Below, piece by piece: positions 1 through 64,000 of a stretch of 64,000 bases of DNA; within the stretch, counting starts at the first letter, position 1, and each line of letters starts with the position of its first letter. The notes under the pieces were generated by a model. It ran no database searches. It was not told the origin of the DNA and was given only the letters and a program-made list of their open reading frames with translations. The position numbers and the translations under genes are program-made. The DNA comes from Nonomuraea angiospora (lineage in GTDB: Bacteria > Actinomycetota > Actinomycetes > Streptosporangiales > Streptosporangiaceae): positions 11,160,001 to 11,224,000 of the forward strand of contig NZ_JADBEK010000001.1 of the NCBI RefSeq assembly GCF_014873145.1. The letters run 5' to 3'.

Positions 1-87
1 GGGCAGCAACCGCAGGCCGAACGAGAAGTTACGGGCCTGACTGCGCATGATCTGCTCGCAGTGCCGGTACGCGTCGTCGACGCACAC
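1..87 (-). CDS. Squalene/phytoene synthase, N-terminal fragment cut by window edge
   Basis: The minus strand is open through the left edge for 29 codons and reads VCVDDAYRHCEQ followed by SQARNFSFGLRLLP. The pattern AY-x-x-C-E-x-x-x-R-x-x-ARNF-x-x-G-x-RLLP is the typical start of trans-isoprenyl diphosphate synthases that join two C15 or C20 units (HpnD, HpnC or CrtB type), which feed hopanoid or carotenoid synthesis. I chose the GTG at 87; a slightly longer N-terminus is possible because no clear ribosome binding site fixes it. The aspartate-rich catalytic motifs lie outside the window, so squalene and phytoene synthase cannot be told apart. Confidence 0.65.
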   Translation of the reverse strand, partial: MCVDDAYRHCEQIMRSQARNFSFGLRLLP

Positions 88-376
88 CGCCCCGGCCCCG
101 TCATGAGCAGAGGCGCAATCATGCCGTCGCCACAGATTCGCGGCGCGGGCGAACATCATGGCCGCGACGGCCGTTCGCGTCGTTTCCCCCAAGACATGAG
201 AGATGGCTGTCCGTTATGTCGCGGCGATAAACTCGGGCACCGTCCCGATGGCGCGCTGCCGGTAATTGCCGGACGAATTGTTTACGTCCCGATGAACTAT
301 TCCGCCGGCCCGGACAATGGCCCGGGAATTTCGCGGCGCGCGTTTGGCGCGGGCGTGCGGGGTAGGGCTGGACGGG

Positions 377-1474
377 GTGAGCACCATCGAGCGGGTCGCG
401 GCGAGCGCCTACCGGATACCGACCGATCAGCCCGAGGGCGACGGCACCCTGGCCTGGCGGGCGACCACGCTGGTGGTCGTCACGGTGACGGCCGGCGACA
501 CGACCGGCACGGGCTGGACCTACGCCCCCGCAGCCACGGCGTCCCTCGTGAGCGAGCTGCTCAACGAGACGCTCACGGGGGCCGACGCGCTCGGCATCCC
601 CGCCCTGTCGGCCGCCATGAACCGGCAGGTCCGCAATGCCGGCCGGCCCGGCGTCGCCGGATACGCGCTCTCCGCGGTGGACGTCGCGCTGTGGGATCTG
701 AAGGCGCGGCTGCTCGGCGTCCCGCTCGTGCGCCTGTTCGGCGCGGCGCGCGAGGAGGTCCCGCTGTACGGCTCGGGCGGATTCACGACGTATGACGACG
801 AAGCCACCACGGCCCAGCTCGCCGGCTGGGTGCACGGCCAGGGCATCGCCCGGGTGAAGATCAAGATCGGCGAGTCCTCCGGCACGTGCCCCGAGCGCGA
901 CCTGCACCGCGTGGCGCTGGCCCGCCGCGTCATCGGCGAGCGGGCCGAGCTGTACGTCGACGCCAACGGCGCTTACACGGCCAAGCAGGCCGTCCGGGTG
1001 GCCGAGCGGATGCGCGAGCACGAGGTGACCTGGTTCGAGGAGCCGGTCTCCTCCGACGACCTGGCCGGGCTGCGGCTGGTCCGCGAGCACAGCGCCGCCG
1101 ACGTGACCGCCGGGGAGTACGGCTGCGACCCGCCCTACTTCACCCGCATGTGCCAGGCCCAGGCCGTGGACTGCCTCCAGGTCGACGCCACCCGCTGCGG
1201 CGGCTACACCGGCTGGTTCGCCGCCACCGCCGTCGCCGCCGGGCACCACCTGCAGGTCTCCGCCCACTGCGCGCCCAACCTGCACCTGCCGGCCGCGGCC
1301 GCCACCGTCAACCTGCGCCACATCGAGTGGTTCCACGACCACCAGCGCATCGAGTCCACCCTGTTCGACGGGGCCGCGGACCCCACCGGCGGCCGGGCGC
1401 GCCCGCAGACCGGCACCCCCGGCCACGGCCTGACCCTGCGCACCGGCACCGCACAGAGTTACCGCGTCGCCTGA
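377..1474 (+). CDS. Enolase-superfamily (mandelate racemase/muconate lactonizing type) dehydratase or racemase
   Basis: This 365-residue protein has the layout of the mandelate racemase/muconate lactonizing subgroup, which abstracts the alpha-proton of a carboxylate substrate with Mg2+. Visible active-site elements are the KIK pair (Lys161, Lys163), metal ligands in the YVDANG, WFEEP and TAGEYG motifs (about Asp195, Glu221 and Glu247), and a His in SAHCAPN (about His297). The open frame extends to 317, but homology-like sequence begins at the GTG at 377. The gene is convergent with rbsD and ends four bases before its stop. Sugar-acid dehydration (gluconate- or galactonate-type) is plausible given the sugar-rich context, but the substrate cannot be read from sequence. 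Confidence 0.85.
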   Translation: MSTIERVAASAYRIPTDQPEGDGTLAWRATTLVVVTVTAGDTTGTGWTYAPAATASLVSELLNETLTGADALGIPALSAAMNRQVRNAGRPGVAGYALSAVDVALWDLKARLLGVPLVRLFGAAREEVPLYGSGGFTTYDDEATTAQLAGWVHGQGIARVKIKIGESSGTCPERDLHRVALARRVIGERAELYVDANGAYTAKQAVRVAERMREHEVTWFEEPVSSDDLAGLRLVREHSAADVTAGEYGCDPPYFTRMCQAQAVDCLQVDATRCGGYTGWFAATAVAAGHHLQVSAHCAPNLHLPAAAATVNLRHIEWFHDHQRIESTLFDGAADPTGGRARPQTGTPGHGLTLRTGTAQSYRVA

Positions 1475-1478
1475 CGGG

Positions 1479-1868
1479 TCAGAAGGCCACGCCGCAGCGC
1501 AGGATGACGTTGGCGTACGGGTGCGCCTCGCCGGTGCGCACCACCAGCCTGCTGGCGGCGGACAGCTCCTTGAGCCGTTCGTGCGGCACGTACGCCAGCG
1601 CCGGCAGCCGCTCGCCGAGCAGCGCGTCGCAGCCGGGGTTGCCCGCCCGGACCTCCTCGGCCGCCGTGGCGCCCTCGACGACGATCTCGGCGAGGATGCC
1701 GTCGAGCACGTCGGCGAACGACGGGATGCCCGCCACGAACGCCAGGTCCACCACCTCCACCCCCGCCGGCAGTGGCATGCCGCTGTCGCAGATGAGCAGC
1801 TCGTCGGTGTGCCCGAGCCGCGCCAGTGCGCCCGCCAGGGCCGCGTTGATGACGCCGCCGCGCTTCAC
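1479..1868 (-). CDS. rbsD: D-ribose pyranase
   Basis: At 129 residues it matches the usual RbsD length. The start VKRGGVINAALAGALARLGHTD and the run CDSGMPLP are characteristic of the ribose pyranase/fucose mutarotase fold, which interconverts the beta-pyranose and furanose forms of ribose so that ribokinase can use it. The GTG start overlaps the rbsK stop as GTGA, so translation is coupled to rbsK. It is the last gene of the ribose operon. The C-terminal YANVILRCGVAF is also typical of the family. Confidence 0.93.
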   Translation of the reverse strand: MKRGGVINAALAGALARLGHTDELLICDSGMPLPAGVEVVDLAFVAGIPSFADVLDGILAEIVVEGATAAEEVRAGNPGCDALLGERLPALAYVPHERLKELSAASRLVVRTGEAHPYANVILRCGVAF

Positions 1869-2758
1869 AGCTCCTCCACCTCCGCCAACGTCGGGTACGA
1901 ATCCTGCGCCCCCGGCCTGCGCACGGCCGCCGCGCCCACCCGGGCGGCGAACGCCGCGGCCTCCGTGAGCGGCTCGCCCGCGGCCAGCCGCCAGGCCAGC
2001 GCCCCCGTGAACGCGTCGCCGGCCCCCGTGGTGTCCACGGCCGCCACGCGGGGACTGGGCACCGCCTGGACCACGCCGTCCTCGGCCACCACGGCCCCGT
2101 CGGCGCCCAGCGTGATGACGACCGAGCGGGGGCCGCGCGCCAGCAGCTCCCTGGCCTGCCGCTCCGGCTCGCCGGGCGCGCCGAGCAGCAGGGCCGCCTC
2201 GTGCTCGTTGACCACCAGCGGATCGCACAGCGCCAGCAGCTCGTCCGGCACCGCGACGGCCGGCGACAGGTTGAGCACCGCGCGCCGGGCCAGCCGGGCC
2301 GCGGCGAGCACCGCCGGCAGCGGGATCTCCAGCTGCAGGGACACGACCGGGGCCGAGCGCAGCAGCGGCGCCGCGTCCAGCACGTCGCCCTCGGTGAGCC
2401 GGGCGTTGGCGCCGGGGGCGACGATGATGCTGTTGTCGCCCCGCGGCCCGACGGCGATCATGGCGATGCCGCTGGCGGCCGCCGTGTCGCGCAGGTGGCC
2501 GAGGTCCACGCCGTCGCGTTCCAGCGACTCGCGCAGCAGCCGCCCGTGCCCGTCGGCGCCGACCCGGCCGAGCAGCGCCACCCGCGCGCCGAGCCGGGCG
2601 GCGGCCACGGCCTGGTTGGCGCCCTTGCCCCCGGGATGGACGGCCGGCTGCGAGCCGAGCACGGTCTCGCCGGGCGCGGGATGCCGTTCGACCTGGACGA
2701 CCAGGTCGGCGTTGGCCGACCCTACGACCACGACGTCGTGTTCGCCCACGGAGCTCAT
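1865..2758 (-). CDS. rbsK: Ribokinase (PfkB family)
   Basis: The 297-residue protein has both PfkB signatures: the N-terminal glycine-rich GGKGANQAVAAARLGA segment, which binds the sugar, and the C-terminal DTTGAGDAFTGALA segment with the catalytic aspartate and anion hole. It should phosphorylate D-ribose at O5 with ATP in the cytoplasm. The ATG at 2758 overlaps the rbsB stop as ATGA, and the stop overlaps the rbsD start as GTGA, so rbsB, rbsK and rbsD are translationally coupled. Confidence 0.95.
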   Translation of the reverse strand: MSSVGEHDVVVVGSANADLVVQVERHPAPGETVLGSQPAVHPGGKGANQAVAAARLGARVALLGRVGADGHGRLLRESLERDGVDLGHLRDTAAASGIAMIAVGPRGDNSIIVAPGANARLTEGDVLDAAPLLRSAPVVSLQLEIPLPAVLAAARLARRAVLNLSPAVAVPDELLALCDPLVVNEHEAALLLGAPGEPERQARELLARGPRSVVITLGADGAVVAEDGVVQAVPSPRVAAVDTTGAGDAFTGALAWRLAAGEPLTEAAAFAARVGAAAVRRPGAQDSYPTLAEVEEL

Positions 2759-3708
2759 GCCCCGGTGAACTCGGACAGGTTGTCCTTGGCGGCGACCTTC
2801 ACCGGCACGTTGGCGGTGGCCTCCAGCTGCTCGCTCTTGACGGCCTTGACCGCGTTCTGGACGGACTGCCGGCCGAGCAGGGCCGGCTGCTGGGCGATGC
2901 TGGCCGCCAGCGTGCCGGCCTCGATCGCCTTCAGGCCGTCGGGGGTGCCGTCGAAGCCGACCACCTTGACGCCCTTGCCGGCCTTGGCGCCGAGCGCCTT
3001 GATCGCGCCGAGCGCCATCTCGTCGTTCTCGGCGAACACGCCGGTGACGCCGGGGTGCGACTGCAGCAGGTTCGTCATGACGTCCAGGCCCTTGGCGCGG
3101 TCGAAGTCGGCCGGCTGCTGGGCGACGACCTTGATGCCGGGGAACGCCTTGATGCCGTCGGCGAAGCCCTGGCCGCGGTCGCGCGAGGCGGAGGTGCCGG
3201 GCACGCCCTGGAGGACGACGACCTCGCCCTTCTCGCCGATCTCCTTGGCGAGCCGCTCCGCGGCCAGCTTGCCGCCGGCCACGTTGTCGGAGGCGACGGT
3301 CTGGGCGACCTTGCCCCCGTTGACGCCGCGGTCCACGGCGATCACGGGGATGTTGGAACGTTCCGCCACCTTGACCGCCGGCGCGGCGGCGTCGGAGTCG
3401 ACCGGGTTGATGATGATCGCCTTCATGCTCTGGCTGGTGAAGTTCTGCACCTCGTTGACCTGCTGGGAGGCGTCGTTCTGGGCGTCGGTGACGGTCAGCG
3501 TGACGCCCAGCTTCTTGGCCTCGGCCTCGGCCCCGGCGCGCAGCTGCACGAAGTAGGGGTTGTTCAGGGTGGAGATCGACATGCCGATCTTGACGTCGCC
3601 GCCGGAGGCGGCCCCCGCCGAGCCTGCGGAGGACGTGCCGGACGAGCCGCAGGCGGTCAGGCCGAGGGTCAGTGCGGCGCCCGCCGCTACGAGGGCGTGG
3701 ATGCGCAT
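2755..3708 (-). CDS. rbsB: Ribose ABC transporter substrate-binding lipoprotein
   Basis: This is a periplasmic-binding-protein type I family member. The N-terminus MRIHALVAAGAALTLGLTAC ends in a lipobox (LTAC), so the mature protein should be a lipid-anchored extracytoplasmic receptor. Motifs such as MSISTLNNPYF, NPVDSDA, VDRGVNGG and the late GFDGTPDG are typical of ribose and related sugar receptors. A TTG start at 3723 is possible, but GAGG sits inside that extension about eight bases before the ATG at 3708, which I therefore prefer. It follows rbsC by 43 bp and overlaps rbsK. Confidence 0.93.
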   Translation of the reverse strand: MRIHALVAAGAALTLGLTACGSSGTSSAGSAGAASGGDVKIGMSISTLNNPYFVQLRAGAEAEAKKLGVTLTVTDAQNDASQQVNEVQNFTSQSMKAIIINPVDSDAAAPAVKVAERSNIPVIAVDRGVNGGKVAQTVASDNVAGGKLAAERLAKEIGEKGEVVVLQGVPGTSASRDRGQGFADGIKAFPGIKVVAQQPADFDRAKGLDVMTNLLQSHPGVTGVFAENDEMALGAIKALGAKAGKGVKVVGFDGTPDGLKAIEAGTLAASIAQQPALLGRQSVQNAVKAVKSEQLEATANVPVKVAAKDNLSEFTGA

Positions 3709-3751
3709 GGGGTGGTACCTCAATCTCTTTCTTACGGGGTTTGCGGTGATG

Positions 3752-4720
3752 TCAGCGGCCGCTTCGGCGGCGCAGGGTGTCGAGCAGGACGGCCAGGGCG
3801 ATCACGACGCCGATCACGACCTGCTGCCAGAAGGCCGACACCGACAGCAGGTTCAGCCCGTTGCGCAGGACGGCCAGGATGAGCGCGCCGACCAGCGTGC
3901 CGAGCGCCCTGCCCTTGCCGCCCGACAGGCTCGCCCCGCCGATGACCACGGCGGCGATCGCGTCCAGCTCGTAGCCGGAGGCGGCCTGCGGCTGGGCCGA
4001 GGCCAGCCGGCTGGCCAGGACGACGCCGGCCACCGCGGCGAACGCGCCGGACAGCGCGTAGGTGACGAGCTTCTGCCTGCTGACGGCGATGCCGGACAGC
4101 CGGGCGGCCTCCTCGTTGCCGCCGATGGCGTACATCGCCCGGCCGGAGTAGGTGCGGTTGAGCACGACGGCGGCGACCACGCCCATGAGCGCCATCACCA
4201 GCACGGGCACCGGCAGGTAGCCGCCGACGGTGTCGCCCAGGTGGGAGACCGCCTCCGGCATCTCGATGGGGCTGCCCTGGGAGACCACCAGGGCCAGGCC
4301 GCGCGCCACGCCCAGCATGGCGAGCGTGGCGATGAACGGCGGCAGCTTGCCGTACGCGACGAGCGCGGCGTTGACCAGCCCGCAGCCGATGCCGACGGCG
4401 AGCGCGACGAGCGTGGCCAGCGGCCAGGGCAGCCCGCTGTCGGCGGCCGTCCAGGCCAGCGTGATCGCCGACAGGGCGGCCACGGCGCCGACGGACAGGT
4501 CGATCCCGCCGGTGATGATGACGAACGTCGAGCCGAACGCGAGGATCGCGGTGACCGCCGCCTGGACGCCCACGTTCAGCAGGTTCGTCACGGTCAGGAA
4601 GTCGCCGGACAGCAGCGACAGGGCCACGACGAGCACGACGAGCGCCGCGACCGAGCCGTTCTCGGCCAGCAGGGTCCTGGCCGTCGGCCGTACGGCCAGC
4701 ACGTTAGTGGACACGAGCAT
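3752..4720 (-). CDS. rbsC: Ribose ABC transporter permease
   Basis: The 322-residue protein is almost entirely hydrophobic with about eight to ten membrane segments. It carries the permease signatures ITGGIDLSVGA in the first half and YAIGGNEEAARLSGI near the middle, both typical of the RbsC/XylH/AraH family (BPD_transp_2). It forms the membrane channel for sugar import with RbsA and RbsB. Its start overlaps the 3' end of rbsA by 17 bases. A GTG at 4714 is an alternative start. Confidence 0.94.
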   Translation of the reverse strand: MLVSTNVLAVRPTARTLLAENGSVAALVVLVVALSLLSGDFLTVTNLLNVGVQAAVTAILAFGSTFVIITGGIDLSVGAVAALSAITLAWTAADSGLPWPLATLVALAVGIGCGLVNAALVAYGKLPPFIATLAMLGVARGLALVVSQGSPIEMPEAVSHLGDTVGGYLPVPVLVMALMGVVAAVVLNRTYSGRAMYAIGGNEEAARLSGIAVSRQKLVTYALSGAFAAVAGVVLASRLASAQPQAASGYELDAIAAVVIGGASLSGGKGRALGTLVGALILAVLRNGLNLLSVSAFWQQVVIGVVIALAVLLDTLRRRSGR

Positions 4721-6212
4721 CCTCCACCTCGGTGACGGCCAGCGCCATCACGGAGTCCTGGTTCGCGTCGGCGGCCTCCAGCTCGCCGACGAGCCTGCCT
4801 CTGGCCATGACGAGGATGCGGTCGCTCATCCCGAGGATCTCGGGCAGATCGCTGGAGATCATGAGGACCGCGTGGCCGGAGGCGGTGAGCGAATTGATCA
4901 ACTGGTAGATCTCGACCTTGGCGCCGACGTCGATGCCGCGCGTCGGCTCGTCGAGAATGAGCACGCTGGCGTCGGCGAGCAGCCACTTGCCGATCACGAT
5001 CTTCTGCTGGTTGCCGCCCGACAGGGTGCGCACCTCCTGGCCGAGGTGGCTCATCCGCACGCCGAGCTGGTCGGCCACCCGCGCGGCGGCCTGGCGCTGC
5101 CCGGCGCGGTCGACGAATCCGCCGTGGCTGGCGCCGCGCAGGGTGACCAGGCCCAGGTTCTCGGCGATGTCGGCGCCCAGGACGAGCCCCTGGCCCTTGC
5201 GGTCCTCGGGGACCAGGCCGAGCCCGGCCTCCATGGCGGCGCGCACGTCGCCGGGGGGCAGCCGCCGGCCGCGTACGAGCACCTCGCCCGAGTCGGGGGC
5301 GTCGGCGCCGAACACCGCCCGGGCCACCTCGGTGCGGCCCGCGCCGACCAGCCCGGCCAGGCCGACGACCTCGCCGGCCCGCACCTCGAAGGACACGCCG
5401 GAGAACGCGCCGGCCCGGCCCAGGTCGCGCACCTGCAGCAGCGGCTCGCCGGCCGCAGTGGCCTGGCGCGGGTATTGCTGGTCGATGGGCCGGCCCACCA
5501 TGAGCCGGATCAGCTCCTCCTCGGGCGTGCCGGCCGGCACCTGGGCCACGGAGCGGCCGTCGCGCAGCACGGTCACCCGGTCGCCGATCTGGGCGATCTC
5601 CTCCAGGTGGTGGGTGATGAACACGACCGCGACGCCCCGCTCGCGCAGCTGCCCGACCAGGTCGAACAGGCGCCCCACCTCGCTGGTGGTGAGCACGGCG
5701 GTGGGCTCGTCCATGATGAGGACGCGGGCGTTCAGCGCGAGCGCCTTGGCGATCTCGACCATCTGCATCTGCGCGATGCCCAGGTCGGCGACGCGGGTGC
5801 GCGGGTCGACGCCGACGCCCACCAGGTCGAGCATGCCGCGGGCCTGCTCGTGCATGCGCCGCGTGTCCACGAACCCGAAGCGGCGGGGCGGCCGGCCCAG
5901 GGCGAGGTTCTCGCCCACGGTCAGCTGGGGGACCAGGTTGAACTCCTGGTAGATCGTGGCGATGCCGAGCCGCTGGGCGTCGGAGGCGTTGCGGATGGCG
6001 ACCGGTTCGCCGTCGACGAGGATGCGGCCGCTGTCGGGCTGGTAGGCGCCGGACAGCATCTTGATGAGCGTGCTCTTGCCGGCGCCGTTCTCGCCGAGCA
6101 GGACGTGCACCTCGCCCGCGCGCAGGTCGAAGTCGACGCCGTCGAGCGCCACCACGCCGGGGAACCTCTTGCCGAGCCCCTCGACCCGCAGGATCTCGCG
6201 TGCCTGGCTCAC
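4704..6212 (-). CDS. rbsA: Ribose ABC transporter ATP-binding protein (two ABC domains)
   Basis: The protein of about 502 residues has two fused nucleotide-binding domains, as in RbsA/AraG/XylG. The first has Walker A GENGAGKST, the Q-loop region IYQEFNLVPQLTVGENL and Walker B VLIMDEPTAVL. The second has a degenerate Walker A region (LAGLVGAGRTEVAR), the signature LSGGNQQK and Walker B VLILDEPTRGIDVG, a degenerate-site arrangement known for this family. The GTG at 6212 overlaps the rbsR stop as GTGA; the longer open frame upstream is rbsR in another frame. It powers the importer made by rbsC and rbsB. Confidence 0.95.
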   Translation of the reverse strand: MSQAREILRVEGLGKRFPGVVALDGVDFDLRAGEVHVLLGENGAGKSTLIKMLSGAYQPDSGRILVDGEPVAIRNASDAQRLGIATIYQEFNLVPQLTVGENLALGRPPRRFGFVDTRRMHEQARGMLDLVGVGVDPRTRVADLGIAQMQMVEIAKALALNARVLIMDEPTAVLTTSEVGRLFDLVGQLRERGVAVVFITHHLEEIAQIGDRVTVLRDGRSVAQVPAGTPEEELIRLMVGRPIDQQYPRQATAAGEPLLQVRDLGRAGAFSGVSFEVRAGEVVGLAGLVGAGRTEVARAVFGADAPDSGEVLVRGRRLPPGDVRAAMEAGLGLVPEDRKGQGLVLGADIAENLGLVTLRGASHGGFVDRAGQRQAAARVADQLGVRMSHLGQEVRTLSGGNQQKIVIGKWLLADASVLILDEPTRGIDVGAKVEIYQLINSLTASGHAVLMISSDLPEILGMSDRILVMARGRLVGELEAADANQDSVMALAVTEVEDARVH

Positions 6213-7225
6213 GAGCGGCCCTCCTTCCTCGTGTCCGTCTCGCCGCAGGACTCGCGCGCCACGAGCCTGGCGGGCAGCACCACCGACTCGGCGGCCCGGC
6301 CGCTCAGCGCGTCGAGGATCACCCGGACCGCGCGCCGGCCCAGCTCGGCGGTGGGCTGTCCGATCGCGGTGATGCGGGGATGGACGTGGTTGAACCACGG
6401 CACGTCGTCGAACGAGGCCAGCGCGACGTCGCGGGGGATTTCCAGGCCGCGCTCGCTGATCGCGTCGAGCGCGCCGAGTGCCATGAGGTTGTCGCCCAGG
6501 AAGATCGCCTGCGGCGGTTCGGGCAGGTCGAGCAGTTCGGCGGTGATCCGCTGGCCGCTGCCGGCGCGGAAGTCCCCGACGCGTACGTACTCCTTCGGGA
6601 CCTCCAGGCCGTGCTCGGCCGCCGCCCGCAGGAAGGCCTCGGTCCGCTCGCGCCCGGTGGACAGGGTGCTCGGCCCGGAGACGAACGCGATCCGCCGGTG
6701 CCCGAGGGCGCGCAGGTGGGCGACCAGCTCGGCGATGGCGGTGCTGCCGTCGGCCCGCACCGAGGGCACCTCCACGCCGCTCAGCGTGCGGTCGAGGAAG
6801 ACCAGCGGCCGCTCTCCCCGGCTGACCTCCTCCACCAGGGGCGTCACCTCGGCGGTGGGGCAGATCAGCAGCCCGTCGACCCGCCGTTCGAGCAGGGTGC
6901 GCACGTAGTGGTCCTGCTGGTCGGCGCGCTCGTCGGCGTTGCCGATGATCACGGTGTAGCCGGCCTCGCGGGCCTCGTCCTCCACGGCCCGCGCCAGCTC
7001 GGCGAAGAACGGGTTGAGGATGTCGCCGATGATCAGCCCGAGCGTCCTGGTGGCCTCGGTGCGCAGCGACCGGGCGACGGCGTTGGGCCGGTAGTTGAGC
7101 GCGGCCATCGCGTCGTGGACCCGGTTGCGCGTCTCCTCGGTGACGGAGGGGTTGTCGTTCAGCACCCGGGAGACCGTCGCGACGGAGACGCCCGCCTGCG
7201 CGGCGACATCTTTGATACGAGCCAC
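6209..7225 (-). CDS. rbsR: LacI-family ribose operon repressor
   Basis: The 338-residue protein has an N-terminal LacI helix-turn-helix (IKDVAAQAGVSVATVSRVLN) with the hinge helix NAVARSLRTEATRTLG, then a type I periplasmic-binding-like sensor domain. The GTG start at 7225 is set by a good GGAGGT site a few bases upstream. It is the first gene of the rbs operon and overlaps rbsA, so it should be autoregulated. Two identical 16-bp operators lie immediately upstream of its own start and between it and the divergent glycosidase gene. Ribose is the likely effector from operon context. Confidence 0.92.
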   Translation of the reverse strand: MARIKDVAAQAGVSVATVSRVLNDNPSVTEETRNRVHDAMAALNYRPNAVARSLRTEATRTLGLIIGDILNPFFAELARAVEDEAREAGYTVIIGNADERADQQDHYVRTLLERRVDGLLICPTAEVTPLVEEVSRGERPLVFLDRTLSGVEVPSVRADGSTAIAELVAHLRALGHRRIAFVSGPSTLSTGRERTEAFLRAAAEHGLEVPKEYVRVGDFRAGSGQRITAELLDLPEPPQAIFLGDNLMALGALDAISERGLEIPRDVALASFDDVPWFNHVHPRITAIGQPTAELGRRAVRVILDALSGRAAESVVLPARLVARESCGETDTRKEGRS

Positions 7226-7234
7226 CTGACCTCC

Positions 7235-7250
7235 ATGTAATCGGTTACAT
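7235..7250. promoter_or_regulatory. LacI-type operator, copy 1
   Basis: ATGTAATCGGTTACAT is a CG-centred imperfect palindrome of the LacI operator class, mismatched only at the positions flanking the central CG. It sits ten bases upstream of the rbsR start codon and overlaps the rbsR ribosome binding region. RbsR is the obvious ligand because it is encoded next to the site. Confidence 0.82.
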
Positions 7251-7256
7251 GAGGGT

Positions 7257-7272
7257 ATGTAATCGGTTACAT
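7257..7272. promoter_or_regulatory. LacI-type operator, copy 2 (identical)
   Basis: This is an exact second copy of ATGTAATCGGTTACAT, 22 bp from the first. The spacing is about two helical turns, so two dimers would bind the same face of the DNA. The pair lies between the divergent starts of rbsR and the GH2 gene and can control both directions. Confidence 0.82.
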
Positions 7273-7325
7273 GATTGTGAATCGATAGGCTCTGTGATTC
7301 AGGTCACATTCTCGAAAGGTGCCAG

Positions 7326-9138
7326 ATGCCGAGTTCCGCTCCCCATGACGTCCCCCGCCCGGAATACCCCCGCCCGCAGCTCGTCCGGGAGGACTGGCTC
7401 AACCTCAACGGACCGTGGCAGTTCGAGATCGACGCCGCGGACTCCGGCCTGGAGCGCGGCCTGCGCGAGCGCGAGCTCTCCGGGACGATCACCGTGCCCT
7501 TCGCGCCGGAGTCGGAGCTGTCCGGCCTCGGGCACACCGACTTCATGGAGGCGGTGTGGTACCGCCGCACCGTGACGATCCCGGCCGCCTGGGCGGGCCG
7601 CCGGACGCTGCTGCACTTCGGCGCCGTGGACCACGACGCCACGGTATGGGTCAACGGCGTCGAGGTGGCCCGCCACCGCGGCGGCTTCTCCCCGTTCACG
7701 GCCGACCTGTCGGCCGTGGCGCGCCCCGGTGAGGAGGCCACGATCGTGGTACGCGCCCGCGACTCCCGGCACGGCCTCCAGGCGCGCGGCAAGCAGTCCA
7801 CCAGGTACCGGAACTTCGAGTGCCTCTACACCCGCACCACGGGGATCTGGCAGACGGTGTGGCTGGAGCCCGTCCCTGACGTACACCTGCGCCGCCCGCG
7901 CATCACCCCATGACGTGGCGGCCTCCTCCTTCGGCGTCGTCGTCCCGCTGTCCGGCAACCGCCCCGGCAGCGCGGTCCGCGTGACCGTCTCCGACGGTGA
8001 CGGCGTCGTCGCCACCGAGACCGTCCGCGCCGACGTGGACCTCGCCCCCTCCGTACGCCTGCGGCTGCCCGCGGACCGGACCCGCCTGTGGGAGCCGGGC
8101 GACGGCTTCCTCTACGGCGTCAGGATCGAGCTGCTCGACGCCGCGGGCGCCGTCACGGACGCCGCCGGCAGCTACGCCGGGTTACGCTCGATCGCGATCG
8201 ACGGCAAGCGCGTGCTCATCAACGGCCGCCCCGTCTTCCAGCGGCTCGTGCTCGACCAGGGCTACTACCCCGACGGCCTCATGACCGCCCCCACCGACGC
8301 CGCGCTCCTGCGGGACATCGAGCTGTCGCTGGCCGCGGGCTTCAACGGCGCGCGCCTGCACCAGAAGGTGTTCGAGGAGCGCTTCCTCTACCACGCCGAC
8401 CGGCTGGGCTACCTGGTGTGGGGCGAGTTCGGCGACTGGGGCGCCTCCACCGGGCACGAGCAGCGGCCGACCGCCTCCTTCGTCACGCAGTGGCTGGAGG
8501 TCCTCGAACGGGACGTCTCCCACCCGTCGATCATCGGCTGGTGCCCGCTCAACGAGACCACCCAGGAGATCCACGACCACGTCACCCAGCTCGACGACGT
8601 CACGCGCGGGATGTTCCTGGCCACGAAACTCGCCGACCCCACCCGCCCGGTCATCGACGCCTCGGGCTACAGCCACCGCGTACGGGAGAGCGACATCTAC
8701 GACTCGCACAACTACGAGCAGGAGCCCGTCGCGTTCGCCGAACAGCTGAGCGGACTGGGCAAGGACGAGCCGTTCGTCAACGGCGCGCCCGATCGGCCGA
8801 TCTCCGTCCCCTACCGCGGGCAGCCGTACCTCGTCAGCGAGTACGGCGGCATCTGGTGGAACCCGGAGCTCGCCGGGACCGAGCAGGACGCGGACCGCGA
8901 GAGCTCATGGGGCTACGGGCAGCGGGTGCGGGACGAGGAGGAGTTCCACACCCGCTTCGCCGGCCTGACCGGGACGCTGCTGGACGACCCGGACATGTTC
9001 GGCTACTGCTACACGCAGCTGACCGACGTGTTCCAGGAGGAGAACGGCATCTACCGCTTCGACCGGACGGCCAAGCTCGACGTCGATCGCGTCCGCGCGG
9101 TCCAGTCCCGGCCGGCCGCCTCCGAACGGCGCCCATGA
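7326..9138 (+). pseudogene. Family 2 glycoside hydrolase (beta-galactosidase type), frameshifted
   Basis: The first reading frame (7326-7913) encodes the sugar-binding jelly-roll domain (PRPQLVREDWLNLNGPWQFE, TVWVNGVEVARHRGGFSPF) and stops at a TGA at 7911. The rest continues in the next frame to 9138, with the immunoglobulin-like domain and the TIM barrel. Both catalytic glutamates are present in the second part: the acid/base in CPLNET (codon at 8554) and the nucleophile in VSEYGG (codon at 8839). Removing one C from the CCCC run at 7906-7909 restores a single frame of about 604 residues. No other damage is seen, so this is either a very recent mutation or a sequencing error. AAAGG precedes the ATG. 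The gene is divergent from the ribose operon and shares its operators. Confidence 0.85.
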
Positions 9139-9152
9139 CCTCGATGCCGGCG

Positions 9153-9419
9153 TCACGGTGAAGCGGCGGTGAGCCGGGCGTGCAGGCGGCGGGCCTGGCG
9201 GACCAGCCCCGACTCGCGGGTCCGTCCCGCCGGCTCGGCCACCGCCGCCGGCTCGCCCCGCGCGTCCGCCCACTCGGCGACCTCCGCCGCGAAGCCGAGC
9301 ATCCGCGTGTGCGCGCTCGTCGCCTTCTCTCCGGGCCCGGGCAGGTAGGCGGGCAGCAGGCCGGTCATCACCCGCCAGACCTCCCGATGGGCGCCGCTCC
9401 CGGCCGCCTCCTGGAGCAC
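9153..9419 (-). pseudogene. C-terminal remnant resembling a DUF6493-type protein
   Basis: The open frame reads EVWRVMTGLLPAYLPGPGEK and ends SGLVRQARRLHARLTAASP. This resembles, from memory, the last part of large actinobacterial DUF6493/DUF7824-type proteins of unknown function, with an alanine- and leucine-rich helical repeat. Upstream codons in the same frame stay plausible for about ten residues and then become unlike any protein. Only the 3' end survives, so it is probably a decayed gene. The family assignment is tentative. Confidence 0.4.
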
Positions 9420-10025
9420 GGCGAGTGCGACGGCCGGGGCCTCGTACCCGCCGCGCGCGTGACCCCGGCGTGGCGGCCAAGGCCATGATGACGACGAGCA
9501 ACAGAGGGAGCGGCGGCGACCGGGGACGTTGATCGGCGCACCAGGCCTCCTTCACGGGTGATTTGATCACCTGGACATTAAGTGCTCACAAAGCGTCCGA
9601 CAAGGGCCTGGACAGGGGTTCTGTACGGTGCTCAAATCGCATACGGAGCTGCATCTCCTATGCCTGGGAGAGGTGGAGTCCGCCCAGGTAGGAGGCGTGG
9701 AGAATGGTGCACAGAGAATTTTGCGAGGCGCTCCACCGGCTTTTGTCGCGGCTTTATGGCGGCCCTGTGGCGGTCGCCTGGATAATTTCCGCAACGTCAT
9801 TCGCCGAGGCGTTCGCCGGCCCGGTTCCAGAGCCTTGTGAGGTGCCCCGGAGGGCGGGAGGGCGCGGGCCGCCTTTTGTGGGGTTCCCACAACGCAGCAG
9901 GTTCGCCATGAGCGATGCGGGCCATTGGTGTAGCGGGCGGCGATCGAGCAGGGTGTAGAAAGGTGCAGGCGGCGCTCCGGGACCCGGGCGTCGCCTTTGT
10001 GCGTGAGTAAGGGGAGGCTCAGCCG
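9420..10025. other. Intergenic region upstream of the giant carboxylase gene
   Basis: This 606-bp stretch has no convincing gene. Its left end holds the decayed upstream part of the 9153-9419 remnant. The stretch from 9560 to about 9830 is less GC-rich than its surroundings and probably holds the carboxylase promoter. An inverted repeat lies at 9557-9571. GGGGAGG about ten bases before the GTG at 10026 is the carboxylase ribosome binding site. The short open frames here have no recognisable product. Confidence 0.5.
9557..9571. promoter_or_regulatory. Inverted repeat, possible operator
   Basis: GGTGAT-TTG-ATCACC is a perfect 6-bp inverted repeat with a 3-bp spacer. It lies at the edge of the AT-richer segment upstream of the fused carboxylase gene. 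It could bind a lipid-metabolism regulator, but no regulator gene is adjacent and a chance occurrence is possible. Confidence 0.3.
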
Positions 10026-15575
<5,550 letters not shown>

Positions 15576-15591
15576 CCCTCACCCGGCCCCG

Positions 15592-15978
15592 TCAGCGGGG
15601 GTCACGGCGCAGCGGATGATCGGACGGGACCTCGACCAGCACGATGCGGTGCCCGTCGGGGTCCTCGATCCACAGCTCGATGAGGCCCCACGGCTCCTGC
15701 CGCGCCTCACGCGCCACCGTGACCCCCGCCTCGCGGAGCCGTTTCTCCTCCTGCGCCACGTCGCGTACCTGCAGCCACAGCGACAGCGCTGAGCAGGCCC
15801 CGTCGTCGGAGTGCCCGGAGATCTCCAGGAACCCCTGGCCGAGGAAGAAGACCACGCCCGGGTGGTCGGCGGGGCCGAACTCGCGATAGACGGCCAGGCC
15901 GAGCGTCTCGCGGTAGAAGCCGAGGCTCCGCGCGAGATCCTTCGGACGCAGCAGCACTCGATTGCTCAGCACCTCCAT
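15592..15978 (-). CDS. VOC (glyoxalase/bleomycin-resistance fold) protein
   Basis: The 128-residue protein has the paired beta-alpha-beta-beta-beta modules of the vicinal oxygen chelate fold: VLLRPKDLARSLGFYRETLGL in the first half and VRDVAQEEKRLREAGV followed by LWIEDPDGHRIVLVEVP in the second. The late glutamates are in positions that often bind a divalent metal. Members include glyoxalases, dioxygenases and antibiotic-binding proteins, so the substrate cannot be assigned. It is convergent with the carboxylase gene, with 16 bp between the stop codons. Confidence 0.85.
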   Translation of the reverse strand: MEVLSNRVLLRPKDLARSLGFYRETLGLAVYREFGPADHPGVVFFLGQGFLEISGHSDDGACSALSLWLQVRDVAQEEKRLREAGVTVAREARQEPWGLIELWIEDPDGHRIVLVEVPSDHPLRRDPR

Positions 15979-16342
15979 TCCCGACCTGTTCCCCGTCGGA
16001 CCGGTGGAAACGCGGCGTCACGATGTGAGCGACGTCACCCGCCAGGCCGGTCGTCGGCACGGCGCCGCGCGGCTGCGTCGCCGGTCCTGCCATGAGACGG
16101 CCGGTTCTTTCACGCGGTGCTCCGATGCCATGGCGTCTTTGGGCGGGGACCTCGTTGAGGGCGACCTCTTTGGGGGGACCTCTTTGGGCGGGGACCTCTT
16201 TGGGCGGGAGTGCCCGGTGGATGTGGCACCATCGAATCGGCACCGCGGCGCGCGGCCACCGGCCGCCGGCGGCGCGGGGCGGGTCGCTCGCGCTGCTCCG
16301 GGCAGACGGGGCCAGCACGGTGGAGGCCGGAAAGCGAAGGAC
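15979..16342. other. Intergenic region upstream of the xylosidic-locus LacI gene
   Basis: This 364-bp stretch between the divergent VOC and LacI genes has no convincing ORF of its own. Its main content is a run of G-rich tandem repeats at 16136-16212. The continuous open frame into lacI is a by-product of GC bias. A GAAGG site precedes the LacI ATG at 16343. Confidence 0.5.
16136..16212 (+). repeat. G-rich tandem repeat (about 16-bp unit, five imperfect copies)
   Basis: The unit TCTTTGGGCGGGGACC recurs with small changes (TCGTTGAGGGCGACC, TCTTTGGGGGGACC, then two near-exact copies). It lies about 130-200 bp upstream of the LacI start codon. Five closely spaced G-runs could support a G-quadruplex or serve as multiple binding sites. 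It is non-coding as far as I can tell. Confidence 0.75.
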
Positions 16343-17362
16343 ATGAATCGGGCACCAGGCATGGTGGACGTGGCACGCGAGGCGGGCGTGTCGCACGTCA
16401 CCGTCTCCCGCGTCCTCAACGACCACCCCTCCGTCCGCCCGGAGACCCGGGCTCGCGTCGAGGCCGCCATCGAGAAGCTCGGCTATCGCCGCAACAGCGT
16501 CGCCCGCGCGCTCAAGAGCCGCCGTTCCTCGACGATCGGGGTGGTGCTCGCCGGAGCCGAGCTGTACGAGCTGCCGCGCATCCTGCGGGGCGTGCAGACG
16601 GCGGCGCAGCGGGCCGGCTACTGGGTCAATCTGGCCAGCTGGCAGGGCGGCACCACCAGAGACCTGGCCGAGACCCTGCAGCGGCTCACCGACCAGGCGG
16701 TCGAGGCCGTCGCGGTCATCGCCGACCGGCCCATGGTGATGGACGCCCTGGCCGACATCGTGACCGGCGTGCCGATTTCCGTGGTCATGTCCGGCAACGT
16801 GCCCAATCCGGACGTCGGCTTCGTCGAGCTCGATCAGGAGCTGGGCGCGCGGCTCGCCGTACGGCACCTGGTGGAGCTGGGGCACCGCCACATCGTCCAC
16901 CTGACCGGCGCGCTGCGCACCTTCGACGCCCGAGCCCGCGTCGAGGGCTGGCGGGCCGCGCTGGAGGAGTCGCCGGAGGCCGGCGGCGAGTTCTTCGAGG
17001 GCGACTTCACCGGCAACAGCGGCTACCGGCTGGCCCACTACCTCGTCACCCGCCACACCGGCGAGCTTCCGACGGCGATCTTCGCCGGCAACGACCAGAT
17101 GGCCATGGGGGTGCTGGCGGCCTTCGCCGAGCTCGGCGTGAAGGTGCCCGGCGACGTCTCGCTCGTCGGGTTCGACGACATCGCGGGAGCGGCCTATCAG
17201 GTGCCCGCGCTGACCACGGTCCGCCAGGACTTCGTCGCTCTCGGCGCGCGCTCCATCGAGCAGGTGCTGCGCATGATGCAGGGCGAGCCGGCCTCGTGCG
17301 AGCGGATCGCTCCCGAGCTCGTGATCCGGCGCAGCACGGCGCCGCCCAGGCCGCCCCGCTAG
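16343..17362 (+). CDS. LacI-family regulator of the xylosidic oligosaccharide locus
   Basis: The 339-residue protein starts MNRAPGMVDVAREAGVSHVT, a canonical LacI helix-turn-helix, followed by the hinge helix NSVARALKSRRSSTIGVVL and a ligand-sensing domain ending in the usual GFDDIAGAAY / PALTTVRQDF segment. The ATG at 16343 is preceded by GAAGG; the longer open frame upstream runs through repeats and is not likely coding. It is convergent with the GH43 gene, with six bases between stops. The best candidate target is the CG-centred palindrome at 19109-19122 between the GH43 gene and the transporter operon. Confidence 0.9.
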   Translation: MNRAPGMVDVAREAGVSHVTVSRVLNDHPSVRPETRARVEAAIEKLGYRRNSVARALKSRRSSTIGVVLAGAELYELPRILRGVQTAAQRAGYWVNLASWQGGTTRDLAETLQRLTDQAVEAVAVIADRPMVMDALADIVTGVPISVVMSGNVPNPDVGFVELDQELGARLAVRHLVELGHRHIVHLTGALRTFDARARVEGWRAALEESPEAGGEFFEGDFTGNSGYRLAHYLVTRHTGELPTAIFAGNDQMAMGVLAAFAELGVKVPGDVSLVGFDDIAGAAYQVPALTTVRQDFVALGARSIEQVLRMMQGEPASCERIAPELVIRRSTAPPRPPR

Positions 17363-17368
17363 CCGCCG

Positions 17369-19066
17369 CTAGCCGGCCGTTTCGGCGGGGTCGGGCTGGT
17401 ACTCGAACCAGTGGACCCGCGCCCGTCCGTCGCCCGCGTGGCCGTTGCCGGTGGCGTACAGGCCCAGATAGACCCCGACGAAACCGCCCGCGCGCTCGGT
17501 GCTGAAGAAGGACCGTTCGATCGTGGCCAGGCTGATCCACTGCGCCGCCGTGAGGTCCCTGACGCGGAAGGTGTAGCCGGCTTCGTCTCCGTCGACCGCC
17601 AGCAGCACCTCGCCGGTCGAGACCGGGACCGAGGCCCGGCGGGTGCTCGTGCCCGCCTCCCGGACCGTCAGCACGGCCTGCGCCTGGCCTTCGCCGTCCA
17701 CGGTGAGGGCGAGCGTGGCGTGGTGGTCCTGGTGCTGGAAGACGGCCAGGCCGGCCTCCTCTGACGGGCGCGCCGCGGCGAAGCCGATCCGGGTCCGCGC
17801 GCCGAAGCGGACGTGCTGCTGGCGCCGGCCGAGGAAGGCCGGCACGCCGGTGGAGCTGAGGGCCTCGGGGGCGAGGTCGAGGTCGAGCCCGGACCCGTCG
17901 GCCGTGGGCCTGACGCGGTCGCCGACGGGACCGCGCAGGCTGTTCCACTCCAGGCCGCCGAAATGCGCCCGCCCGGCCGGTACGGCGGCGTCGCCGTCCG
18001 AGGGTCCGAAGTGCGCCCGCCCGGCCGGTACGGCGGTGTCGCCCTCCGAGGGTCCAAAGAGCGCCCGCCCGGCCGGCACGGCGGTGTCGCCGTCCGATGG
18101 TCCGGACTCGTCGTGCGCTTGCCCGGGCTCGGCGTCCGGTCGTGCGGAGGCGATCGACGGGAGCCGCTCCGACAGCCGCACGGCCCCCGACTCGGGGGCG
18201 AAGACGGGCCCGTGGGCGGTCCAGGTCACGGGCACCAGAAAGACCTCCCTGCCCAGCGTGTGGGTGCCCGCGATCGGCCGTACGCCGAGCGTCACCGCCC
18301 ACCACTCGCCGACGGGGGTGTCCACCAGGTCGGCGTGGCCGACGTTGTGGATGGGCTCGCCCGGGCCGCGGTGCCGGTGGGTCAGCAGGGGACTGCGCGG
18401 GTCGGTGACGTAGGGCCCGGTGACGGTGTCGGAGCGCGCCGCGGTGACGCTGTGGTTGCTCTCGGTGCCGCCCTCCGCGGCGATCAGGTGGTAGACCCCG
18501 TTGCGCTTGTACAGGTGCGGCGCCTCCACCCAAGCCCCGCGCACCGCGCCCTGCCACAGCACGTGAGTGGGGCCGACGAGCTTGAGCCGGTCCAGGTCCA
18601 GCTCGCGCATCCACAACTCGCCGGGACCGCCCTGGACCGCGTCCCGGCAGGCGGTGAGCCAGCACCGGCCGTCGTCGTCGAAGAACAGCGACGGGTCGAT
18701 GCCCTCGGCCTCCAGCGGCACGGGGTCCGACCACGGCCCGGCGGGGTCGGACGCGGTCACGACGAAGGTGAGGCTGCCCTGCCGGTTCACGGCCAGCGTG
18801 GAGACCACGTAGAAGGTGCCGTCGTGGTGGCGGATGGTCGGTGCCCAGATGCCGTCGGAGACGTCCAGGCCCTCCAGCGGGAGCAGCCCGGGCCGGTCCA
18901 GCACATGCGTGAGCTGACGCCAGCGCACCAGGTCACGGCTGTGGAAAAGGGGGAGGCCGGGGAAGTAGGCGAAGGACGAGGTGACAAGGTAGAAGTCCTC
19001 GCCGACCCGGCAGATCGACGCGTCCGGATAGCACCCGGGCAGGACCGGGTTGCGGAAAGCAGGCAC
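17369..19066 (-). CDS. Family 43 glycoside hydrolase (beta-xylosidase/alpha-L-arabinofuranosidase type)
   Basis: The 565-residue protein has an N-terminal five-bladed propeller typical of GH43: FRNPVLPGCYPDASICRVGE (general base Asp in PDAS), then SDGIWAPTIRHHDGTFY, the SLFFDDDGRCW region and the WVEAPHLYKRNGVYHLIAAEGG segment with the acid Glu. The C-terminal beta-sandwich begins at LEWNSLRGP. No signal peptide is seen, so it should act in the cytoplasm on imported oligosaccharides. The GTG start has GGAG upstream. The linker between the two domains is expanded by three 16-residue repeats (about residues 320-367). It is divergent from the transporter operon and should share its regulation. 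Confidence 0.9.
   Translation of the reverse strand: MPAFRNPVLPGCYPDASICRVGEDFYLVTSSFAYFPGLPLFHSRDLVRWRQLTHVLDRPGLLPLEGLDVSDGIWAPTIRHHDGTFYVVSTLAVNRQGSLTFVVTASDPAGPWSDPVPLEAEGIDPSLFFDDDGRCWLTACRDAVQGGPGELWMRELDLDRLKLVGPTHVLWQGAVRGAWVEAPHLYKRNGVYHLIAAEGGTESNHSVTAARSDTVTGPYVTDPRSPLLTHRHRGPGEPIHNVGHADLVDTPVGEWWAVTLGVRPIAGTHTLGREVFLVPVTWTAHGPVFAPESGAVRLSERLPSIASARPDAEPGQAHDESGPSDGDTAVPAGRALFGPSEGDTAVPAGRAHFGPSDGDAAVPAGRAHFGGLEWNSLRGPVGDRVRPTADGSGLDLDLAPEALSSTGVPAFLGRRQQHVRFGARTRIGFAAARPSEEAGLAVFQHQDHHATLALTVDGEGQAQAVLTVREAGTSTRRASVPVSTGEVLLAVDGDEAGYTFRVRDLTAAQWISLATIERSFFSTERAGGFVGVYLGLYATGNGHAGDGRARVHWFEYQPDPAETAG
17965..18108 (-). repeat. Three 48-bp tandem repeats inside the GH43 gene
   Basis: Units start at 17965, 18013 and 18061 and are nearly identical. 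On the coding strand each encodes GPSDGDTAVPAGRAHF with one or two substitutions. The period is exactly 16 codons, so the frame is kept. The repeats lie exactly at the junction between the catalytic propeller and the C-terminal sandwich domain. Confidence 0.92.
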
Positions 19067-19099
19067 GGGGGGCTCCGAGAGATCTCACAAAGAGGGGGC

Positions 19100-19129
19100 T
19101 TGACAGGATGACAACGTTAACATCAGGTT
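19100..19129 (+). promoter_or_regulatory. Candidate promoter of the xylosidic transporter operon
   Basis: TTGACA at 19100-19105 is a consensus -35 element, followed after 18 bp by the weak -10 CAGGTT at 19124-19129. The LacI-type palindrome fills the spacer, an arrangement that would block polymerase binding. The promoter call is an inference from spacing; no start site is known. Confidence 0.45.
19109..19122. promoter_or_regulatory. LacI-type operator between GH43 and transporter genes
   Basis: TGACAACGTTAACA fits the LacI-family operator pattern TGNNAACGTTNNCA exactly, with a perfect AACGTT core. It lies in the 126-bp gap between the divergent GH43 gene and the binding-protein gene and could repress both. 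The LacI protein at 16343-17362 is the likely ligand. Confidence 0.7.
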
Positions 19130-19192
19130 AGATCCCAACGCACGACCTGGCATTCCCGTCCAGGCGCACCACCCCTTGCCCAGGAGACCGTC

Positions 19193-20545
19193 ATGACCCC
19201 ACCGACCCCGCCCCGACCCCGCCGACACCGCAGGAAGCTGGGCGCCGCGTCGCTGGCCCTCGCTCTGGCGGCGTCGCTGGCCGCCTGCTCGTCCGCCGAC
19301 ACCCCCTCCCCGAGCACGGCGGCGAGCGCGAGCGGGCCGGTCACGCTGCAGGTCTGGACCTGGAACTTGAAGGGCGGCGACCCGGAGGCCGAGGCGATCA
19401 TCGCCAAGTACCACCAGGAGAACCCCAACGTCACGATCAAGCTGTCGGAGGTCGGCGGAACCTCCGACACCGCCTCCAAGCTGCTGGCCGCCGACAAGGC
19501 CGGCGACACCCCCGACGTCGTGCAGCTGGAGTACCGCGCCGTGCCGGCCATGGTGGTCTCCGGAGCCGTGAAGGACATCACCGCCGACGTGGCATCCGCC
19601 AAGTCGGGCATCGACCCCAACATCTGGGCCCTGACCACCTTCAACAACCAGGTCTACGGCGTGCCCCAGGACATCGGGCCGATGGCGCTCACCTACCGCA
19701 AGGACCTGTTCGACAAGTACGGCGTCAAGGTCCCCACCACCTGGGCCGAGTACGCCAAGGCCGCCGAGCAGATCCACAAGAAGGACCCCGACGCCTACAT
19801 CGCCAGCTTCGCCGCCAACCAGCTCGAGTTCTTCGCCGCCCAGGCCACCCAGGCCGGTGCCCAGTGGTGGAGCACCGACGGCAACGCCTGGAAGGTCGGC
19901 ATCGACAGCGAGCCGTCCCTGAAGACCGCCGACTTCTGGGAGGACCTCGTGAAGCGGGACCTGGTGAAGGTCGAGCCGCTGCTCACGCCGGAGTGGAACG
20001 CCCAGGTCAACAAGGGCAAGATCCTGAGCTGGGCCGCCGGTGCCTGGGCGCCCAGCGTCATCTACTCGGTGGCGCCCGACACCGCCGGCAAGTGGGAGTC
20101 CGCGCCGCTGCCGCAGTGGACGCCCGGCAACCCCGCCGTCCCGTTCCTGGGCGGATCCGCCTACCTGGTGCCGGCCAAGTCGAAGCACGCCAAGGAGGCC
20201 GCGGCCTTCGCCGCCTGGCTGGGCGCCTCCGACGAGGGCTCCAAGCTGCAGCTCACGCTCGACATCTACCCCGGTGGGAACGCCGGGCGCCAGGCGACGC
20301 TGACCCACGAGCCGCCTAAGCTGATGCCGCAGCAGAAGGACTTCTACCAGGTCACCGACCAGGTGATCAAGAACACCACCATCCCGGTGACCTGGGGACC
20401 CAACGTGAACATCGCCCAGAGCGCCTTCGGCGACGCGCTCAACAAGGCCGCGCTCGACAAGACCTCCTTCCGCGCGGTGTACCAGGCCACGCAGCAGGCC
20501 GTCGTCGCCGACCTGCAGAAGTCCGGCTACACCGTCACCAAGTAA
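19193..20545 (+). CDS. Sugar ABC transporter substrate-binding lipoprotein
   Basis: This 450-residue family 1 extracellular binding protein has a charged N-terminus, a hydrophobic segment ending at the lipobox LAAC, and then a Ser/Thr-rich linker. The mature part has the family pattern: VTLQVWTWNLKGGDPEAEAI, GDTPDVVQLEY, GVPQDIGPMALTYRKDLF, and a late tryptophan-rich ligand region. An AGGAGA site precedes the ATG. The neighbouring permeases and the GH43 and GH31 enzymes suggest xylosyl-containing oligosaccharides as ligand. A strong hairpin follows the stop, before the permease genes. Confidence 0.93.
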   Translation: MTPPTPPRPRRHRRKLGAASLALALAASLAACSSADTPSPSTAASASGPVTLQVWTWNLKGGDPEAEAIIAKYHQENPNVTIKLSEVGGTSDTASKLLAADKAGDTPDVVQLEYRAVPAMVVSGAVKDITADVASAKSGIDPNIWALTTFNNQVYGVPQDIGPMALTYRKDLFDKYGVKVPTTWAEYAKAAEQIHKKDPDAYIASFAANQLEFFAAQATQAGAQWWSTDGNAWKVGIDSEPSLKTADFWEDLVKRDLVKVEPLLTPEWNAQVNKGKILSWAAGAWAPSVIYSVAPDTAGKWESAPLPQWTPGNPAVPFLGGSAYLVPAKSKHAKEAAAFAAWLGASDEGSKLQLTLDIYPGGNAGRQATLTHEPPKLMPQQKDFYQVTDQVIKNTTIPVTWGPNVNIAQSAFGDALNKAALDKTSFRAVYQATQQAVVADLQKSGYTVTK

Positions 20546-20549
20546 GACG

Positions 20550-20573
20550 CCGAGGGCCCGGCCGGGCCCTCGG
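20550..20573 (+). terminator. Intercistronic hairpin after the binding-protein gene
   Basis: Bases 20550-20573 form a perfect 24-bp palindrome: a 10-bp stem (CCGAGGGCCC) closed by GGCC. It lies three bases after the binding-protein stop and about 23 bp before the first permease. Such hairpins are known to stabilise the upstream message or partly terminate, giving more binding protein than permease. No U-tract follows, so full termination is unlikely. Confidence 0.75.
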
Positions 20574-20596
20574 TTCGACCCCTCTCTGGACGTCTC

Positions 20597-21523
20597 ATGC
20601 CCGCCAGCTCCGCCGGGCGACGCCTGCGTATCCGCGCCGTCGCCACCCCGTGGATGTTCGCCACGCCCGCGATCGTCCTGTTCACCCTGTTCCTGATCGT
20701 CCCGATCGGCTACGCCGTCTACCTGAGCTTCCGCGGCTTCCGCATCGAAGGCGGCGGCGCGTTCGGGCGGCGGGTGGAAGCCTTCATCGGATTCGACAAC
20801 TACGCCGCCGCGCTCTCCGACCCCGAATACGTCGCCGGGCTCGGGCGAGTCCTGCTCTACGGCGTCATCGCCATCCCCAGCGTGCTGGGCCTGGCCCTGC
20901 TGTTCGCGCTGCTGCTCGACACCCCCAGGGTGCGGGCGCGCGGCTTCACGCGCACCGCGATCTTCCTGCCGTACGCGGTGCCCGGCGTGATCGCCAGCCT
21001 CCTGTGGGGCTTCCTGTACCTGCCCAGCACCAGCCCGATCACCTACATCGCCAGGCAGCTGAACGCCGGGCCGCTGGACTTCTTCGGCTTCCCCGCCCTG
21101 TACTTCTCGCTGGCCAACATCGCGCTGTGGTCCGGCGTCGGCTTCAACATGATCATCATCTTCACGTCGCTGCGCGCCATCCCCACCTCCGTCTACGAGG
21201 CGGCCCGCATCGACGGGGCGAGCGAGTGGCAGATCGCCTGGCGCATCAAGATCCCGCTGGTCGCCCCCGCGCTCGTGCTCACCGGCCTGTTCTCCGTGAT
21301 CGGCACTCTGCAGCTCTACAGCGAACCGGCCACGCTGCGGCCGATGACGACCACGATCAGCTTCACCTGGGTGCCGCTGATGAAGATCTACCAGGAGGCG
21401 TTCACGAACGACAACCTCGGCGGGGCCGCGGCCGCCTCCGTGGTGCTGGCCGTGGGCATCCTGGTCATCTCGCTGCTGCTGCTGCGGTTCTTCCAGCGCC
21501 GGACCTTCGGAGACAACGTATGA
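20597..21523 (+). CDS. Sugar ABC transporter permease (MalF type)
   Basis: The 308-residue protein has six predicted membrane segments and the cytoplasmic coupling (EAA) motif EAARIDGASEWQIAWRIKIP near residue 200, which docks with the ATPase. The N-terminal segment WMFATPAIVLFTLFLIVPIG is typical of MalF-like partners. It is the first permease of the pair, and its stop overlaps the start of the second as ATGA. No ATP-binding subunit is encoded in the cluster, so an ATPase from elsewhere must serve it. Confidence 0.92.
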   Translation: MPASSAGRRLRIRAVATPWMFATPAIVLFTLFLIVPIGYAVYLSFRGFRIEGGGAFGRRVEAFIGFDNYAAALSDPEYVAGLGRVLLYGVIAIPSVLGLALLFALLLDTPRVRARGFTRTAIFLPYAVPGVIASLLWGFLYLPSTSPITYIARQLNAGPLDFFGFPALYFSLANIALWSGVGFNMIIIFTSLRAIPTSVYEAARIDGASEWQIAWRIKIPLVAPALVLTGLFSVIGTLQLYSEPATLRPMTTTISFTWVPLMKIYQEAFTNDNLGGAAAASVVLAVGILVISLLLLRFFQRRTFGDNV

Positions 21524-22413
21524 CCGCCGTACCCCGCACCGGAGACCGCCAGTTCCACCACCAACGCCGCCGCCGCCCGGCGGCGGCGCGGCGGCCACGC
21601 CTCCCGCTGATCGTGCTGCTGCTCGGCGCGCTGTACTGCCTGACCCCGGTGGCCTGGGTGGTCATCGCCGCCTCCAAGACGTCGCGCGAGCTGTTCACCA
21701 CCTTCTCCTTCGCCCCCGGCACCGGCCTCCTCGAGAACCTCGCCAACCTCAGCGCCTACGGCGGCGGCCAGTTCTGGAAGTGGGGGCTCAACTCGCTGCT
21801 CTACGCCGGCGTCGGCGCGATCCTGTCGACGCTGGTGTCGGCCATGGCCGGCTACGCCCTGGCCAAGTTCCGCTTCCGGGGGCGCGAGGCCCTGTTCTCC
21901 GTGATCCTGGCCGGCGTGCTCGTGCCCGGCATCGTGCTGGCCGTCCCCCAGTATCTGCTGATGGCCGCCGTCGGCCTGGCCGGGACCCACTGGTCGGTGC
22001 TGCTGCCGGTCATCATCAACCCGTTCGGCATCTTCCTGTGCCGGGTCTTCGCCGCCGCCTCGGTGCCGGAGAGCACGCTGGAGGCGGCGCGCCTGGACGG
22101 CGCCGGGGAGACCCGGATCTTCGGCACCATCGTGCTGCCCATGATGGTGCAGGGGCTGGTCACGGTGTTCCTGCTGCAGTTCGTCGGCATCTGGAACAAC
22201 TTCCTGCTGCCCTTCATCATGCTCTCCGATCAGGACAAATATCCGATCACCCTGGGCCTGTACACGTTCCTGGGCAAAGGCGCGGGCGATGGGGACCTGT
22301 ACTCGCTGGTCATCATGGGCTCGGCCGTCTCCGTCATCCCGCTGATCGCCCTCGTCCTGGTGCTGCAGCGGTTCTGGCGCGCCGACCTGCTGGCCGGCGG
22401 ATTGAAGGGATGA
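21520..22413 (+). CDS. Sugar ABC transporter permease (MalG type)
   Basis: The 297-residue protein begins at the ATG at 21520, overlapping the previous gene as ATGA. It has an Arg/His-rich cytoplasmic N-terminus, six membrane segments and the coupling motif LEAARLDGAGETRIFGTIVLP. The C-terminus RRADLLAGGLKG-like ending (FWRADLLAGGLKG) is the usual MalG-type tail. It pairs with the 20597-21523 permease. The alpha-xylosidase gene starts seven bases after its stop. Confidence 0.93.
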   Translation: MTAVPRTGDRQFHHQRRRRPAAARRPRLPLIVLLLGALYCLTPVAWVVIAASKTSRELFTTFSFAPGTGLLENLANLSAYGGGQFWKWGLNSLLYAGVGAILSTLVSAMAGYALAKFRFRGREALFSVILAGVLVPGIVLAVPQYLLMAAVGLAGTHWSVLLPVIINPFGIFLCRVFAAASVPESTLEAARLDGAGETRIFGTIVLPMMVQGLVTVFLLQFVGIWNNFLLPFIMLSDQDKYPITLGLYTFLGKGAGDGDLYSLVIMGSAVSVIPLIALVLVLQRFWRADLLAGGLKG

Positions 22414-22420
22414 CCCACCG

Positions 22421-24658
22421 ATGAAGTTCACCGACGGGCTCTGGCAGCTGCGCCCCGGCGTCACCGCGCTGTACGCGGCCGAGGCGTACGACATCGCCAC
22501 CGAGGAGGGCGCGTTCACCGTGACCGCGCCCACCACCGTCATCCACCGCCGCGGCGACACCCTCAACCGGCCGGTCCTCTCGCTGAGGCTGTCGTCGCCG
22601 CTGGCGAACGTGATCCGCGTCCGCATCGAGCACCACGCGAGCGACGGCCGCGGCTTCGACCTCGTCGGCGCCGAGGACGGCCACGGCATCGTCAAGACGG
22701 ACGGCGCGACGACGCTCACCAGCGGCGAGCTGAGCGCGACCATGGCACCCGGAGCCCCCTGGAACCTGTCGTTCCACGCCGGCGGCCGCCCGCTGACCTC
22801 CAGCGGGCACAAGTCCATCGGCCACTTCCGGCTCGCCGACGAAGCGCAGGTCGATCCGCCGCCGGTCGGCGGCGCCCGCGCCTCCGTCCACCTCGCCCAG
22901 CAGCTCGCGCTGGACGTGGGCGAGGTGGTCTACGGGCTGGGGGAGCGCTTCGGGCCGCTGGTCAAGAACGGCCAGACGGTGGAGATCTGGAACGCCGACG
23001 GCGGGACCTCCTCGGAGCAGGCCTACAAGAACGTGCCGTTCTACCTCACCAACCGCGGATACGGCGTCTTCGTGAACCACCCGGGGCACGTCTCGTACGA
23101 GATCGGGTCGGAGACGGTGCAACGCGTGCAGTTCTCGGTCGCGGGGGAGAGCCTCGAATACTTCGTGATCTACGGGCCCACCCCGAAGCAGATCCTGGAA
23201 CGCTACACCGCCCTCACCGGCCGCCCCGCGCGCCTGCCCGCCTGGTCCTACGGCCTGTGGCTGTCGACCTCGTTCACCACCGACTACGACGAGCGGACGG
23301 TGACCTCGTTCATCGACGGCATGGCCGAGCGCGACCTGCCGCTGTCGGTCTTCCACTTCGACTGCTTCTGGATGCGCGAGTTCAACTGGTGCGACTTCCA
23401 GTGGGACCCGCGGGTCTTCCCCGACCCCGAGGGCATGCTGGCCCGGCTGCACGCCAAGGACCTGCGCGTCTGCGTGTGGATCAACCCCTACATCGCCCAG
23501 CGCTCACCGCTGTTCGCCGAGGCCGCCGCGCAGGGCTTCCTGCTGAAGCGCCCGGACGGGTCGGTCTGGCAATGGGACCTGTGGCAGGCCGGCATGGGGC
23601 TCGTCGACTTCACCAACCCGGAGGCGACGCGCTGGTTCCAGTCGAAGCTGCGCGCGCTGCAGGACCAGGGGGTCGACGCGTTCAAGACCGACTTCGGGGA
23701 GCGCATCCCGCTCGACGTCGCCTACTTCGACGGCTCCTCGCCCGAACGCATGCACAACCTCTACACCCACCTCTACAACACGGCGGTGTTCGAGGTGCTC
23801 GAAGAGCGGCGCGGCCGGGGCGAGGCGGTGCTGTTCGCACGGTCGGCGACCGCGGGCGGCCAGCGGCTGCCGGTCCACTGGGGCGGCGACTCGGGATCGA
23901 CGTACGGGTCCATGGCGGAGACCCTGCGCGGCGGCCTGTCGCTCGCGTTCTCCGGCTTCTCCTTCTGGAGCCACGACATCGGCGGCTTCGAGGGCACCCC
24001 CGACCCCGGCGTCTTCAAGCGCTGGGTCGCCTTCGGGCTCATGTCCTCCCACTCGCGGCTGCACGGCTCCACCTCCTACCGCGTTCCGTGGGCCTTCGAC
24101 GAGGAGGCCGTGGCGGTGACCCGGCTGTTCACGAAGCTCAAGCTGCGCCTGATGCCGTACCTGCACCAGGCGGGCCTCGAGGCGCACGAGAGCGGGACGC
24201 CCCTGATGCGGCCCATGGCGATGGAGTTCCCCGGCGACCGCAACGCCGCCCACCTCGACACCCAGTACATGCTCGGCCCGGACCTGCTCGTCGCGCCCGT
24301 CTTCACCCCCGACGGGACGGTGGAGCTCTACCTGCCCGACGGCACGTGGACGAACCACCTGACGGGGGAGCGCGTCGAGGGCGGGCGCTGGCGCACCGAG
24401 CGGCACGGCTTCACCTCGATGCCGATCTACGTGCGCGAAGGCGCCGTCCTGCCCATCGGGGCCAGGGACGACCGGCCGGACTACGACTACCTCGACGGCC
24501 TGACCCTGCGCGTCCACCCGGGACCGGACGGCGAGACCACCCTCACCGTCACCGATCACGCCTCCGGCGAGCCCGCCCGGTTCACCGTCACCCGCTCCGG
24601 CGGCGAGGTCCGGGTCTCCTCCACCCTCGCCTCCGGCTGGACGTACGAACTCGCCTGA
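22421..24658 (+). CDS. Family 31 alpha-xylosidase (YicI type)
   Basis: The 745-residue enzyme should remove alpha-linked xylose from the non-reducing end of imported xyloglucan or isoprimeverose-like oligosaccharides. It has the YicI-specific motif HFDCFWMREFNWCDF, the nucleophile in KTDFGERIP (Asp424) and the acid/base in HWGGDS (Asp490). These are close in position to Asp416 and Asp482 of E. coli YicI. The N-terminal beta-sandwich and C-terminal sandwich domains are present and there is no signal peptide, so it is cytoplasmic. It is the last gene of the transporter operon. Together with GH43 it points to xylosyl/arabinosyl side-chain removal. Confidence 0.94.
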   Translation: MKFTDGLWQLRPGVTALYAAEAYDIATEEGAFTVTAPTTVIHRRGDTLNRPVLSLRLSSPLANVIRVRIEHHASDGRGFDLVGAEDGHGIVKTDGATTLTSGELSATMAPGAPWNLSFHAGGRPLTSSGHKSIGHFRLADEAQVDPPPVGGARASVHLAQQLALDVGEVVYGLGERFGPLVKNGQTVEIWNADGGTSSEQAYKNVPFYLTNRGYGVFVNHPGHVSYEIGSETVQRVQFSVAGESLEYFVIYGPTPKQILERYTALTGRPARLPAWSYGLWLSTSFTTDYDERTVTSFIDGMAERDLPLSVFHFDCFWMREFNWCDFQWDPRVFPDPEGMLARLHAKDLRVCVWINPYIAQRSPLFAEAAAQGFLLKRPDGSVWQWDLWQAGMGLVDFTNPEATRWFQSKLRALQDQGVDAFKTDFGERIPLDVAYFDGSSPERMHNLYTHLYNTAVFEVLEERRGRGEAVLFARSATAGGQRLPVHWGGDSGSTYGSMAETLRGGLSLAFSGFSFWSHDIGGFEGTPDPGVFKRWVAFGLMSSHSRLHGSTSYRVPWAFDEEAVAVTRLFTKLKLRLMPYLHQAGLEAHESGTPLMRPMAMEFPGDRNAAHLDTQYMLGPDLLVAPVFTPDGTVELYLPDGTWTNHLTGERVEGGRWRTERHGFTSMPIYVREGAVLPIGARDDRPDYDYLDGLTLRVHPGPDGETTLTVTDHASGEPARFTVTRSGGEVRVSSTLASGWTYELA

Positions 24659-24666
24659 CGGCGCGG

Positions 24667-24786
24667 TCAGCGGACGGGCAGGAGCAACCGCCGACGGGTG
24701 CCGCGGGTCGCGGAAGACCTGCTGGTCGGCGGTGCGGAGGGTGGTGGCGCCGGCGCGGGGCTCGCCGGTGCCCGGGGTTGCGGTTG
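24667..24786 (-). pseudogene. C-terminal remnant of a CocE/NonD-type hydrolase
   Basis: On the minus strand the sequence reads FRRYNRNPG, then after a frame change GTGEPRAGATTLRTADQQVF and RDPRHPSAV, then after another change LLPVR and a stop. The order NFPRYNRNPNTG... TLRxAxQxVxxDxxxPSxLxLPV is the known ending of CocE/NonD (X-Pro dipeptidyl-peptidase-like) hydrolases. Only the last 40 residues remain, with at least two frameshifts. The rest has been lost and is replaced by the esterase remnant that follows. Confidence 0.55.
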
Positions 24787-24801
24787 TAGCGGCGGAAGCC
24801 G

Positions 24802-25637
<836 letters not shown>

Positions 25638-25656
25638 GCGCCGGAACGTCTCCCGC

Positions 25657-26673
25657 TCAGTCGCGCGGCCGGGCGGGCCCGGTGGTGGCGCGCAGCGAGA
25701 TGGGCGGGGCCAGCAGCAGGTGGCGCTGCGGGGTGCCGGGGTCGGCGACGCGCTGGATGAGCAGCTCCACGGCGCGGGCGCCCAGCTCGTCGGCCGGGAC
25801 GTCGGCGGCGGTGAGCGGCGGGTGCAGGCTCTCGGCCCAGCGCTGGGCCGCGACCCCGGCGATGGAGAAGTCGCCGGGCACGCTCAGGCCCGCTTCGGCC
25901 AGCCCCCGGTACATGCCGGACACCGCCGCCTCGTTGATGGTGGCGACGGCGGTCAGCCCCGGGTGCTCGGCGAGGAGCTGCTGCAGGCACGCCTGCCCGG
26001 CCTGGGCGTCGTCGGCGCAGCAGACCCGCACGCCGCGCAGGCCGCGCTCGGCGATGGCGCGGTCGAAGCCGGCCTGCGCCCGGTGGCCGGGGCCGTAGCC
26101 GGCCGCGACCAGTTCGGCGCTGCGGTTGATCAGCGCTAGCCGCCGGTGGCCGAGATCGGCCAGGTGGTGGACGCACCTGGCGATCAGCGTCTCGTAGTCG
26201 ATGTCCACCCAGGACATGCCCTCCGGGTGCCGGGTGCGGCCGATGCCGACGAACGGCAGGCCGAGCCCCTGCAGCCGGGCGACCCGGTCGTCCTCCAGCC
26301 GGATCTCCATGAGGATGACGCCGTCCACGCGCCGGCCGGTGACGACGCGCTCGAAGGAGCGCTCGTGCTCGCCGCCGGAAGGCGACAGCAGGACGTCCAG
26401 GTCGGCGCGGGCGGCGGCGTCGACCACGCTGGCCACGAAGCCGAGCTGCATGTCGGTCAGGCGCTGGCTGGCCGGCGGGATGACCAGGCCGATCGTCCGG
26501 GTGCGGCCCTCCTTCAGCGCCCTGGCCGAGGCGTTGGGCCGGTAGCCCAGCTCGTCGATGACCGTCAGGATGCGGCGCTTGGTCTCCTCCGACACCGGGC
26601 GCTTGCCGGTGAGCGCGTACGAGACGGTGCTGCGCGACACGCCCGCCCGCTTGGCGATCTCTCCGATGTTCAC
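25657..26673 (-). CDS. LacI-family regulator next to a secreted glycosidase
   Basis: The protein starts VNIGEIAKRAGVSRSTVSYA, a LacI helix-turn-helix of the TVSYALTGKRPVS subtype, with the hinge helix NASARALKEGRTRTIGLV, followed by a sugar-sensing domain. It is 338 residues long. I chose the GTG at 26673 because GAGGAGC lies just upstream; the open frame to 26730 contains the operator and is not likely coding. It is downstream of and in the same direction as the ricin-domain glycosidase. Palindromes GAAYCGRTTC lie upstream of both genes, so it probably represses itself and the glycosidase. Confidence 0.9.
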   Translation of the reverse strand: MNIGEIAKRAGVSRSTVSYALTGKRPVSEETKRRILTVIDELGYRPNASARALKEGRTRTIGLVIPPASQRLTDMQLGFVASVVDAAARADLDVLLSPSGGEHERSFERVVTGRRVDGVILMEIRLEDDRVARLQGLGLPFVGIGRTRHPEGMSWVDIDYETLIARCVHHLADLGHRRLALINRSAELVAAGYGPGHRAQAGFDRAIAERGLRGVRVCCADDAQAGQACLQQLLAEHPGLTAVATINEAAVSGMYRGLAEAGLSVPGDFSIAGVAAQRWAESLHPPLTAADVPADELGARAVELLIQRVADPGTPQRHLLLAPPISLRATTGPARPRD

Positions 26674-26718
26674 CCGTGCTCCTCGCCCGATGCCGCCGGT
26701 CGGCGACCATCGTAGGTC

Positions 26719-26728
26719 GAACCGGTTC
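26719..26728. promoter_or_regulatory. GAAYCGRTTC site 2 (upstream of the LacI gene)
   Basis: GAACCGGTTC is a perfect 10-bp palindrome with the CG-centred LacI layout. It lies 46 bases upstream of the LacI start codon and ten bases after the glycosidase stop, a position suited to autorepression. Confidence 0.6.
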
Positions 26729-26737
26729 ATGTGGCGC

Positions 26738-28543
26738 TCATCGGCCCCAGAGCCGCCAGGTCTGGTTGAGCGGGCCGGCCTGGCCGGCAGGGTTGCAGGT
26801 CCACTGGTGGACAGGGGCCTTGGGCGCGGTCGAGATGGTGCTGACGTCGACGCACTTGCCGCTGTGGCGGGCGACGAGCTGGTGGTCGTGGGGATCGTTG
26901 CCCGCGTAGGTGACCCTGCGCAGGGTGAACTGCTGGTTCTGCGCGCCGCCGGCGCACGTCCACTGGAGCACCGCCGCGCCGTCGGCCGTGGAGGACCCGC
27001 TCACGTCGAGGCACTTGCCGCTCTGCTGGTTGACCAGCGTGTAGGTGTTCGCCACGCCGGCGACCGGCCGGAAGTTCCACAGCTGCTGGTCGCCGCCCTC
27101 GCAGTAGAACTGCTGCTGCACGTTGCCGTCGGCCGTGCCGAGGTCGGTGTTGTCCAGGCACTGCTGGGAGTGCTGCGCGACGGCGACGGACTGGAAGCCG
27201 CCGTCCGACGGCGGCAGCAGGGTGATGGTGAACGTGTCGTCGGCGTTGGTGTGCGGCAGGTTCACCGTGGCGGCGTTGCCGGACAGCGTCAGGACCGTGT
27301 CCTGAACGGTGATCGGCCCCTGGACCGCGCCTCCGCCGTTGAACGGGATGCGCTGCACGACCGCGCGGACCTGGTTGTTCTGCACGATGCCGCTGGTGGC
27401 GTCGAGCCGCCGCAGGCCGACGGCGACGTTGCCGGTCGTCCCGCCGCCGCCCACGAGGACCTTGGCCGCGCCGGTCGTCCTGGTGGCGAAGGCGTCGTAC
27501 GCCGGGCTCGGGGTCGTCGAGACGATCTGGCCGGTCTGGGAGCCGTAGAAGCGGTAGACCCACCATTCGCCCTTGGGCAGGTGCTGGCCCGCGCTGTTGC
27601 GGACGAGCAGGTTCGCCAGGTCGTTGTGCAGGTTGCCGGCGCTCGCCCAGTTCGCGCGCAGCCCGTCGGCGCCCGCCCGCTCCAGCCGGGCGATGTACCA
27701 CGCGCCGTCTCCCGGGTTCTGCTCGTTGGAGGCGGCGTACTCGTTGATCTGGTACGGCCGCGGATGCGGGATGCCGCGCGCGTCGAGCGTGGCGTTGGCG
27801 GCCGCCACGTTGGCCACCGGGTCGCCGGGGAGGGAGTGCCAGCTGACGATGTCGGGGACGACGTTGTTCGCGCGGACGAAGTCGAGGTAGGCGTTCCAGA
27901 AGGCGTGCGTGGTGGAGGGCACGCAGGCGCAGCTGGGGCCGACGATCAGGTGGCCGGGGAAGGCGGCGCGGATGCGCTGGTAGCTGCGGCGCCACAGCTC
28001 GAAGTACTGGGCCTGCGGGCGGTTCCAGAACAGGGACAGGTTGGGCTCGTTCCAGATGTCCCACTGCACGGTGATCCCGGCGGCCCGAACGTCGTTGATC
28101 AGGCGGGTGAGGAAGGCGTCGTAGTCGGACCAGTCGCCGTTGTCGCCGGGGAAGCGCGAGATCGGATAGCCGTCGGCGCCCCACAGGTCGTGCGGGAGGA
28201 TGATGAACTGGCCGCCGAGCGCGATCGTCCGGCGGGCCTGGGCCAGCGTCGCGTTCCACCTGCGGTCGTAGGCGCCCGACACCCAGCCGCCGGGCGAGCC
28301 GAGCTGCGCGCCGCCGGCCCGCATGTACCGGAACTTCACGTCGCGGAAGAAGTGGTCCGCCGGTCCTGACGCGTTCTCCGTCATGCCGTAGATCCAGCCG
28401 GACGCGCGGTAGGCCGGGGCGCCGCCGGCCACGGAGAAGTCGACGCTGATGGATTCGTCCGCGGCCTGCGCCGGCGCCGGGACGGCCTGGAGGGTGGCGG
28501 CGATGAGCATCGCGGCCAGTGCGCGACGTGCGGTGATCGTCAT
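26738..28543 (-). CDS. Secreted glycoside hydrolase (clan GH-A, GH39-like) with ricin-type lectin domain
   Basis: This 601-residue protein has a Sec signal peptide (MTITARRALAAMLIAATLQA, cleavage near AQA-AD, residue 28). The TIM barrel carries the acid/base in WDIWNEPN (Glu166) and the nucleophile in QINEYA (Glu268), the clan GH-A arrangement seen in GH39-like enzymes. Residues from about 470 to the end form a beta-trefoil (CBM13) with repeats ending in QQLWNF, QNQQFTL and LNQTWRL and paired Cys residues. It probably degrades a plant polysaccharide outside the cell. AAGGAGC sets the ATG at 28543. Two GAAYCGRTTC sites lie upstream, so the LacI protein downstream is the likely repressor. Confidence 0.85.
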   Translation of the reverse strand: MTITARRALAAMLIAATLQAVPAPAQAADESISVDFSVAGGAPAYRASGWIYGMTENASGPADHFFRDVKFRYMRAGGAQLGSPGGWVSGAYDRRWNATLAQARRTIALGGQFIILPHDLWGADGYPISRFPGDNGDWSDYDAFLTRLINDVRAAGITVQWDIWNEPNLSLFWNRPQAQYFELWRRSYQRIRAAFPGHLIVGPSCACVPSTTHAFWNAYLDFVRANNVVPDIVSWHSLPGDPVANVAAANATLDARGIPHPRPYQINEYAASNEQNPGDGAWYIARLERAGADGLRANWASAGNLHNDLANLLVRNSAGQHLPKGEWWVYRFYGSQTGQIVSTTPSPAYDAFATRTTGAAKVLVGGGGTTGNVAVGLRRLDATSGIVQNNQVRAVVQRIPFNGGGAVQGPITVQDTVLTLSGNAATVNLPHTNADDTFTITLLPPSDGGFQSVAVAQHSQQCLDNTDLGTADGNVQQQFYCEGGDQQLWNFRPVAGVANTYTLVNQQSGKCLDVSGSSTADGAAVLQWTCAGGAQNQQFTLRRVTYAGNDPHDHQLVARHSGKCVDVSTISTAPKAPVHQWTCNPAGQAGPLNQTWRLWGR

Positions 28544-28592
28544 CTTGGGTGGCTCCTTCGAGAGTTGGGGGGAAGGGAAGGACCACGAGGGG

Positions 28593-28602
28593 GAATCGGT
28601 TC
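28593..28602. promoter_or_regulatory. GAAYCGRTTC site 3 (upstream of the glycosidase)
   Basis: GAATCGGTTC lies 50 bases upstream of the glycosidase start codon and matches the shared core with one break in symmetry. With site 4, 57 bp away, it could allow looping or cooperative binding of the LacI protein. Confidence 0.5.
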
Positions 28603-28649
28603 GGCGTACAGATGTGCAGGCACGGCAAAGGTGCACCGGGAGCGTTAGC

Positions 28650-28659
28650 GAATCGATTC
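28650..28659. promoter_or_regulatory. GAAYCGRTTC site 4 (upstream of the glycosidase)
   Basis: GAATCGATTC is the centre of a perfect 12-bp palindrome (CGAATCGATTCG, 28649-28660). It has the same core as the site at 25615 and lies about 107 bases upstream of the glycosidase start, where a promoter is expected. Confidence 0.6.
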
Positions 28660-28713
28660 GATCGGATCGTAGATCTCGCCCGGAGACGTGTCAACGGCGC
28701 CGGGCGAGGCGGT

Positions 28714-29925
28714 TCAGGCCGGGGTGCGGTTCACCAGGACGCGGCCGAGGACGACCGTGACGGTCCCGGCCAGGACGACGGAGAGCAGGCCGACGCGCAG
28801 GCTGGTGAGGTCGGCGACGAACCCGACGAGGGGAGGCGACAGCAGGAACCCCCCGCGCAGCAGCCAGCTGACGATGGTCAGGCCGGCGCCGGCGGGCAGC
28901 CCGGGCAGTTCGTCGGCGGTGTGCATGGCGGCCGGGACGAGCGTGGCGACGCCGAGCCCGGCGAGGGCGAAGCCGGCCAGCGCGGCCGGAACCGACGGCA
29001 TGGCGAGGGCGGCGCCCATGCCGATCGCGGCCAGCGCCCCTCCGGCCCGCACGACGGTGCGCTGCCCGAAGCGGTCCACGACGCGGTCGCCGCTGAGGCG
29101 GCCGACGGTCATGGCGACCTGGAGGGCCACGACGGCCAGACCGGCGGTGGCGGCGTCGGTGCGCAGGTCGCCGCTCAGGTAGAGCGCGCCCCAGGACGCG
29201 CCGGCGTCCTCGACCAGGGTGCCGCACGCGGCCAGCACGCCGAGCGCGGCGAGCATCCGTACGGCGGCGCCGGTGAACGAGCGCCGCCCCGCACGGCGGG
29301 AGGGGTCGCCGTCCTGGGCCTCGGCAGGGCGTTCGGCATCTTCCGGGCCGGGGAGCAGGAACCGGTAGGCGACGAGGGCGGTCACGCTGAACAGCGTCGC
29401 CGAGATGCCCAGGTGGACCGCGAGGGGGATGTCGAGGCCGGCGGCGGCCGAGCCCATCAGGCCGCCCAGGACCGCGCCGACGCTCCACACGCCGTGCAGC
29501 GAATTGACGATGGACCGGCCGTAAAGACGCTGCACCCGCAGGCCGTGGGCGTTCTGCGCGACGTCGACGATCGCGTCGAGGGCCCCCACGACGAACAGCA
29601 CGCCGCCGAAGGCCACCCAGTTCGGCACAAAGGGGATGAACAGCGTGGCGACAGTGGTCACCACGATCCCCATCGACGCCACGCGCGCGGAGCGGAAGCG
29701 GCGGATGGCGGCGCCGGCGAGCAGCCCGGCCAGCAGCGCGCCGACCGGGTGCGCGGCCAGCGCGGTGCCGAAGACGGCGTTGCTCAGGCCGAGCTCGGCC
29801 TTGATCTGCGGGTAGCGCGGGACGATGTTGAAGAACACGGCGCCGTTGGTGAGGAACAGCGCGGCGACGGCGGCGCGGGCCAGGCGGGCCTGGCGAGTGG
29901 GCGTGGTGAGGGGGGCAGCGGGCAT
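28714..29925 (-). CDS. MFS transporter (12 membrane segments)
   Basis: The 403-residue protein begins with a hydrophobic segment containing FNIVPRYPQIKAELGLSNAV and has about twelve membrane segments in two halves, separated by a charged loop near residues 195-215. The pattern (FGTALAAHPVGALLAG; HGVWSVGAVLGGLMG) is that of the fucose-permease-like/YbjJ group of the major facilitator superfamily. The substrate is unknown. It is the third gene of an acetyltransferase-TetR-MFS operon, 34 bp after the TetR stop, so it is probably an exporter induced by the TetR ligand. Confidence 0.87.
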   Translation of the reverse strand: MPAAPLTTPTRQARLARAAVAALFLTNGAVFFNIVPRYPQIKAELGLSNAVFGTALAAHPVGALLAGLLAGAAIRRFRSARVASMGIVVTTVATLFIPFVPNWVAFGGVLFVVGALDAIVDVAQNAHGLRVQRLYGRSIVNSLHGVWSVGAVLGGLMGSAAAGLDIPLAVHLGISATLFSVTALVAYRFLLPGPEDAERPAEAQDGDPSRRAGRRSFTGAAVRMLAALGVLAACGTLVEDAGASWGALYLSGDLRTDAATAGLAVVALQVAMTVGRLSGDRVVDRFGQRTVVRAGGALAAIGMGAALAMPSVPAALAGFALAGLGVATLVPAAMHTADELPGLPAGAGLTIVSWLLRGGFLLSPPLVGFVADLTSLRVGLLSVVLAGTVTVVLGRVLVNRTPA

Positions 29926-29959
29926 CGGCTTTCCGATCGCGTAGGCGCGGAGGAGGGGA

Positions 29960-30520
29960 TCAGCGCAGGTACCGGTGGATGGCGTGGCGGATCTGCCCGG
30001 GCGTCATCGGGTCGGTCGACAGGGCGCTGTGCAGCACGAGCCCTTCGATGAGCGCGTCGAGCTCCCGGGCGGTGGTGGCGTCGAAGTGGCGTTCCAGCGC
30101 CCGGCGGCTGCGCGCCATCCAGGCCTGGGTGACGGTCCGCAGGGCCGGGTTGCGGGCCGCGGCCACGTACAGCTCGACGGTGAGGACGAGGTCGTGCCGC
30201 GAGCCGAGCAGGTCGTCCGACACCAGCGTGATGACGGCCTCGACCGCCGCGTCACGGTCCGGGGCGGCGCTCAGGCGCTCGTCGAAGACGCGGGCCACCG
30301 AGTCGGCGTGCCGGGTGAACGCCTCGGCGAGCACCTCGTCCAGTGACGTGAAGTGGTAGGTCATCGAGCCCAGCGGCACGTCGGCGGCGCGGGCGATCTC
30401 CCGGTGCGTCGTCCCGGCGACGCCGCGCTCGGCGATGACGGTGAGTGCCGCGTCGATCAGCCGGTCCCGCCGCCCGGGGTCGTGCCGGCGAGGCCGCCGC
30501 GGGGCGGCGGGGCCGCTCAC
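29960..30520 (-). CDS. TetR-family transcriptional regulator
   Basis: The 186-residue protein has a helix-turn-helix in the segment LIDAALTVIAERGVAGTTHR to PLGSMTYHFTSLDEVL, with a tetracyclin-repressor-type C-terminal domain (about residues 85-180) for ligand binding. The GTG at 30520 overlaps the acetyltransferase stop as GTGA; the longer frame upstream is a shadow. It lies between the acetyltransferase and the MFS gene in one operon. The two TGTACG-type inverted repeats just upstream of the acetyltransferase are its likely binding sites. Confidence 0.88.
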   Translation of the reverse strand: MSGPAAPRRPRRHDPGRRDRLIDAALTVIAERGVAGTTHREIARAADVPLGSMTYHFTSLDEVLAEAFTRHADSVARVFDERLSAAPDRDAAVEAVITLVSDDLLGSRHDLVLTVELYVAAARNPALRTVTQAWMARSRRALERHFDATTARELDALIEGLVLHSALSTDPMTPGQIRHAIHRYLR

Positions 30521-31104
30521 GGCGTGCCTGGCTCGATCGTGCGGATCACGCGGGCGGGATTGCCCACCGCCACGACGTTCGCCGGGAGATCCCGGGTGAC
30601 CACCGCGCCGGCGCCGACCACGGTGTTCTCCCCGATCGTGACCCCGCCCAGGACGATCGCCCCGCTGCCCAGCCACACGTTGTCGCCGATGGTGATCGGC
30701 TCGGCGGCCTCCCACTTCGCGCGGCGGAGCTCCGGGTCGAGCGGGTGCGTCGGCGTCATGAGCTGCACGTAGGAGCCGATCTGCACGTCGTCGCCGATGA
30801 CGATCGGCGCGACGTCCAGGGCGACGAGCCCGAAGTTGGCGAACGTTCGCGCGCCGATCCTGAGGTGGCTGCCGTAGTCGACCCGCAGCGGCGGCCGGAT
30901 CTCCGTGCCCTCGCCGATCGCGCCCAGCAGCTCGGTGAGCAGCCGGCGCCGCTCCCGCGGATCGCGGGCCGGCGTCGCGTTGAACGCCTCCATCAGGTCC
31001 GCCGCGCGCAGCATGTGCTCGGCCAGCTCCGGATCGTCGGCGATGTAGAGGTCGCCGGCGAGCATCCGTTCGCGCATCGGGCGGTCAGCAAAGTCGGACA
31101 TCAT
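30517..31104 (-). CDS. Maltose/galactoside O-acetyltransferase-like hexapeptide protein
   Basis: The protein of about 195 residues has an N-terminal Mac domain (MRERMLAGDLYIADDPELAE) and a C-terminal left-handed beta-helix with hexapeptide repeats, including IGDNVWLGSGAIVLGGVTIG and VVGAGAVVTRDLPANVVAVG. The active-site His is in MTPTHPLD. It should transfer acetyl from acetyl-CoA to a hydroxyl of a sugar or similar small molecule. The ATG at 31104 (or 31101) has no purine-rich site upstream, and a TetR-type palindrome abuts it, so a leaderless transcript is possible. It is the first gene of the operon. Confidence 0.88.
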   Translation of the reverse strand: MMSDFADRPMRERMLAGDLYIADDPELAEHMLRAADLMEAFNATPARDPRERRRLLTELLGAIGEGTEIRPPLRVDYGSHLRIGARTFANFGLVALDVAPIVIGDDVQIGSYVQLMTPTHPLDPELRRAKWEAAEPITIGDNVWLGSGAIVLGGVTIGENTVVGAGAVVTRDLPANVVAVGNPARVIRTIEPGTP

Positions 31105-31119
31105 ACGTACAAGCGTACA
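31104..31119. promoter_or_regulatory. TetR-type operator, site 1
   Basis: TACGTACAAGCGTACA contains inverted TGTACG-like half-sites with an AT/GC centre. It starts directly at the acetyltransferase start codon. It shares the half-site with site 2, seven bases away. Confidence 0.5.
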
Positions 31120-31125
31120 CATCGG

Positions 31126-31141
31126 ATGTACGTGCGTACAT
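31126..31141. promoter_or_regulatory. TetR-type operator, site 2
   Basis: ATGTACGTGCGTACAT is an almost perfect 16-bp palindrome (ATGTACG-YR-CGTACAT). It lies 22 bp from site 1 in register and upstream of the acetyltransferase-TetR-MFS operon, so the TetR protein encoded in that operon is the likely ligand. Confidence 0.65.
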
Positions 31142-31176
31142 ATCAGCCCATATCGCGACGCCCCTCGCCGCCGGCC

Positions 31177-31410
31177 TCAGTCGGTGGGCTCGGCGTCAGG
31201 GCGAACGTCCTCGCCCTCCTCGACTGCCTCGTGCCGCTCCTGCTCGACCTTCTCCTCGGGATCGAGCGGCGGCTCGACGGGTTCCGCCGGTATCGGCCGT
31301 CGCGTCTCCCGGACTTCGACTCCGGCCCGTGCGGCGATGGTGTCGCTCTCTCCGTTGACGCGGCCGGCTGCGGCCGGCAGGTCCGCGGGCATCTCGTCCT
31401 GTCCGTTCAT
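31177..31410 (-). CDS. Small acidic protein of unknown function
   Basis: The 77-residue protein starts MNGQDEMPADLPAAAGRVNG and is rich in Glu, Pro and Arg (PAEPVEPPLDPEEKVEQE), with no hydrophobic core, so it is probably disordered. A GAGGCG site five bases before the ATG at 31410 supports this start; a longer frame to 31446 is less likely. It follows the CsbD-like gene in the same direction, separated by a strong hairpin. I do not recognise a named family. Codon use and the ribosome binding site suggest a real gene. Confidence 0.6.
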   Translation of the reverse strand: MNGQDEMPADLPAAAGRVNGESDTIAARAGVEVRETRRPIPAEPVEPPLDPEEKVEQERHEAVEEGEDVRPDAEPTD

Positions 31411-31455
31411 GACCCGCCTCTGCCCGAACCTTGACGTCCAAACCACCGAGCACCG

Positions 31456-31499
31456 GACGGCGGCGGGAGCCCATTCCCGGAAGGGCTGCCGCCGCCGTC
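31456..31499 (-). terminator. Strong hairpin downstream of the CsbD-like gene
   Basis: An 11-bp perfect stem (31456-31466 with 31489-31499) continues after one mismatch into a 5-bp inner stem (31468-31472 with 31483-31487) with a 10-base loop. It begins eight bases after the CsbD-like stop. It lacks a U-run, as is common for terminators in high-GC actinobacteria. Confidence 0.75.
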
Positions 31500-31506
31500 G
31501 GTCGAT

Positions 31507-31680
31507 CTATTTCTTGAAGGCGTCCTTCGCCTTCTCCTTCGCCTGTCGCAGATTGGCCTTGGCCTTCTCTGCCCTGCCCTTGGCCTGCAGAGACTCGTTG
31601 TCGGTGAGATCGCCGGCGCGCTCCTTGGCCATGCCCTTGATCTCCTCGGCCTTGCCCTTGGCCTTTTCCTTCCGGGACAT
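31507..31680 (-). CDS. CsbD-like small stress protein
   Basis: This 57-residue protein starts MSRKEKAKGKAEEIKGMAKE and continues AGDLTDNESLQAKGRAEKAK, a charged, lysine- and alanine-rich helical pattern that matches the CsbD family (general stress proteins of unknown function, SigB-dependent in Bacillus). A strong AGGAGGAG site precedes the ATG. It is too short for usual ORF cut-offs and is easily missed. It lies upstream of the small acidic protein, and a hairpin follows its stop. Confidence 0.88.
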   Translation of the reverse strand: MSRKEKAKGKAEEIKGMAKERAGDLTDNESLQAKGRAEKAKANLRQAKEKAKDAFKK

Positions 31681-32011
31681 ATTCATCTCCTCCTGTGCGT
31701 ACGGATGTAAACGCTTTTCCGCTATTCAGGAACGGGTTCTTCCACTGCCCGGATGGCGGGCGAATACACGCTTCGCCCGCCCGCGCCGTCGTACGAAGCG
31801 GCCTGCGCGGCGAAATCGGACCTCCATCTCGGACCGGAATCGGTCCTGTCCCCCCGTCCGATCCGCCAGCAGCATGGTCAACGCACCCGATGCCCCTGAG
31901 AGAGGAAGAGATCGTGGGACGGACCATCGCGGACATGTCGCCCTTGAGCCCGGCGAGGCAGCGACTGATCTCCTGGAACGGCGCCACCACGTCGGCGGGC
32001 GGTGAGCGCTG
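31681..32011. other. Region between the CsbD-like gene and the DMT transporter
   Basis: This 331-bp stretch should hold the CsbD-like promoter (minus strand) and the DMT transporter promoter. No convincing gene is seen except a possible 32-codon ORF from 31914, described separately. The middle part (31740-31880) shows nothing I can interpret. Confidence 0.4.
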
Positions 32012-32012
32012 A
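31914..32012 (+). CDS. Possible 32-residue leader peptide ahead of the DMT transporter
   Basis: A GTG at 31914 is preceded by GAGAGGAAGAG and opens a frame reading VGRTIADMSPLSPARQRLIS and SWNGATTSAGGER. It ends in TGA, overlapping the transporter ATG as TGATG, which would couple the two. The reverse strand is also open here and reads fluently, so the segment may instead be a conserved non-coding element. I do not recognise a family. Confidence 0.25.
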   Translation: MGRTIADMSPLSPARQRLISWNGATTSAGGER

Positions 32013-32956
32013 TGCCGACGGCGATCCTGCTCGCCCTGGCCGCCGCCGCCCTGTACGGCGCCTCGGACTTTCTCGGCGGGCTGCTGTCGCGCCGCAGCCA
32101 CTACGCGCTGGTCGGGCTCGTCGGCCAGTCCGCCGCCGCGATCGGCGGCCTGGCCGCCGCGCTCGCCGTCAGCGCCCGCCCCGATGCGGGTGCGGTCGGA
32201 TGGGGGATCGGCGCCGGGCTCGGCGGGGCGGTCGGCACGCTGGCTCTCTACCGCGGGCTGTCCAGGGGGCGGATGAACGTGGCCGGGCCGCTGTCGGCCG
32301 TCGGCGCGGCCGGTCTGCCCATCCCGGTCGACCTGCTGTCCGGCGGCGAGTTCACCTCGCTCGCGGTGGTCGGCGTCGGCCTGGCCATCCCCGGGATCTG
32401 GCTGGTCGCCGCGCAGCCGGGCCGGGGCGGCGGCGGTGGGGTGGTCGAGGGGTTGCTGGCCGGGCTCGGGTTCGCCGCCCTGTTCGTCTGCCTCGACCGG
32501 GCCGGGGACACCGCGGGCCTGTGGCCGGTGGCCGCGAGCCAGCTGTCCGCCGTCGCCGTCCTGGCCGCCTTCGTGCTGGCCGGCCGCCGGGGTGCGACCT
32601 TCGCGTTGGCCGGCCGTCGGGGTGCGACCTTCGCGTTGGCCGGCCGTCGGGGTGCGACCTTCGTGCAGGCCGGTCGCCGGGATGCGGGCCGAACCGGCGA
32701 AGTCGAGCAGCCGGCCGGAGCGGCGCGGGTGCCGTGGGCGGCGGTGTGGCCGGGCGTCCTGGGCGTCTGCTCGACCGTGCTGTATGCGCTGTCCACCCGC
32801 GGGGCGACGCTCACCGTCTCGGCCGTGATCACCTCGCTCTACCCCGCCTTCACCGTCGCCCTGGCCGCCCTGGTGCTGCGGGAGCGGACCAGCCTGGCGC
32901 ACGCGGCGGGGCTGCTGCTGTGCGCGGCCTCCGTCGGCGCTTTCGCCGCCGGCTGA
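32012..32956 (+). CDS. DMT/EamA-family transporter with internal repeat expansion
   Basis: The 314-residue protein has about ten membrane segments in two EamA-like halves: AILLALAAAALYGASDFLGG starts the first and ends with LYRGLSRGRMNVAGPLSAVG; STRGATLTVSAVITSLYPAF is in the second. It probably exports a small metabolite. Between membrane segments, at about residues 187-226, the protein carries three 10-residue repeats (LAGRRGATFA) plus a degenerate fourth, giving an Arg-rich loop of unusual length. The start overlaps a possible upstream leader ORF. The MocR regulator gene follows after 61 bp. Confidence 0.87.
   Translation: MPTAILLALAAAALYGASDFLGGLLSRRSHYALVGLVGQSAAAIGGLAAALAVSARPDAGAVGWGIGAGLGGAVGTLALYRGLSRGRMNVAGPLSAVGAAGLPIPVDLLSGGEFTSLAVVGVGLAIPGIWLVAAQPGRGGGGGVVEGLLAGLGFAALFVCLDRAGDTAGLWPVAASQLSAVAVLAAFVLAGRRGATFALAGRRGATFALAGRRGATFVQAGRRDAGRTGEVEQPAGAARVPWAAVWPGVLGVCSTVLYALSTRGATLTVSAVITSLYPAFTVALAALVLRERTSLAHAAGLLLCAASVGAFAAG
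32571..32690 (+). repeat. 30-bp tandem repeats inside the DMT transporter
   Basis: Three near-identical 30-bp units (32581-32610, 32611-32640, 32641-32670) with partial copies on each side encode the peptide unit AGRRGATFAL. The period is ten codons, so the frame is maintained. They lie in a cytoplasmic or external loop between transmembrane segments. Confidence 0.92.
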
Positions 32957-32970
32957 GCCCTGCTCAGGCT

Positions 32971-33034
32971 GTGACAGGTGAGCATGGCGAACGCGACGCC
33001 TCGCTACGCTGCGACGGGTGAGCATGGTGAACTC
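32971..33034 (+). repeat. 40-bp direct repeat over the MocR gene start
   Basis: GTGAGCATGGCGAACGCGAC at 32978 and GTGAGCATGGTGAACTCGAC at 33018 are direct repeats 40 bp apart, each preceded by GYGACRG. The second is the MocR start site. The first would start a different frame. The 40-bp spacing resembles the direct-repeat operators known for MocR proteins such as GabR. Confidence 0.6.
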
Positions 33035-34454
33035 GACCCTGGCGCACGATCTGCTGGTGGAGCTCGACCGGACCGGCGCCACGCCGCTGCACCGGCAGAT
33101 CGAGACGGTGTTGCGCGACGGCATCCGCACGGGCCGCCTGCGCCACGGCGCGTCGCTCCCCTCCTCGCGCCGGCTCGCCACCGAGATCGGCGTCTCGCGC
33201 GGCGTCGTGGTCGAGGCCTACAACCAGCTCCTCGCCGAGGGATACCTCACCAGCACGCCTGGCTCCTACACGCGGGTGGCCGCCGTACCCGGCCAGGCCG
33301 CCGCCGCGACCCCGCCGCCGCAGGGCGCCGGCCCGTACATCGACTTCGGGTACGGCCGCATCGACCCGGCCAGCTTCCCCCGCGCCGCCTGGCTGCGCTC
33401 GCTCAGGCGGGTGCTGACCGACGCGCCGCACAGCCGGCTCAACTACCTCGACGGGTACGGCCTGCCCGAGCTGCGCACTGCCGTGGCCGACTACCTCAAC
33501 CGCGTCCGCGGCACTTCCGCCGACCCGTCCCAGGTGCTCATCACCAGCGGATACGGGCAGGCGGCCGCGCTGGTCATCAGTGTGCTCGCCGGCCGCGGCG
33601 CGCGCCGGATCGCCGTGGAGGACCCGTCGACCGACGACATCCGGCTGCTCGCGGGCCTGCACGGGCTCGACGTCGTCCCCCTGCCGGTGACCGGCGAGGG
33701 CATCGAGCCGGCCGCTCTGGAGCGGGCGGACGCCGATCTGGTCGTCCTCACCCCGTCGCACCAGTGGCCGCTCGGCGGCGTGCTGCCGGCCAGGACGCGT
33801 ACGGAGGTGGTCCGGTGGGCGCGGGCCCGCGGCGCGCTCGTCCTGGAGGACGACTACGACGCCGAATACCGCTATGACCGCGCCCCCATCGGAGCCATGC
33901 AGGGCCTCGCCGCCGACGTGGTGCTCTACGCCGGCTCCCTCAGCAAGATCCTCGCCCCCGGGCTCCGCCTGGGCTGGCTCGTGGTGCCGGCGCACCTGGC
34001 CGCCGCGGTCGCCGAGGCCAAGCTGCTCGCCGATCGCGGCTCACCGGCCATCGAACAGCTCGCCCTGGCCGACTTCCTCGTACGCGGCGAGCTCGACCGG
34101 CACCTGCGCCGGATGCGCCCCGTCTACCGGCGCCGCCGCGACGTCCTGCTCGCCCGGCTCGCCGAGTCTCTTCCCGGCTTCCGGCCCACCGGGGTGGCGG
34201 CCGGGCTGCACCTCGTGGTCTGGCTCCCGGACGGCATGGGGGAGGACGACGTGGTGGCCGCCGCCGCCGATCACGGCGTACGCGTCGCCGGCGTCGGGCC
34301 GTACCGGCTGGCCGGGCCGGGACGCCAGGGACTGATCCTCGGCTACGGCGACCTGACCGAAGGCCGGATCGCCGAAGGGGTGGAGGCGCTGGCGGCCGCG
34401 GTGCGCGGCCTCGGCGGGACCTATGCGGAGGCTGATGATCGTGGAGCTGCGTGA
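33018..34454 (+). CDS. MocR/PdxR-type regulator (GntR helix-turn-helix plus aminotransferase fold)
   Basis: The 478-residue protein has an N-terminal winged helix (PLHRQIETVLRDGIRTGRLR, SSRRLATEIGVSRGVVVEAY) joined to a fold-type I aminotransferase domain. The pyridoxal-phosphate lysine is in YAGSLSKILAPG (Lys310), with YDAEYRYDR and the substrate-binding Arg region near the end. Such proteins sense PLP and an amino compound and do not catalyse transamination. The GTG at 33018 or ATG at 33024 may be used. The 3' end overlaps the broken LysR gene. Possible targets are its own gene and the neighbouring DMT transporter. Confidence 0.9.
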   Translation: MSMVNSTLAHDLLVELDRTGATPLHRQIETVLRDGIRTGRLRHGASLPSSRRLATEIGVSRGVVVEAYNQLLAEGYLTSTPGSYTRVAAVPGQAAAATPPPQGAGPYIDFGYGRIDPASFPRAAWLRSLRRVLTDAPHSRLNYLDGYGLPELRTAVADYLNRVRGTSADPSQVLITSGYGQAAALVISVLAGRGARRIAVEDPSTDDIRLLAGLHGLDVVPLPVTGEGIEPAALERADADLVVLTPSHQWPLGGVLPARTRTEVVRWARARGALVLEDDYDAEYRYDRAPIGAMQGLAADVVLYAGSLSKILAPGLRLGWLVVPAHLAAAVAEAKLLADRGSPAIEQLALADFLVRGELDRHLRRMRPVYRRRRDVLLARLAESLPGFRPTGVAAGLHLVVWLPDGMGEDDVVAAAADHGVRVAGVGPYRLAGPGRQGLILGYGDLTEGRIAEGVEALAAAVRGLGGTYAEADDRGAA

Positions 34455-35343
34455 CATCGAGATCTTCCTGACGCTCGCCGAGGAGTTGCATTTCAGCCGC
34501 ACCGCCGAGCGCCTGCACATCACCCAGGCCCGGGTCAGCCAGGCGATCAAGAAGCAGGAGCGCAGCATCGGCGCCGCGTTGTTCGAGCGCTCCAGCCGGC
34601 AGGTCCGCCTGACGCCGCTCGGCGAGCAGCTGCACCGGGACCTGAGCGCCGGATACCGGTAGATCCTGCGGGGGATCGACGACGCGAGGGAGGCGGCCCG
34701 CGGCGTCCGCGGCACGCTGACCTTGGGCACCGTCGGGCCGCACTCCCTGGCCTTCGGTGACATCATCGGCCTGTTCGAGGCCCGGAACCCCGGCGTCCGG
34801 CTGCAGCACCGCGAGATCCAGCCCCCCTCCCCGCTGGATCTCATCCGCTCCGGCGAGGTCGACGTGGCGGTGTTGTGGCTGCCGATGGGTGAACCCGGCC
34901 TCACCGCGGGCCCCGTCGTGAGCACGTCGCCGGTGCTGCTGATGGTCTCCGCCACCCACCCCTACGCCGGACGGGACTCGATCTGCCTGGAAGACCTCGG
35001 CGACTGCGCCGTGGTGCAGGGCCAGAGGATCCCGCAGGACATGGAGGAGACCTTCAACCCCTACCGCACCCCCGCGGGCCGGCCCGTGCGCCGCGGCCCC
35101 AAGGTCTCCACCTGGCAGGAAGCCCTCACCGCCGTCGCCTCCGGCCGGGCCGTCGCCGGGGTCACGGTCGACGTCGCCGACTTCTATCCCTGGCCCAGCC
35201 TGGCCTTCGTGCCCATCCGCGACGCCCCGCCCTGCCAGTGGGCCCTGGTGTGGCGTACGGCGGCGGACAACCCGTTGATCCACGCCTTCGCCCGGGCGGC
35301 CACCGACATCGCCGCGGCGACGGGCGACCCATCGGTCTCTTGA
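34435..35343 (+). pseudogene. LysR-family regulator interrupted by an in-frame amber codon
   Basis: The reading frame starts VELRDIEIFLTLAEELHFSR, the LysR helix-turn-helix, and runs to GEQLHRDLSAGYR, where a TAG at 34660-34662 stops it. The same frame continues directly with ILRGIDDAREAARGVRGTLT and the complete effector-binding domain to 35343. Related proteins have Gln at this point, so one C-to-T change (CAG to TAG) explains the break. No other damage is seen, so the mutation is recent, a sequencing error, or suppressed. The first 76 residues alone would be a DNA-binding domain without effector control. GGAGG lies before the ATG at 34435 and GTG at 34441. Confidence 0.88.
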
Positions 35344-35414
35344 CGAGCCCGATGGGGTGGTCGACACTCCCGGAATATGGGCCCGGAAAGAAGCACGACG
35401 CCTTCGATCGTAAA

Positions 35415-35428
35415 TGTTAGCGCTACCA
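35415..35428. promoter_or_regulatory. LacI-type operator upstream of the GH127 gene
   Basis: TGTTAGCGCTACCA differs by one base from the perfect palindrome TGTTAGCGCTAACA, a frequent LacI-family operator for pentose-polymer genes. It lies 40 bases before the GH127 start. No LacI gene is adjacent, so the regulator acts in trans. Confidence 0.55.
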
Positions 35429-35467
35429 ATCCGCGCCCACCTGCCCCCCACCTGACGAAGAGGACCA

Positions 35468-37645
35468 ATGTCAGCAATGGTGCCCAGGCGCGAGGCGCTT
35501 CGGCTGGCGGCGTTAGCGGCCGCCGCCCCGTCCGCGCTCGCTTTGGCGACGTCCACCGGCACGGCCCGGGCCGTGGCCCGCACGATGGTCCCTCTGCCGC
35601 AGAACGACCCCCCGGTGCCGGGCGGCTGGATCGTGAAGCCGTTCGCCAACAGCCAGGTCAGGCTGGGCACGAGCCTGTTCACCGCCAACCGGGATCGGAT
35701 CCTGACCTTCCTGCGGGCCTACCCGGCCGACCGGATGCTGGCCAATTTCCGGGCCAACGCCGGTCTGGACACGCTGGGCGCGCAACCGCCCGGCGGCTGG
35801 GACGACGCGACCGGCAATCTGCGCGGTCACTACAGCGGGCACTTCCTCAGCGCCCTCGCCCTGGCCTACGCGGGCTCCGGCGACGCCTTCTACAAGAACA
35901 AGGTCGACTACATGGTCACCGCGCTGGGGGAGTGCCAGAACGCGCTGGCCGCGAAGGTCGGGCAACCCGGCGGGCCGAGCCACCCCGGCTTCCTGGCCGC
36001 CTACCCCGAGACGCAGTTCATCCAGCTGGAGCAGTACGCGACCTATCCCACGATCTGGGCGCCGTACTACACCTGCCACATGATCATGAGAGGGCTGCTC
36101 GACGCCTACCAGTACGCCGGCAACGAGCAGGCGCTCGAGATCGTGCTGAAGATGGGCGACTGGGTCCACAGCAGGCTGGGCCACCTCCCGCGGGCCCAGC
36201 TCGACCGCATGTGGGGCATCTACATCGCCGGCGAGTACAACGGCATGAACATCGTGATGGCCGACCTGTACGCCCTCACCGGCAAGGCGGAGTACCTCGC
36301 GACGGCCACGTGCTTCGACAACTCCGCCCTGCTCGCGGCCACCGCCGACGGGCAGGACACCCTCAACCGGAAACACGCCAACCAGCACATCCCCCAGTTC
36401 ATCGGATACCTGTCCGTCTTCGACCAGAACCAGGAACGCCGCTACTTCGACGCGGCCGTGAACTTCTGGGACATGGTCGTCCCGCACCGCGTCTTCACCG
36501 ACGGCGGCCTGGCCGGCCCGGCCGACAACGGCGAGCTCTTCGGAGCGCGCGACGTCATCGTCGGAACGCTGGGCACCAACAACGCCGAGACCTGCTGCAA
36601 CTACAACATGCTCAAGCTGAGCCGCGCCCTGTTCTTCCACACCGCCGACCCGAAGTACATGCAGTACTACGAGCGGGCGCTCTACGGCCAGATCCTCGCC
36701 TCCCGCCGCAACACCGACAGCACCACCAATCCGCTGCTGACCTACTTCATCCCGATGCGGCCGGGTGCGGCGCGCACGTACGGCAACCTCGGCACCTGCT
36801 GCGGCGGCACCGGGCTGGAGAGCCACACCAAGTTCCAGGACTCGATCTACTTCCGGTCCGCCGACGACTCGACGCTCTACGTGAACCTCTACCTGGCCTC
36901 GGAGCTCGACTGGGCGGAGAAGGGCTTCGTGATCAAGCAGGTCACGAACTACCCGGCCGACCCCGCGGGGGTGACGACGCTGACGTTCACGGGCAACGGC
37001 CGGCTGGTGGTGAAGCTGCGGGTGCCGTACTGGGTGGAGAAGGGCTTCACGGTCCTGGTCAACGCGACCGACCAGCGGCTCGACGCCAAGCCAGGCGAGT
37101 ACGTCACGCTCGACCGGCAGTGGCGCAGCGGCGACACCGTGAGGATCACGATGCCGTTCTCGCTGCGGATCGAGAAGGCGCTGGACAGCCCGACCACCCA
37201 GAGCATCGCGTACGGGCCGGTGCCGATGGTCGCCAAGAGCGACCAGACGACCTTCCGCCAGTTCTCCTTCTACAAGGACTTCACCCTGTCCGGGGACCTC
37301 GCGCGCGCCGTCACGTCCACCGGGCCGATGAGCTTCACGGCGAACGGCCTGCCGCTGGTCCCCCTCTACCTCAACAACACCGACCGCTACCACGCCTACT
37401 TCCGGCGCGTCGAGCCGACCGTCGTCTTCGGCAGGATCGACTCCGGCGTGCCCAACCGCGAGCGGGCGGACTCGGTGACGTTCCTGGACGCGGTCTGGAA
37501 GAACGCGCCCTTCGCGAACCAGGGACAGTTCGTCTCCACCGTGACCCGCACCGCGGAGGAGTGGGTCGCGGCCGGCCTGATGACCTCGGCCCAGAAGGAC
37601 ACGGTGGTCTCCACGGCCACCCGGGCCAGGCTCCCCAGCCGGTGA
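35468..37645 (+). CDS. Tat-exported GH127 beta-L-arabinofuranosidase-like enzyme
   Basis: The 725-residue protein has a twin-arginine-type signal (MVPRREALRLAALAAAAPSA). It belongs to the (alpha/alpha)6 barrel family GH127/GH146, which removes beta-linked L-arabinofuranose from plant glycoproteins or arabinan side chains. The zinc-thiolate active site of HypBA1 (Glu338, Cys340, Cys417, Cys418) has clear counterparts here: Glu374 and Cys376 in AETCCNYNML and Cys444-Cys445 in GTCCGGTG. The C-terminal beta-sandwich follows. It is monocistronic, with a LacI-type operator 40 bases upstream. The exact linkage specificity is not certain. Confidence 0.87.
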   Translation: MSAMVPRREALRLAALAAAAPSALALATSTGTARAVARTMVPLPQNDPPVPGGWIVKPFANSQVRLGTSLFTANRDRILTFLRAYPADRMLANFRANAGLDTLGAQPPGGWDDATGNLRGHYSGHFLSALALAYAGSGDAFYKNKVDYMVTALGECQNALAAKVGQPGGPSHPGFLAAYPETQFIQLEQYATYPTIWAPYYTCHMIMRGLLDAYQYAGNEQALEIVLKMGDWVHSRLGHLPRAQLDRMWGIYIAGEYNGMNIVMADLYALTGKAEYLATATCFDNSALLAATADGQDTLNRKHANQHIPQFIGYLSVFDQNQERRYFDAAVNFWDMVVPHRVFTDGGLAGPADNGELFGARDVIVGTLGTNNAETCCNYNMLKLSRALFFHTADPKYMQYYERALYGQILASRRNTDSTTNPLLTYFIPMRPGAARTYGNLGTCCGGTGLESHTKFQDSIYFRSADDSTLYVNLYLASELDWAEKGFVIKQVTNYPADPAGVTTLTFTGNGRLVVKLRVPYWVEKGFTVLVNATDQRLDAKPGEYVTLDRQWRSGDTVRITMPFSLRIEKALDSPTTQSIAYGPVPMVAKSDQTTFRQFSFYKDFTLSGDLARAVTSTGPMSFTANGLPLVPLYLNNTDRYHAYFRRVEPTVVFGRIDSGVPNRERADSVTFLDAVWKNAPFANQGQFVSTVTRTAEEWVAAGLMTSAQKDTVVSTATRARLPSR

Positions 37646-37654
37646 TCGCGAGCA

Positions 37655-38440
37655 TCAGTCATGGGCGTGCCCGGCGTGTGCGACGATCTCGCGCGCGATC
37701 TCCACGGGGACGGCGGCCGGCGCCATGTGGCCGACGCCGTCGAGGACCAGCAGGCGCGCCCCCGGTATGCCCGCCGCGTAGACCTCCTGGGTCTCGGGAG
37801 GGGTGGCGATGTCGGCCGAGCCTCCGATCACCAGGGTCGGGGCGGCCACGCTGCCGAGGTCGGGGCGCACGTCCGCGGCCGCGAGCATCTCGCAGGCGCG
37901 GGCGTACTGTCCGGTGTCGTTGGCGAGGAGCATGTCGCCGTAGCGCCGGACGACGTCCGGGTGCCCGGCCGCGAACTCGGGGGTGAACCAGCGCTTGACG
38001 ACGGTGTCGTGAATCACCGCGAGCCCTCCGTCGCGGACGGCCCGCGCGCGTTCGAGCCAGGGATCCCGAGGGAGCACCGGCGCGGAGCACATGATCGTCA
38101 CACTGCGTACGCGGTGGGGGTGCCGGGCCGCCGCCCGTGCGGCGACCATCCCGCCGAGGGAGGTGCCGGCCAGGTGCGCGCGTTCGAGCCCGAGCCCGTC
38201 GAGCACGTCGATGAGATCGTCCACGAGGTCGCCGAGCCAGAAGGGACCGTCGGGAGCGTCCTCGGCGCCGTAGCCGCGCTGTTCGTAGCAGACGACGTCG
38301 AAGCGGGTGCGCAGCACCGGCACGAGGCCGTCCCACATGGACGAGGTCGTGCCGAGCGAGTTGACGAGGACGAGCGGGCCGGCCGGGTCGTGGGCGGCGC
38401 ACGGTTCCAGGCGCGCGGAGCGGGCCGTCGCGCTAGTCAA
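37655..38440 (-). CDS. Alpha/beta hydrolase (3-oxoadipate enol-lactonase-like)
   Basis: The 261-residue protein has the oxyanion segment LVLVNSLGTTSSMWDGLVPV, the nucleophile elbow AGTSLGGMVA (Ser94), an acid in GGSADIATPP and the catalytic His in DGVGHMAP. The NSLGT segment is typical of PcaD-like lactonases. Here it is the last gene of a sugar importer operon, so a sugar-lactone or ester substrate is more likely than 3-oxoadipate. The TTG start at 38440 overlaps the upstream glycosidase stop by eight bases. No signal peptide is present. Confidence 0.8.
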   Translation of the reverse strand: MTSATARSARLEPCAAHDPAGPLVLVNSLGTTSSMWDGLVPVLRTRFDVVCYEQRGYGAEDAPDGPFWLGDLVDDLIDVLDGLGLERAHLAGTSLGGMVAARAAARHPHRVRSVTIMCSAPVLPRDPWLERARAVRDGGLAVIHDTVVKRWFTPEFAAGHPDVVRRYGDMLLANDTGQYARACEMLAAADVRPDLGSVAAPTLVIGGSADIATPPETQEVYAAGIPGARLLVLDGVGHMAPAAVPVEIAREIVAHAGHAHD

Positions 38441-40421
38441 CGCGGATCACCTCGACGGCTCCCACCTCGATGTCGATCACGAGTGCGTCCGAGTCCTTCC
38501 CGACTTCGCAGGCGCCCCCGGACAGCGATGTGACCACGGGCCGATCGCCGGCCACGCGATGCGGGACGCGCAGCCGGCCGCGGATCGGAACGGGGTCGAC
38601 GAGCCGCTCCGGCCGGCCGCCCGAATGGTTGATGAGGTGAATGACGAGGGTGTCGCCGGACCGCCCGACCACGACCTCCACGCTCGTCGCGAACTCGGCC
38701 GAGAGGAGCCAAGCGTCGCCGAGCCGGTCGGCGACGGTGCCGGCGATGAAGCCGGCGACACTGCTCAGCCCGCTGACCCGCTGGGTGGTGCCGGCGGTCC
38801 ACGGCAGCAGGGTGATCCGGCCGCGGCCGTGGGGCACGCTCACCCGGAGCGGATGGGACGTGAAGCGTTCGTTGCCGTACGTCAGCTCGGGCGGGCCGAA
38901 GGGCGCCTGCTCCGAGAGCAGCCAGCCGTCGTGCTCGCCGCCTGCGACGCCCCAGAAGGTGCCGAGCAGCGGCAGCCGGTCACCGAACCGGCCGTCCGGC
39001 CGGGCGCCGAACCGCCCGCCGAGCTCGCGGGTGCCCTGGAGCACGCGGGTCACGGCGAGCCCGCCCGGCGGCGTCCCGAGCGTGGTGGGGTCACCGGTGA
39101 GGACGAGCTCGCCGCCGGCGTCGGCGAACCCCAGGAGCGCCGCGGCCAGCTCGGGTGTGGTGATCGCGTCGCCCGGGACCGCGACGACCGCGTATCGGTC
39201 GAGCGCCCGCCGCTCCACGAGTTCGCGCGCGTACTCCGCACCGAGGACGTCGAACGGGATGTGGTGCTGCTGGAGGGACTCGAAGATGCCGCGGTACTCG
39301 GTGAAGTCCGAGCGGTGCTGCATCGACGCCAGGGCGGTGCCGCCTGGCGGGCGGACGACCGCGACCGTGGCGCACGGCCGCAGGCCGGCGTAGAGGTCGT
39401 GGTTGTCGCGGTAGATCTTGAGCACGGGCGTCGAGCGCGCGAACGCGGAGAAGTGCTCGGTCGTGGGCTTGCCGATGACGACGGCCGAGGGGCGCGCGGC
39501 CCGGGCGAGCGCCTGCGCGAAGTAGCGCGCGTACTGCGCGGGCTGCTCACCGATGAGGCGGTAGGGCAGGCCGACGTTCTGGGCGGAGTGCACCAGCGCC
39601 GGGACGTGCGGATGGGCCGTCTTGTGCGCGCTGGCGAGCTCGCCGGGCGTGTGCTCCCACCAGGGCTGGTCCGCCTTGATCGGGCTGTTCGTCTCCAGGA
39701 ACACCATGTCGACCGGGGCGTCCGCGAGAAAGAGCGCGATCCCGGGGCGACGGCTCTTGACGAGCCGCGAGTACCGTTCGGCCAGCGCGCGGAGGTGCCG
39801 GCCGTTGAGCACGGTCAGAGTGGCGTGATTGTCGTGCTGGAAGCCCGTGGGATATTCCAGATCGGGGTACGCGTCACGGAACGCGGCCGTGCAGCGGTCG
39901 CAATGGCACGTGCCATAGAGGTCCATGGTGTAGGACGCGACGGGGAACTGCATCCAGTTGAAGAACACGCCGTCGACGTCGTAGCGGTCGACGAAGTCGG
40001 CGAGGATCTCGGGCACGCGTTCTTCGTAGTAGTCGCTGCGCGGGCAGATGTTGGTCAGCCCGTCGGCCTCGCACATCTCGCCGGCCGCGGTGAGAAACGC
40101 CCACTCGGGCCGCGCCCGTACGAACCGGCTCGGCAGCCGGGAGAAGTCGAACCGCGCCACCAGCCGCATCCCCCGCCGGCGGCAGTCGGCGAGCGCGTCC
40201 GCGATCAGGTCACCCGAGGCCCGCCGCCCCAGCGCGGGGCTCATCTCCTGGTCGTCGCCCGTGACCGGGTAGAAGTAGGCGATGCCTCCGGCGTTGAGCA
40301 GCCACACGTCGAAGCCGAGCTGCTCGATGAGCCGGGTCGCGGCGTCGGTGTCCAGGTCGCCGTCGGGGATGCGGATGTTCGACTGGAACAGCTGGAAGGG
40401 TTTCTGCCACCACTGGGTCAT
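38433..40421 (-). CDS. Putative glycoside hydrolase (hypothetical GHL6-like barrel plus trimerisation-like domain)
   Basis: This 662-residue protein starts MTQWWQKPFQLFQSNIRIPD and has a predicted TIM barrel: GFDVWLLNAGGIAYFYPVTG, MRLVARFDFSRL, YDVDGVFFNWMQFP. A Cys cluster CHCDRC follows, as seen in GH42- and GHL6-like proteins. A flavodoxin-like segment (YAVVAVPGDAIT, GGELVLTGDPTTLG) matches the beta-galactosidase trimerisation domain. The catalytic residues are not obvious, so the activity is open. It has no signal peptide and lies between the permease (ATGA overlap) and an alpha/beta hydrolase, so it should act on the imported compound in the cytoplasm. Confidence 0.7.
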   Translation of the reverse strand: MTQWWQKPFQLFQSNIRIPDGDLDTDAATRLIEQLGFDVWLLNAGGIAYFYPVTGDDQEMSPALGRRASGDLIADALADCRRRGMRLVARFDFSRLPSRFVRARPEWAFLTAAGEMCEADGLTNICPRSDYYEERVPEILADFVDRYDVDGVFFNWMQFPVASYTMDLYGTCHCDRCTAAFRDAYPDLEYPTGFQHDNHATLTVLNGRHLRALAERYSRLVKSRRPGIALFLADAPVDMVFLETNSPIKADQPWWEHTPGELASAHKTAHPHVPALVHSAQNVGLPYRLIGEQPAQYARYFAQALARAARPSAVVIGKPTTEHFSAFARSTPVLKIYRDNHDLYAGLRPCATVAVVRPPGGTALASMQHRSDFTEYRGIFESLQQHHIPFDVLGAEYARELVERRALDRYAVVAVPGDAITTPELAAALLGFADAGGELVLTGDPTTLGTPPGGLAVTRVLQGTRELGGRFGARPDGRFGDRLPLLGTFWGVAGGEHDGWLLSEQAPFGPPELTYGNERFTSHPLRVSVPHGRGRITLLPWTAGTTQRVSGLSSVAGFIAGTVADRLGDAWLLSAEFATSVEVVVGRSGDTLVIHLINHSGGRPERLVDPVPIRGRLRVPHRVAGDRPVVTSLSGGACEVGKDSDALVIDIEVGAVEVIRVD

Positions 40422-41260
40422 TTGATTCCCGTCGTTGCGATGCCTGAGATGAAGTACCTCTGGAGGAACAGGAAGACCAGCACGATCGGCATGATCGTCA
40501 GCACGGATCCGGCGAGCATGCCCCCGTAGTTGATCGTGCCGTCGCCTTGGGAGAGGAAGGCGAGCGCGACGGGGAGCGTGTAGAGGTCCTTGGACTGTGC
40601 GACGACCAGCGGCCAGAGCAGGTTGTTCCAGCTGGACATGAAGGTCAGGATCCCGATCGTGGCCAGGGCCGGTCCGCAGAGCGGCAGCACGATGCGGAAG
40701 AAGATCCGGAACTCCCCGGCGCCGTCGATGCGCGCGGCTTCCAGCAGCTCGTCGGGGATGTCGAGGAGGAACTGCCGGAGGAGGAAGACCCCGCCCGCCC
40801 CGACCAGGAACGGTACGATCATCCCCCCGTAGTTGTTGGCGAGGCCGAGGCCGTTGACGGTGATGAACAGCGGCACGAACATCACCACGCCCGGCACCAT
40901 GATCGTGATGAGCACCGCCGCCAGCACGAGGCGCTTCCCGGGGAAGTCCAGCTTGGCGAGCGCGTAGCCGACCATCGAGCAGAGCAGGACGTTGCCGGCG
41001 ATGCTGCACAGGGCGATCACGACGCTGTTGAAGAAGTAGCGGTAGAAGTCCTGGCCGCCGAGCAGGTTGGCGTAGTTCTCGAGCGTCGGGTCTCTCGGGA
41101 AGATCGTCGGCAGCAGCACCTCGATGCCCGGCTTGAAAGAGCCGATGATGGTCCAGATCAGCGGGAAGAGCGTCACCAGCGCCGCCAGGGCGAGGAACCC
41201 GTAGATCGAGGCGGCGCGCGCGATCCGCCCGCCCTGCGGGGTGGTCGTGTGCGGGGTCAT
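40418..41260 (-). CDS. Sugar ABC transporter permease (MalG type)
   Basis: The 280-residue membrane protein has six segments and the coupling motif LEAARIDGAGEFRIFFRIVL. The ending YFISGIATTGIK is the usual MalG-type tail. The ATG at 41260 overlaps the stop of the other permease as ATGA, and its own stop overlaps the start of the GHL6-like gene in the same way. The longer frame upstream is a shadow of the partner gene. Confidence 0.92.
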   Translation of the reverse strand: MTPHTTTPQGGRIARAASIYGFLALAALVTLFPLIWTIIGSFKPGIEVLLPTIFPRDPTLENYANLLGGQDFYRYFFNSVVIALCSIAGNVLLCSMVGYALAKLDFPGKRLVLAAVLITIMVPGVVMFVPLFITVNGLGLANNYGGMIVPFLVGAGGVFLLRQFLLDIPDELLEAARIDGAGEFRIFFRIVLPLCGPALATIGILTFMSSWNNLLWPLVVAQSKDLYTLPVALAFLSQGDGTINYGGMLAGSVLTIMPIVLVFLFLQRYFISGIATTGIK

Positions 41261-42177
41261 GTGCGCCTCCGGAAGATGCGGAACTGGATCAGCGCAAGGA
41301 TCGCGATCGCCACGAAGAGGACGTAGCTCGCCGCCGAGGCGACCCCGTACTTCCCGAACCCGAACAGGTCGTACACGTACAGCGAGGCCGTCGACGTGGC
41401 GTCGAGCGGGCCGCCCCGGGTGAGCACGAACGGCTCCTCGAAGACCTGCACGAAGGCGACACTGAGGATCACGCCGGCCAGCAGGAGGATCGGCATGAGC
41501 ATCGGCACGGTGATCGAGATGAACTTCCGCCACGTTCCCGCGCCGTCGACGGTCGCCGCCTCGTAGAGCGGGGACGGGATCCCCTGCAACCCGGCGAGGA
41601 AGAGCACCATGATCAGGCCGGTCATCCGCCACACGCCGAGCAGGATCACGACGGGCATCGCCCAGAACGAGTCCTGCAGGTAGTTGGGGCCGTCGATGCC
41701 GAAGATCGACAGGACGGAGTTGACGACCCCCTCGTCGGCGAAGATGAACTTCCACACGACGGCCACCGCGACCGTCGAGGTGACGACCGGCACGTACAGT
41801 GCCGTCCGGAAGAAGCCCTTGAGCCGGGTGATGCCGTTATTGAGGGCGACGGCGAGCACGAGGGCGCAGGCGATCGTGAGGGGAGTGGCCGCGAGGACGA
41901 ACACGCCGGTGTTCACCAGCGACTTGACGAATCTCGGGTCGGCGAACAGGGCCTGGACGTTGGCGAGCCCGACGAAGTCGACGGCGAAGGGCGAGCGAAG
42001 GTCGCGGCTGGTCATGTCGGTGAAGCTCATCGCCATCGACGCGAGGATCGGGCCGAGCTGGAACACGAGGAACACGGCCAGGAAGGGCGCGACCATGACC
42101 AGGCCGGCGATGGCCTGGGGCCGGCGCTTGGCGTCGAACCAGCCGGGCCGGCGCCGGACACTCGGGGACAGGGGCAT
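41257..42177 (-). CDS. Sugar ABC transporter permease (MalF type)
   Basis: The 306-residue protein has six membrane segments; the N-terminal one contains AIAGLVMVAPFLAVFLVFQL. The coupling motif reads YEAATVDGAGTWRKFISITV. It starts four bases after the binding-protein stop, in the order binding protein, MalF, MalG usual for these importers. No ATPase gene is in the operon. Confidence 0.92.
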   Translation of the reverse strand: MPLSPSVRRRPGWFDAKRRPQAIAGLVMVAPFLAVFLVFQLGPILASMAMSFTDMTSRDLRSPFAVDFVGLANVQALFADPRFVKSLVNTGVFVLAATPLTIACALVLAVALNNGITRLKGFFRTALYVPVVTSTVAVAVVWKFIFADEGVVNSVLSIFGIDGPNYLQDSFWAMPVVILLGVWRMTGLIMVLFLAGLQGIPSPLYEAATVDGAGTWRKFISITVPMLMPILLLAGVILSVAFVQVFEEPFVLTRGGPLDATSTASLYVYDLFGFGKYGVASAASYVLFVAIAILALIQFRIFRRRT

Positions 42178-42181
42178 GTCG

Positions 42182-43468
42182 TCAGCCGATCCCGATCGAC
42201 GCGGCCCGCTGCTGGAGCTGCGTGGCGGCCTGCTCCGGGGTGATCTTCCCGCGTGCGAGCTGCTCGCCGTACTCGGACATGGCCTTGCGGATCTCGGTCC
42301 AGGTGACGATCGGCGGTGTCGCGCGCGCCGTCTGGAGGGCCTTGCGGAAGGTCGTGAGCGCCGGGTCGGCGGACAACGGCTCGTTCTGCCAGGCGGCCGT
42401 GGCGGCCGGCAGGACGCCGGCTGTCGTGTAGAACTTGGCCTGGACCTTCGGCTGCGTGAGGTAGCGGATGAACTTCCAGGCGCCGGCCGCGTTCGGCGCC
42501 TCCTTGAACACCGACAGTCCCGACCCGCCGAGGTAGGAGTCGTTGTTGTCCGAGCCGGCGGGGAGCGCGGCCACGCCGATGAGGTCCGGGTCCGTCCCGT
42601 TGGCCTTGGCGGTCTGGCGTAGGTAGCCGTAGAAGAACGAGCCGGAGGTGGCCGCGCCGACGTCTCCCTTGACGACGTCGGTCTCGGTCTCGCCCGGCTG
42701 GGTCGGGGCGTAGTCGGTCGTCGCCGCCCCCGAGGTGAAGAGCTTCTGGTACGTCGTGAACGCCGTGATCACCTGGGGGGTGTCGAAGGTGAACGCGTCG
42801 CCCTTCAGGACCGAACCGCCCTCCTGGTAGATCAGCGGCAGCAGGAGCTGCCACGAGTCCTCGGGCGTGAACGGCGCCGCGTAGCCGACCTTGACGCCCC
42901 GCGACTTGAGCGCCTTGCCGAAGCCGAGGACGTCGCCCCAGGTCGCCGGCGGCTTGACGCCCGCGGCCTTGACGAGGTCGGTGCGGTAGTACAGACCTTG
43001 CACCGTGACGTACCACGGCACGGCGTAGCGGGTGCCGTTGACGGTGCCGGCCTCGACGGCGCCCGGGAAGAACTGGGCGTCGTCCATGACGCCCGCGGGG
43101 ACGGGCGCGAGCCCTCCCGTCGACACCAGCGTGGGCAGCGCCGTGCTGGGCTGCACGATGTCGGGGACGTTGCCGGTGGCGACCGCGGTGTCCACCTTGC
43201 GGGGCAGCTCCGCGTTCGGCACGGGCGTGATGACGACGTCCGTGCCGGGGTTCGCCGCCTCGAAGTCGGTGGCGATCGCCTCGAGCGCCTCCCCTTCGTT
43301 GGCGAAGGCCCACACCTGGATCTTCCCCGTGGCCGGTGAGCTGTCGACGGTCGTCGGCGCGGACCCCTGGCCGCCGACGTCGGCCGGGCGACCGCAGCCG
43401 GTGGCGAGGGCGAACAGGGGGGCGAGGGCGAGGGCGATGGCGCGGGGCGCGCGCCGGCGGATCTTCAT
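42182..43468 (-). CDS. Sugar ABC transporter substrate-binding lipoprotein
   Basis: The 428-residue family 1 binding protein has a signal with lipobox (ALATGC, residues about 20-25). It shows the usual order: KIQVWAFANEGEALEAIATD, GNVPDIVQPSTA, RYAVPWYVTVQGLYYRTDLV, GSGLSVFKEAPNAAGAWKFI. The ATG at 43468 follows an AGAGG. It is the first gene of a five-gene minus-strand operon. A GntR-type site TTGTATGTCAA lies 73 bases upstream. The ligand is unknown; the operon enzymes suggest a modified sugar or sugar acid. Confidence 0.92.
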   Translation of the reverse strand: MKIRRRAPRAIALALAPLFALATGCGRPADVGGQGSAPTTVDSSPATGKIQVWAFANEGEALEAIATDFEAANPGTDVVITPVPNAELPRKVDTAVATGNVPDIVQPSTALPTLVSTGGLAPVPAGVMDDAQFFPGAVEAGTVNGTRYAVPWYVTVQGLYYRTDLVKAAGVKPPATWGDVLGFGKALKSRGVKVGYAAPFTPEDSWQLLLPLIYQEGGSVLKGDAFTFDTPQVITAFTTYQKLFTSGAATTDYAPTQPGETETDVVKGDVGAATSGSFFYGYLRQTAKANGTDPDLIGVAALPAGSDNNDSYLGGSGLSVFKEAPNAAGAWKFIRYLTQPKVQAKFYTTAGVLPAATAAWQNEPLSADPALTTFRKALQTARATPPIVTWTEIRKAMSEYGEQLARGKITPEQAATQLQQRAASIGIG

Positions 43469-43540
43469 GCGCGCATACCTCTCTTCTCTGGTGACCAGTC
43501 GCTCAGGTGAACGATGCCGACGAACGTATGACAGGTAACT

Positions 43541-43551
43541 TTGTATGTCAA
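43541..43551. promoter_or_regulatory. GntR (FadR-type) operator upstream of the importer operon
   Basis: TTGTATGTCAA fits the FadR-subfamily operator style (TTGTATNNCAA). Ten of its eleven bases are identical to a site at 44707 next to the gntR gene. It lies upstream of the binding-protein gene, so the adjacent GntR protein probably controls the importer operon. Confidence 0.6.
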
Positions 43552-43892
43552 TGTTGCAATCGGGATGCCCCCCGTGCTGAGGGCGGCATGCTACGACCAG
43601 CGAAGATGCGGATTCCCTGCTGCTTGGGCGGGGTGAGATATGGAGGCGCGCGGCGGACATCCCGGTCGCGCGGCGGGACCGTGGGGTCGTGTACCGCCCA
43701 GGGCTACGACCGGCACGACGGCGAGGCGGCCTGCCGCGTCGAGGCCGAGGTGATCAGCACGTCAGGGGGACTTCTGCCGGCCTGCGCGGCTCGCCGCGAA
43801 TGGAGTTCGGCGGCGGTGTCGCGGGGGCCGTCCGTCGGGACCTGACCGGCGTGGCCGATGCGGCCAGGCCGGTCCCGGGATCGGCGGGGTCG

Positions 43893-43973
43893 TCAGTCGC
43901 GAGCGCGGAGGCGATACAGCGCGGAGTGGTCCGCGTCGCCCAGTCCGATGAAGCCGGCAGTCGGCTGGGTCAT
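43893..43973 (-). pseudogene. N-terminal remnant of a 6-phosphogluconate/hydroxyisobutyrate dehydrogenase-type reductase (glxR-like)
   Basis: A 26-codon frame reads MTQPTAGFIGLGDADHSALY and then RLRARD and stop. The first 13 residues are a textbook start of the beta-hydroxyacid dehydrogenase family, up to the first half of the dinucleotide-binding motif (GFIGLGxxG); sequence after GLGD is unrelated. It follows gntR by 34 bases in the same direction. Tartronate-semialdehyde reductase (GlxR) is the usual partner of hydroxypyruvate isomerase, which is encoded on the other side of gntR, so a lost glxR fits the context. Confidence 0.55.
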
Positions 43974-44007
43974 CTGAGACACGTGACTCTCAGGTGCGGA
44001 CGGCGGG

Positions 44008-44673
44008 TCAGTCGTTCGAGACATGCGCGAGCAGGCGCTGCCGCGCGGCGACGAGGTGCGCGCGCGACCGCTCGACGGCGGCGTCGGGGTCGCCGGACCG
44101 GATCGCGTCGAGGATCGCGGCGTGCTCCTCCGGGATCGAGGCCCGGGAGGTCGCCTTGTGCGCCGAGTATCGGCCCATGGTCAGCTCGATCTCGCCGACG
44201 ATCAGCTCGTACATGCGGACCAGCCGGCGGCTGCCCGTCCCCGCGACCAGCGACCGGTGGTAGGCGATGTCGGCCGCCACGATGTGCTCGTACGAGCCGC
44301 GTTCGGTGGCCAGCTCGATGTCGCCCTGGGCCTGCTCGGCCTCCGCCGGGACCTTCCCGCCGGCGGCGAGGATCTGCACGGAGGCGCTCTCGATCGCTAT
44401 GCGGCTGGTGAAGAGGTCCTCGATGTCGGAGGTGCCGAGCGTCGGCACGACCGCCGACTTGTGCGTGGAGCGCTGGAGCAGCCCCACCACGACCAGGCGC
44501 TCGACGCACGCCTTGGCGGTGGGACGGGCGACACCGTATTCGGTGGACAGCCGCGCCTCGGTCACCTTCTCGCCGGGGCCGAGCTCTTCGTTGATGATCC
44601 GCCGGCGCACCGACTCGTACAGGGCGTCCGTGATCGAAGCGGGACCCAACGCGAATTCCGGCGGGACGGTCAC
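44008..44673 (-). CDS. GntR-family regulator with FCD domain (FadR subfamily)
   Basis: The 221-residue protein has an N-terminal winged helix (SITDALYESVRRRIINEELG, VTEARLSTEYGVARPTAKAC) and an FCD all-helical effector domain with the metal-binding histidines in IAYHRSLV and EEHAAIL and RAHLVAAR. The GTG at 44673 is set by GGGAG nine bases upstream. It is divergent from the hydroxypyruvate-isomerase-like gene. Matching TTGTATGKCAA sites lie in this divergent gap and upstream of the importer operon, so it probably controls all three units. Confidence 0.9.
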   Translation of the reverse strand: MTVPPEFALGPASITDALYESVRRRIINEELGPGEKVTEARLSTEYGVARPTAKACVERLVVVGLLQRSTHKSAVVPTLGTSDIEDLFTSRIAIESASVQILAAGGKVPAEAEQAQGDIELATERGSYEHIVAADIAYHRSLVAGTGSRRLVRMYELIVGEIELTMGRYSAHKATSRASIPEEHAAILDAIRSGDPDAAVERSRAHLVAARQRLLAHVSND

Positions 44674-44706
44674 GTTGCTATGCTCCCATATCTCAAGGCC
44701 GACAAA

Positions 44707-44717
44707 TTGTATGGCAA
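44707..44717. promoter_or_regulatory. GntR (FadR-type) operator between gntR and the isomerase gene
   Basis: TTGTATGGCAA differs by one base from the site at 43541. It lies 33 bases upstream of the gntR start and about 20 bases upstream of the isomerase start, so one bound regulator could block both promoters. Confidence 0.62.
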
Positions 44718-44736
44718 ATGTACCAGGATGACAGGG

Positions 44737-45540
44737 ATGAGTTTGAGATACCGGGGAGCGCCGCTGGCGGCGAACGTGTCGATCCTGTTCACCGAGCATC
44801 CGTACCGCGAGCGGTTCGCCGCCGCCGCTGCGGCGGGGTTCGGCGAGGTCGAGTCGTGGTGGCCGTTCGGCACGCCCGACCCCGGCCCGGCCGAGGTCGA
44901 CGACCTTCTCGCCGCGATCCGCCACGCGGGCGTGCGTCTCGTCGCGCTGAACTTCTGGGCCGGGGACATGCCCGCGGGGGAGCGCGGCGTCGCGACCGAC
45001 CCCCAGCGGTCCGAGGAGCTGCGCCGCAACCTCCCGGCCCTGCGCGCCATCGCGCAGGAGACGGGGTGCGCCCGGTTCAACCTGCTCGTCGGCCGGCTCG
45101 CGCCGGAGACGGACCGCGACGCCCAGATCGAGCACGCGGTCCGGGCCGTCGCCGCGGCGGCGCGCGAGCTGGCCGGCACCGGCACGGTCCTCCTAGAACC
45201 GCTCAGCGGTCTGCCCGAGGGAGCGTTCCCGCTCATCACGGACCTGGACGTCGCGGCGTTCCGCGAGCGCGTCGGCGAGGAGAACGTCGCGCTGCTGTTC
45301 GACGTCTACCACCTCGGCGCGAACGGTGTGGACGTGGTCGCCGCCGCCGAGCGCTCGTCCGGCGCGGTCGGCCACGTCCAGCTCGCCGACGCGCCCGGCC
45401 GCGGCGCGCCCGGCACCGGCGCGCTCCCCATCGCCGAGGCGGTGGACATCCTGATCGGCCACGGCTACGCGGGTCCGATCGGCTGCGAGTACGTTCCGGG
45501 CCGGCCGACCGCCGACACGCTCGGCTGGGTCGATCGCTGA
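44737..45540 (+). CDS. Hydroxypyruvate isomerase-like sugar isomerase/epimerase
   Basis: The 267-residue protein has the xylose-isomerase-like TIM barrel. The N-terminal LAANVSILFTEHPYRERFAA and the later FNLLVGRL, LEPLSG and LLFDVYHLG segments match hydroxypyruvate isomerase (Hyi), which interconverts hydroxypyruvate and tartronate semialdehyde. Metal-ligand residues are in LLEPLS, DVYH, HVQLAD and CEYVP. The start could be the ATG at 44728 or 44737; I prefer the latter. It is divergent from gntR. Substrates of this fold vary widely, so another keto-sugar is possible. Confidence 0.85.
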   Translation: MSLRYRGAPLAANVSILFTEHPYRERFAAAAAAGFGEVESWWPFGTPDPGPAEVDDLLAAIRHAGVRLVALNFWAGDMPAGERGVATDPQRSEELRRNLPALRAIAQETGCARFNLLVGRLAPETDRDAQIEHAVRAVAAAARELAGTGTVLLEPLSGLPEGAFPLITDLDVAAFRERVGEENVALLFDVYHLGANGVDVVAAAERSSGAVGHVQLADAPGRGAPGTGALPIAEAVDILIGHGYAGPIGCEYVPGRPTADTLGWVDR

Positions 45541-45552
45541 TCCCTGAGCCGG

Positions 45553-46566
45553 TCAGGCGGGGACGGCGCGGGCGATGCAGATGCGGGCCTGCAGCCGGGG
45601 GCCGGCCTCGTAGAACATGTACTCGACCCCGCCCTGGGTGCCGAACGACGGCGCGGCCACGCGGCCGTTGTCCGAGGCGATCGGGGAGTGGAAGACCCCG
45701 AGGTGGGTCTCCTTGTCGAAGGCGTTGCCGACCTCGGTGACGCGCATCTTGCCGTCGTTGCCGTGGTAGGCGACGTACGTGGTGCCGTTCCGCTTGACCA
45801 GGGTCGGGCCCGAGATGTCGGTCACGCCGTCGGGTTCGGGGTTGACCAGCGGTTCCGGGTGGAACTGCCAGCCGTCCCAGCCGTTGGGGGACCAGCCGTA
45901 GAAGAGGCGGCGGCCGTTCTTCACGCCCATGAAGACCATGACGTACTTGTTGCCGCGGCCCGGAAGGGAATGCTCGAAGACCCGGGCGTAGGAGGTCTCG
46001 GAGGTGCCGGGCACCAGGCGGGTGCTCAGGATCGGGGTCTCGTCGGTGAAGGTGACGCCGTCGGTGGAGCGGGCCACGCGGGTGGTGAAGTTCTCGCCGT
46101 GGAAGTAGCAGAAGAACTGCCTCGTGGAGGCGTCCCAGGTGACGTGCGGCGAGGACACGTGGCTGACCGTGGTGGTCGGCAGGTTCCTGTCGATGATCGG
46201 GTTGCCGATGTAGTCGTGGAACGGGCCTTCCAGGGTGTCGCCGAAGGCCACGCAGATGCCGCCGGGATTCTCGTGAGGGGCGTAGTAGAGGTAGTAGCGC
46301 GAGCGCGGGTTGCCGAGCTTGTCGTACACCCCTCTGATGCACGGGAAGATGAACTCCCCGGTGCGGTTGTAGTGCAGGGGAAGGGCGAGAGCGTCCCGCA
46401 CGTAACGGAACACCGGCAGACCCGCCGGCTGGGCGGCGCTCGCCGCGGTGGCGGGCGGGGCGACGAGGCCGGCGGTGGTCGCGGCGCCCAGAGCGGCGGC
46501 GCCGCGTAACACGCCGCGTCGCGTGAGCGGACGTGAGTCCCGGCCTGATTGATGGATGGTCAACAT
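45553..46566 (-). CDS. Tat-exported five-bladed propeller protein (GH43/GH117-like fold, activity unknown)
   Basis: The 337-residue protein has a twin-arginine signal (SRPLTRRGVLRGAAALGAAT). The mature part shows repeated propeller strands with SRYYLYYAPHENPGGICVAF, EGPFHDYIGNPIIDRN, VSSPHVTWDASTRQFFCYFH and YVAYHGNDGKMRVTEVG, as found in secreted proteins related to GH43 and GH117. It has no obvious triad, so catalytic function is uncertain. It is divergent from the LacI-led operon. A TAATACGGATTA operator 117 bases upstream suggests control by that LacI protein. Confidence 0.72.
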   Translation of the reverse strand: MLTIHQSGRDSRPLTRRGVLRGAAALGAATTAGLVAPPATAASAAQPAGLPVFRYVRDALALPLHYNRTGEFIFPCIRGVYDKLGNPRSRYYLYYAPHENPGGICVAFGDTLEGPFHDYIGNPIIDRNLPTTTVSHVSSPHVTWDASTRQFFCYFHGENFTTRVARSTDGVTFTDETPILSTRLVPGTSETSYARVFEHSLPGRGNKYVMVFMGVKNGRRLFYGWSPNGWDGWQFHPEPLVNPEPDGVTDISGPTLVKRNGTTYVAYHGNDGKMRVTEVGNAFDKETHLGVFHSPIASDNGRVAAPSFGTQGGVEYMFYEAGPRLQARICIARAVPA

Positions 46567-46682
46567 GCCCTCCGATCCTGGTCGCGACAGGCGAGGGCGC
46601 CGGGCGGCCGGTCATGCCCCGGCTCGCCGTCACCCTCGGCGTCACCGTATGTTGTCACGCCCGCAGGGCGGCAAACCACTGC

Positions 46683-46694
46683 TAATACGGATTA
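46683..46694. promoter_or_regulatory. LacI-type operator TAATACGSATTA, copy 1
   Basis: TAATACGGATTA is a CG-centred palindrome (TAAT-NCGN-ATTA). An almost identical copy lies 65 bp away near the LacI start. It sits nearer the divergent propeller gene and just upstream of a candidate promoter for lacI. Confidence 0.68.
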
Positions 46695-46709
46695 CCCAGC
46701 GATTATCTC

Positions 46710-46739
46710 TTGACGTCTTCCTTCGGGCGGTCCCAGAAT
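46710..46739 (+). promoter_or_regulatory. Candidate promoter of the LacI-FAD oxidoreductase operon
   Basis: TTGACG at 46710-46715 and CAGAAT at 46734-46739 are separated by 18 bp and resemble a housekeeping promoter. Transcription would begin about seven bases later, at the edge of operator copy 2, so bound repressor would block it. Confidence 0.5.
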
Positions 46740-46747
46740 GACCGAAC

Positions 46748-46759
46748 TAATACGCATTA
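46748..46759. promoter_or_regulatory. LacI-type operator TAATACGSATTA, copy 2
   Basis: TAATACGCATTA matches copy 1 at 11 of 12 bases. It overlaps the predicted transcription start of the LacI-led operon, a classical repressor position, and with copy 1 could form a loop across the promoter. Confidence 0.7.
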
Positions 46760-46783
46760 CCGAAACGACGGGTGATACGCACG

Positions 46784-47794
46784 GTGACGGCTTCAGGGCG
46801 GCGGCTGACGCAGCAGGACATCGCGCGCATGGCTGGAGTGAGCCAGACGACGGTGTCCCTGGTGCTCAACGGAAGGGCCGAGGGCGAGGTGCGGATCTCG
46901 CCCGAAACCCGCGATCGGGTGCTTCAGGTGATCAGGGAGACCGGGTACGTGGCCGACCCCGCGGCGCGCCGGCTCGTCGAACGGCGCAACCGCATCTACG
47001 GCGTGTTCACCTACGAGCCCGTCTTCCCCGCGGAGAGCGCCGACTTCTACCACCCGTTCCTGGTCGGGATCGAGGAGTGCGTCGAGGAGGCGGGCTGCGA
47101 CCTGCTGCTGTTCACCAGCGCCAAGGTGCAGGGGGAGCGGCGGCGGATCTTCAGCGCGGAGAGCCGGATCCGGCTGGCCGACGGATGCGTCCTGCTCGGC
47201 CGGACGATCGACCGGGAGGACCTGTCCAGGCTGCTGTCCGAGGGCATTCCGTTCGTCTCGGTCGGCCGCCGCGACGACGCGGGCGGGCCGGTGCCGTACG
47301 TCGGCGCGGACTACCCGCCGGCGGTGCGCGCGCTGGTCGAGCGGGCGGCGGCGCTCGGGCACCGGCGGATGGCCTACGTCGGGGCGGGACAGGGCCCGGA
47401 GTCCTACGCCGACCGGCTGCGCGGTTTCACCGAGGGCGTGGCCGCGACCGGAGTCGAAGGGCTGCACCTGACCACCGCGGACGGGCTGTTCGACTGCGGC
47501 GCGAGCGTGGTGTTCGCCGAGGAGCTGGCCGACGGCGTGGCCATCGCCGAGGCCGCCAAGGCCCGCGGGCTGGACGTGCCGCGCGACCTGTCCATCGTCG
47601 CGCTGGGCGCGCCCACCAGGCCGGTGTCGACCGACATCGACTTCGCCGGGTTCCGCATCCCCCGGCGGGAGATGGGCCGCAGGGCCGTCGAACTGCTCAC
47701 CCAGGTGCTGGAACGCGGCGGCGTCCCGCAGGAACTGCTGGTGTGCGAGCTGGTCGAGGGATCGACGCTGGCACCCGTACATGAGGAGAGGTAA
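46784..47794 (+). CDS. LacI-family regulator heading an FAD oxidoreductase/importer operon
   Basis: The protein of about 336 residues starts VTASGRRLTQQDIARMAGVS, followed by QTTVSLVLNG, a LacI helix-turn-helix, with the hinge near ADPAARRLVERRNRIYGVFT and a full sensor domain. GTG codons at 46772 and 46784 are both possible and neither has a strong ribosome binding site. It is the first gene of an operon; the FAD oxidoreductase gene starts eight bases after its stop. The two TAATACGSATTA palindromes upstream make autorepression likely. The effector should be the compound handled by the downstream genes. Confidence 0.9.
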   Translation: MTASGRRLTQQDIARMAGVSQTTVSLVLNGRAEGEVRISPETRDRVLQVIRETGYVADPAARRLVERRNRIYGVFTYEPVFPAESADFYHPFLVGIEECVEEAGCDLLLFTSAKVQGERRRIFSAESRIRLADGCVLLGRTIDREDLSRLLSEGIPFVSVGRRDDAGGPVPYVGADYPPAVRALVERAAALGHRRMAYVGAGQGPESYADRLRGFTEGVAATGVEGLHLTTADGLFDCGASVVFAEELADGVAIAEAAKARGLDVPRDLSIVALGAPTRPVSTDIDFAGFRIPRREMGRRAVELLTQVLERGGVPQELLVCELVEGSTLAPVHEER

Positions 47795-47802
47795 ACCCCC
47801 AC

Positions 47803-49407
47803 GTGGTTGAGATATCGGCAGACGCGCTCGTCGTCGGCGGCGGGCTGGGCGGCGTCGCCGCCGCGCTGGCCCTGCTGCGGGCCGGGCGATCGGTGGTGCT
47901 CACCGAGGAGTACGACTGGCTGGGCGGCCAGCTCACCAGCCAGGCGGTGCCGCCGGACGAGCACACCTGGGTGGAGCGGTTCGGCGTCACGGCGAGCTAC
48001 CGCGCGCTGCGCGACGGCATCCGGCGCTACTACCGCGACCATTACCCGCTGACCGAGCGGGCGCGGGCGTGGCCGGAGCTGAACCCGGGCGCCGGGCACG
48101 TCAGCAAGTTGTGCCACGAGCCCAGGGTCGCGGTCGCGGTCATCGAGGCCATGCTGGCCCCGTACCGGGGGTCGGGCAGGCTGCGCGTGCTGCAGCCGTA
48201 CCGGCCGGTCGGGGCCGAGGTGGACGGCGATCGCGTCACGGCCGTGCGGCTCGCGCACCGCGACGGGGGCGAGGAGATCACCGCGGTGGCGCCGTACGTG
48301 CTGGACGCCACCGAGACCGGCGAGCTGCTGCCGCTGACCGGCACCGAGTACGTGACCGGCTTCGAGTCGCAGGCCGACACCGGCGAGCCGAGCGCCCCGG
48401 CGGCGGCGCAGCCGATGAACATGCAGGCCGTGTCCGTGTGCTTCGCGATCGACCACGTGGACGGCGACCACACCGTCGACAGGCCCGCCTCGTACGACTT
48501 CTGGCGCGCCTACCAGCCGCCCTTCTGGGGCGACCGGCTGCTGTCGTGGCGCTGCCCGAGCCCGCGGACGCTGGAGATCGTGGAGCGTTCCTTCACCCCG
48601 AACCCGGGTGACGACCCCCGCCTGGTGGCGGCCGACCAGCGGGTCAACCCGGGCGACGGCAACCTGTGGACGTTCCGCAGGATCGCCGCCCGCGACAACT
48701 TCCTGCCCGGCGCGTACGACAGCGACATCACGCTGGTCAACTGGCCGATGATCGACTACCTGGAGGGGCCGGTCATCGACGTGCCGGACGCCGACCGGCA
48801 CCTGGCGGCGGCCCGCGAGCTGTCGATGTCGGTGCTGTACTGGCTGCAGACCGAGGCCCCGCGCCACGACGGCGGCACCGGCTACCCGGGCCTGCGGCTG
48901 CGCGGCGACGTCACCGGCAGCGCCGACGGGCTCGCCCAGGCCCCCTACATCAGGGAGTCCCGGCGCGTCCGGGCCCTGACCACCGTCACCGAACAGGACC
49001 TGTCCGTGGCGGTACGCGGCGACAAGGGCGCCGTCTCCTATCACGACTCCGTGGGCGTGGGCATGTACCGCATCGACCTGCACCCCTCGACCGGCGGCGA
49101 CAACTACATCGACGTCGCCTGCTCCCCGTTCGAGATCCCTCTCGGGGCGCTGATCCCGCAGCGGATGAGCAACCTGCTGCCCGCCTGCAAGAACATCGGC
49201 ACCACCCACATCACCAACGGCGCCTACCGCCTGCACCCGGTGGAGTGGAACGTCGGCGAGGCGGCCGGCGCGCTCGCCGCCTTCTGCCTGGACCGCGCCA
49301 CCACGCCGCACGCCGTGCGCGCGGACGGCCGGCTCCTGGCCGACTACCAGCACCGGCTCGTCAGCGACGGCGTGGAACTGCGCTGGCCCGACGTCACCGG
49401 CTACTGA
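47803..49407 (+). CDS. FAD-dependent oxidoreductase (FAD_oxidored, PF12831-type)
   Basis: The 534-residue protein has the dinucleotide-binding motif DALVVGGGLGGVAAALALLR at the N-terminus and EEYDWLGGQLTSQAVPPDEH, typical of the FAD-dependent oxidoreductase family found in glycan- and sugar-use loci. The C-terminal part has TNGAYRLHPVEWNVGEAAGA, which closes the FAD site. No signal peptide is visible. The reaction is unknown; relatives are thought to oxidise carbohydrate hydroxyls. GAGGAGAGG precedes the GTG start. It lies between lacI and a sugar importer, so it should act on the imported compound in the cytoplasm. Confidence 0.82.
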   Translation: MVEISADALVVGGGLGGVAAALALLRAGRSVVLTEEYDWLGGQLTSQAVPPDEHTWVERFGVTASYRALRDGIRRYYRDHYPLTERARAWPELNPGAGHVSKLCHEPRVAVAVIEAMLAPYRGSGRLRVLQPYRPVGAEVDGDRVTAVRLAHRDGGEEITAVAPYVLDATETGELLPLTGTEYVTGFESQADTGEPSAPAAAQPMNMQAVSVCFAIDHVDGDHTVDRPASYDFWRAYQPPFWGDRLLSWRCPSPRTLEIVERSFTPNPGDDPRLVAADQRVNPGDGNLWTFRRIAARDNFLPGAYDSDITLVNWPMIDYLEGPVIDVPDADRHLAAARELSMSVLYWLQTEAPRHDGGTGYPGLRLRGDVTGSADGLAQAPYIRESRRVRALTTVTEQDLSVAVRGDKGAVSYHDSVGVGMYRIDLHPSTGGDNYIDVACSPFEIPLGALIPQRMSNLLPACKNIGTTHITNGAYRLHPVEWNVGEAAGALAAFCLDRATTPHAVRADGRLLADYQHRLVSDGVELRWPDVTGY

Positions 49408-49425
49408 CGCCAGAAGGAGTACCCC

Positions 49426-50679
49426 ATGAAAGCACCCCTGGCAGCCCTCGCGCTGGCCGCCCTCCTGACGGTCACCGCCTGCGGCGGCGGTGAGGCGCCG
49501 GCCGCGAAGGGCCCGCAGCCGCTGCGCATGTCGATCTGGACCTCCAACGAGGCCCACCTGAAGCTGTTCAAGGAGATCGCCGCCGAATACCGCAAGTTCC
49601 ACCCGCAGGTCGGCGAGATCACCTTCGACCCGATCCCGTTCGAGAACTACACCACCACGCTGACCACGCAGATCGCCGGCGGCAACGCCCCCGACCTGGC
49701 CTGGATCCTCGAGAACTCCGCCCCCGACTTCGTCGGCTCCGGCGCCCTCGTCCCGCTCAAGAGCAAGGTCGAGAACGCGGCCGAGCTGGTCCCCGCCGCC
49801 ACCCGGCTGTGGGAGCGCGACGGCGAGCTGTACGCCTACCCGTTCTCCACCTCGCCCTTCGGCGTCTTCGTCAACACCGACCTGGTCAAGGCCGCGGGCC
49901 AGAAGGCACCGCGCGAGCTGATCAAGGCCGGCCAGTGGGACTGGGAGCACGCCAACGAGATCAACAAGGCCGTGGCGGCGAAGGGCAAGAACGGCCTGAC
50001 CATCCTCAACTTCGACTACAAGGCCTGGGACAACCTCGCCACCGTCTGGCAGGGCTGGGGCGCCAAGGCGTGGAGCGACGACGGCGGCACGTGCCAGTTC
50101 AACGCGCCCGAGATGGTCGAAGCCATGACGTTCATGCACAAGGCGATCTTCACCGACAAGTCCATGCCGGGGCCGGGCACCGCCGTCGACTTCTTCTCCG
50201 GCGACACCGCGATGGCCGTCGCCCAGATCTCCCGCGCCGCCATGCTGAAGGACGCGACGTTCAAGTGGGACCTGGTGCCGCTGCCCGCCGGGCCCAAGGG
50301 CGAGTACGCGGTCATCGGCCAGGCCGGGATCGGCGTGCTGAAGAAGTCGCCGAGGGCCGAGCAGGCCGCCGACTTCCTCGCCTACTTCACCAACTCCGCC
50401 AACTCCGCCAAGCTCGCCGCGTACTTCCCGCCCGCGCGCACCTCCCTGCTGACCGCCGACACGATGGCCAAGACCAGCCCCATGCTGAACGGCGACCAGC
50501 TCCAGAAAGTGGTGATCGACGGCATCCAGAAGGGCGTGGTCAAGCCCAGCCACAAGGGGCAGGCCGAGCTCGCCCAGACCGCCAGGGCCGCACTCGACCC
50601 GCTGTGGAAGCCGGACGCCGACGTCAAGGCGGTGCTGGACGGCGTGTGCGCGAAGATCCAGCCGCTGCTGGGCGGATGA
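49426..50679 (+). CDS. Sugar ABC transporter substrate-binding lipoprotein
   Basis: The 417-residue family 1 binding protein has a short signal with lipobox (LTVTAC), then QPLRMSIWTSNEAHLKLFKE, GGNAPDLAWILENSAP, YAYPFSTSPFGVFVNTDLVK and a late GQAGIGVLKKSPRAEQAADF. AAGGAG sets the ATG. It follows the FAD oxidoreductase by 18 bases and precedes the permeases by one base, so all are in one operon. The ligand is unknown. Confidence 0.93.
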   Translation: MKAPLAALALAALLTVTACGGGEAPAAKGPQPLRMSIWTSNEAHLKLFKEIAAEYRKFHPQVGEITFDPIPFENYTTTLTTQIAGGNAPDLAWILENSAPDFVGSGALVPLKSKVENAAELVPAATRLWERDGELYAYPFSTSPFGVFVNTDLVKAAGQKAPRELIKAGQWDWEHANEINKAVAAKGKNGLTILNFDYKAWDNLATVWQGWGAKAWSDDGGTCQFNAPEMVEAMTFMHKAIFTDKSMPGPGTAVDFFSGDTAMAVAQISRAAMLKDATFKWDLVPLPAGPKGEYAVIGQAGIGVLKKSPRAEQAADFLAYFTNSANSAKLAAYFPPARTSLLTADTMAKTSPMLNGDQLQKVVIDGIQKGVVKPSHKGQAELAQTARAALDPLWKPDADVKAVLDGVCAKIQPLLGG

Positions 50680-50680
50680 C

Positions 50681-51622
50681 GTGGCGGTGACGGATCTCAG
50701 CAACCGGGTGGCCGAGCGCGCCGCCACCCGGCCCCGCCACTTCTGGACCATCCCCCGGCGCGACGCCCTCGTCGGTTACCTGCTCATCTCGCCGCAGCTC
50801 GCCGGAAGCGTGCTGTTCGTCCTGCTGCCGCTCGGCCTGGTCGTCTACTACAGCCTCCAGGAGTGGAACGTGCTGGCCGGCACGTTCGAGTTCGTCGGGG
50901 GCCAGAACTACGCCAAGCTGCTCGCCGACCCGAACATGGGGCAGGTGCTGACCAGCACCGCGCTCTTCTCGATCGGCCTGGTCGTGCTCAACCTGGCCCT
51001 CGCCCTCACCCTGGCGATCCTGCTCGACCAGCGGCTGCGCGGCACCACGTTCTTTCGCACGCTGTTCTTCTCGCCGGTGCTGGTGTCGCTGGTCGCCTGG
51101 ACCATCGTCTGGCAGTTCCTGCTCCAGCAGGACGGCGGCGTCAACGGCCTGCTCGGCGCGGCGGGCGTGGACGGCCCCAACTGGCTGCGCGGCGAGACCA
51201 CCGCCCTGCTGTCGGTCGTCGTCGTCCAGGTCGTCAAGAACGTGGGGCTCAACATGGTCCTGTTCCTGGCCGCGCTCCAAGGCGTGCCGCGCCAGCTGTA
51301 CGAGGCGGCGCAGCTCGACGGCGCCGGCGCCTGGACCCGGTTCCTGCGCATCACGGTGCCCCTGATCAGCCCGACGATCCTGCTCACCTCGATCATCACC
51401 GTGGTCGGGTCGCTGCAGGTGTTCGCCCAGATCGCCGTGCTCACCCAGGGCGGGCCCGGCATGTCCACCACCGTCCTCGTCTACTACCTGTACCAGCAGG
51501 CCTTCCAGTTCCGGCACCTCGGCTACGGCGCCACCCTGTCGGTCCTGCTGTTCCTGATCGTCGCGGCGCTGACGTTGCTGCAGTGGCGGCTGCGCCGGAA
51601 GTGGGTCTTCCATGAGTCGTAG
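50681..51622 (+). CDS. Sugar ABC transporter permease (MalF type)
   Basis: The 313-residue protein has six membrane segments (ALVGYLLISPQLAGSVLFVL in the first) and the coupling motif YEAAQLDGAGAWTRFLRITV. The GTG start is two bases after the binding-protein stop. Its 3' end overlaps the second permease by 11 bases. Confidence 0.92.
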   Translation: MAVTDLSNRVAERAATRPRHFWTIPRRDALVGYLLISPQLAGSVLFVLLPLGLVVYYSLQEWNVLAGTFEFVGGQNYAKLLADPNMGQVLTSTALFSIGLVVLNLALALTLAILLDQRLRGTTFFRTLFFSPVLVSLVAWTIVWQFLLQQDGGVNGLLGAAGVDGPNWLRGETTALLSVVVVQVVKNVGLNMVLFLAALQGVPRQLYEAAQLDGAGAWTRFLRITVPLISPTILLTSIITVVGSLQVFAQIAVLTQGGPGMSTTVLVYYLYQQAFQFRHLGYGATLSVLLFLIVAALTLLQWRLRRKWVFHES

Positions 51623-52442
51623 GGTCAAGCTCGCGTTGTACGCGCTGCTGTGCGTGTTGTGCGTGCCGTTCGTCTTCCCGACCTGGTGGATGGTCACCTC
51701 GTCGGTGAAGCCGATCAGCGACATCTTCGCCTTCCCGCCCGCGCTGGTGCCCTCCAGGTTCGACTTCTCCACCTACAGCAGGGTCTTCGAGCTGCAGCCG
51801 TTCGGGCAGCAGTACCTCAACAGCCTCTACATCGCCGCGGTGGTGACCGTCGGCACGATGGCGGTGGCCGCGATGGCCGGCTACGCCTTCGCCCGCATCC
51901 GCTTCCCCGGCCAGAACGTGCTCTTCCTGGTCGTGCTCGTCGGCCTGCTGATCCCCAGCGAGGTGACGATCGTCCCGCTGTTCCAGATGTTCCACGCGGC
52001 GGGGATGACCGACACGCACTGGCCGCTGATCCTGGTGCCGATCCTGGGCGCGCCCAGCGTGCTGGCGACGTTCATCATGCGGCAGTTCTTCATCACGCTG
52101 CCGGACGAGCTGGAGGAGGCCGCCAGGGTCGACGGGCTCGGCCGCTTCGGCACCTTCTACCGGGTGGTGCTGCCGCTGGCCAGGCCGGCGCTCGGAGCCG
52201 TCGCCATCTTCACGTTCCTGCACTCCTGGAACCTCTATCTCGAACCCATCGTGTTCCTGTCGACCCCGTCGAAGTTCACCCTGCCGCAGGCGCTCACCCA
52301 GTTCGTCGACGCCTACGGCTCGCCCCTGTGGAACGTGCAGCTGTCCGCCGCCACGATGACCGCCCTGCCCATCCTGGTCGTCTTCGTGCTGGCCCAGCGG
52401 CAGTTCATCGAGGGGCTCGCGCACACCGGTCTGAAAGGCTGA
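51612..52442 (+). CDS. Sugar ABC transporter permease (MalG type)
   Basis: The 276-residue protein has six membrane segments and the coupling motif LEEAARVDGLGRFGTFYRVV, and it ends QFIEGLAHTGLKG, the usual MalG-type tail. It overlaps the first permease and is followed after two bases by an exported enzyme gene. Neither permease has a cognate ATPase in the operon. Confidence 0.92.
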   Translation: MSRRVKLALYALLCVLCVPFVFPTWWMVTSSVKPISDIFAFPPALVPSRFDFSTYSRVFELQPFGQQYLNSLYIAAVVTVGTMAVAAMAGYAFARIRFPGQNVLFLVVLVGLLIPSEVTIVPLFQMFHAAGMTDTHWPLILVPILGAPSVLATFIMRQFFITLPDELEEAARVDGLGRFGTFYRVVLPLARPALGAVAIFTFLHSWNLYLEPIVFLSTPSKFTLPQALTQFVDAYGSPLWNVQLSAATMTALPILVVFVLAQRQFIEGLAHTGLKG

Positions 52443-52444
52443 CC

Positions 52445-54304
52445 ATGCTCTCCCGCCGCACCCTCCTCCGCGCCGCCGCCCTGCTCCCGGCCGTCCCCGT
52501 GCTCGCGCCCGGCACCGCCTCCGCCGCCACCATCCCTTCCCTGCCGCCGGCCCTGGACCGCAGGTCGTTCGCCCCCCACGAGCAGCGCTTCGCGCCGTAC
52601 CTGGCCACCCTCGCGCCCATGGTCAACGACATGGACGCCGGCGGCTTCTTCGCCGGCGGCTGGTGGCGTACGCCGGCGGCGGCGTACAACGCGCGGGTGC
52701 AGGAGCACGTCTTCACGCTGGCCTGGTTCCACGCCAACGCCCGCCCGTGGAACCCGTACAAGGGGGACGCGAACCTGCTGGCCGCGCTCGACGCGGCCCT
52801 CGGCCACTACCTGTCGCTCCAGCACCCCGACGGCTCCTTCCCCGAGTACAGCCGCGACCAGCACGGCCTGGCCCCCACCGGGTTCGGCATCGGCTACCTG
52901 GCCAAGACCCTGCGCATCCTGCGCGAGTCCGGGGCGCTGCCCGCGCGGCAGGCGCAGCTCACCGCCGCGTTGCGGACGGCCATGACGTGGTTCCTGGACG
53001 GCGGCAACCGGGTCGTCTGGCAAGATCGCCTCACCTGGGCGAACCAGACCACCTCCGGCCTGGCAGGGGCCACGCACGCGCTTCAGCTCGACCCCGACCC
53101 CGCGCTCGCCGCCCGCCTGACCGAGGCGTTCGCCCGGCTTCCCGCGCTCGGCCAGAGCCCCGCCGGCTTCTTCTACGAGGAGGGCGGCCACGACATGAAC
53201 TACAACTTCGAGGTCATGCTCCCCGAGCTGGCCGACGCCTACCTCCACAGCCGGGACCCGCACCTGGTGGACCTGGCCCGCGCGTTCACCGGCTTCCTGT
53301 CCTACAACCTGCTGCGCGAGCCCGACGGCGCCGGCTACCTGGTCAACGTCGCCCCCTCCACCCGCACCAGCACCCGCTGGTACGACGAGGTCCGGCCCGA
53401 CCCCGACAGGACCGCGCTCAACTGGACGTTCACCCGCCAGGTGCCGCTGCTGTCGGCGTTCATGACCGCCCGCGAGGACCTGGCCGAGGCCCGCGCCGCC
53501 TGGGCGGCCTCCACCGAGCCGGTGACGCCGCTCGCCAAGCAGGACACCTCGCCCCGCATCCTCACCCACGCCCTGTACGGCGAGCGCTTCCCCAGCAGGC
53601 GGGAGCGCGCCGCCGCCATCGCGGACCTGCCCTACCTGCGCTCGGACGACTTCGCCGAGCTGCGCAGGGACGGCGCCCAGGACTTCCTGTACGTCCGCAA
53701 GCCCGGCCTGTACCTGGGCGGCTACTTCGGCACGCGCGCCTCCCGCAGCCGTACCGGCCTGACCTTCCTGTGGCACCCCGACGCCGGCACGATCATCTGC
53801 GGGCTCAACGACAACAACTACGCCTGCTGGTCCACCGTCTTCCCCGGCCAGGCGCCCGACTCCAACGGCTCCCTGCCCGCCACCTACTTCCACGGCGCCC
53901 CCGGCGGCCGGGAGTGGACCGGCGGCCGGGCCCCCGCGGCCCTCGGCATCCGCTACGGCAACGCGAACGTCACCACGGACGTCCTCGTCACCCGCCGGAC
54001 GATCCGGCGCACCGTGACGGCGAACGCCGCCGCCACCGAGCAGATCCCCTTCGTCCTCCACCCCACGGACGTGCTCACCTTCACCGACGGCACCCCGGCC
54101 GCGTTCGGCGGCACGACCACCGCCACCGCCGACGGCCTCGACCTCCGCCGCGGCCGCACCACGATCCGCCTGCGCTGGGGCACCCCCCTGCAGGCGACCC
54201 TGGCGGCCGGCACCGTGCGCTACTTCCGCGACGGCGCCCGCCGCTTCCACGCCCTCCGCATCCCTCACCAGGGCAGGTTCGAGCTCACGATCATCATGGG
54301 CTGA
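52445..54304 (+). CDS. Exported (alpha/alpha)-toroid enzyme, probably polysaccharide-active, family unknown
   Basis: The 619-residue protein starts MLSRRTLLRAAALLPAVPVL, a twin-arginine-type signal. The N-terminal 350 residues look like an alpha/alpha toroid (EHVFTLAWFHANARPWNPYK, AALGHYLSLQHPDGSFPEYS, EEGGHDMNYNFEVMLPELAD). The C-terminal 250 residues look like a beta-sandwich (GLTFLWHPDAGTIICGLNDN). Polysaccharide lyases and GH88/GH105-type enzymes share this build, but I do not recognise a signature. It is the last gene of the LacI/FAD oxidoreductase/importer operon, which suggests that it releases the imported compound outside the cell. Confidence 0.7.
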   Translation: MLSRRTLLRAAALLPAVPVLAPGTASAATIPSLPPALDRRSFAPHEQRFAPYLATLAPMVNDMDAGGFFAGGWWRTPAAAYNARVQEHVFTLAWFHANARPWNPYKGDANLLAALDAALGHYLSLQHPDGSFPEYSRDQHGLAPTGFGIGYLAKTLRILRESGALPARQAQLTAALRTAMTWFLDGGNRVVWQDRLTWANQTTSGLAGATHALQLDPDPALAARLTEAFARLPALGQSPAGFFYEEGGHDMNYNFEVMLPELADAYLHSRDPHLVDLARAFTGFLSYNLLREPDGAGYLVNVAPSTRTSTRWYDEVRPDPDRTALNWTFTRQVPLLSAFMTAREDLAEARAAWAASTEPVTPLAKQDTSPRILTHALYGERFPSRRERAAAIADLPYLRSDDFAELRRDGAQDFLYVRKPGLYLGGYFGTRASRSRTGLTFLWHPDAGTIICGLNDNNYACWSTVFPGQAPDSNGSLPATYFHGAPGGREWTGGRAPAALGIRYGNANVTTDVLVTRRTIRRTVTANAAATEQIPFVLHPTDVLTFTDGTPAAFGGTTTATADGLDLRRGRTTIRLRWGTPLQATLAAGTVRYFRDGARRFHALRIPHQGRFELTIIMG

Positions 54305-54319
54305 CGCCACCGACGGGCC

Positions 54320-54354
54320 CCACCCGGCGGCGCCGGTCCCCGGCCCGCGGGTGG
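54320..54354. terminator. Hairpin between convergent operons
   Basis: CCACCCG at 54320-54326 pairs with CGGGTGG at 54348-54354, and the loop holds a further GCCGG/CCGGC inner stem. It lies in the 63-bp gap between the convergent exported-enzyme gene and the WXG100-like gene and could terminate both. Confidence 0.6.
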
Positions 54355-54367
54355 TGAGCCGCCCCGG

Positions 54368-54610
54368 TCATGGGCTCGCCTCGTCCGCGTACCGGCTCAG
54401 GCGGCGCGCGGCCGTCTCCAGGTCGGCGGCGGCCGCCGCGCAGGCGGCGAGGTGAGCGGTCACCGACGCGTGCAGCCAAGACGGTGCCCCGCCGCCGGAC
54501 TCCAGCCCTGCCTCGATCGCGCGCAGGCGCTCGGCGCAGGCGGCGAGGGCGCGGGCGTCCGAACGCAGGACCTCGGCGTGGGCGATGATCGCGGCGATCT
54601 CGTCGGACAT
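54368..54610 (-). CDS. Small WXG100-like helical protein
   Basis: The 80-residue protein starts MSDEIAAIIAHAEVLRSDAR and contains PSWLHASVTAHLAACAAAAA and DLETAARRLSRYA. Two amphipathic helices around a Trp-containing turn resemble WXG100/ESX-type partners. Such proteins often pair with a large exported protein encoded next to them. It starts ten bases after the lipase-fusion stop and is the last gene of the P450/peroxidase operon. The assignment is by pattern only. Confidence 0.6.
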   Translation of the reverse strand: MSDEIAAIIAHAEVLRSDARALAACAERLRAIEAGLESGGGAPSWLHASVTAHLAACAAAAADLETAARRLSRYADEASP

Positions 54611-54620
54611 GGCTCCTCCG

Positions 54621-56759
54621 TCAGAGCGGCGGCACCGGGACGGCGGCGTCCCGGAGCGTCTGGCGGGTGGGGGCCGACAGGCACAGCAGCGGGCGGGCGC
54701 CGTCGAGCCCCAGCTCGCGGAGCCGGTCGGCCAGCGGGTGAGCCGACCCCGGCTCGACGACCAGCCGCAGCGACGGCGCCGCGTGCAGCCGGGCCCGCCC
54801 GCGGGTCCGTACGCAGGACCGCAGCACGGCACCGGCCTCGCCGGTGTAGCCGACCAGCCCGGGATCGCTCAGGGGCAGTCCCGGGCCGAGCCGCCCGCGC
54901 AGGGTGAGGATCTGGCCGGCGCCGACGTGGGCGGCCCGGGCGCCGAGCCGGAGCTCCAGGGGCGTCAGGTACGTCTCGCCGCCCCACAGCCGCGGGCCGA
55001 GGGCGCGAACGATCGTGGTGTCGACCGCGGAGCCGACGAGGAAGCTGCCGGAACGGCGCACGTCCGCCGCCCGCAGCAGGTCGGGCCAGACGGGACAACG
55101 AGGGCCTCGACGCGACGGGCCGGGCACGACGACGCCGACATGCAGCTCCCCGTATCCGCCCGCACTGGTGTGCCGGTTCGAGGCGGCGTGCACGGCGACC
55201 AGCGCACGGCCCGCCACCCGCACGGCGGGGCCGAGCCCCGTGCCCTCCAGCAGGCGGGCCGCCACCGCCGGGTGCGCGGTGAAGTACACCGTGAGCGCGC
55301 TGCCGTCGCGGCACCTGATCGGGAGTTCGGCGGTTCCCCCTGGACCGTCCACGGTGCGGGTGGGCACGGTCAGGAAGGGGAACTCCTCCGGGTCGGGCGG
55401 GCGGTCGAACAGCAGGTACGCCTGGGAACGCACGACCTGCCCCCGGAAGGGCGTGAGCCGCTCGTCGATGACCTCGCGAGCCTCGGGCAGATCGTCGGTG
55501 AGGTTGGCGAGGTAGTGCTCGATGCTGTGGCAGAGCGGGAACAGGTGGGTGGAATCGCCGTAATTGACCACGTACCAGTCGGGGTGCAGGTCGAAGCAGG
55601 TGCCGGCGCCCTGCCCGTCGAGGGTGGGGATGATGTCGTGCTGGTTGGTGACGCTGGCCACCCAGGTGCGCGGGTCGGCGGGGCGTTTGAAGTCGACGGG
55701 CGAGCCGACGGCGACGGCGTGGGTGACCGTGTGACGGGCGCAGAACTCGGGGTCCTGCGCCAGGTTCATGATCGCCGCCCCGCCCGCGCTGTGCCCGACG
55801 AGCGCCAGCTCGGCGCCCGGAGGCGGCCCGTAGTCGGCGACGGCCTCGGCCAGGGCGCGGCTGTAGGGGCTGCTCGCCAGGACGGCGCTGCTGAACGCGC
55901 CGAGCAGGTCCTGGGGCGACTGGCCGTCGGGACGTCCCACCCGCATGCCCGGCGCCTGAAGGACGTGGCGGATCACACCGTCGGGTCCTTCGACGCTCTG
56001 GATGAGGGCCCGCCCGGTGGTGCCGATCGTGCTGATGTTGCCCAGGAAGCCGAGCAGCGACCCCCGCGAGCACAGCCGGGCCGACTCGGCCGCGCTCAGC
56101 TCGATCCGGCGCGCGGCGCCTTCCCCGGTGTCGAGGACGGCGATGGCCCGGTTGCTCATGCCGGTGATCGGATCGGCGGTGGCGAAGCCCTTTCCCGTGG
56201 CGATGAGCCAGGCGGCGGCGTCGTTGAGCGGGTTCTCGTCCAGCAGCGCGCGCAGCGCGAGCACCTCGCCGAAGACCGGGGCGAGCTGGCTGAGCGCGCG
56301 CACCGCGCCACGGTCCTTGAGCAGGGCGCGCAGGGCCCGGACGGCCTCCAGGTCGCGGTCGGCGGCGGCCGCGTCGATGAGCCGGGCGAGCATGGGGTCG
56401 TCGGTCAGCTCGGGGTGCGCGAGCGCCACGGCTGCCACGCGCAGGCGCAGCGACGTGGCCAGCACGCGTACGGCCAGGCTCTCGGCCCCCAGCATGGCGC
56501 CGGCCTTGGCGGCCACGCCGGCCAGCCGGCCGCCGGTGAACGCGCACCCGAGGCCCTGACCGTTCGTCGTGGCCCGTAGCAGCGCGCGGTAGGCGGGCCG
56601 GGCCGCCGAGGGCGCGTGCGGCAGGGCGCGCAGCAGCGCGTCGTCGGTGAGCGCGGCCGTGGCGTGCGCCGCCGCGCCCTGGATCGTGAGCGCGATGTCC
56701 ACCAGCTCGCGGGCCGCGGCGCGCAGCGGCCCGGCGGCCGGGTCCTTGTCCCCGGTCAT
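54621..56759 (-). CDS. Lipase-type hydrolase fused to an acetoacetate-decarboxylase-like domain
   Basis: The protein has 712 residues. The first 200 are helical and alanine-rich. The middle has a lipase elbow in LALVGHSAGGAAIMNLAQ (Ser324) with a later Asp (NQHDIIPTLDG) and His (GDSTHLFPLCHSIEHYL), as in class 3-like lipases. From about residue 450 the sequence follows the acetoacetate-decarboxylase fold: NRHTSAGGYGELHVGVVVPG, SFLVGSAVDTTIVRALGPRL followed by WGGETYL, and PLADRLRELGL. The catalytic Lys of true decarboxylases (in the WGxPK position) is replaced, so this domain may not decarboxylate. The ATG overlaps the peroxidase stop as ATGA. I infer that it releases or processes an acyl substrate for the operon. 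Confidence 0.7.
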   Translation of the reverse strand: MTGDKDPAAGPLRAAARELVDIALTIQGAAAHATAALTDDALLRALPHAPSAARPAYRALLRATTNGQGLGCAFTGGRLAGVAAKAGAMLGAESLAVRVLATSLRLRVAAVALAHPELTDDPMLARLIDAAAADRDLEAVRALRALLKDRGAVRALSQLAPVFGEVLALRALLDENPLNDAAAWLIATGKGFATADPITGMSNRAIAVLDTGEGAARRIELSAAESARLCSRGSLLGFLGNISTIGTTGRALIQSVEGPDGVIRHVLQAPGMRVGRPDGQSPQDLLGAFSSAVLASSPYSRALAEAVADYGPPPGAELALVGHSAGGAAIMNLAQDPEFCARHTVTHAVAVGSPVDFKRPADPRTWVASVTNQHDIIPTLDGQGAGTCFDLHPDWYVVNYGDSTHLFPLCHSIEHYLANLTDDLPEAREVIDERLTPFRGQVVRSQAYLLFDRPPDPEEFPFLTVPTRTVDGPGGTAELPIRCRDGSALTVYFTAHPAVAARLLEGTGLGPAVRVAGRALVAVHAASNRHTSAGGYGELHVGVVVPGPSRRGPRCPVWPDLLRAADVRRSGSFLVGSAVDTTIVRALGPRLWGGETYLTPLELRLGARAAHVGAGQILTLRGRLGPGLPLSDPGLVGYTGEAGAVLRSCVRTRGRARLHAAPSLRLVVEPGSAHPLADRLRELGLDGARPLLCLSAPTRQTLRDAAVPVPPL

Positions 56760-58342
56760 GGCCGGGGCCGCCGGGACATGCTGACGAGGCGGGGGGCCGG
56801 GTCCTCCGGGGTGTTGCGGCGCAGCACGTCCGACAGCGTGCGCGTGGCCGCGATGACCCGCGCGCCCGCCGGGGAGAACGTGGCGGCGTTGAAGATCCGC
56901 GGTGCCAGCAGCGGGTTGGTGAGCGCCTGGGAGAAGGCGTCGATAGCGATGATCTTGGTCAGCAGCGGAGGCAGGATCGCGGCGGGGGATCCGGGCTCCT
57001 CGGCGAACAGCCCGACGTACAGGTCGACGTCGTCCACGTCGCGGTAGAGCTCGCGCAGCGCGCCGCTGACCCGCCGGTCGCCGGAGATCTGCTCGAAGGC
57101 ACGCACTCGTGGGAAGCGGCAGTGCTCGCGGTAGCTGTTGTACGGGGCCAGGTCGAGGGCCCGGGAGTCGGCGATGCTGGACACGTCGATCTCGCGCAGG
57201 ACGGGGTCGGTGTTGAACAGGCTGATGCGGCCGGCCCGCTGGCGGGAGGCCTCCTCGAACAGCCGCCCGAGGCCGGGGCCGGGGATCAGCGCGCTGCCGA
57301 AGAAGGTGTGGGCCATCGGCAGGTCGCGCCCGCCCACCGACAGGTGGGACGGGATCAGGCTGTGCCAGCGGTAGACGAGGTTGAACTCCACCGAGGCCCA
57401 GTTCTGCCGGTGCCAGGGCGCGTGGTCCAGCAGCGCCGACAGCCGCGGGTCCAGGGTGAACCGGAAGTGGTAGGGGGTGATGTGGTTGATGTACTCCTCG
57501 ACGACCAGCTTGATCAGCAGCACGATGAGGATGTTGCGGGCCGTCTGGAACAGCCGCTCGTCGTCCCAGTGCGGGTGTTCCCGTGCGAGCAGCCGCGCCA
57601 CCCTGTTGTGCTCGCGCAGGAACAGCACCGTGAGCATGGTGAAGCCGATCTGGCCGTTGCCCCGGTCGCTGCCGGTGGCGAACAGCGTGTCGCGCTGCGC
57701 GTCGGAGAGCCGGTCGAAGCGGACGACGCTCAGCGGGGCGAACTCCGGCTTGATCTTGCCGTTCTCGCACAGGTGGGGCGGGAACTCGCCGCCGTTGATG
57801 AGCTGGCTCTTGAGCAGCCCGCCGTCGAAGGCGCGCAGCGCGGCCGTCGCCGCCTCGTGGAGGCCGTACACCTGGTTCAGGTCGATGTGATGGTTGGAGC
57901 TGTTCTTGCGCGGGTCGCGCGGGACGTTGGTGTCGCCGCGCAGGAAACCGTCGGTGAACCATTGGGCGAAGTACGCGAAGAGCACCGTGGAGCGCGGGCA
58001 GGGGATCATGGACTCGCCGCGGGTGAACAGGTCGGCGGCGCTCTCGGGAGTGGGACGGTGGTCCTCGGCGACGGGGATCGGGGGCAGGTGCCTGCCGCTG
58101 TAGGTGCGGTCGGTCAAGGAGGCCCACGAGGTGTAGTCGGCCATGGTGCTCAACGGCTCGGGGCGCGGCGGCATCTCGCGGATCGCATGGTCGATCAGCG
58201 TGGCGTTGATCCGGCGCCGCACCGGCCGGCTCCTCTGCACGAGGTCCCAGAACGGCCGGCCGTGGGTCAGGGCCAGGAACCTGAGCCGGTTGGCGAGGCC
58301 GTCCGTGGCGATGCTGCGCGCGCGTGCTCGGCTCCCCGCCAT
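56756..58342 (-). CDS. Cyclooxygenase-like haem peroxidase (putative fatty-acid dioxygenase)
   Basis: This 528-residue member of the animal haem peroxidase superfamily is closest in pattern to prostaglandin H synthases. LFAYFAQWFTDGFLRGD, HHIDLNQVYGLHEAATAALR, GFTMLTVLFLREHNRVARLL, VEEYINHITPYHFR and VEFNLVYRWHSLIP match COX blocks in order. Tyr324 and His327 (in VYRWH) correspond to COX Tyr385 and proximal haem ligand His388; Ser471 in DAFSQALTNPL corresponds to Ser530; Gln127 to Gln203. The COX distal His207 position is Asp131. There is no signal peptide, EGF or membrane-binding module. It should oxygenate a fatty acid via a tyrosyl radical. The gene lies two bases after the P450 stop; GGAAGG sets the ATG. 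Confidence 0.87.
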   Translation of the reverse strand: MAGSRARARSIATDGLANRLRFLALTHGRPFWDLVQRSRPVRRRINATLIDHAIREMPPRPEPLSTMADYTSWASLTDRTYSGRHLPPIPVAEDHRPTPESAADLFTRGESMIPCPRSTVLFAYFAQWFTDGFLRGDTNVPRDPRKNSSNHHIDLNQVYGLHEAATAALRAFDGGLLKSQLINGGEFPPHLCENGKIKPEFAPLSVVRFDRLSDAQRDTLFATGSDRGNGQIGFTMLTVLFLREHNRVARLLAREHPHWDDERLFQTARNILIVLLIKLVVEEYINHITPYHFRFTLDPRLSALLDHAPWHRQNWASVEFNLVYRWHSLIPSHLSVGGRDLPMAHTFFGSALIPGPGLGRLFEEASRQRAGRISLFNTDPVLREIDVSSIADSRALDLAPYNSYREHCRFPRVRAFEQISGDRRVSGALRELYRDVDDVDLYVGLFAEEPGSPAAILPPLLTKIIAIDAFSQALTNPLLAPRIFNAATFSPAGARVIAATRTLSDVLRRNTPEDPAPRLVSMSRRPRP

Positions 58343-58344
58343 CG

Positions 58345-59679
58345 TCAGCCTTCCCGCCCGGCGCCGCCGGGCCTTTCGGTGGTGACCCGCTCTTCGGTGC
58401 CGAGCCCCAGGGTGAACGTGTCGGGGAAGATCCCGAGTGTCCGCTCGACGCGGCCCGCCGGTGGCGGGAGCGGACGCACGCCGGGACGCAGCAGCAGGCG
58501 GCGTACGGTCTCGGCGATCACCACGTCGGCCACGTGCACGCCGAGGCAGGCGTGATGACCGGAGCCGAAGAACAGCTGATGGTGGCGAGGCCGGTCGAGG
58601 CGGAACTCCTCGGGCTCCGGCACCACGGCCGCGTCGAACATGGCGGAGGCCGGCGCCGCGAGCACGAACGTGCCCGCGGGGATGACCGTGCTGCGCGGGG
58701 TGCCGCCGGCCAGGACGTGGTCGCGCTCGCACAGCCGGGGAAGCAGCTTGAAGAACGGGCTGAACCGCAGCGCCTCCCAGACGTACGGATCGAACCGTCC
58801 GGGGTCCGCGGCGACGGCCGCGGCCTCCGCGAGCACCCGCGGGCGCAGCAGGAGCTGCTCGACCGCCTCGGCCATGGCCCCCGGCGCGCTCTCCACGAAG
58901 CCCAGCGGCAGCCCGGCCATGTTGATCACGATGCGGTCGTCGGTCACGCCGGCCCCATCGGGCAGGCGGGAGCTGACGAGGCGGGAAAAGACGTCGTCGG
59001 GGAGATCGCGGCCGGCCCGCAGCGTGGCCCGGTGCTCGGCGAGGCGGTCTCGCAGGTATCCGACCAGCTCGGTGCCCGCTCTGACGGACGCGGCCTGGAT
59101 CTGCGGATCCCCGAGGAAGTTGGCGAAGCCGTCGGCGACGATGGCCCGGGTCCACCGGCCCAGGGTCTGCGGATCGGGGCCGGGAACGCCGAAATAGCGC
59201 GCGCACACGCCGAGGGCGACCGGGCGGAACAGCCCGTTGACCGCTTCGAGGCGCCCTTCGGGCCAGGCGGCGTCGAGCAGCTCGTCGGCGAGGCGGCCGG
59301 TCAGCTCGCGCACGTCGGCCGCGTCCCGCGGGTCGAGCATGAGCTGCATCAGGCCCTTTTCCCGCCAGTTCATCGGCGTGGCGTCCCTGCCCAGCATGAA
59401 CGGGGCGCCCAGCGCGGCGTCGAGGCGCGGACCGAAGGCGCGTACCGAGAAGACCTGCTCGTGGGAGAGCACCTCGATGACGTCGGCGAAGCGGGTCACG
59501 ACCGTGAAGGCGGGCGTGACGAAGACGGGGCGCCGCTCGCGCAGCTCGGCGAACAGGCTCCGCCAGTCGGTACGCATCCACTCCCGGACCAGGCCGAACG
59601 CGGACATCGGGTCCCTGGCCAGCGCCTCGTCATATCTCTCCAGATGGCCGCCCGTGGTCGCCTGGTCGACAGCACCCAT
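58345..59679 (-). CDS. Cytochrome P450 coupled to the COX-like peroxidase
   Basis: The 444-residue protein has the haem-thiolate motif FFGSGHHACLG (Cys378), the ExxR pair in WEALRFSPFF and the following FRLDRP segment. The I-helix reads INMAGLPLGFVESAPGAMAE; where most monooxygenases have an acid-Thr pair for oxygen activation, this has Glu-Ser followed by Ala-Pro. This suggests use of a hydroperoxide substrate or atypical chemistry. I chose the ATG at 59679 because GGAAGG lies seven bases upstream; the frame extends to 59733. It is the first gene of the four-gene operon and is separated from the peroxidase gene by two bases. Confidence 0.9.
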   Translation of the reverse strand: MGAVDQATTGGHLERYDEALARDPMSAFGLVREWMRTDWRSLFAELRERRPVFVTPAFTVVTRFADVIEVLSHEQVFSVRAFGPRLDAALGAPFMLGRDATPMNWREKGLMQLMLDPRDAADVRELTGRLADELLDAAWPEGRLEAVNGLFRPVALGVCARYFGVPGPDPQTLGRWTRAIVADGFANFLGDPQIQAASVRAGTELVGYLRDRLAEHRATLRAGRDLPDDVFSRLVSSRLPDGAGVTDDRIVINMAGLPLGFVESAPGAMAEAVEQLLLRPRVLAEAAAVAADPGRFDPYVWEALRFSPFFKLLPRLCERDHVLAGGTPRSTVIPAGTFVLAAPASAMFDAAVVPEPEEFRLDRPRHHQLFFGSGHHACLGVHVADVVIAETVRRLLLRPGVRPLPPPAGRVERTLGIFPDTFTLGLGTEERVTTERPGGAGREG

Positions 59680-59897
59680 TCCGTGGCCCTTCCGCCCGAT
59701 GCCGGAGCGCACAACGATGATCACGTTGCGCAATCACAATCTAGGGATGCGTCACACCTTTCCTTCATGACAACCGAGTGCATTGTTTTGCTTCCACACG
59801 GTAATTACTCCGTCACTGTCAGGACATTGCCGCAGTCCATGGGCGTGGCCGTTGAATAAGGAGCCTGATCGTCCCGCACCGCTTCATGGGAGGAACC
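59680..59897. other. Divergent promoter region between the P450 operon and the desaturase
   Basis: This 218-bp gap is more AT-rich than the genes around it, as expected for two divergent promoters. It contains the perfect 8-bp palindrome GTAATTAC at 59801-59808 within a longer imperfect repeat, a possible operator shared by both directions. I cannot place -35 and -10 elements with confidence. Confidence 0.4.
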
Positions 59898-60833
59898 GTG
59901 ACCTCACCCATGCCGCAGCCGGCCACGGCGGAGACGGTGACGGTCACCACCGGCCGCCGCACCGCCTATCTGGTCGTCCTGGTCGTCCTGCCCGTGTTGC
60001 TGCTGGCCCTCGCGGTGCCGGCCGCGTGGGGCTGGGGCATCGGCCCCCGCGACCTGGTCATCGCGGTCGCGATGTACCTGGTGAGCATCTTCGGGATCGC
60101 CATCGGCTACCACCGCCTCTTCACCCACCGCGCCTTCAAGGCCAACCGGGCGCTTCGGATCGCGCTCATGCTGGCCGGCGGCATGGCCGTCGAGGGCCCC
60201 CTCACGCTGTGGGCCGCCGAGCACCGCCGCCACCACAAGTACGCCGACCGCGACGGCGACCCGCACTCGCCGTGGCGCTACGGCGACAGCGGCCTGGCCC
60301 TGCTACGCGGCATGCTGCACGCCCACATCGGCTGGTTCTACACGGCCCACCACCGCTCCAGCCGCCGGCACTGGGTGCCGGACCTGCTGGCCGACCCGGA
60401 CGTGCGCCGCTTCGACGCCGCCTACCCGGCGGTCGTCCTCATGTCGTTCGCGCTCCCGGCCGCCGCCGGCGGGCTCTGGTCGATGTCGTGGCCGGGCGCG
60501 TGGAGCGCGCTCCTGTGGGGCGGTCTGGTCCGCTACGCCGTGGTGCACCACGTCACCTGGTCGGTGAACTCGGTCGCCCACACCTTCGGCGACCGCCCGT
60601 TCCGCACCAGGGACCGTTCGTCCAACGTGTGGTGGGTGGCGATGCTGACGCTCGGCGAAGGCTGGCACAACTGGCACCACGTGGAGCCGACCTGCGCCCG
60701 GCACGGCGTGCTCAGGGGCCAGTTCGACCCCAGCGCGCGGCTGATCCGCTGGTTCGAGCGGGCGGGCTGGGCCCACGGCGTACGCTGGCCGAGCCCCGAC
60801 CGTCTGACGACCCACCGCACCGACCGGCGATGA
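59898..60833 (+). CDS. Membrane acyl-CoA desaturase (delta-9 type)
   Basis: The 311-residue protein has four membrane segments and the three histidine boxes of integral diiron desaturases: HRLFTHR (from about residue 72), HRRHHKYAD and HNWHH. These hold the diiron centre that inserts a cis double bond in an acyl chain at the membrane. The GTG at 59898 is chosen because GGAGGAA lies just before it, inside the longer frame from 59886. It is divergent from the P450/COX-like operon. An unsaturated acyl chain is what a COX-like oxygenase needs, so a role in the same pathway is plausible. Confidence 0.92.
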   Translation: MTSPMPQPATAETVTVTTGRRTAYLVVLVVLPVLLLALAVPAAWGWGIGPRDLVIAVAMYLVSIFGIAIGYHRLFTHRAFKANRALRIALMLAGGMAVEGPLTLWAAEHRRHHKYADRDGDPHSPWRYGDSGLALLRGMLHAHIGWFYTAHHRSSRRHWVPDLLADPDVRRFDAAYPAVVLMSFALPAAAGGLWSMSWPGAWSALLWGGLVRYAVVHHVTWSVNSVAHTFGDRPFRTRDRSSNVWWVAMLTLGEGWHNWHHVEPTCARHGVLRGQFDPSARLIRWFERAGWAHGVRWPSPDRLTTHRTDRR

Positions 60834-60842
60834 GACGTCTTG

Positions 60843-60855
60843 CCTCTCTCAGAGG
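60843..60855. terminator. Small hairpin between convergent genes
   Basis: CCTCT-CTC-AGAGG forms a 5-bp stem with a 3-base loop, ten bases after the desaturase stop and overlapping the end of the opposite gene. It may act as a weak bidirectional terminator. Confidence 0.4.
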
Positions 60856-61622
60856 AAGACGCGAGCGATGTCGAGCCACTTCTGCGCGTCCTCGCCGACC
60901 GCCGTGAGGTCGGTCTGGGCTCGGGACCTGCGGTGGGTGACTCGGAGGCAGAAGTCGAGGGCACTGCCCCGAACCCGTTGCCCGGCGTCTTCCGGGCCCC
61001 ATGCCCAGGTCTGACCCTCGGGGCCGGTCAGCTCGACCCGGAACGGCTCTGCCGGAACAGGCAGTTGGGCAGCGTAGAACGACAGCTCTCGCCCTACCAC
61101 TCCCAGCGAGGCCACATGCTGGAGCCGGCTCGTCGGGCGGCGTGAGACGCCCAGCGCATCGAAGACGTCCTGCCCGTGAGCCCACGTCTCCATCAGCCGA
61201 AGCGGCACCATGAGCGCTGCGGTCAACTGCGAGCCGTACCACGGAAAGCCGTGCTCCAGCGGAAGGTCACGTAGCTCCGCCGCGACCTCGGCTCGGCCGG
61301 CGCGCCACTGTTCCAGCAGCTCCGAGCGCGGTCTGGCCGCTCCCTCGGCGGCGTCGAGATCGGCGTACCGGCTGCCTTCGGCTTCCGCCCGCTTCAGCAC
61401 GGCGTCGAACGTCTCCGGGGTCCGTATGGCGATGAGCACGTTCGCATCGGCCGAAGCGAGATGAGCGATCTGGTGGGCGATCGTCCACCCCTCCGCCGGT
61501 GTGGGCTTCGACCAGTCGGCGTGCGCTGATACCAGGGCGTCGAGCTCGTCCCCTTCGGCCACCAGGTCGGGCAGAGCGCGGTCGAGCTCTATGCGGGACA
61601 GGTCGAGGCCGTAGTTCAACAT
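60849..61622 (-). CDS. TIGR03084-type DinB/mycothiol-maleylpyruvate isomerase-fold protein
   Basis: The 257-residue protein starts MLNYGLDLSRIELDRALPDL and has the first metal-binding part in PAEGWTIAHQIAHLASADAN, a further His in LMETWAHGQDVFDALG, and a C-terminal SCP2-like region (PEGQTWAWGPEDAGQRVRGS). This layout fits the actinobacterial TIGR03084 group of the DinB/MDMPI superfamily, often mycothiol-linked. The ATG at 61622 has AAGG upstream, within the longer frame from a GTG at 61637. The activity is unknown. It is convergent with the desaturase gene. Confidence 0.82.
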   Translation of the reverse strand: MLNYGLDLSRIELDRALPDLVAEGDELDALVSAHADWSKPTPAEGWTIAHQIAHLASADANVLIAIRTPETFDAVLKRAEAEGSRYADLDAAEGAARPRSELLEQWRAGRAEVAAELRDLPLEHGFPWYGSQLTAALMVPLRLMETWAHGQDVFDALGVSRRPTSRLQHVASLGVVGRELSFYAAQLPVPAEPFRVELTGPEGQTWAWGPEDAGQRVRGSALDFCLRVTHRRSRAQTDLTAVGEDAQKWLDIARVFL

Positions 61623-61697
61623 CGGTGTCACCTTCACGGATTGACGGCAAAGTTGATCTAGTGTGGTCAGCCTATCCGCGGTTGATCGCGGTGATCC

Positions 61698-62312
61698 TCA
61701 CGCCCGGGGCGCGACTCCGCTGCTGAGGGCGTCGAACAGGCGCTCCAGGCGGGCGCGGTGGTCGTCCGCGACGGTGTCGGCCGGTTCTCCGGCGACCAGG
61801 CGCCGGGCGGTCTCCACCAGCACCGCGGTGTAGCCGGCGATGAAGAAGGCGGCGAGCAGCGGGGCGTCGCCGTCGAAGGCCGGGTCGTGTTCGAGCTCGC
61901 CGGCGAGGGTCTGCTGGAGGTCGGAGGCGATCTCCCTGGCGCGGGAGACCAGCGCGGGCGAGGCCGCGACGGTCCGGAAGAAGGGGACGGACCCGTCCTT
62001 GAGGCCGGACAGGGCGTGCCGCTCCTCGAGGAGACGGAACGCCATGTCGCGCAGGGACCGGAGCACTCCGGCGTCCGGGGCGCGGTCGCGTACCGCTGAG
62101 CGCAGGAGCCCGACGGCGTCGACCTCGCGGTCCAGCAGCAGGTCCTCCTTGCGCGGGAAGTGCTTGAAGACCGTCACGGCCGAGACCCCGGCCTCCCGCG
62201 CGACCTCGGTGACCGTGACCGTGTCGAATCCGCGCTCGAGGAACAGCCGGGTCGCGACCTCCGAGATCTTCGCACGCGTCTGCGGGCCGCCTCGCGGTCC
62301 GGTCCTGGGCAT
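61698..62312 (-). CDS. TetR-family regulator of the divergent efflux gene
   Basis: The 204-residue protein has an N-terminal TetR helix-turn-helix (ISEVATRLFLERGFDTVTVT and EVAREAGVSAVTVFKHFPRK) and a helical C-terminal ligand domain. It is divergent from a 14-segment MFS efflux gene with a 100-bp gap that contains an inverted repeat, the usual layout for a TetR protein that represses a drug exporter. The ligand is unknown. Confidence 0.9.
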   Translation of the reverse strand: MPRTGPRGGPQTRAKISEVATRLFLERGFDTVTVTEVAREAGVSAVTVFKHFPRKEDLLLDREVDAVGLLRSAVRDRAPDAGVLRSLRDMAFRLLEERHALSGLKDGSVPFFRTVAASPALVSRAREIASDLQQTLAGELEHDPAFDGDAPLLAAFFIAGYTAVLVETARRLVAGEPADTVADDHRARLERLFDALSSGVAPRA

Positions 62313-62334
62313 CCCGGCCTCACTTTCTTGTGTA

Positions 62335-62346
62335 ACTTAATTTAGT
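62335..62346. promoter_or_regulatory. Inverted repeat between tetR and the efflux gene
   Basis: ACTTAATTTAGT is a 10-of-12 palindrome in an AT-rich patch of the divergent gap, 22 bases upstream of the tetR start. It is the best candidate for the TetR operator there. Confidence 0.5.
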
Positions 62347-62412
62347 CGCATAACCTAGTGGCATGTCCTTGCAACAGACCACTGTCATTGTCGCCACAGC
62401 GGGGATCGCGAC

Positions 62413-63867
62413 GTGAAGAAAGCCCTACGGCCTGGTCGCACTCCCCGCTCGCTACGGGAGGCGTGGGTCGCGTTGGCGGGGCTGTCGACGGTGTTCCTCT
62501 TCGAGATGCTGGACAACTCGATCCTGAACGTCGCGCTGCCCGTGATCGGACGTGAGCTGCACGCCTCCACGACCGCGTTGCAGTGGGTGACGGGCGCCTA
62601 CGCGGTCGTGTTCGGCGGGTTGATGCTCGCCTTCGGCGCGATCGCCGACCGGTTCGGCCGACGGCGGATCATGCTGATCGGCCTGGTCCTGCTCGGCGTG
62701 GCGAGCCTGGCGACCGCCGTGGTCACCACCGCCGGGCAGCTGATCGCCGTCCGGGCGGCGATGGGGGTCGCCGCGGCGATGACGACCCCGGGATCGATGG
62801 CGCTGGCGTTCCGGCTGTTCGACGAGGACGGCCTGCGCGTGCGCGCGCTGACCCTCATCTCGACCGTCGGCCTGGTCGGGCTCGCGATCGGCCCGACGAC
62901 GGGCGGCCTGGTGCTGGCGATCGTGCCCTGGCAGGTCCTGCTGCTGCTGAACGTGCCGGTCGCCGGGCTCGCGTTCCTCGGCGTGCGTTCCGGCGTCGCC
63001 GCCGACGACCCGGACGGCCTCCACCGCGACCCCCTCGACGTTCCCGGGATGCTGCTGGGCACGGCGACGATCGTGCTCGCGCTCTTCGCGCCGACGCTGT
63101 TCGTGGACGAGGGCGCCGGCTCGTGGGCGCCCTGGGCGGTCACCGCCGCGGCCGCCGTGACGGCGACCTGCTTCGTCCTGCGCGAGCGCCTGGCCCGCCA
63201 TCCGCTGCTCGACCTGAAGCTCCTCGCCCTCCCTCTGGTCTCCAGCGGCCTGGCCCACAAGGCCGCCGCCGGGCTGGCGACCGCCGGGCTCGGTTACCTG
63301 GTGACGCTGCAGTTGCAGCTCGACTGGGGCTGGACGCCCGCGCTGGCCGCCGTCGGGATGCTGCCGCAGGTCGTCGTCCTCATCGCGGGCAGCACGTTCG
63401 TCAACCCGTTCGTGCAGCGCGTCGGCCTGGACCGGGCGGCCTGGAGCAGCGCCGCGGCGGTCGTGTCCGGCCTCGCCGTCTACGGCCTGCTCGGCCGGTT
63501 CGGCTACCTGTGGGTCGCGGTCGCGCTCGTGCTCGTGGCGGCCGGGATGCGCGTGGTCGGCGTCGTCGCCGGGCTCAACGTGGTTCGCGGCCTGCCCGCG
63601 AACCGGACCACCATGGGCACCGCGCTCGTCGACACCGCCACCGAGGTCACCTCCGGCACCGGCATCGCCATCACCGGCACGATCCTCGCCACCCTGTTCA
63701 CCGGCGACCTCGCCACCTCCCACTGGAGCCCGCAGCAGACCGGCGAGTTCCACCAGGCCGTCACCACCGCGGGCCTCACCCTCACCGTCGTCGCGGCGGC
63801 CCTCGTCGGCTGGGGGATCGCCCGCACCCGGCACTTCGCAGAGCCGAGCAGCCCTTCGTTCCCTTGA
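62413..63867 (+). CDS. MFS drug-efflux transporter (DHA2 family, 14 membrane segments)
   Basis: The 484-residue protein has about fourteen membrane segments. The first contains FLFEMLDNSILNVALPVIGR, the DHA2 motif with a membrane-embedded Asp. LMLAFGAIADRFGRRRIMLI is motif A, and the motif C-like LVGLAIGPTTGGLVLAIVPW marks it as an antiporter. It should export drugs or a secondary metabolite with proton exchange. The GTG start has only a weak purine tract. The divergent TetR protein is its likely repressor. Confidence 0.92.
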   Translation: MKKALRPGRTPRSLREAWVALAGLSTVFLFEMLDNSILNVALPVIGRELHASTTALQWVTGAYAVVFGGLMLAFGAIADRFGRRRIMLIGLVLLGVASLATAVVTTAGQLIAVRAAMGVAAAMTTPGSMALAFRLFDEDGLRVRALTLISTVGLVGLAIGPTTGGLVLAIVPWQVLLLLNVPVAGLAFLGVRSGVAADDPDGLHRDPLDVPGMLLGTATIVLALFAPTLFVDEGAGSWAPWAVTAAAAVTATCFVLRERLARHPLLDLKLLALPLVSSGLAHKAAAGLATAGLGYLVTLQLQLDWGWTPALAAVGMLPQVVVLIAGSTFVNPFVQRVGLDRAAWSSAAAVVSGLAVYGLLGRFGYLWVAVALVLVAAGMRVVGVVAGLNVVRGLPANRTTMGTALVDTATEVTSGTGIAITGTILATLFTGDLATSHWSPQQTGEFHQAVTTAGLTLTVVAAALVGWGIARTRHFAEPSSPSFP

Positions 63868-63993
63868 CGGGGCCCCGATCGCCCGCGACTCTGACAGCGG
63901 CGATCAGAATCTCCTGACTGTAATGCCAAGAAACCTCTTCTCCGCGGCTCCGGAATGGCTTATACCCGTGAGTACGGATGATCGGAGGTCCCC

Positions 63994-64000
63994 ATGCGGC
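63994..64000 (+). CDS. Start of a gene cut by the right window edge
   Basis: GGAGG at 63984-63988 precedes the ATG at 63994 by five bases, and the frame continues to the end of the window (Met-Arg). Nothing can be said about the product. Confidence 0.4.

Follow-up and report, generated by a model that had tools for sequence, protein, structure and literature searches.

We propose that five adjacent genes of Nonomuraea angiospora probably form a self-contained pathway in which cis-9 monounsaturated fatty acids of the cell itself would be turned into oxylipins. On our best reading, the operon is an unfused bacterial counterpart of the fungal dioxygenase-P450 enzymes that comes with its own substrate supply. 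The genes lie in a 64,000-nucleotide stretch of contig NZ_JADBEK010000001.1 (here, the window), whose coordinates are used throughout.

Layout and conservation of the gene set

Four genes follow one another on the minus strand in the order P450, peroxidase, fusion, and small protein, with intergenic gaps of 2, −4, and 10 bases, and a desaturase gene diverges from them:

54368-54610, minus strand: small protein, 80 aa, predicted two-helix hairpin
54621-56759, minus strand: fusion, 712 aa, with a helical N-terminus, a lipase-like domain, and an acetoacetate-decarboxylase-fold domain
54624..55355, minus strand: acetoacetate-decarboxylase-fold domain of the fusion, residues 469-712, without lysine
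55443..56123, minus strand: lipase-like (class 3/phospholipase A1-like) domain of the fusion, residues 213-439
56756-58342, minus strand: COX-family heme dioxygenase (the peroxidase), 528 aa, predicted fatty-acid 10S-dioxygenase type
58345-59679, minus strand: P450, 444 aa from ATG (an upstream TTG start would give 462)
59680..59885, no strand: divergent intergenic region shared by the desaturase and the operon, containing CTAGATTGTG
59886-60833, plus strand: membrane fatty-acid desaturase, stearoyl-CoA-desaturase (SCD) type

These coordinates confirm the gene placement, the packing, and the divergent desaturase described in a first-pass annotation of the sequence. Its names for the P450, the COX-like oxygenase, and the desaturase also hold, as all three have Pfam matches above the cut-off (PF00067 at 42.6 bits, PF03098 at 175.4 bits, and PF00487 at 76.1 bits, respectively). 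The 10-mer CTAGATTGTG is partly kept, being present in 21 of 46 aligned intergenic regions of relatives. A scan for promoters and terminators returned no promoter-like site and one terminator-like site, fewer than in shuffled sequence.

The first-pass annotation had staked its reading on the four genes being kept together in relatives, and a neighborhood search bore this out. Across 72 loci with a relative of the peroxidase, drawn from Nonomuraea and related actinomycetes, both tblastn and a profile search recovered the P450 in 61 loci and the desaturase in 58. The hydrolase part of the fusion was found in 56 and 57 loci, its decarboxylase-fold part in 48 and 50, and the small protein in 37 and 53 (tblastn and profile search, respectively). 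The proposed set of oxylipin-pathway parts is thus retained across the loci; the 11 loci that carry none of the partner genes are all distant. The desaturase adjoins the P450 in 58 of the 72 loci, and in two Acrocarpospora loci (L057 and L063) it lies on the strand of the P450 and overlaps it by 4 bases. Separately, in a Frankia locus (L059), a patatin phospholipase is encoded two genes upstream of the dioxygenase.

In a sample of 200 genomes of the order, the dioxygenase and the P450 occur together in 36 genomes, the dioxygenase alone in 1, the P450 alone in none, and neither in 163 (phi = 0.983). The corresponding counts for the dioxygenase and the fusion are 35 with both, 2 with the dioxygenase only, 1 with the fusion only, and 162 with neither. 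Where both the dioxygenase and the P450 are present, they adjoin in 33 of 36 genomes. This co-occurrence pattern points to inheritance of the genes as a unit, gained or lost together. Within the genus Nonomuraea, only 12 of the 26 sampled genomes carry the dioxygenase, and for this reason we suggest that the compound made would be a specialized metabolite or signal. A desaturase, a lipase-like protein, and oxidative enzymes would also fit membrane remodeling, and the genome, where P450s account for 70 match segments and desaturases for 5 matches, has a rich lipid and xenobiotic chemistry. Instead of making a signal or specialized product, the genes could form a lipid-damage or lipid-turnover system, with unsaturated membrane lipids (or fatty acids from outside) as the material to be removed or remodeled. 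We consider this improbable, because the patchy presence of the genes and their joint gain or loss look more like specialized metabolism.

The dioxygenase and its likely substrate

The PDB structures nearest to the dioxygenase are COX-1 and COX-2 (E = 1.7e−66, versus 2.1e−24 for the next family). Such proximity would suit a true bacterial cyclooxygenase pathway, in which a polyunsaturated acid would give a prostaglandin-type endoperoxide that the P450 isomerizes in the manner of prostacyclin or thromboxane synthase; the Asn or Ser in the I-helix of the P450s (see below) likewise recalls Asn287 of prostacyclin synthase (PGIS; PMC13049297). The active-site residues argue against it. In a comparison of 70 dioxygenases (that of the window and those longer than 480 aa from 69 of the 72 loci), COX residues Tyr385, Tyr348, Trp387, and His388 are kept in all sequences. 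The distal His207 is replaced by Asp and Ser530 by Ala in 70 of 70, and Gly526 has given way to Ile (62 sequences) or Val (8 sequences), so that none of these three COX residues is kept in any member. Other replacements are Val349 to Ile (64 of 70), Ser353 to Thr (67 of 70), and Val291 to Arg (65 of 70). The column of COX Arg120 holds Val (40), Ile (26), Ala (2), Cys (1), and Ser (1) and is off Arg in all 70 members, although the helix is loosely aligned here and Arg55 lies one residue away. The key residues of the window's enzyme are Tyr324, His327, the distal Asp131, Arg227, Ile465, and Ala469. With His207, Ser530, and Gly526 of COX replaced, the peroxidase is no prostaglandin synthase, and the "prostaglandin-like" label of the first-pass annotation has to be dropped.

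The sole desaturase of the set also speaks against a cyclooxygenase. Its nearest PDB structure is acyl-CoA desaturase 1 (4ymk, E = 1.3e−29), and this sequence relation, together with three histidine boxes (HRLFTHR, HRRHH, and HNWHH) that are largely kept in 58 sequences, places it in the SCD family, whose enzymes introduce one double bond. To our knowledge, arachidonate is not expected in actinomycetes. Overall, a cyclooxygenase pathway appears highly improbable.

The residues found instead are those of the Nostoc linoleate 10S-dioxygenase (10S-DOX), for which PMC13049297 prints FtdsF at the distal site, Ile306, Thr310, Ile483, and Ala487, and gives oleic and linoleic acids as substrates. Compared by these printed residues, the dioxygenase shares the distal Asp, the equivalents of Ile306/Thr310 and Ile483/Ala487, and DAFxQA; the Arg in the Val291 column also agrees with the dioxygenases as given there. 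The COX-like oxygenase of the first-pass annotation therefore stands, with COX as its nearest PDB relative and active-site residues like those of a proven fatty-acid dioxygenase. Because the COX residues are replaced by those of the Nostoc enzyme, one cis-9 double bond, as would come from the SCD-like neighbor, should suffice, and oleate-type monoenes, not arachidonate, are the predicted fitting substrate.

The P450, the fusion, and the small protein

The P450 has an intact heme loop (FGSGHHACLG) and EXXR motif (EALR), and its I-helix reads GFVES, with Ser in place of Thr. Among 60 actinobacterial members (that of the window and 59 of the 61 locus P450s, two short sequences having been dropped), this position is Ser in 35, Asn in 25, and Thr in none; the same residue comparison covered 58 desaturases, 56 fusions, and 38 small proteins. 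In contrast, 28 of the 29 P450s that served as controls, drawn from elsewhere in the genome (those in the 30 best-scoring of its 70 P450 match segments), have Thr, as do all three rhizobial relatives. Asn occupies the position in fungal LDS/EAS, in PGIS, and in plant AOS, as described in PMC13049297. CYP74 is absent from the 60 PDB matches listed for the P450, and the listed relatives include many monooxygenases, such as CYP142. A regular-expression search for ferredoxins near the P450 gave matches in 29 of 61 loci, which look like out-of-frame chance.

The gene beside the dioxygenase also varies. In 12 plasmid records that hold a relative, the neighbor is a P450 in three, all of them rhizobial plasmids, a catalase-family protein or relative in seven (two of which, from Ruegeria, were assigned by similarity), and neither in two. 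The hydroperoxide lyase of Nostoc is a catalase-related protein (PMC13049297), and a catalase-type protein of this hydroperoxide-cleaving kind appears to take the place of the P450 beside these seven plasmid dioxygenases. A Pfam scan of 10 neighbors of distant and plasmid dioxygenases identified a RoxA-like cytochrome c upstream in Paracoccus and no family for two rhizobial upstream proteins. In a tree of the dioxygenase (37 hand-picked rows comprising the window, 27 of the 72 loci, 8 of the 12 plasmid relatives, and COX-1; a quick method, with long-branch warnings), the dioxygenases paired with a P450 fall into an actinobacterial group and a rhizobial group apart from it, a pattern with which both ancestry and transfer of the pair are compatible.

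These data bear on whether the P450 acts on the dioxygenase product. It might be an ordinary redox-driven fatty-acid hydroxylase that draws on the same substrate pool and does not act in sequence with the dioxygenase, as its intact heme loop and EXXR motif, its monooxygenase relatives in the PDB, and the Thr of the rhizobial members would allow. We think this unlikely, given that all 60 actinobacterial members have Ser or Asn for Thr, and given the catalase-type neighbor in 7 of 12 plasmid records, and the absence of a redox partner among the five genes.

The fusion has no Pfam match above the cut-off (Lipase_3 reaches 14.6 bits against 22, E = 0.03), and its two domains were recognized by fold in an AF2 model (pLDDT 78.7, pTM 0.51); the aligned rows (VIA-align 2) span model residues 213-439 and 470-711. 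The lipase-like domain has an alpha/beta hydrolase fold and a GxSxG motif (GHSxGG) with Ser324, Asp375, and His411, all invariant, which places it with class 3 lipases and phospholipases A1, and plant phospholipase A1 is among its best fold matches. The C-terminal domain has the acetoacetate decarboxylase fold. In 19 of the 23 members counted (the window and 22 of the 48 loci), the window's included, this domain has no lysine at all, and the other four have one or two. Decarboxylase chemistry, which in acetoacetate decarboxylase uses a Schiff-base lysine, is rejected for these 19. Of the "lipase/decarboxylase-like fusion" first described, the lipase-like domain and the decarboxylase fold are retained and the decarboxylase function is not.

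The small protein, called "WXG100-like" in the first-pass annotation, resembles that family in predicted shape: helices 3-39 and 44-78 form a hairpin in the AF2 model (pLDDT 95.9), and WXG100/ESAT-6 proteins are helical hairpins of about 100 residues. Its family profile does not agree. The window's protein has no Pfam match above the cut-off, and WXG100, with nine matches elsewhere in the genome, is not among the Pfam matches of the 36 members scanned; membership is rejected on this profile. T7SS_signal is matched by 12 of the 36 (best E = 3.6e−5; 0.044 for the window's own). The turn reads P-x-W-L or P-x-W-F in place of a W-x-G motif, and Trp45 is invariant (36 sequences). Foldseek returned no match to the hairpin at E < 0.001, the first being PE5-PPE4-EspG3 (E = 0.37), along with ESCRT-III, COG4, and Rop-like hairpins, and a role in type VII export is therefore a guess.

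A proposed pathway and its relation to known systems

From sequence, fold, and gene company, we propose the following steps. The SCD-type desaturase would introduce a cis double bond into acyl chains, with C9 as the likely position, and the lipase-like domain of the fusion would free the fatty acid from lipid. A tyrosyl radical at Tyr324 of the dioxygenase would take an allylic hydrogen and add O2, likely giving the 10(S)-hydroperoxide, as the Nostoc enzyme does with oleate and linoleate. The hydroperoxide would then pass to the adjacent P450, whose rearrangement of it to a diol, an epoxy alcohol, or an allene oxide would probably need no redox partner. For the lysine-free decarboxylase-fold domain, binding or further shaping of the product is the probable role, and the probable partner of the small hairpin protein is the fusion. 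More speculatively, and with little expectation that it is correct in full, we conjecture a complete hormone cassette: a free-standing bacterial version of the fungal-type DOX-P450 that isomerizes hydroperoxides, with the decarboxylase-fold domain as a new lysine-free enzyme (e.g., a cyclase or hydrolase) acting on the P450 product, like allene oxide cyclase in jasmonate synthesis, and with a secreted oxylipin as its product, which would have a role in regulating development or in competition with fungi.

Bacterial oxylipins are made from oleate by the ODS quorum-sensing system of Pseudomonas aeruginosa through a two-step oxygenase route; this system is likewise bacterial and oleate based, and its enzymes are from another protein family. 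The plant jasmonate route consists of a DAD1/DSEL-type lipase, a lipoxygenase, allene oxide synthase (CYP74), and allene oxide cyclase. It differs from the set described here in using a lipoxygenase where we find a COX-type dioxygenase, and in its CYP74, the family missing from the listed P450 matches.

A further relative is the Nostoc punctiforme pair of linoleate 10S-dioxygenase and catalase-related hydroperoxide lyase described in PMC13049297. There too the dioxygenase is a COX-family heme enzyme of comparable length, in which Asp stands for the distal His and the substrate-site residues are the same, and the hydroperoxide goes on to another heme enzyme. In the operon described here, that other enzyme is a P450; the desaturase and the lipase/decarboxylase-fold fusion are additional parts, and COX Tyr504, which is Phe in Nostoc, is retained.

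COX-family dioxygenases work with P450s in fungi and animals (PMC13049297), and our search of the open-licence literature found no report of such a pair in bacteria. The first-pass annotation's comparison with fungal enzymes was the right one, and the pair also occurs on rhizobial plasmids. Fungal Ppo/linoleate diol synthases (LDS) are DOX-CYP fusions that, like the genes here, combine a dioxygenase with a P450; their P450s share the HxC heme loop, and several have Asn or another non-Thr residue in the I-helix (PMC13049297, for the members described there). In contrast to the fusions, the genes here are separate, with the P450 first, a gap of 2 bases, and different stops in the loci that hold both, and desaturase and lipase-like genes are attached. 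The distal His, replaced by Asp here, is retained in CcDOX1/2 according to PMC9579011. Because the P450 part of the fungal fusions might go back to bacteria, as a 2026 review suggests (PMC13049297), the cassette bears on the origin of these fusions. With a desaturase and a lipase-like gene of its own, such a conserved cassette would equip actinomycetes with a complete pathway to lipid mediators, and its unfused enzymes would allow the passage of the hydroperoxide from dioxygenase to P450 to be studied.

Gene set and its conservation

The genome carrying the window is a single contig of 13.09 Mb, and its closest protein relatives belong to Nonomuraea. The genes are as follows:

58345-59679, minus strand, P450 (Pfam P450 confirmed)
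56756-58342, minus strand, COX-family peroxidase (Pfam An_peroxidase confirmed)
54621-56759, minus strand, fusion of a lipase-like hydrolase and an acetoacetate-decarboxylase-fold part, 712 residues
54368-54610, minus strand, small protein, 80 residues
59886-60833, divergent, upstream of the minus-strand genes, membrane desaturase (Pfam FA_desaturase confirmed)

The tight packing of the four minus-strand genes (gaps of 2, -4, and 10 bases) and the divergent upstream desaturase, both noted in the first-pass annotation, are borne out by the gene coordinates. The divergent intergenic region (59680-59885) keeps an element, CTAGATTGTG, which is possibly part of a common promoter; the 10-mer CACAATCTAG occurs in 21 of 46 such regions.

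Scanning GTDB genomes with the window peroxidase gave 72 loci (one strain contributes two contigs, L023 and L070), and a search for conserved neighborhoods found the partners kept around the peroxidase. By tblastn and profile searches, respectively, relatives are present at 61 and 61 loci for the P450, 58 and 58 for the desaturase, 56 and 57 for the hydrolase part, 48 and 50 for the decarboxylase-fold part, and 37 and 53 for the small protein. The decarboxylase-fold part shares an open frame with the hydrolase in 47 of 48 loci. Eleven loci have no partner; their peroxidases, 40-63% identical to the window's, come from Frankia, Solirubrobacteraceae, Acidimicrobiia, Thermobaculum, Chloroflexia, Acidobacteria, Verrucomicrobia, and Betaproteobacteria, and some sit on short contigs. 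Contig ends explain some other gaps (L030, L041, L044, L047, and L062). The desaturase is genuinely absent beside the P450 in L015 and L054, and the Sinosporangium loci (L032 and L067) have no hydrolase at that place. In Nonomuraea dietziae (L024), the P450 and hydrolase frames are broken, through either decay or assembly error, and the dioxygenase frame is whole. In one Frankia locus, a patatin-like phospholipase (L059:6625-7866) lies upstream of the dioxygenase at a distance of two genes, a further case of a lipase close to a COX relative in bacteria.

Among 200 genomes drawn from the order Streptosporangiales, the dioxygenase is present in 37 (including 12 of the 26 from Nonomuraea), and the P450 and the fusion in 36 each. 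Thirty-six genomes have both dioxygenase and P450, one has the dioxygenase only, none the P450 only, and 163 have neither (phi = 0.983); the two genes adjoin in 33 of the 36. For dioxygenase and fusion, the counts are 35 with both, two dioxygenase-only, one fusion-only (at a contig end), and 162 with neither (phi = 0.950). The fusion of G122 and the dioxygenase of G182 lie elsewhere in these genomes. In three genomes (G194, G127, and G077), an extra open frame of 275-289 codons is similar to the helical N-terminal part of the fusion alone, with 50-52% identity over about residues 10-220.

The desaturase, which resembles acyl-CoA desaturase 1 (PDB 4ymk, E = 1.3e-29), belongs to a family nearly universal in the order (196 of 200 genomes) and is therefore tied to the cassette by position only. 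In Acrocarpospora it is reversed, and in L057 and L063 it shares a 4-base overlap with the P450; the tie is therefore more than divergent neighborship. In the window, the stretch at 60849-63867 holds genes for a mycothiol-isomerase-type protein, a TetR regulator, and an MFS transporter, the last divergent. Among the 72 loci, relatives of these genes occur at only 1, 4, and 8, respectively, and we therefore place them outside the cassette.

Identity of the dioxygenase

The best PDB relatives of the peroxidase are COX-1 and COX-2 (E = 1.7e-66); peroxinectin (2.1e-24), lactoperoxidase, and plant alpha-dioxygenase follow at a wide margin. In 70 bacterial sequences aligned to COX-1, the catalytic Tyr385, Tyr348, Trp387, and His388 are invariant. 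The "prostaglandin-like" pathway of the first-pass annotation was not supported: distal His207 is Asp and Ser530 is Ala in all 70 sequences, and Gly526 is replaced by Ile in 62 and by Val in 8. Also replaced are Val349 (Ile in 64), Ser353 (Thr in 67), and Val291 (Arg in 65); the Arg120 column, in a loosely aligned region, holds Val, Ile, or other residues.

According to a 2026 review (PMC13049297), the linoleate 10S-dioxygenase of Nostoc punctiforme has the distal-site motif FtdsF, which accounts for the Asp, together with Ile306, Thr310, Ile483, and Ala487; Arg at the Val291 position is noted in dioxygenases. The window protein matches each of these residues but, unlike the Nostoc enzyme, retains Tyr504 (kept in 68 of 70). 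We accordingly dropped the prostaglandin synthase identity. The Nostoc enzyme makes 10S-hydroperoxides from both oleic and linoleic acid (PMC13049297), so a fatty-acid 10S-dioxygenase is the fitting reading of the window sequence, and one cis-9 double bond should be enough in the substrate of the predicted enzyme.

A second PF03098 heme peroxidase of this genome (G000:C1:4164439-4165959, 342.6 bits, inside a 990-codon open frame) is only distantly like the dioxygenase.

The P450 and plasmid-borne relatives

The P450 has an intact heme loop and EXXR. At the I-helix site that is Thr in monooxygenases, 35 of 60 cassette P450s have Ser and 25 have Asn; Thr is present in 28 of 29 other P450s examined in the window's genome. 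According to the review, fungal diol and epoxy-alcohol synthases have Asn there, as do plant allene oxide synthase and prostacyclin synthase, and this Asn is also called dispensable (PMC13049297).

Among 12 plasmid records with a dioxygenase relative, a P450 lies directly upstream in three, all rhizobial, Rhizobium gallicum included (L115, L117, and L118, on Sinorhizobium and Rhizobium plasmids, one typed conjugative). These P450s share 36.5-37.2% identity with the one in the window, against at most 23.9% with 29 others compared, so by sequence they look like one family; they have the I-helix Thr, counter to a simple Ser/Asn rule. A "catalase family protein" adjoins the dioxygenase in four Paracoccus yeei records and one Methylobacterium record (the single one scanned matched Pfam Catalase only below cut-off), and two Ruegeria records have its relative there. 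In the two Acaryochloris records, neither a P450 nor a catalase-type protein is beside the dioxygenase. The Nostoc hydroperoxide lyase is a catalase-related protein (PMC13049297). Together with this lyase, the alternation of catalase-type protein and P450 argues that the P450 would stand where a hydroperoxide-converting enzyme is expected. The gene company says more about this role than the I-helix residue.

The Paracoccus yeei plasmids (L116, L122, L123, and L124) carry a row of hypothetical protein, catalase-family protein, and COX-type dioxygenase, a candidate for another bacterial oxylipin operon; the first protein matches RoxA-like cytochrome c in L116.

Proposed pathway

The genes, their families and predicted folds, the conserved residues and gene order, and the joint presence are observed. 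We consider it moderately probable that the five-gene cassette encodes an oxylipin pathway, in which the desaturase would desaturate at C9, the fusion would hydrolyze lipid, the dioxygenase would form the 10(S)-hydroperoxide, and the P450 would rearrange it without a redox partner. The lysine-free decarboxylase-fold domain of the fusion may bind or convert the product, whose role may be signaling or specialized. This reading is weakest at the reaction of the P450 and at the biological role. A literature search of open-licence papers found no bacterial dioxygenase-P450 gene pair. The parts are of known kinds: the Nostoc 10S-dioxygenase, fungal dioxygenase-P450 fusions, and class 3 lipases.
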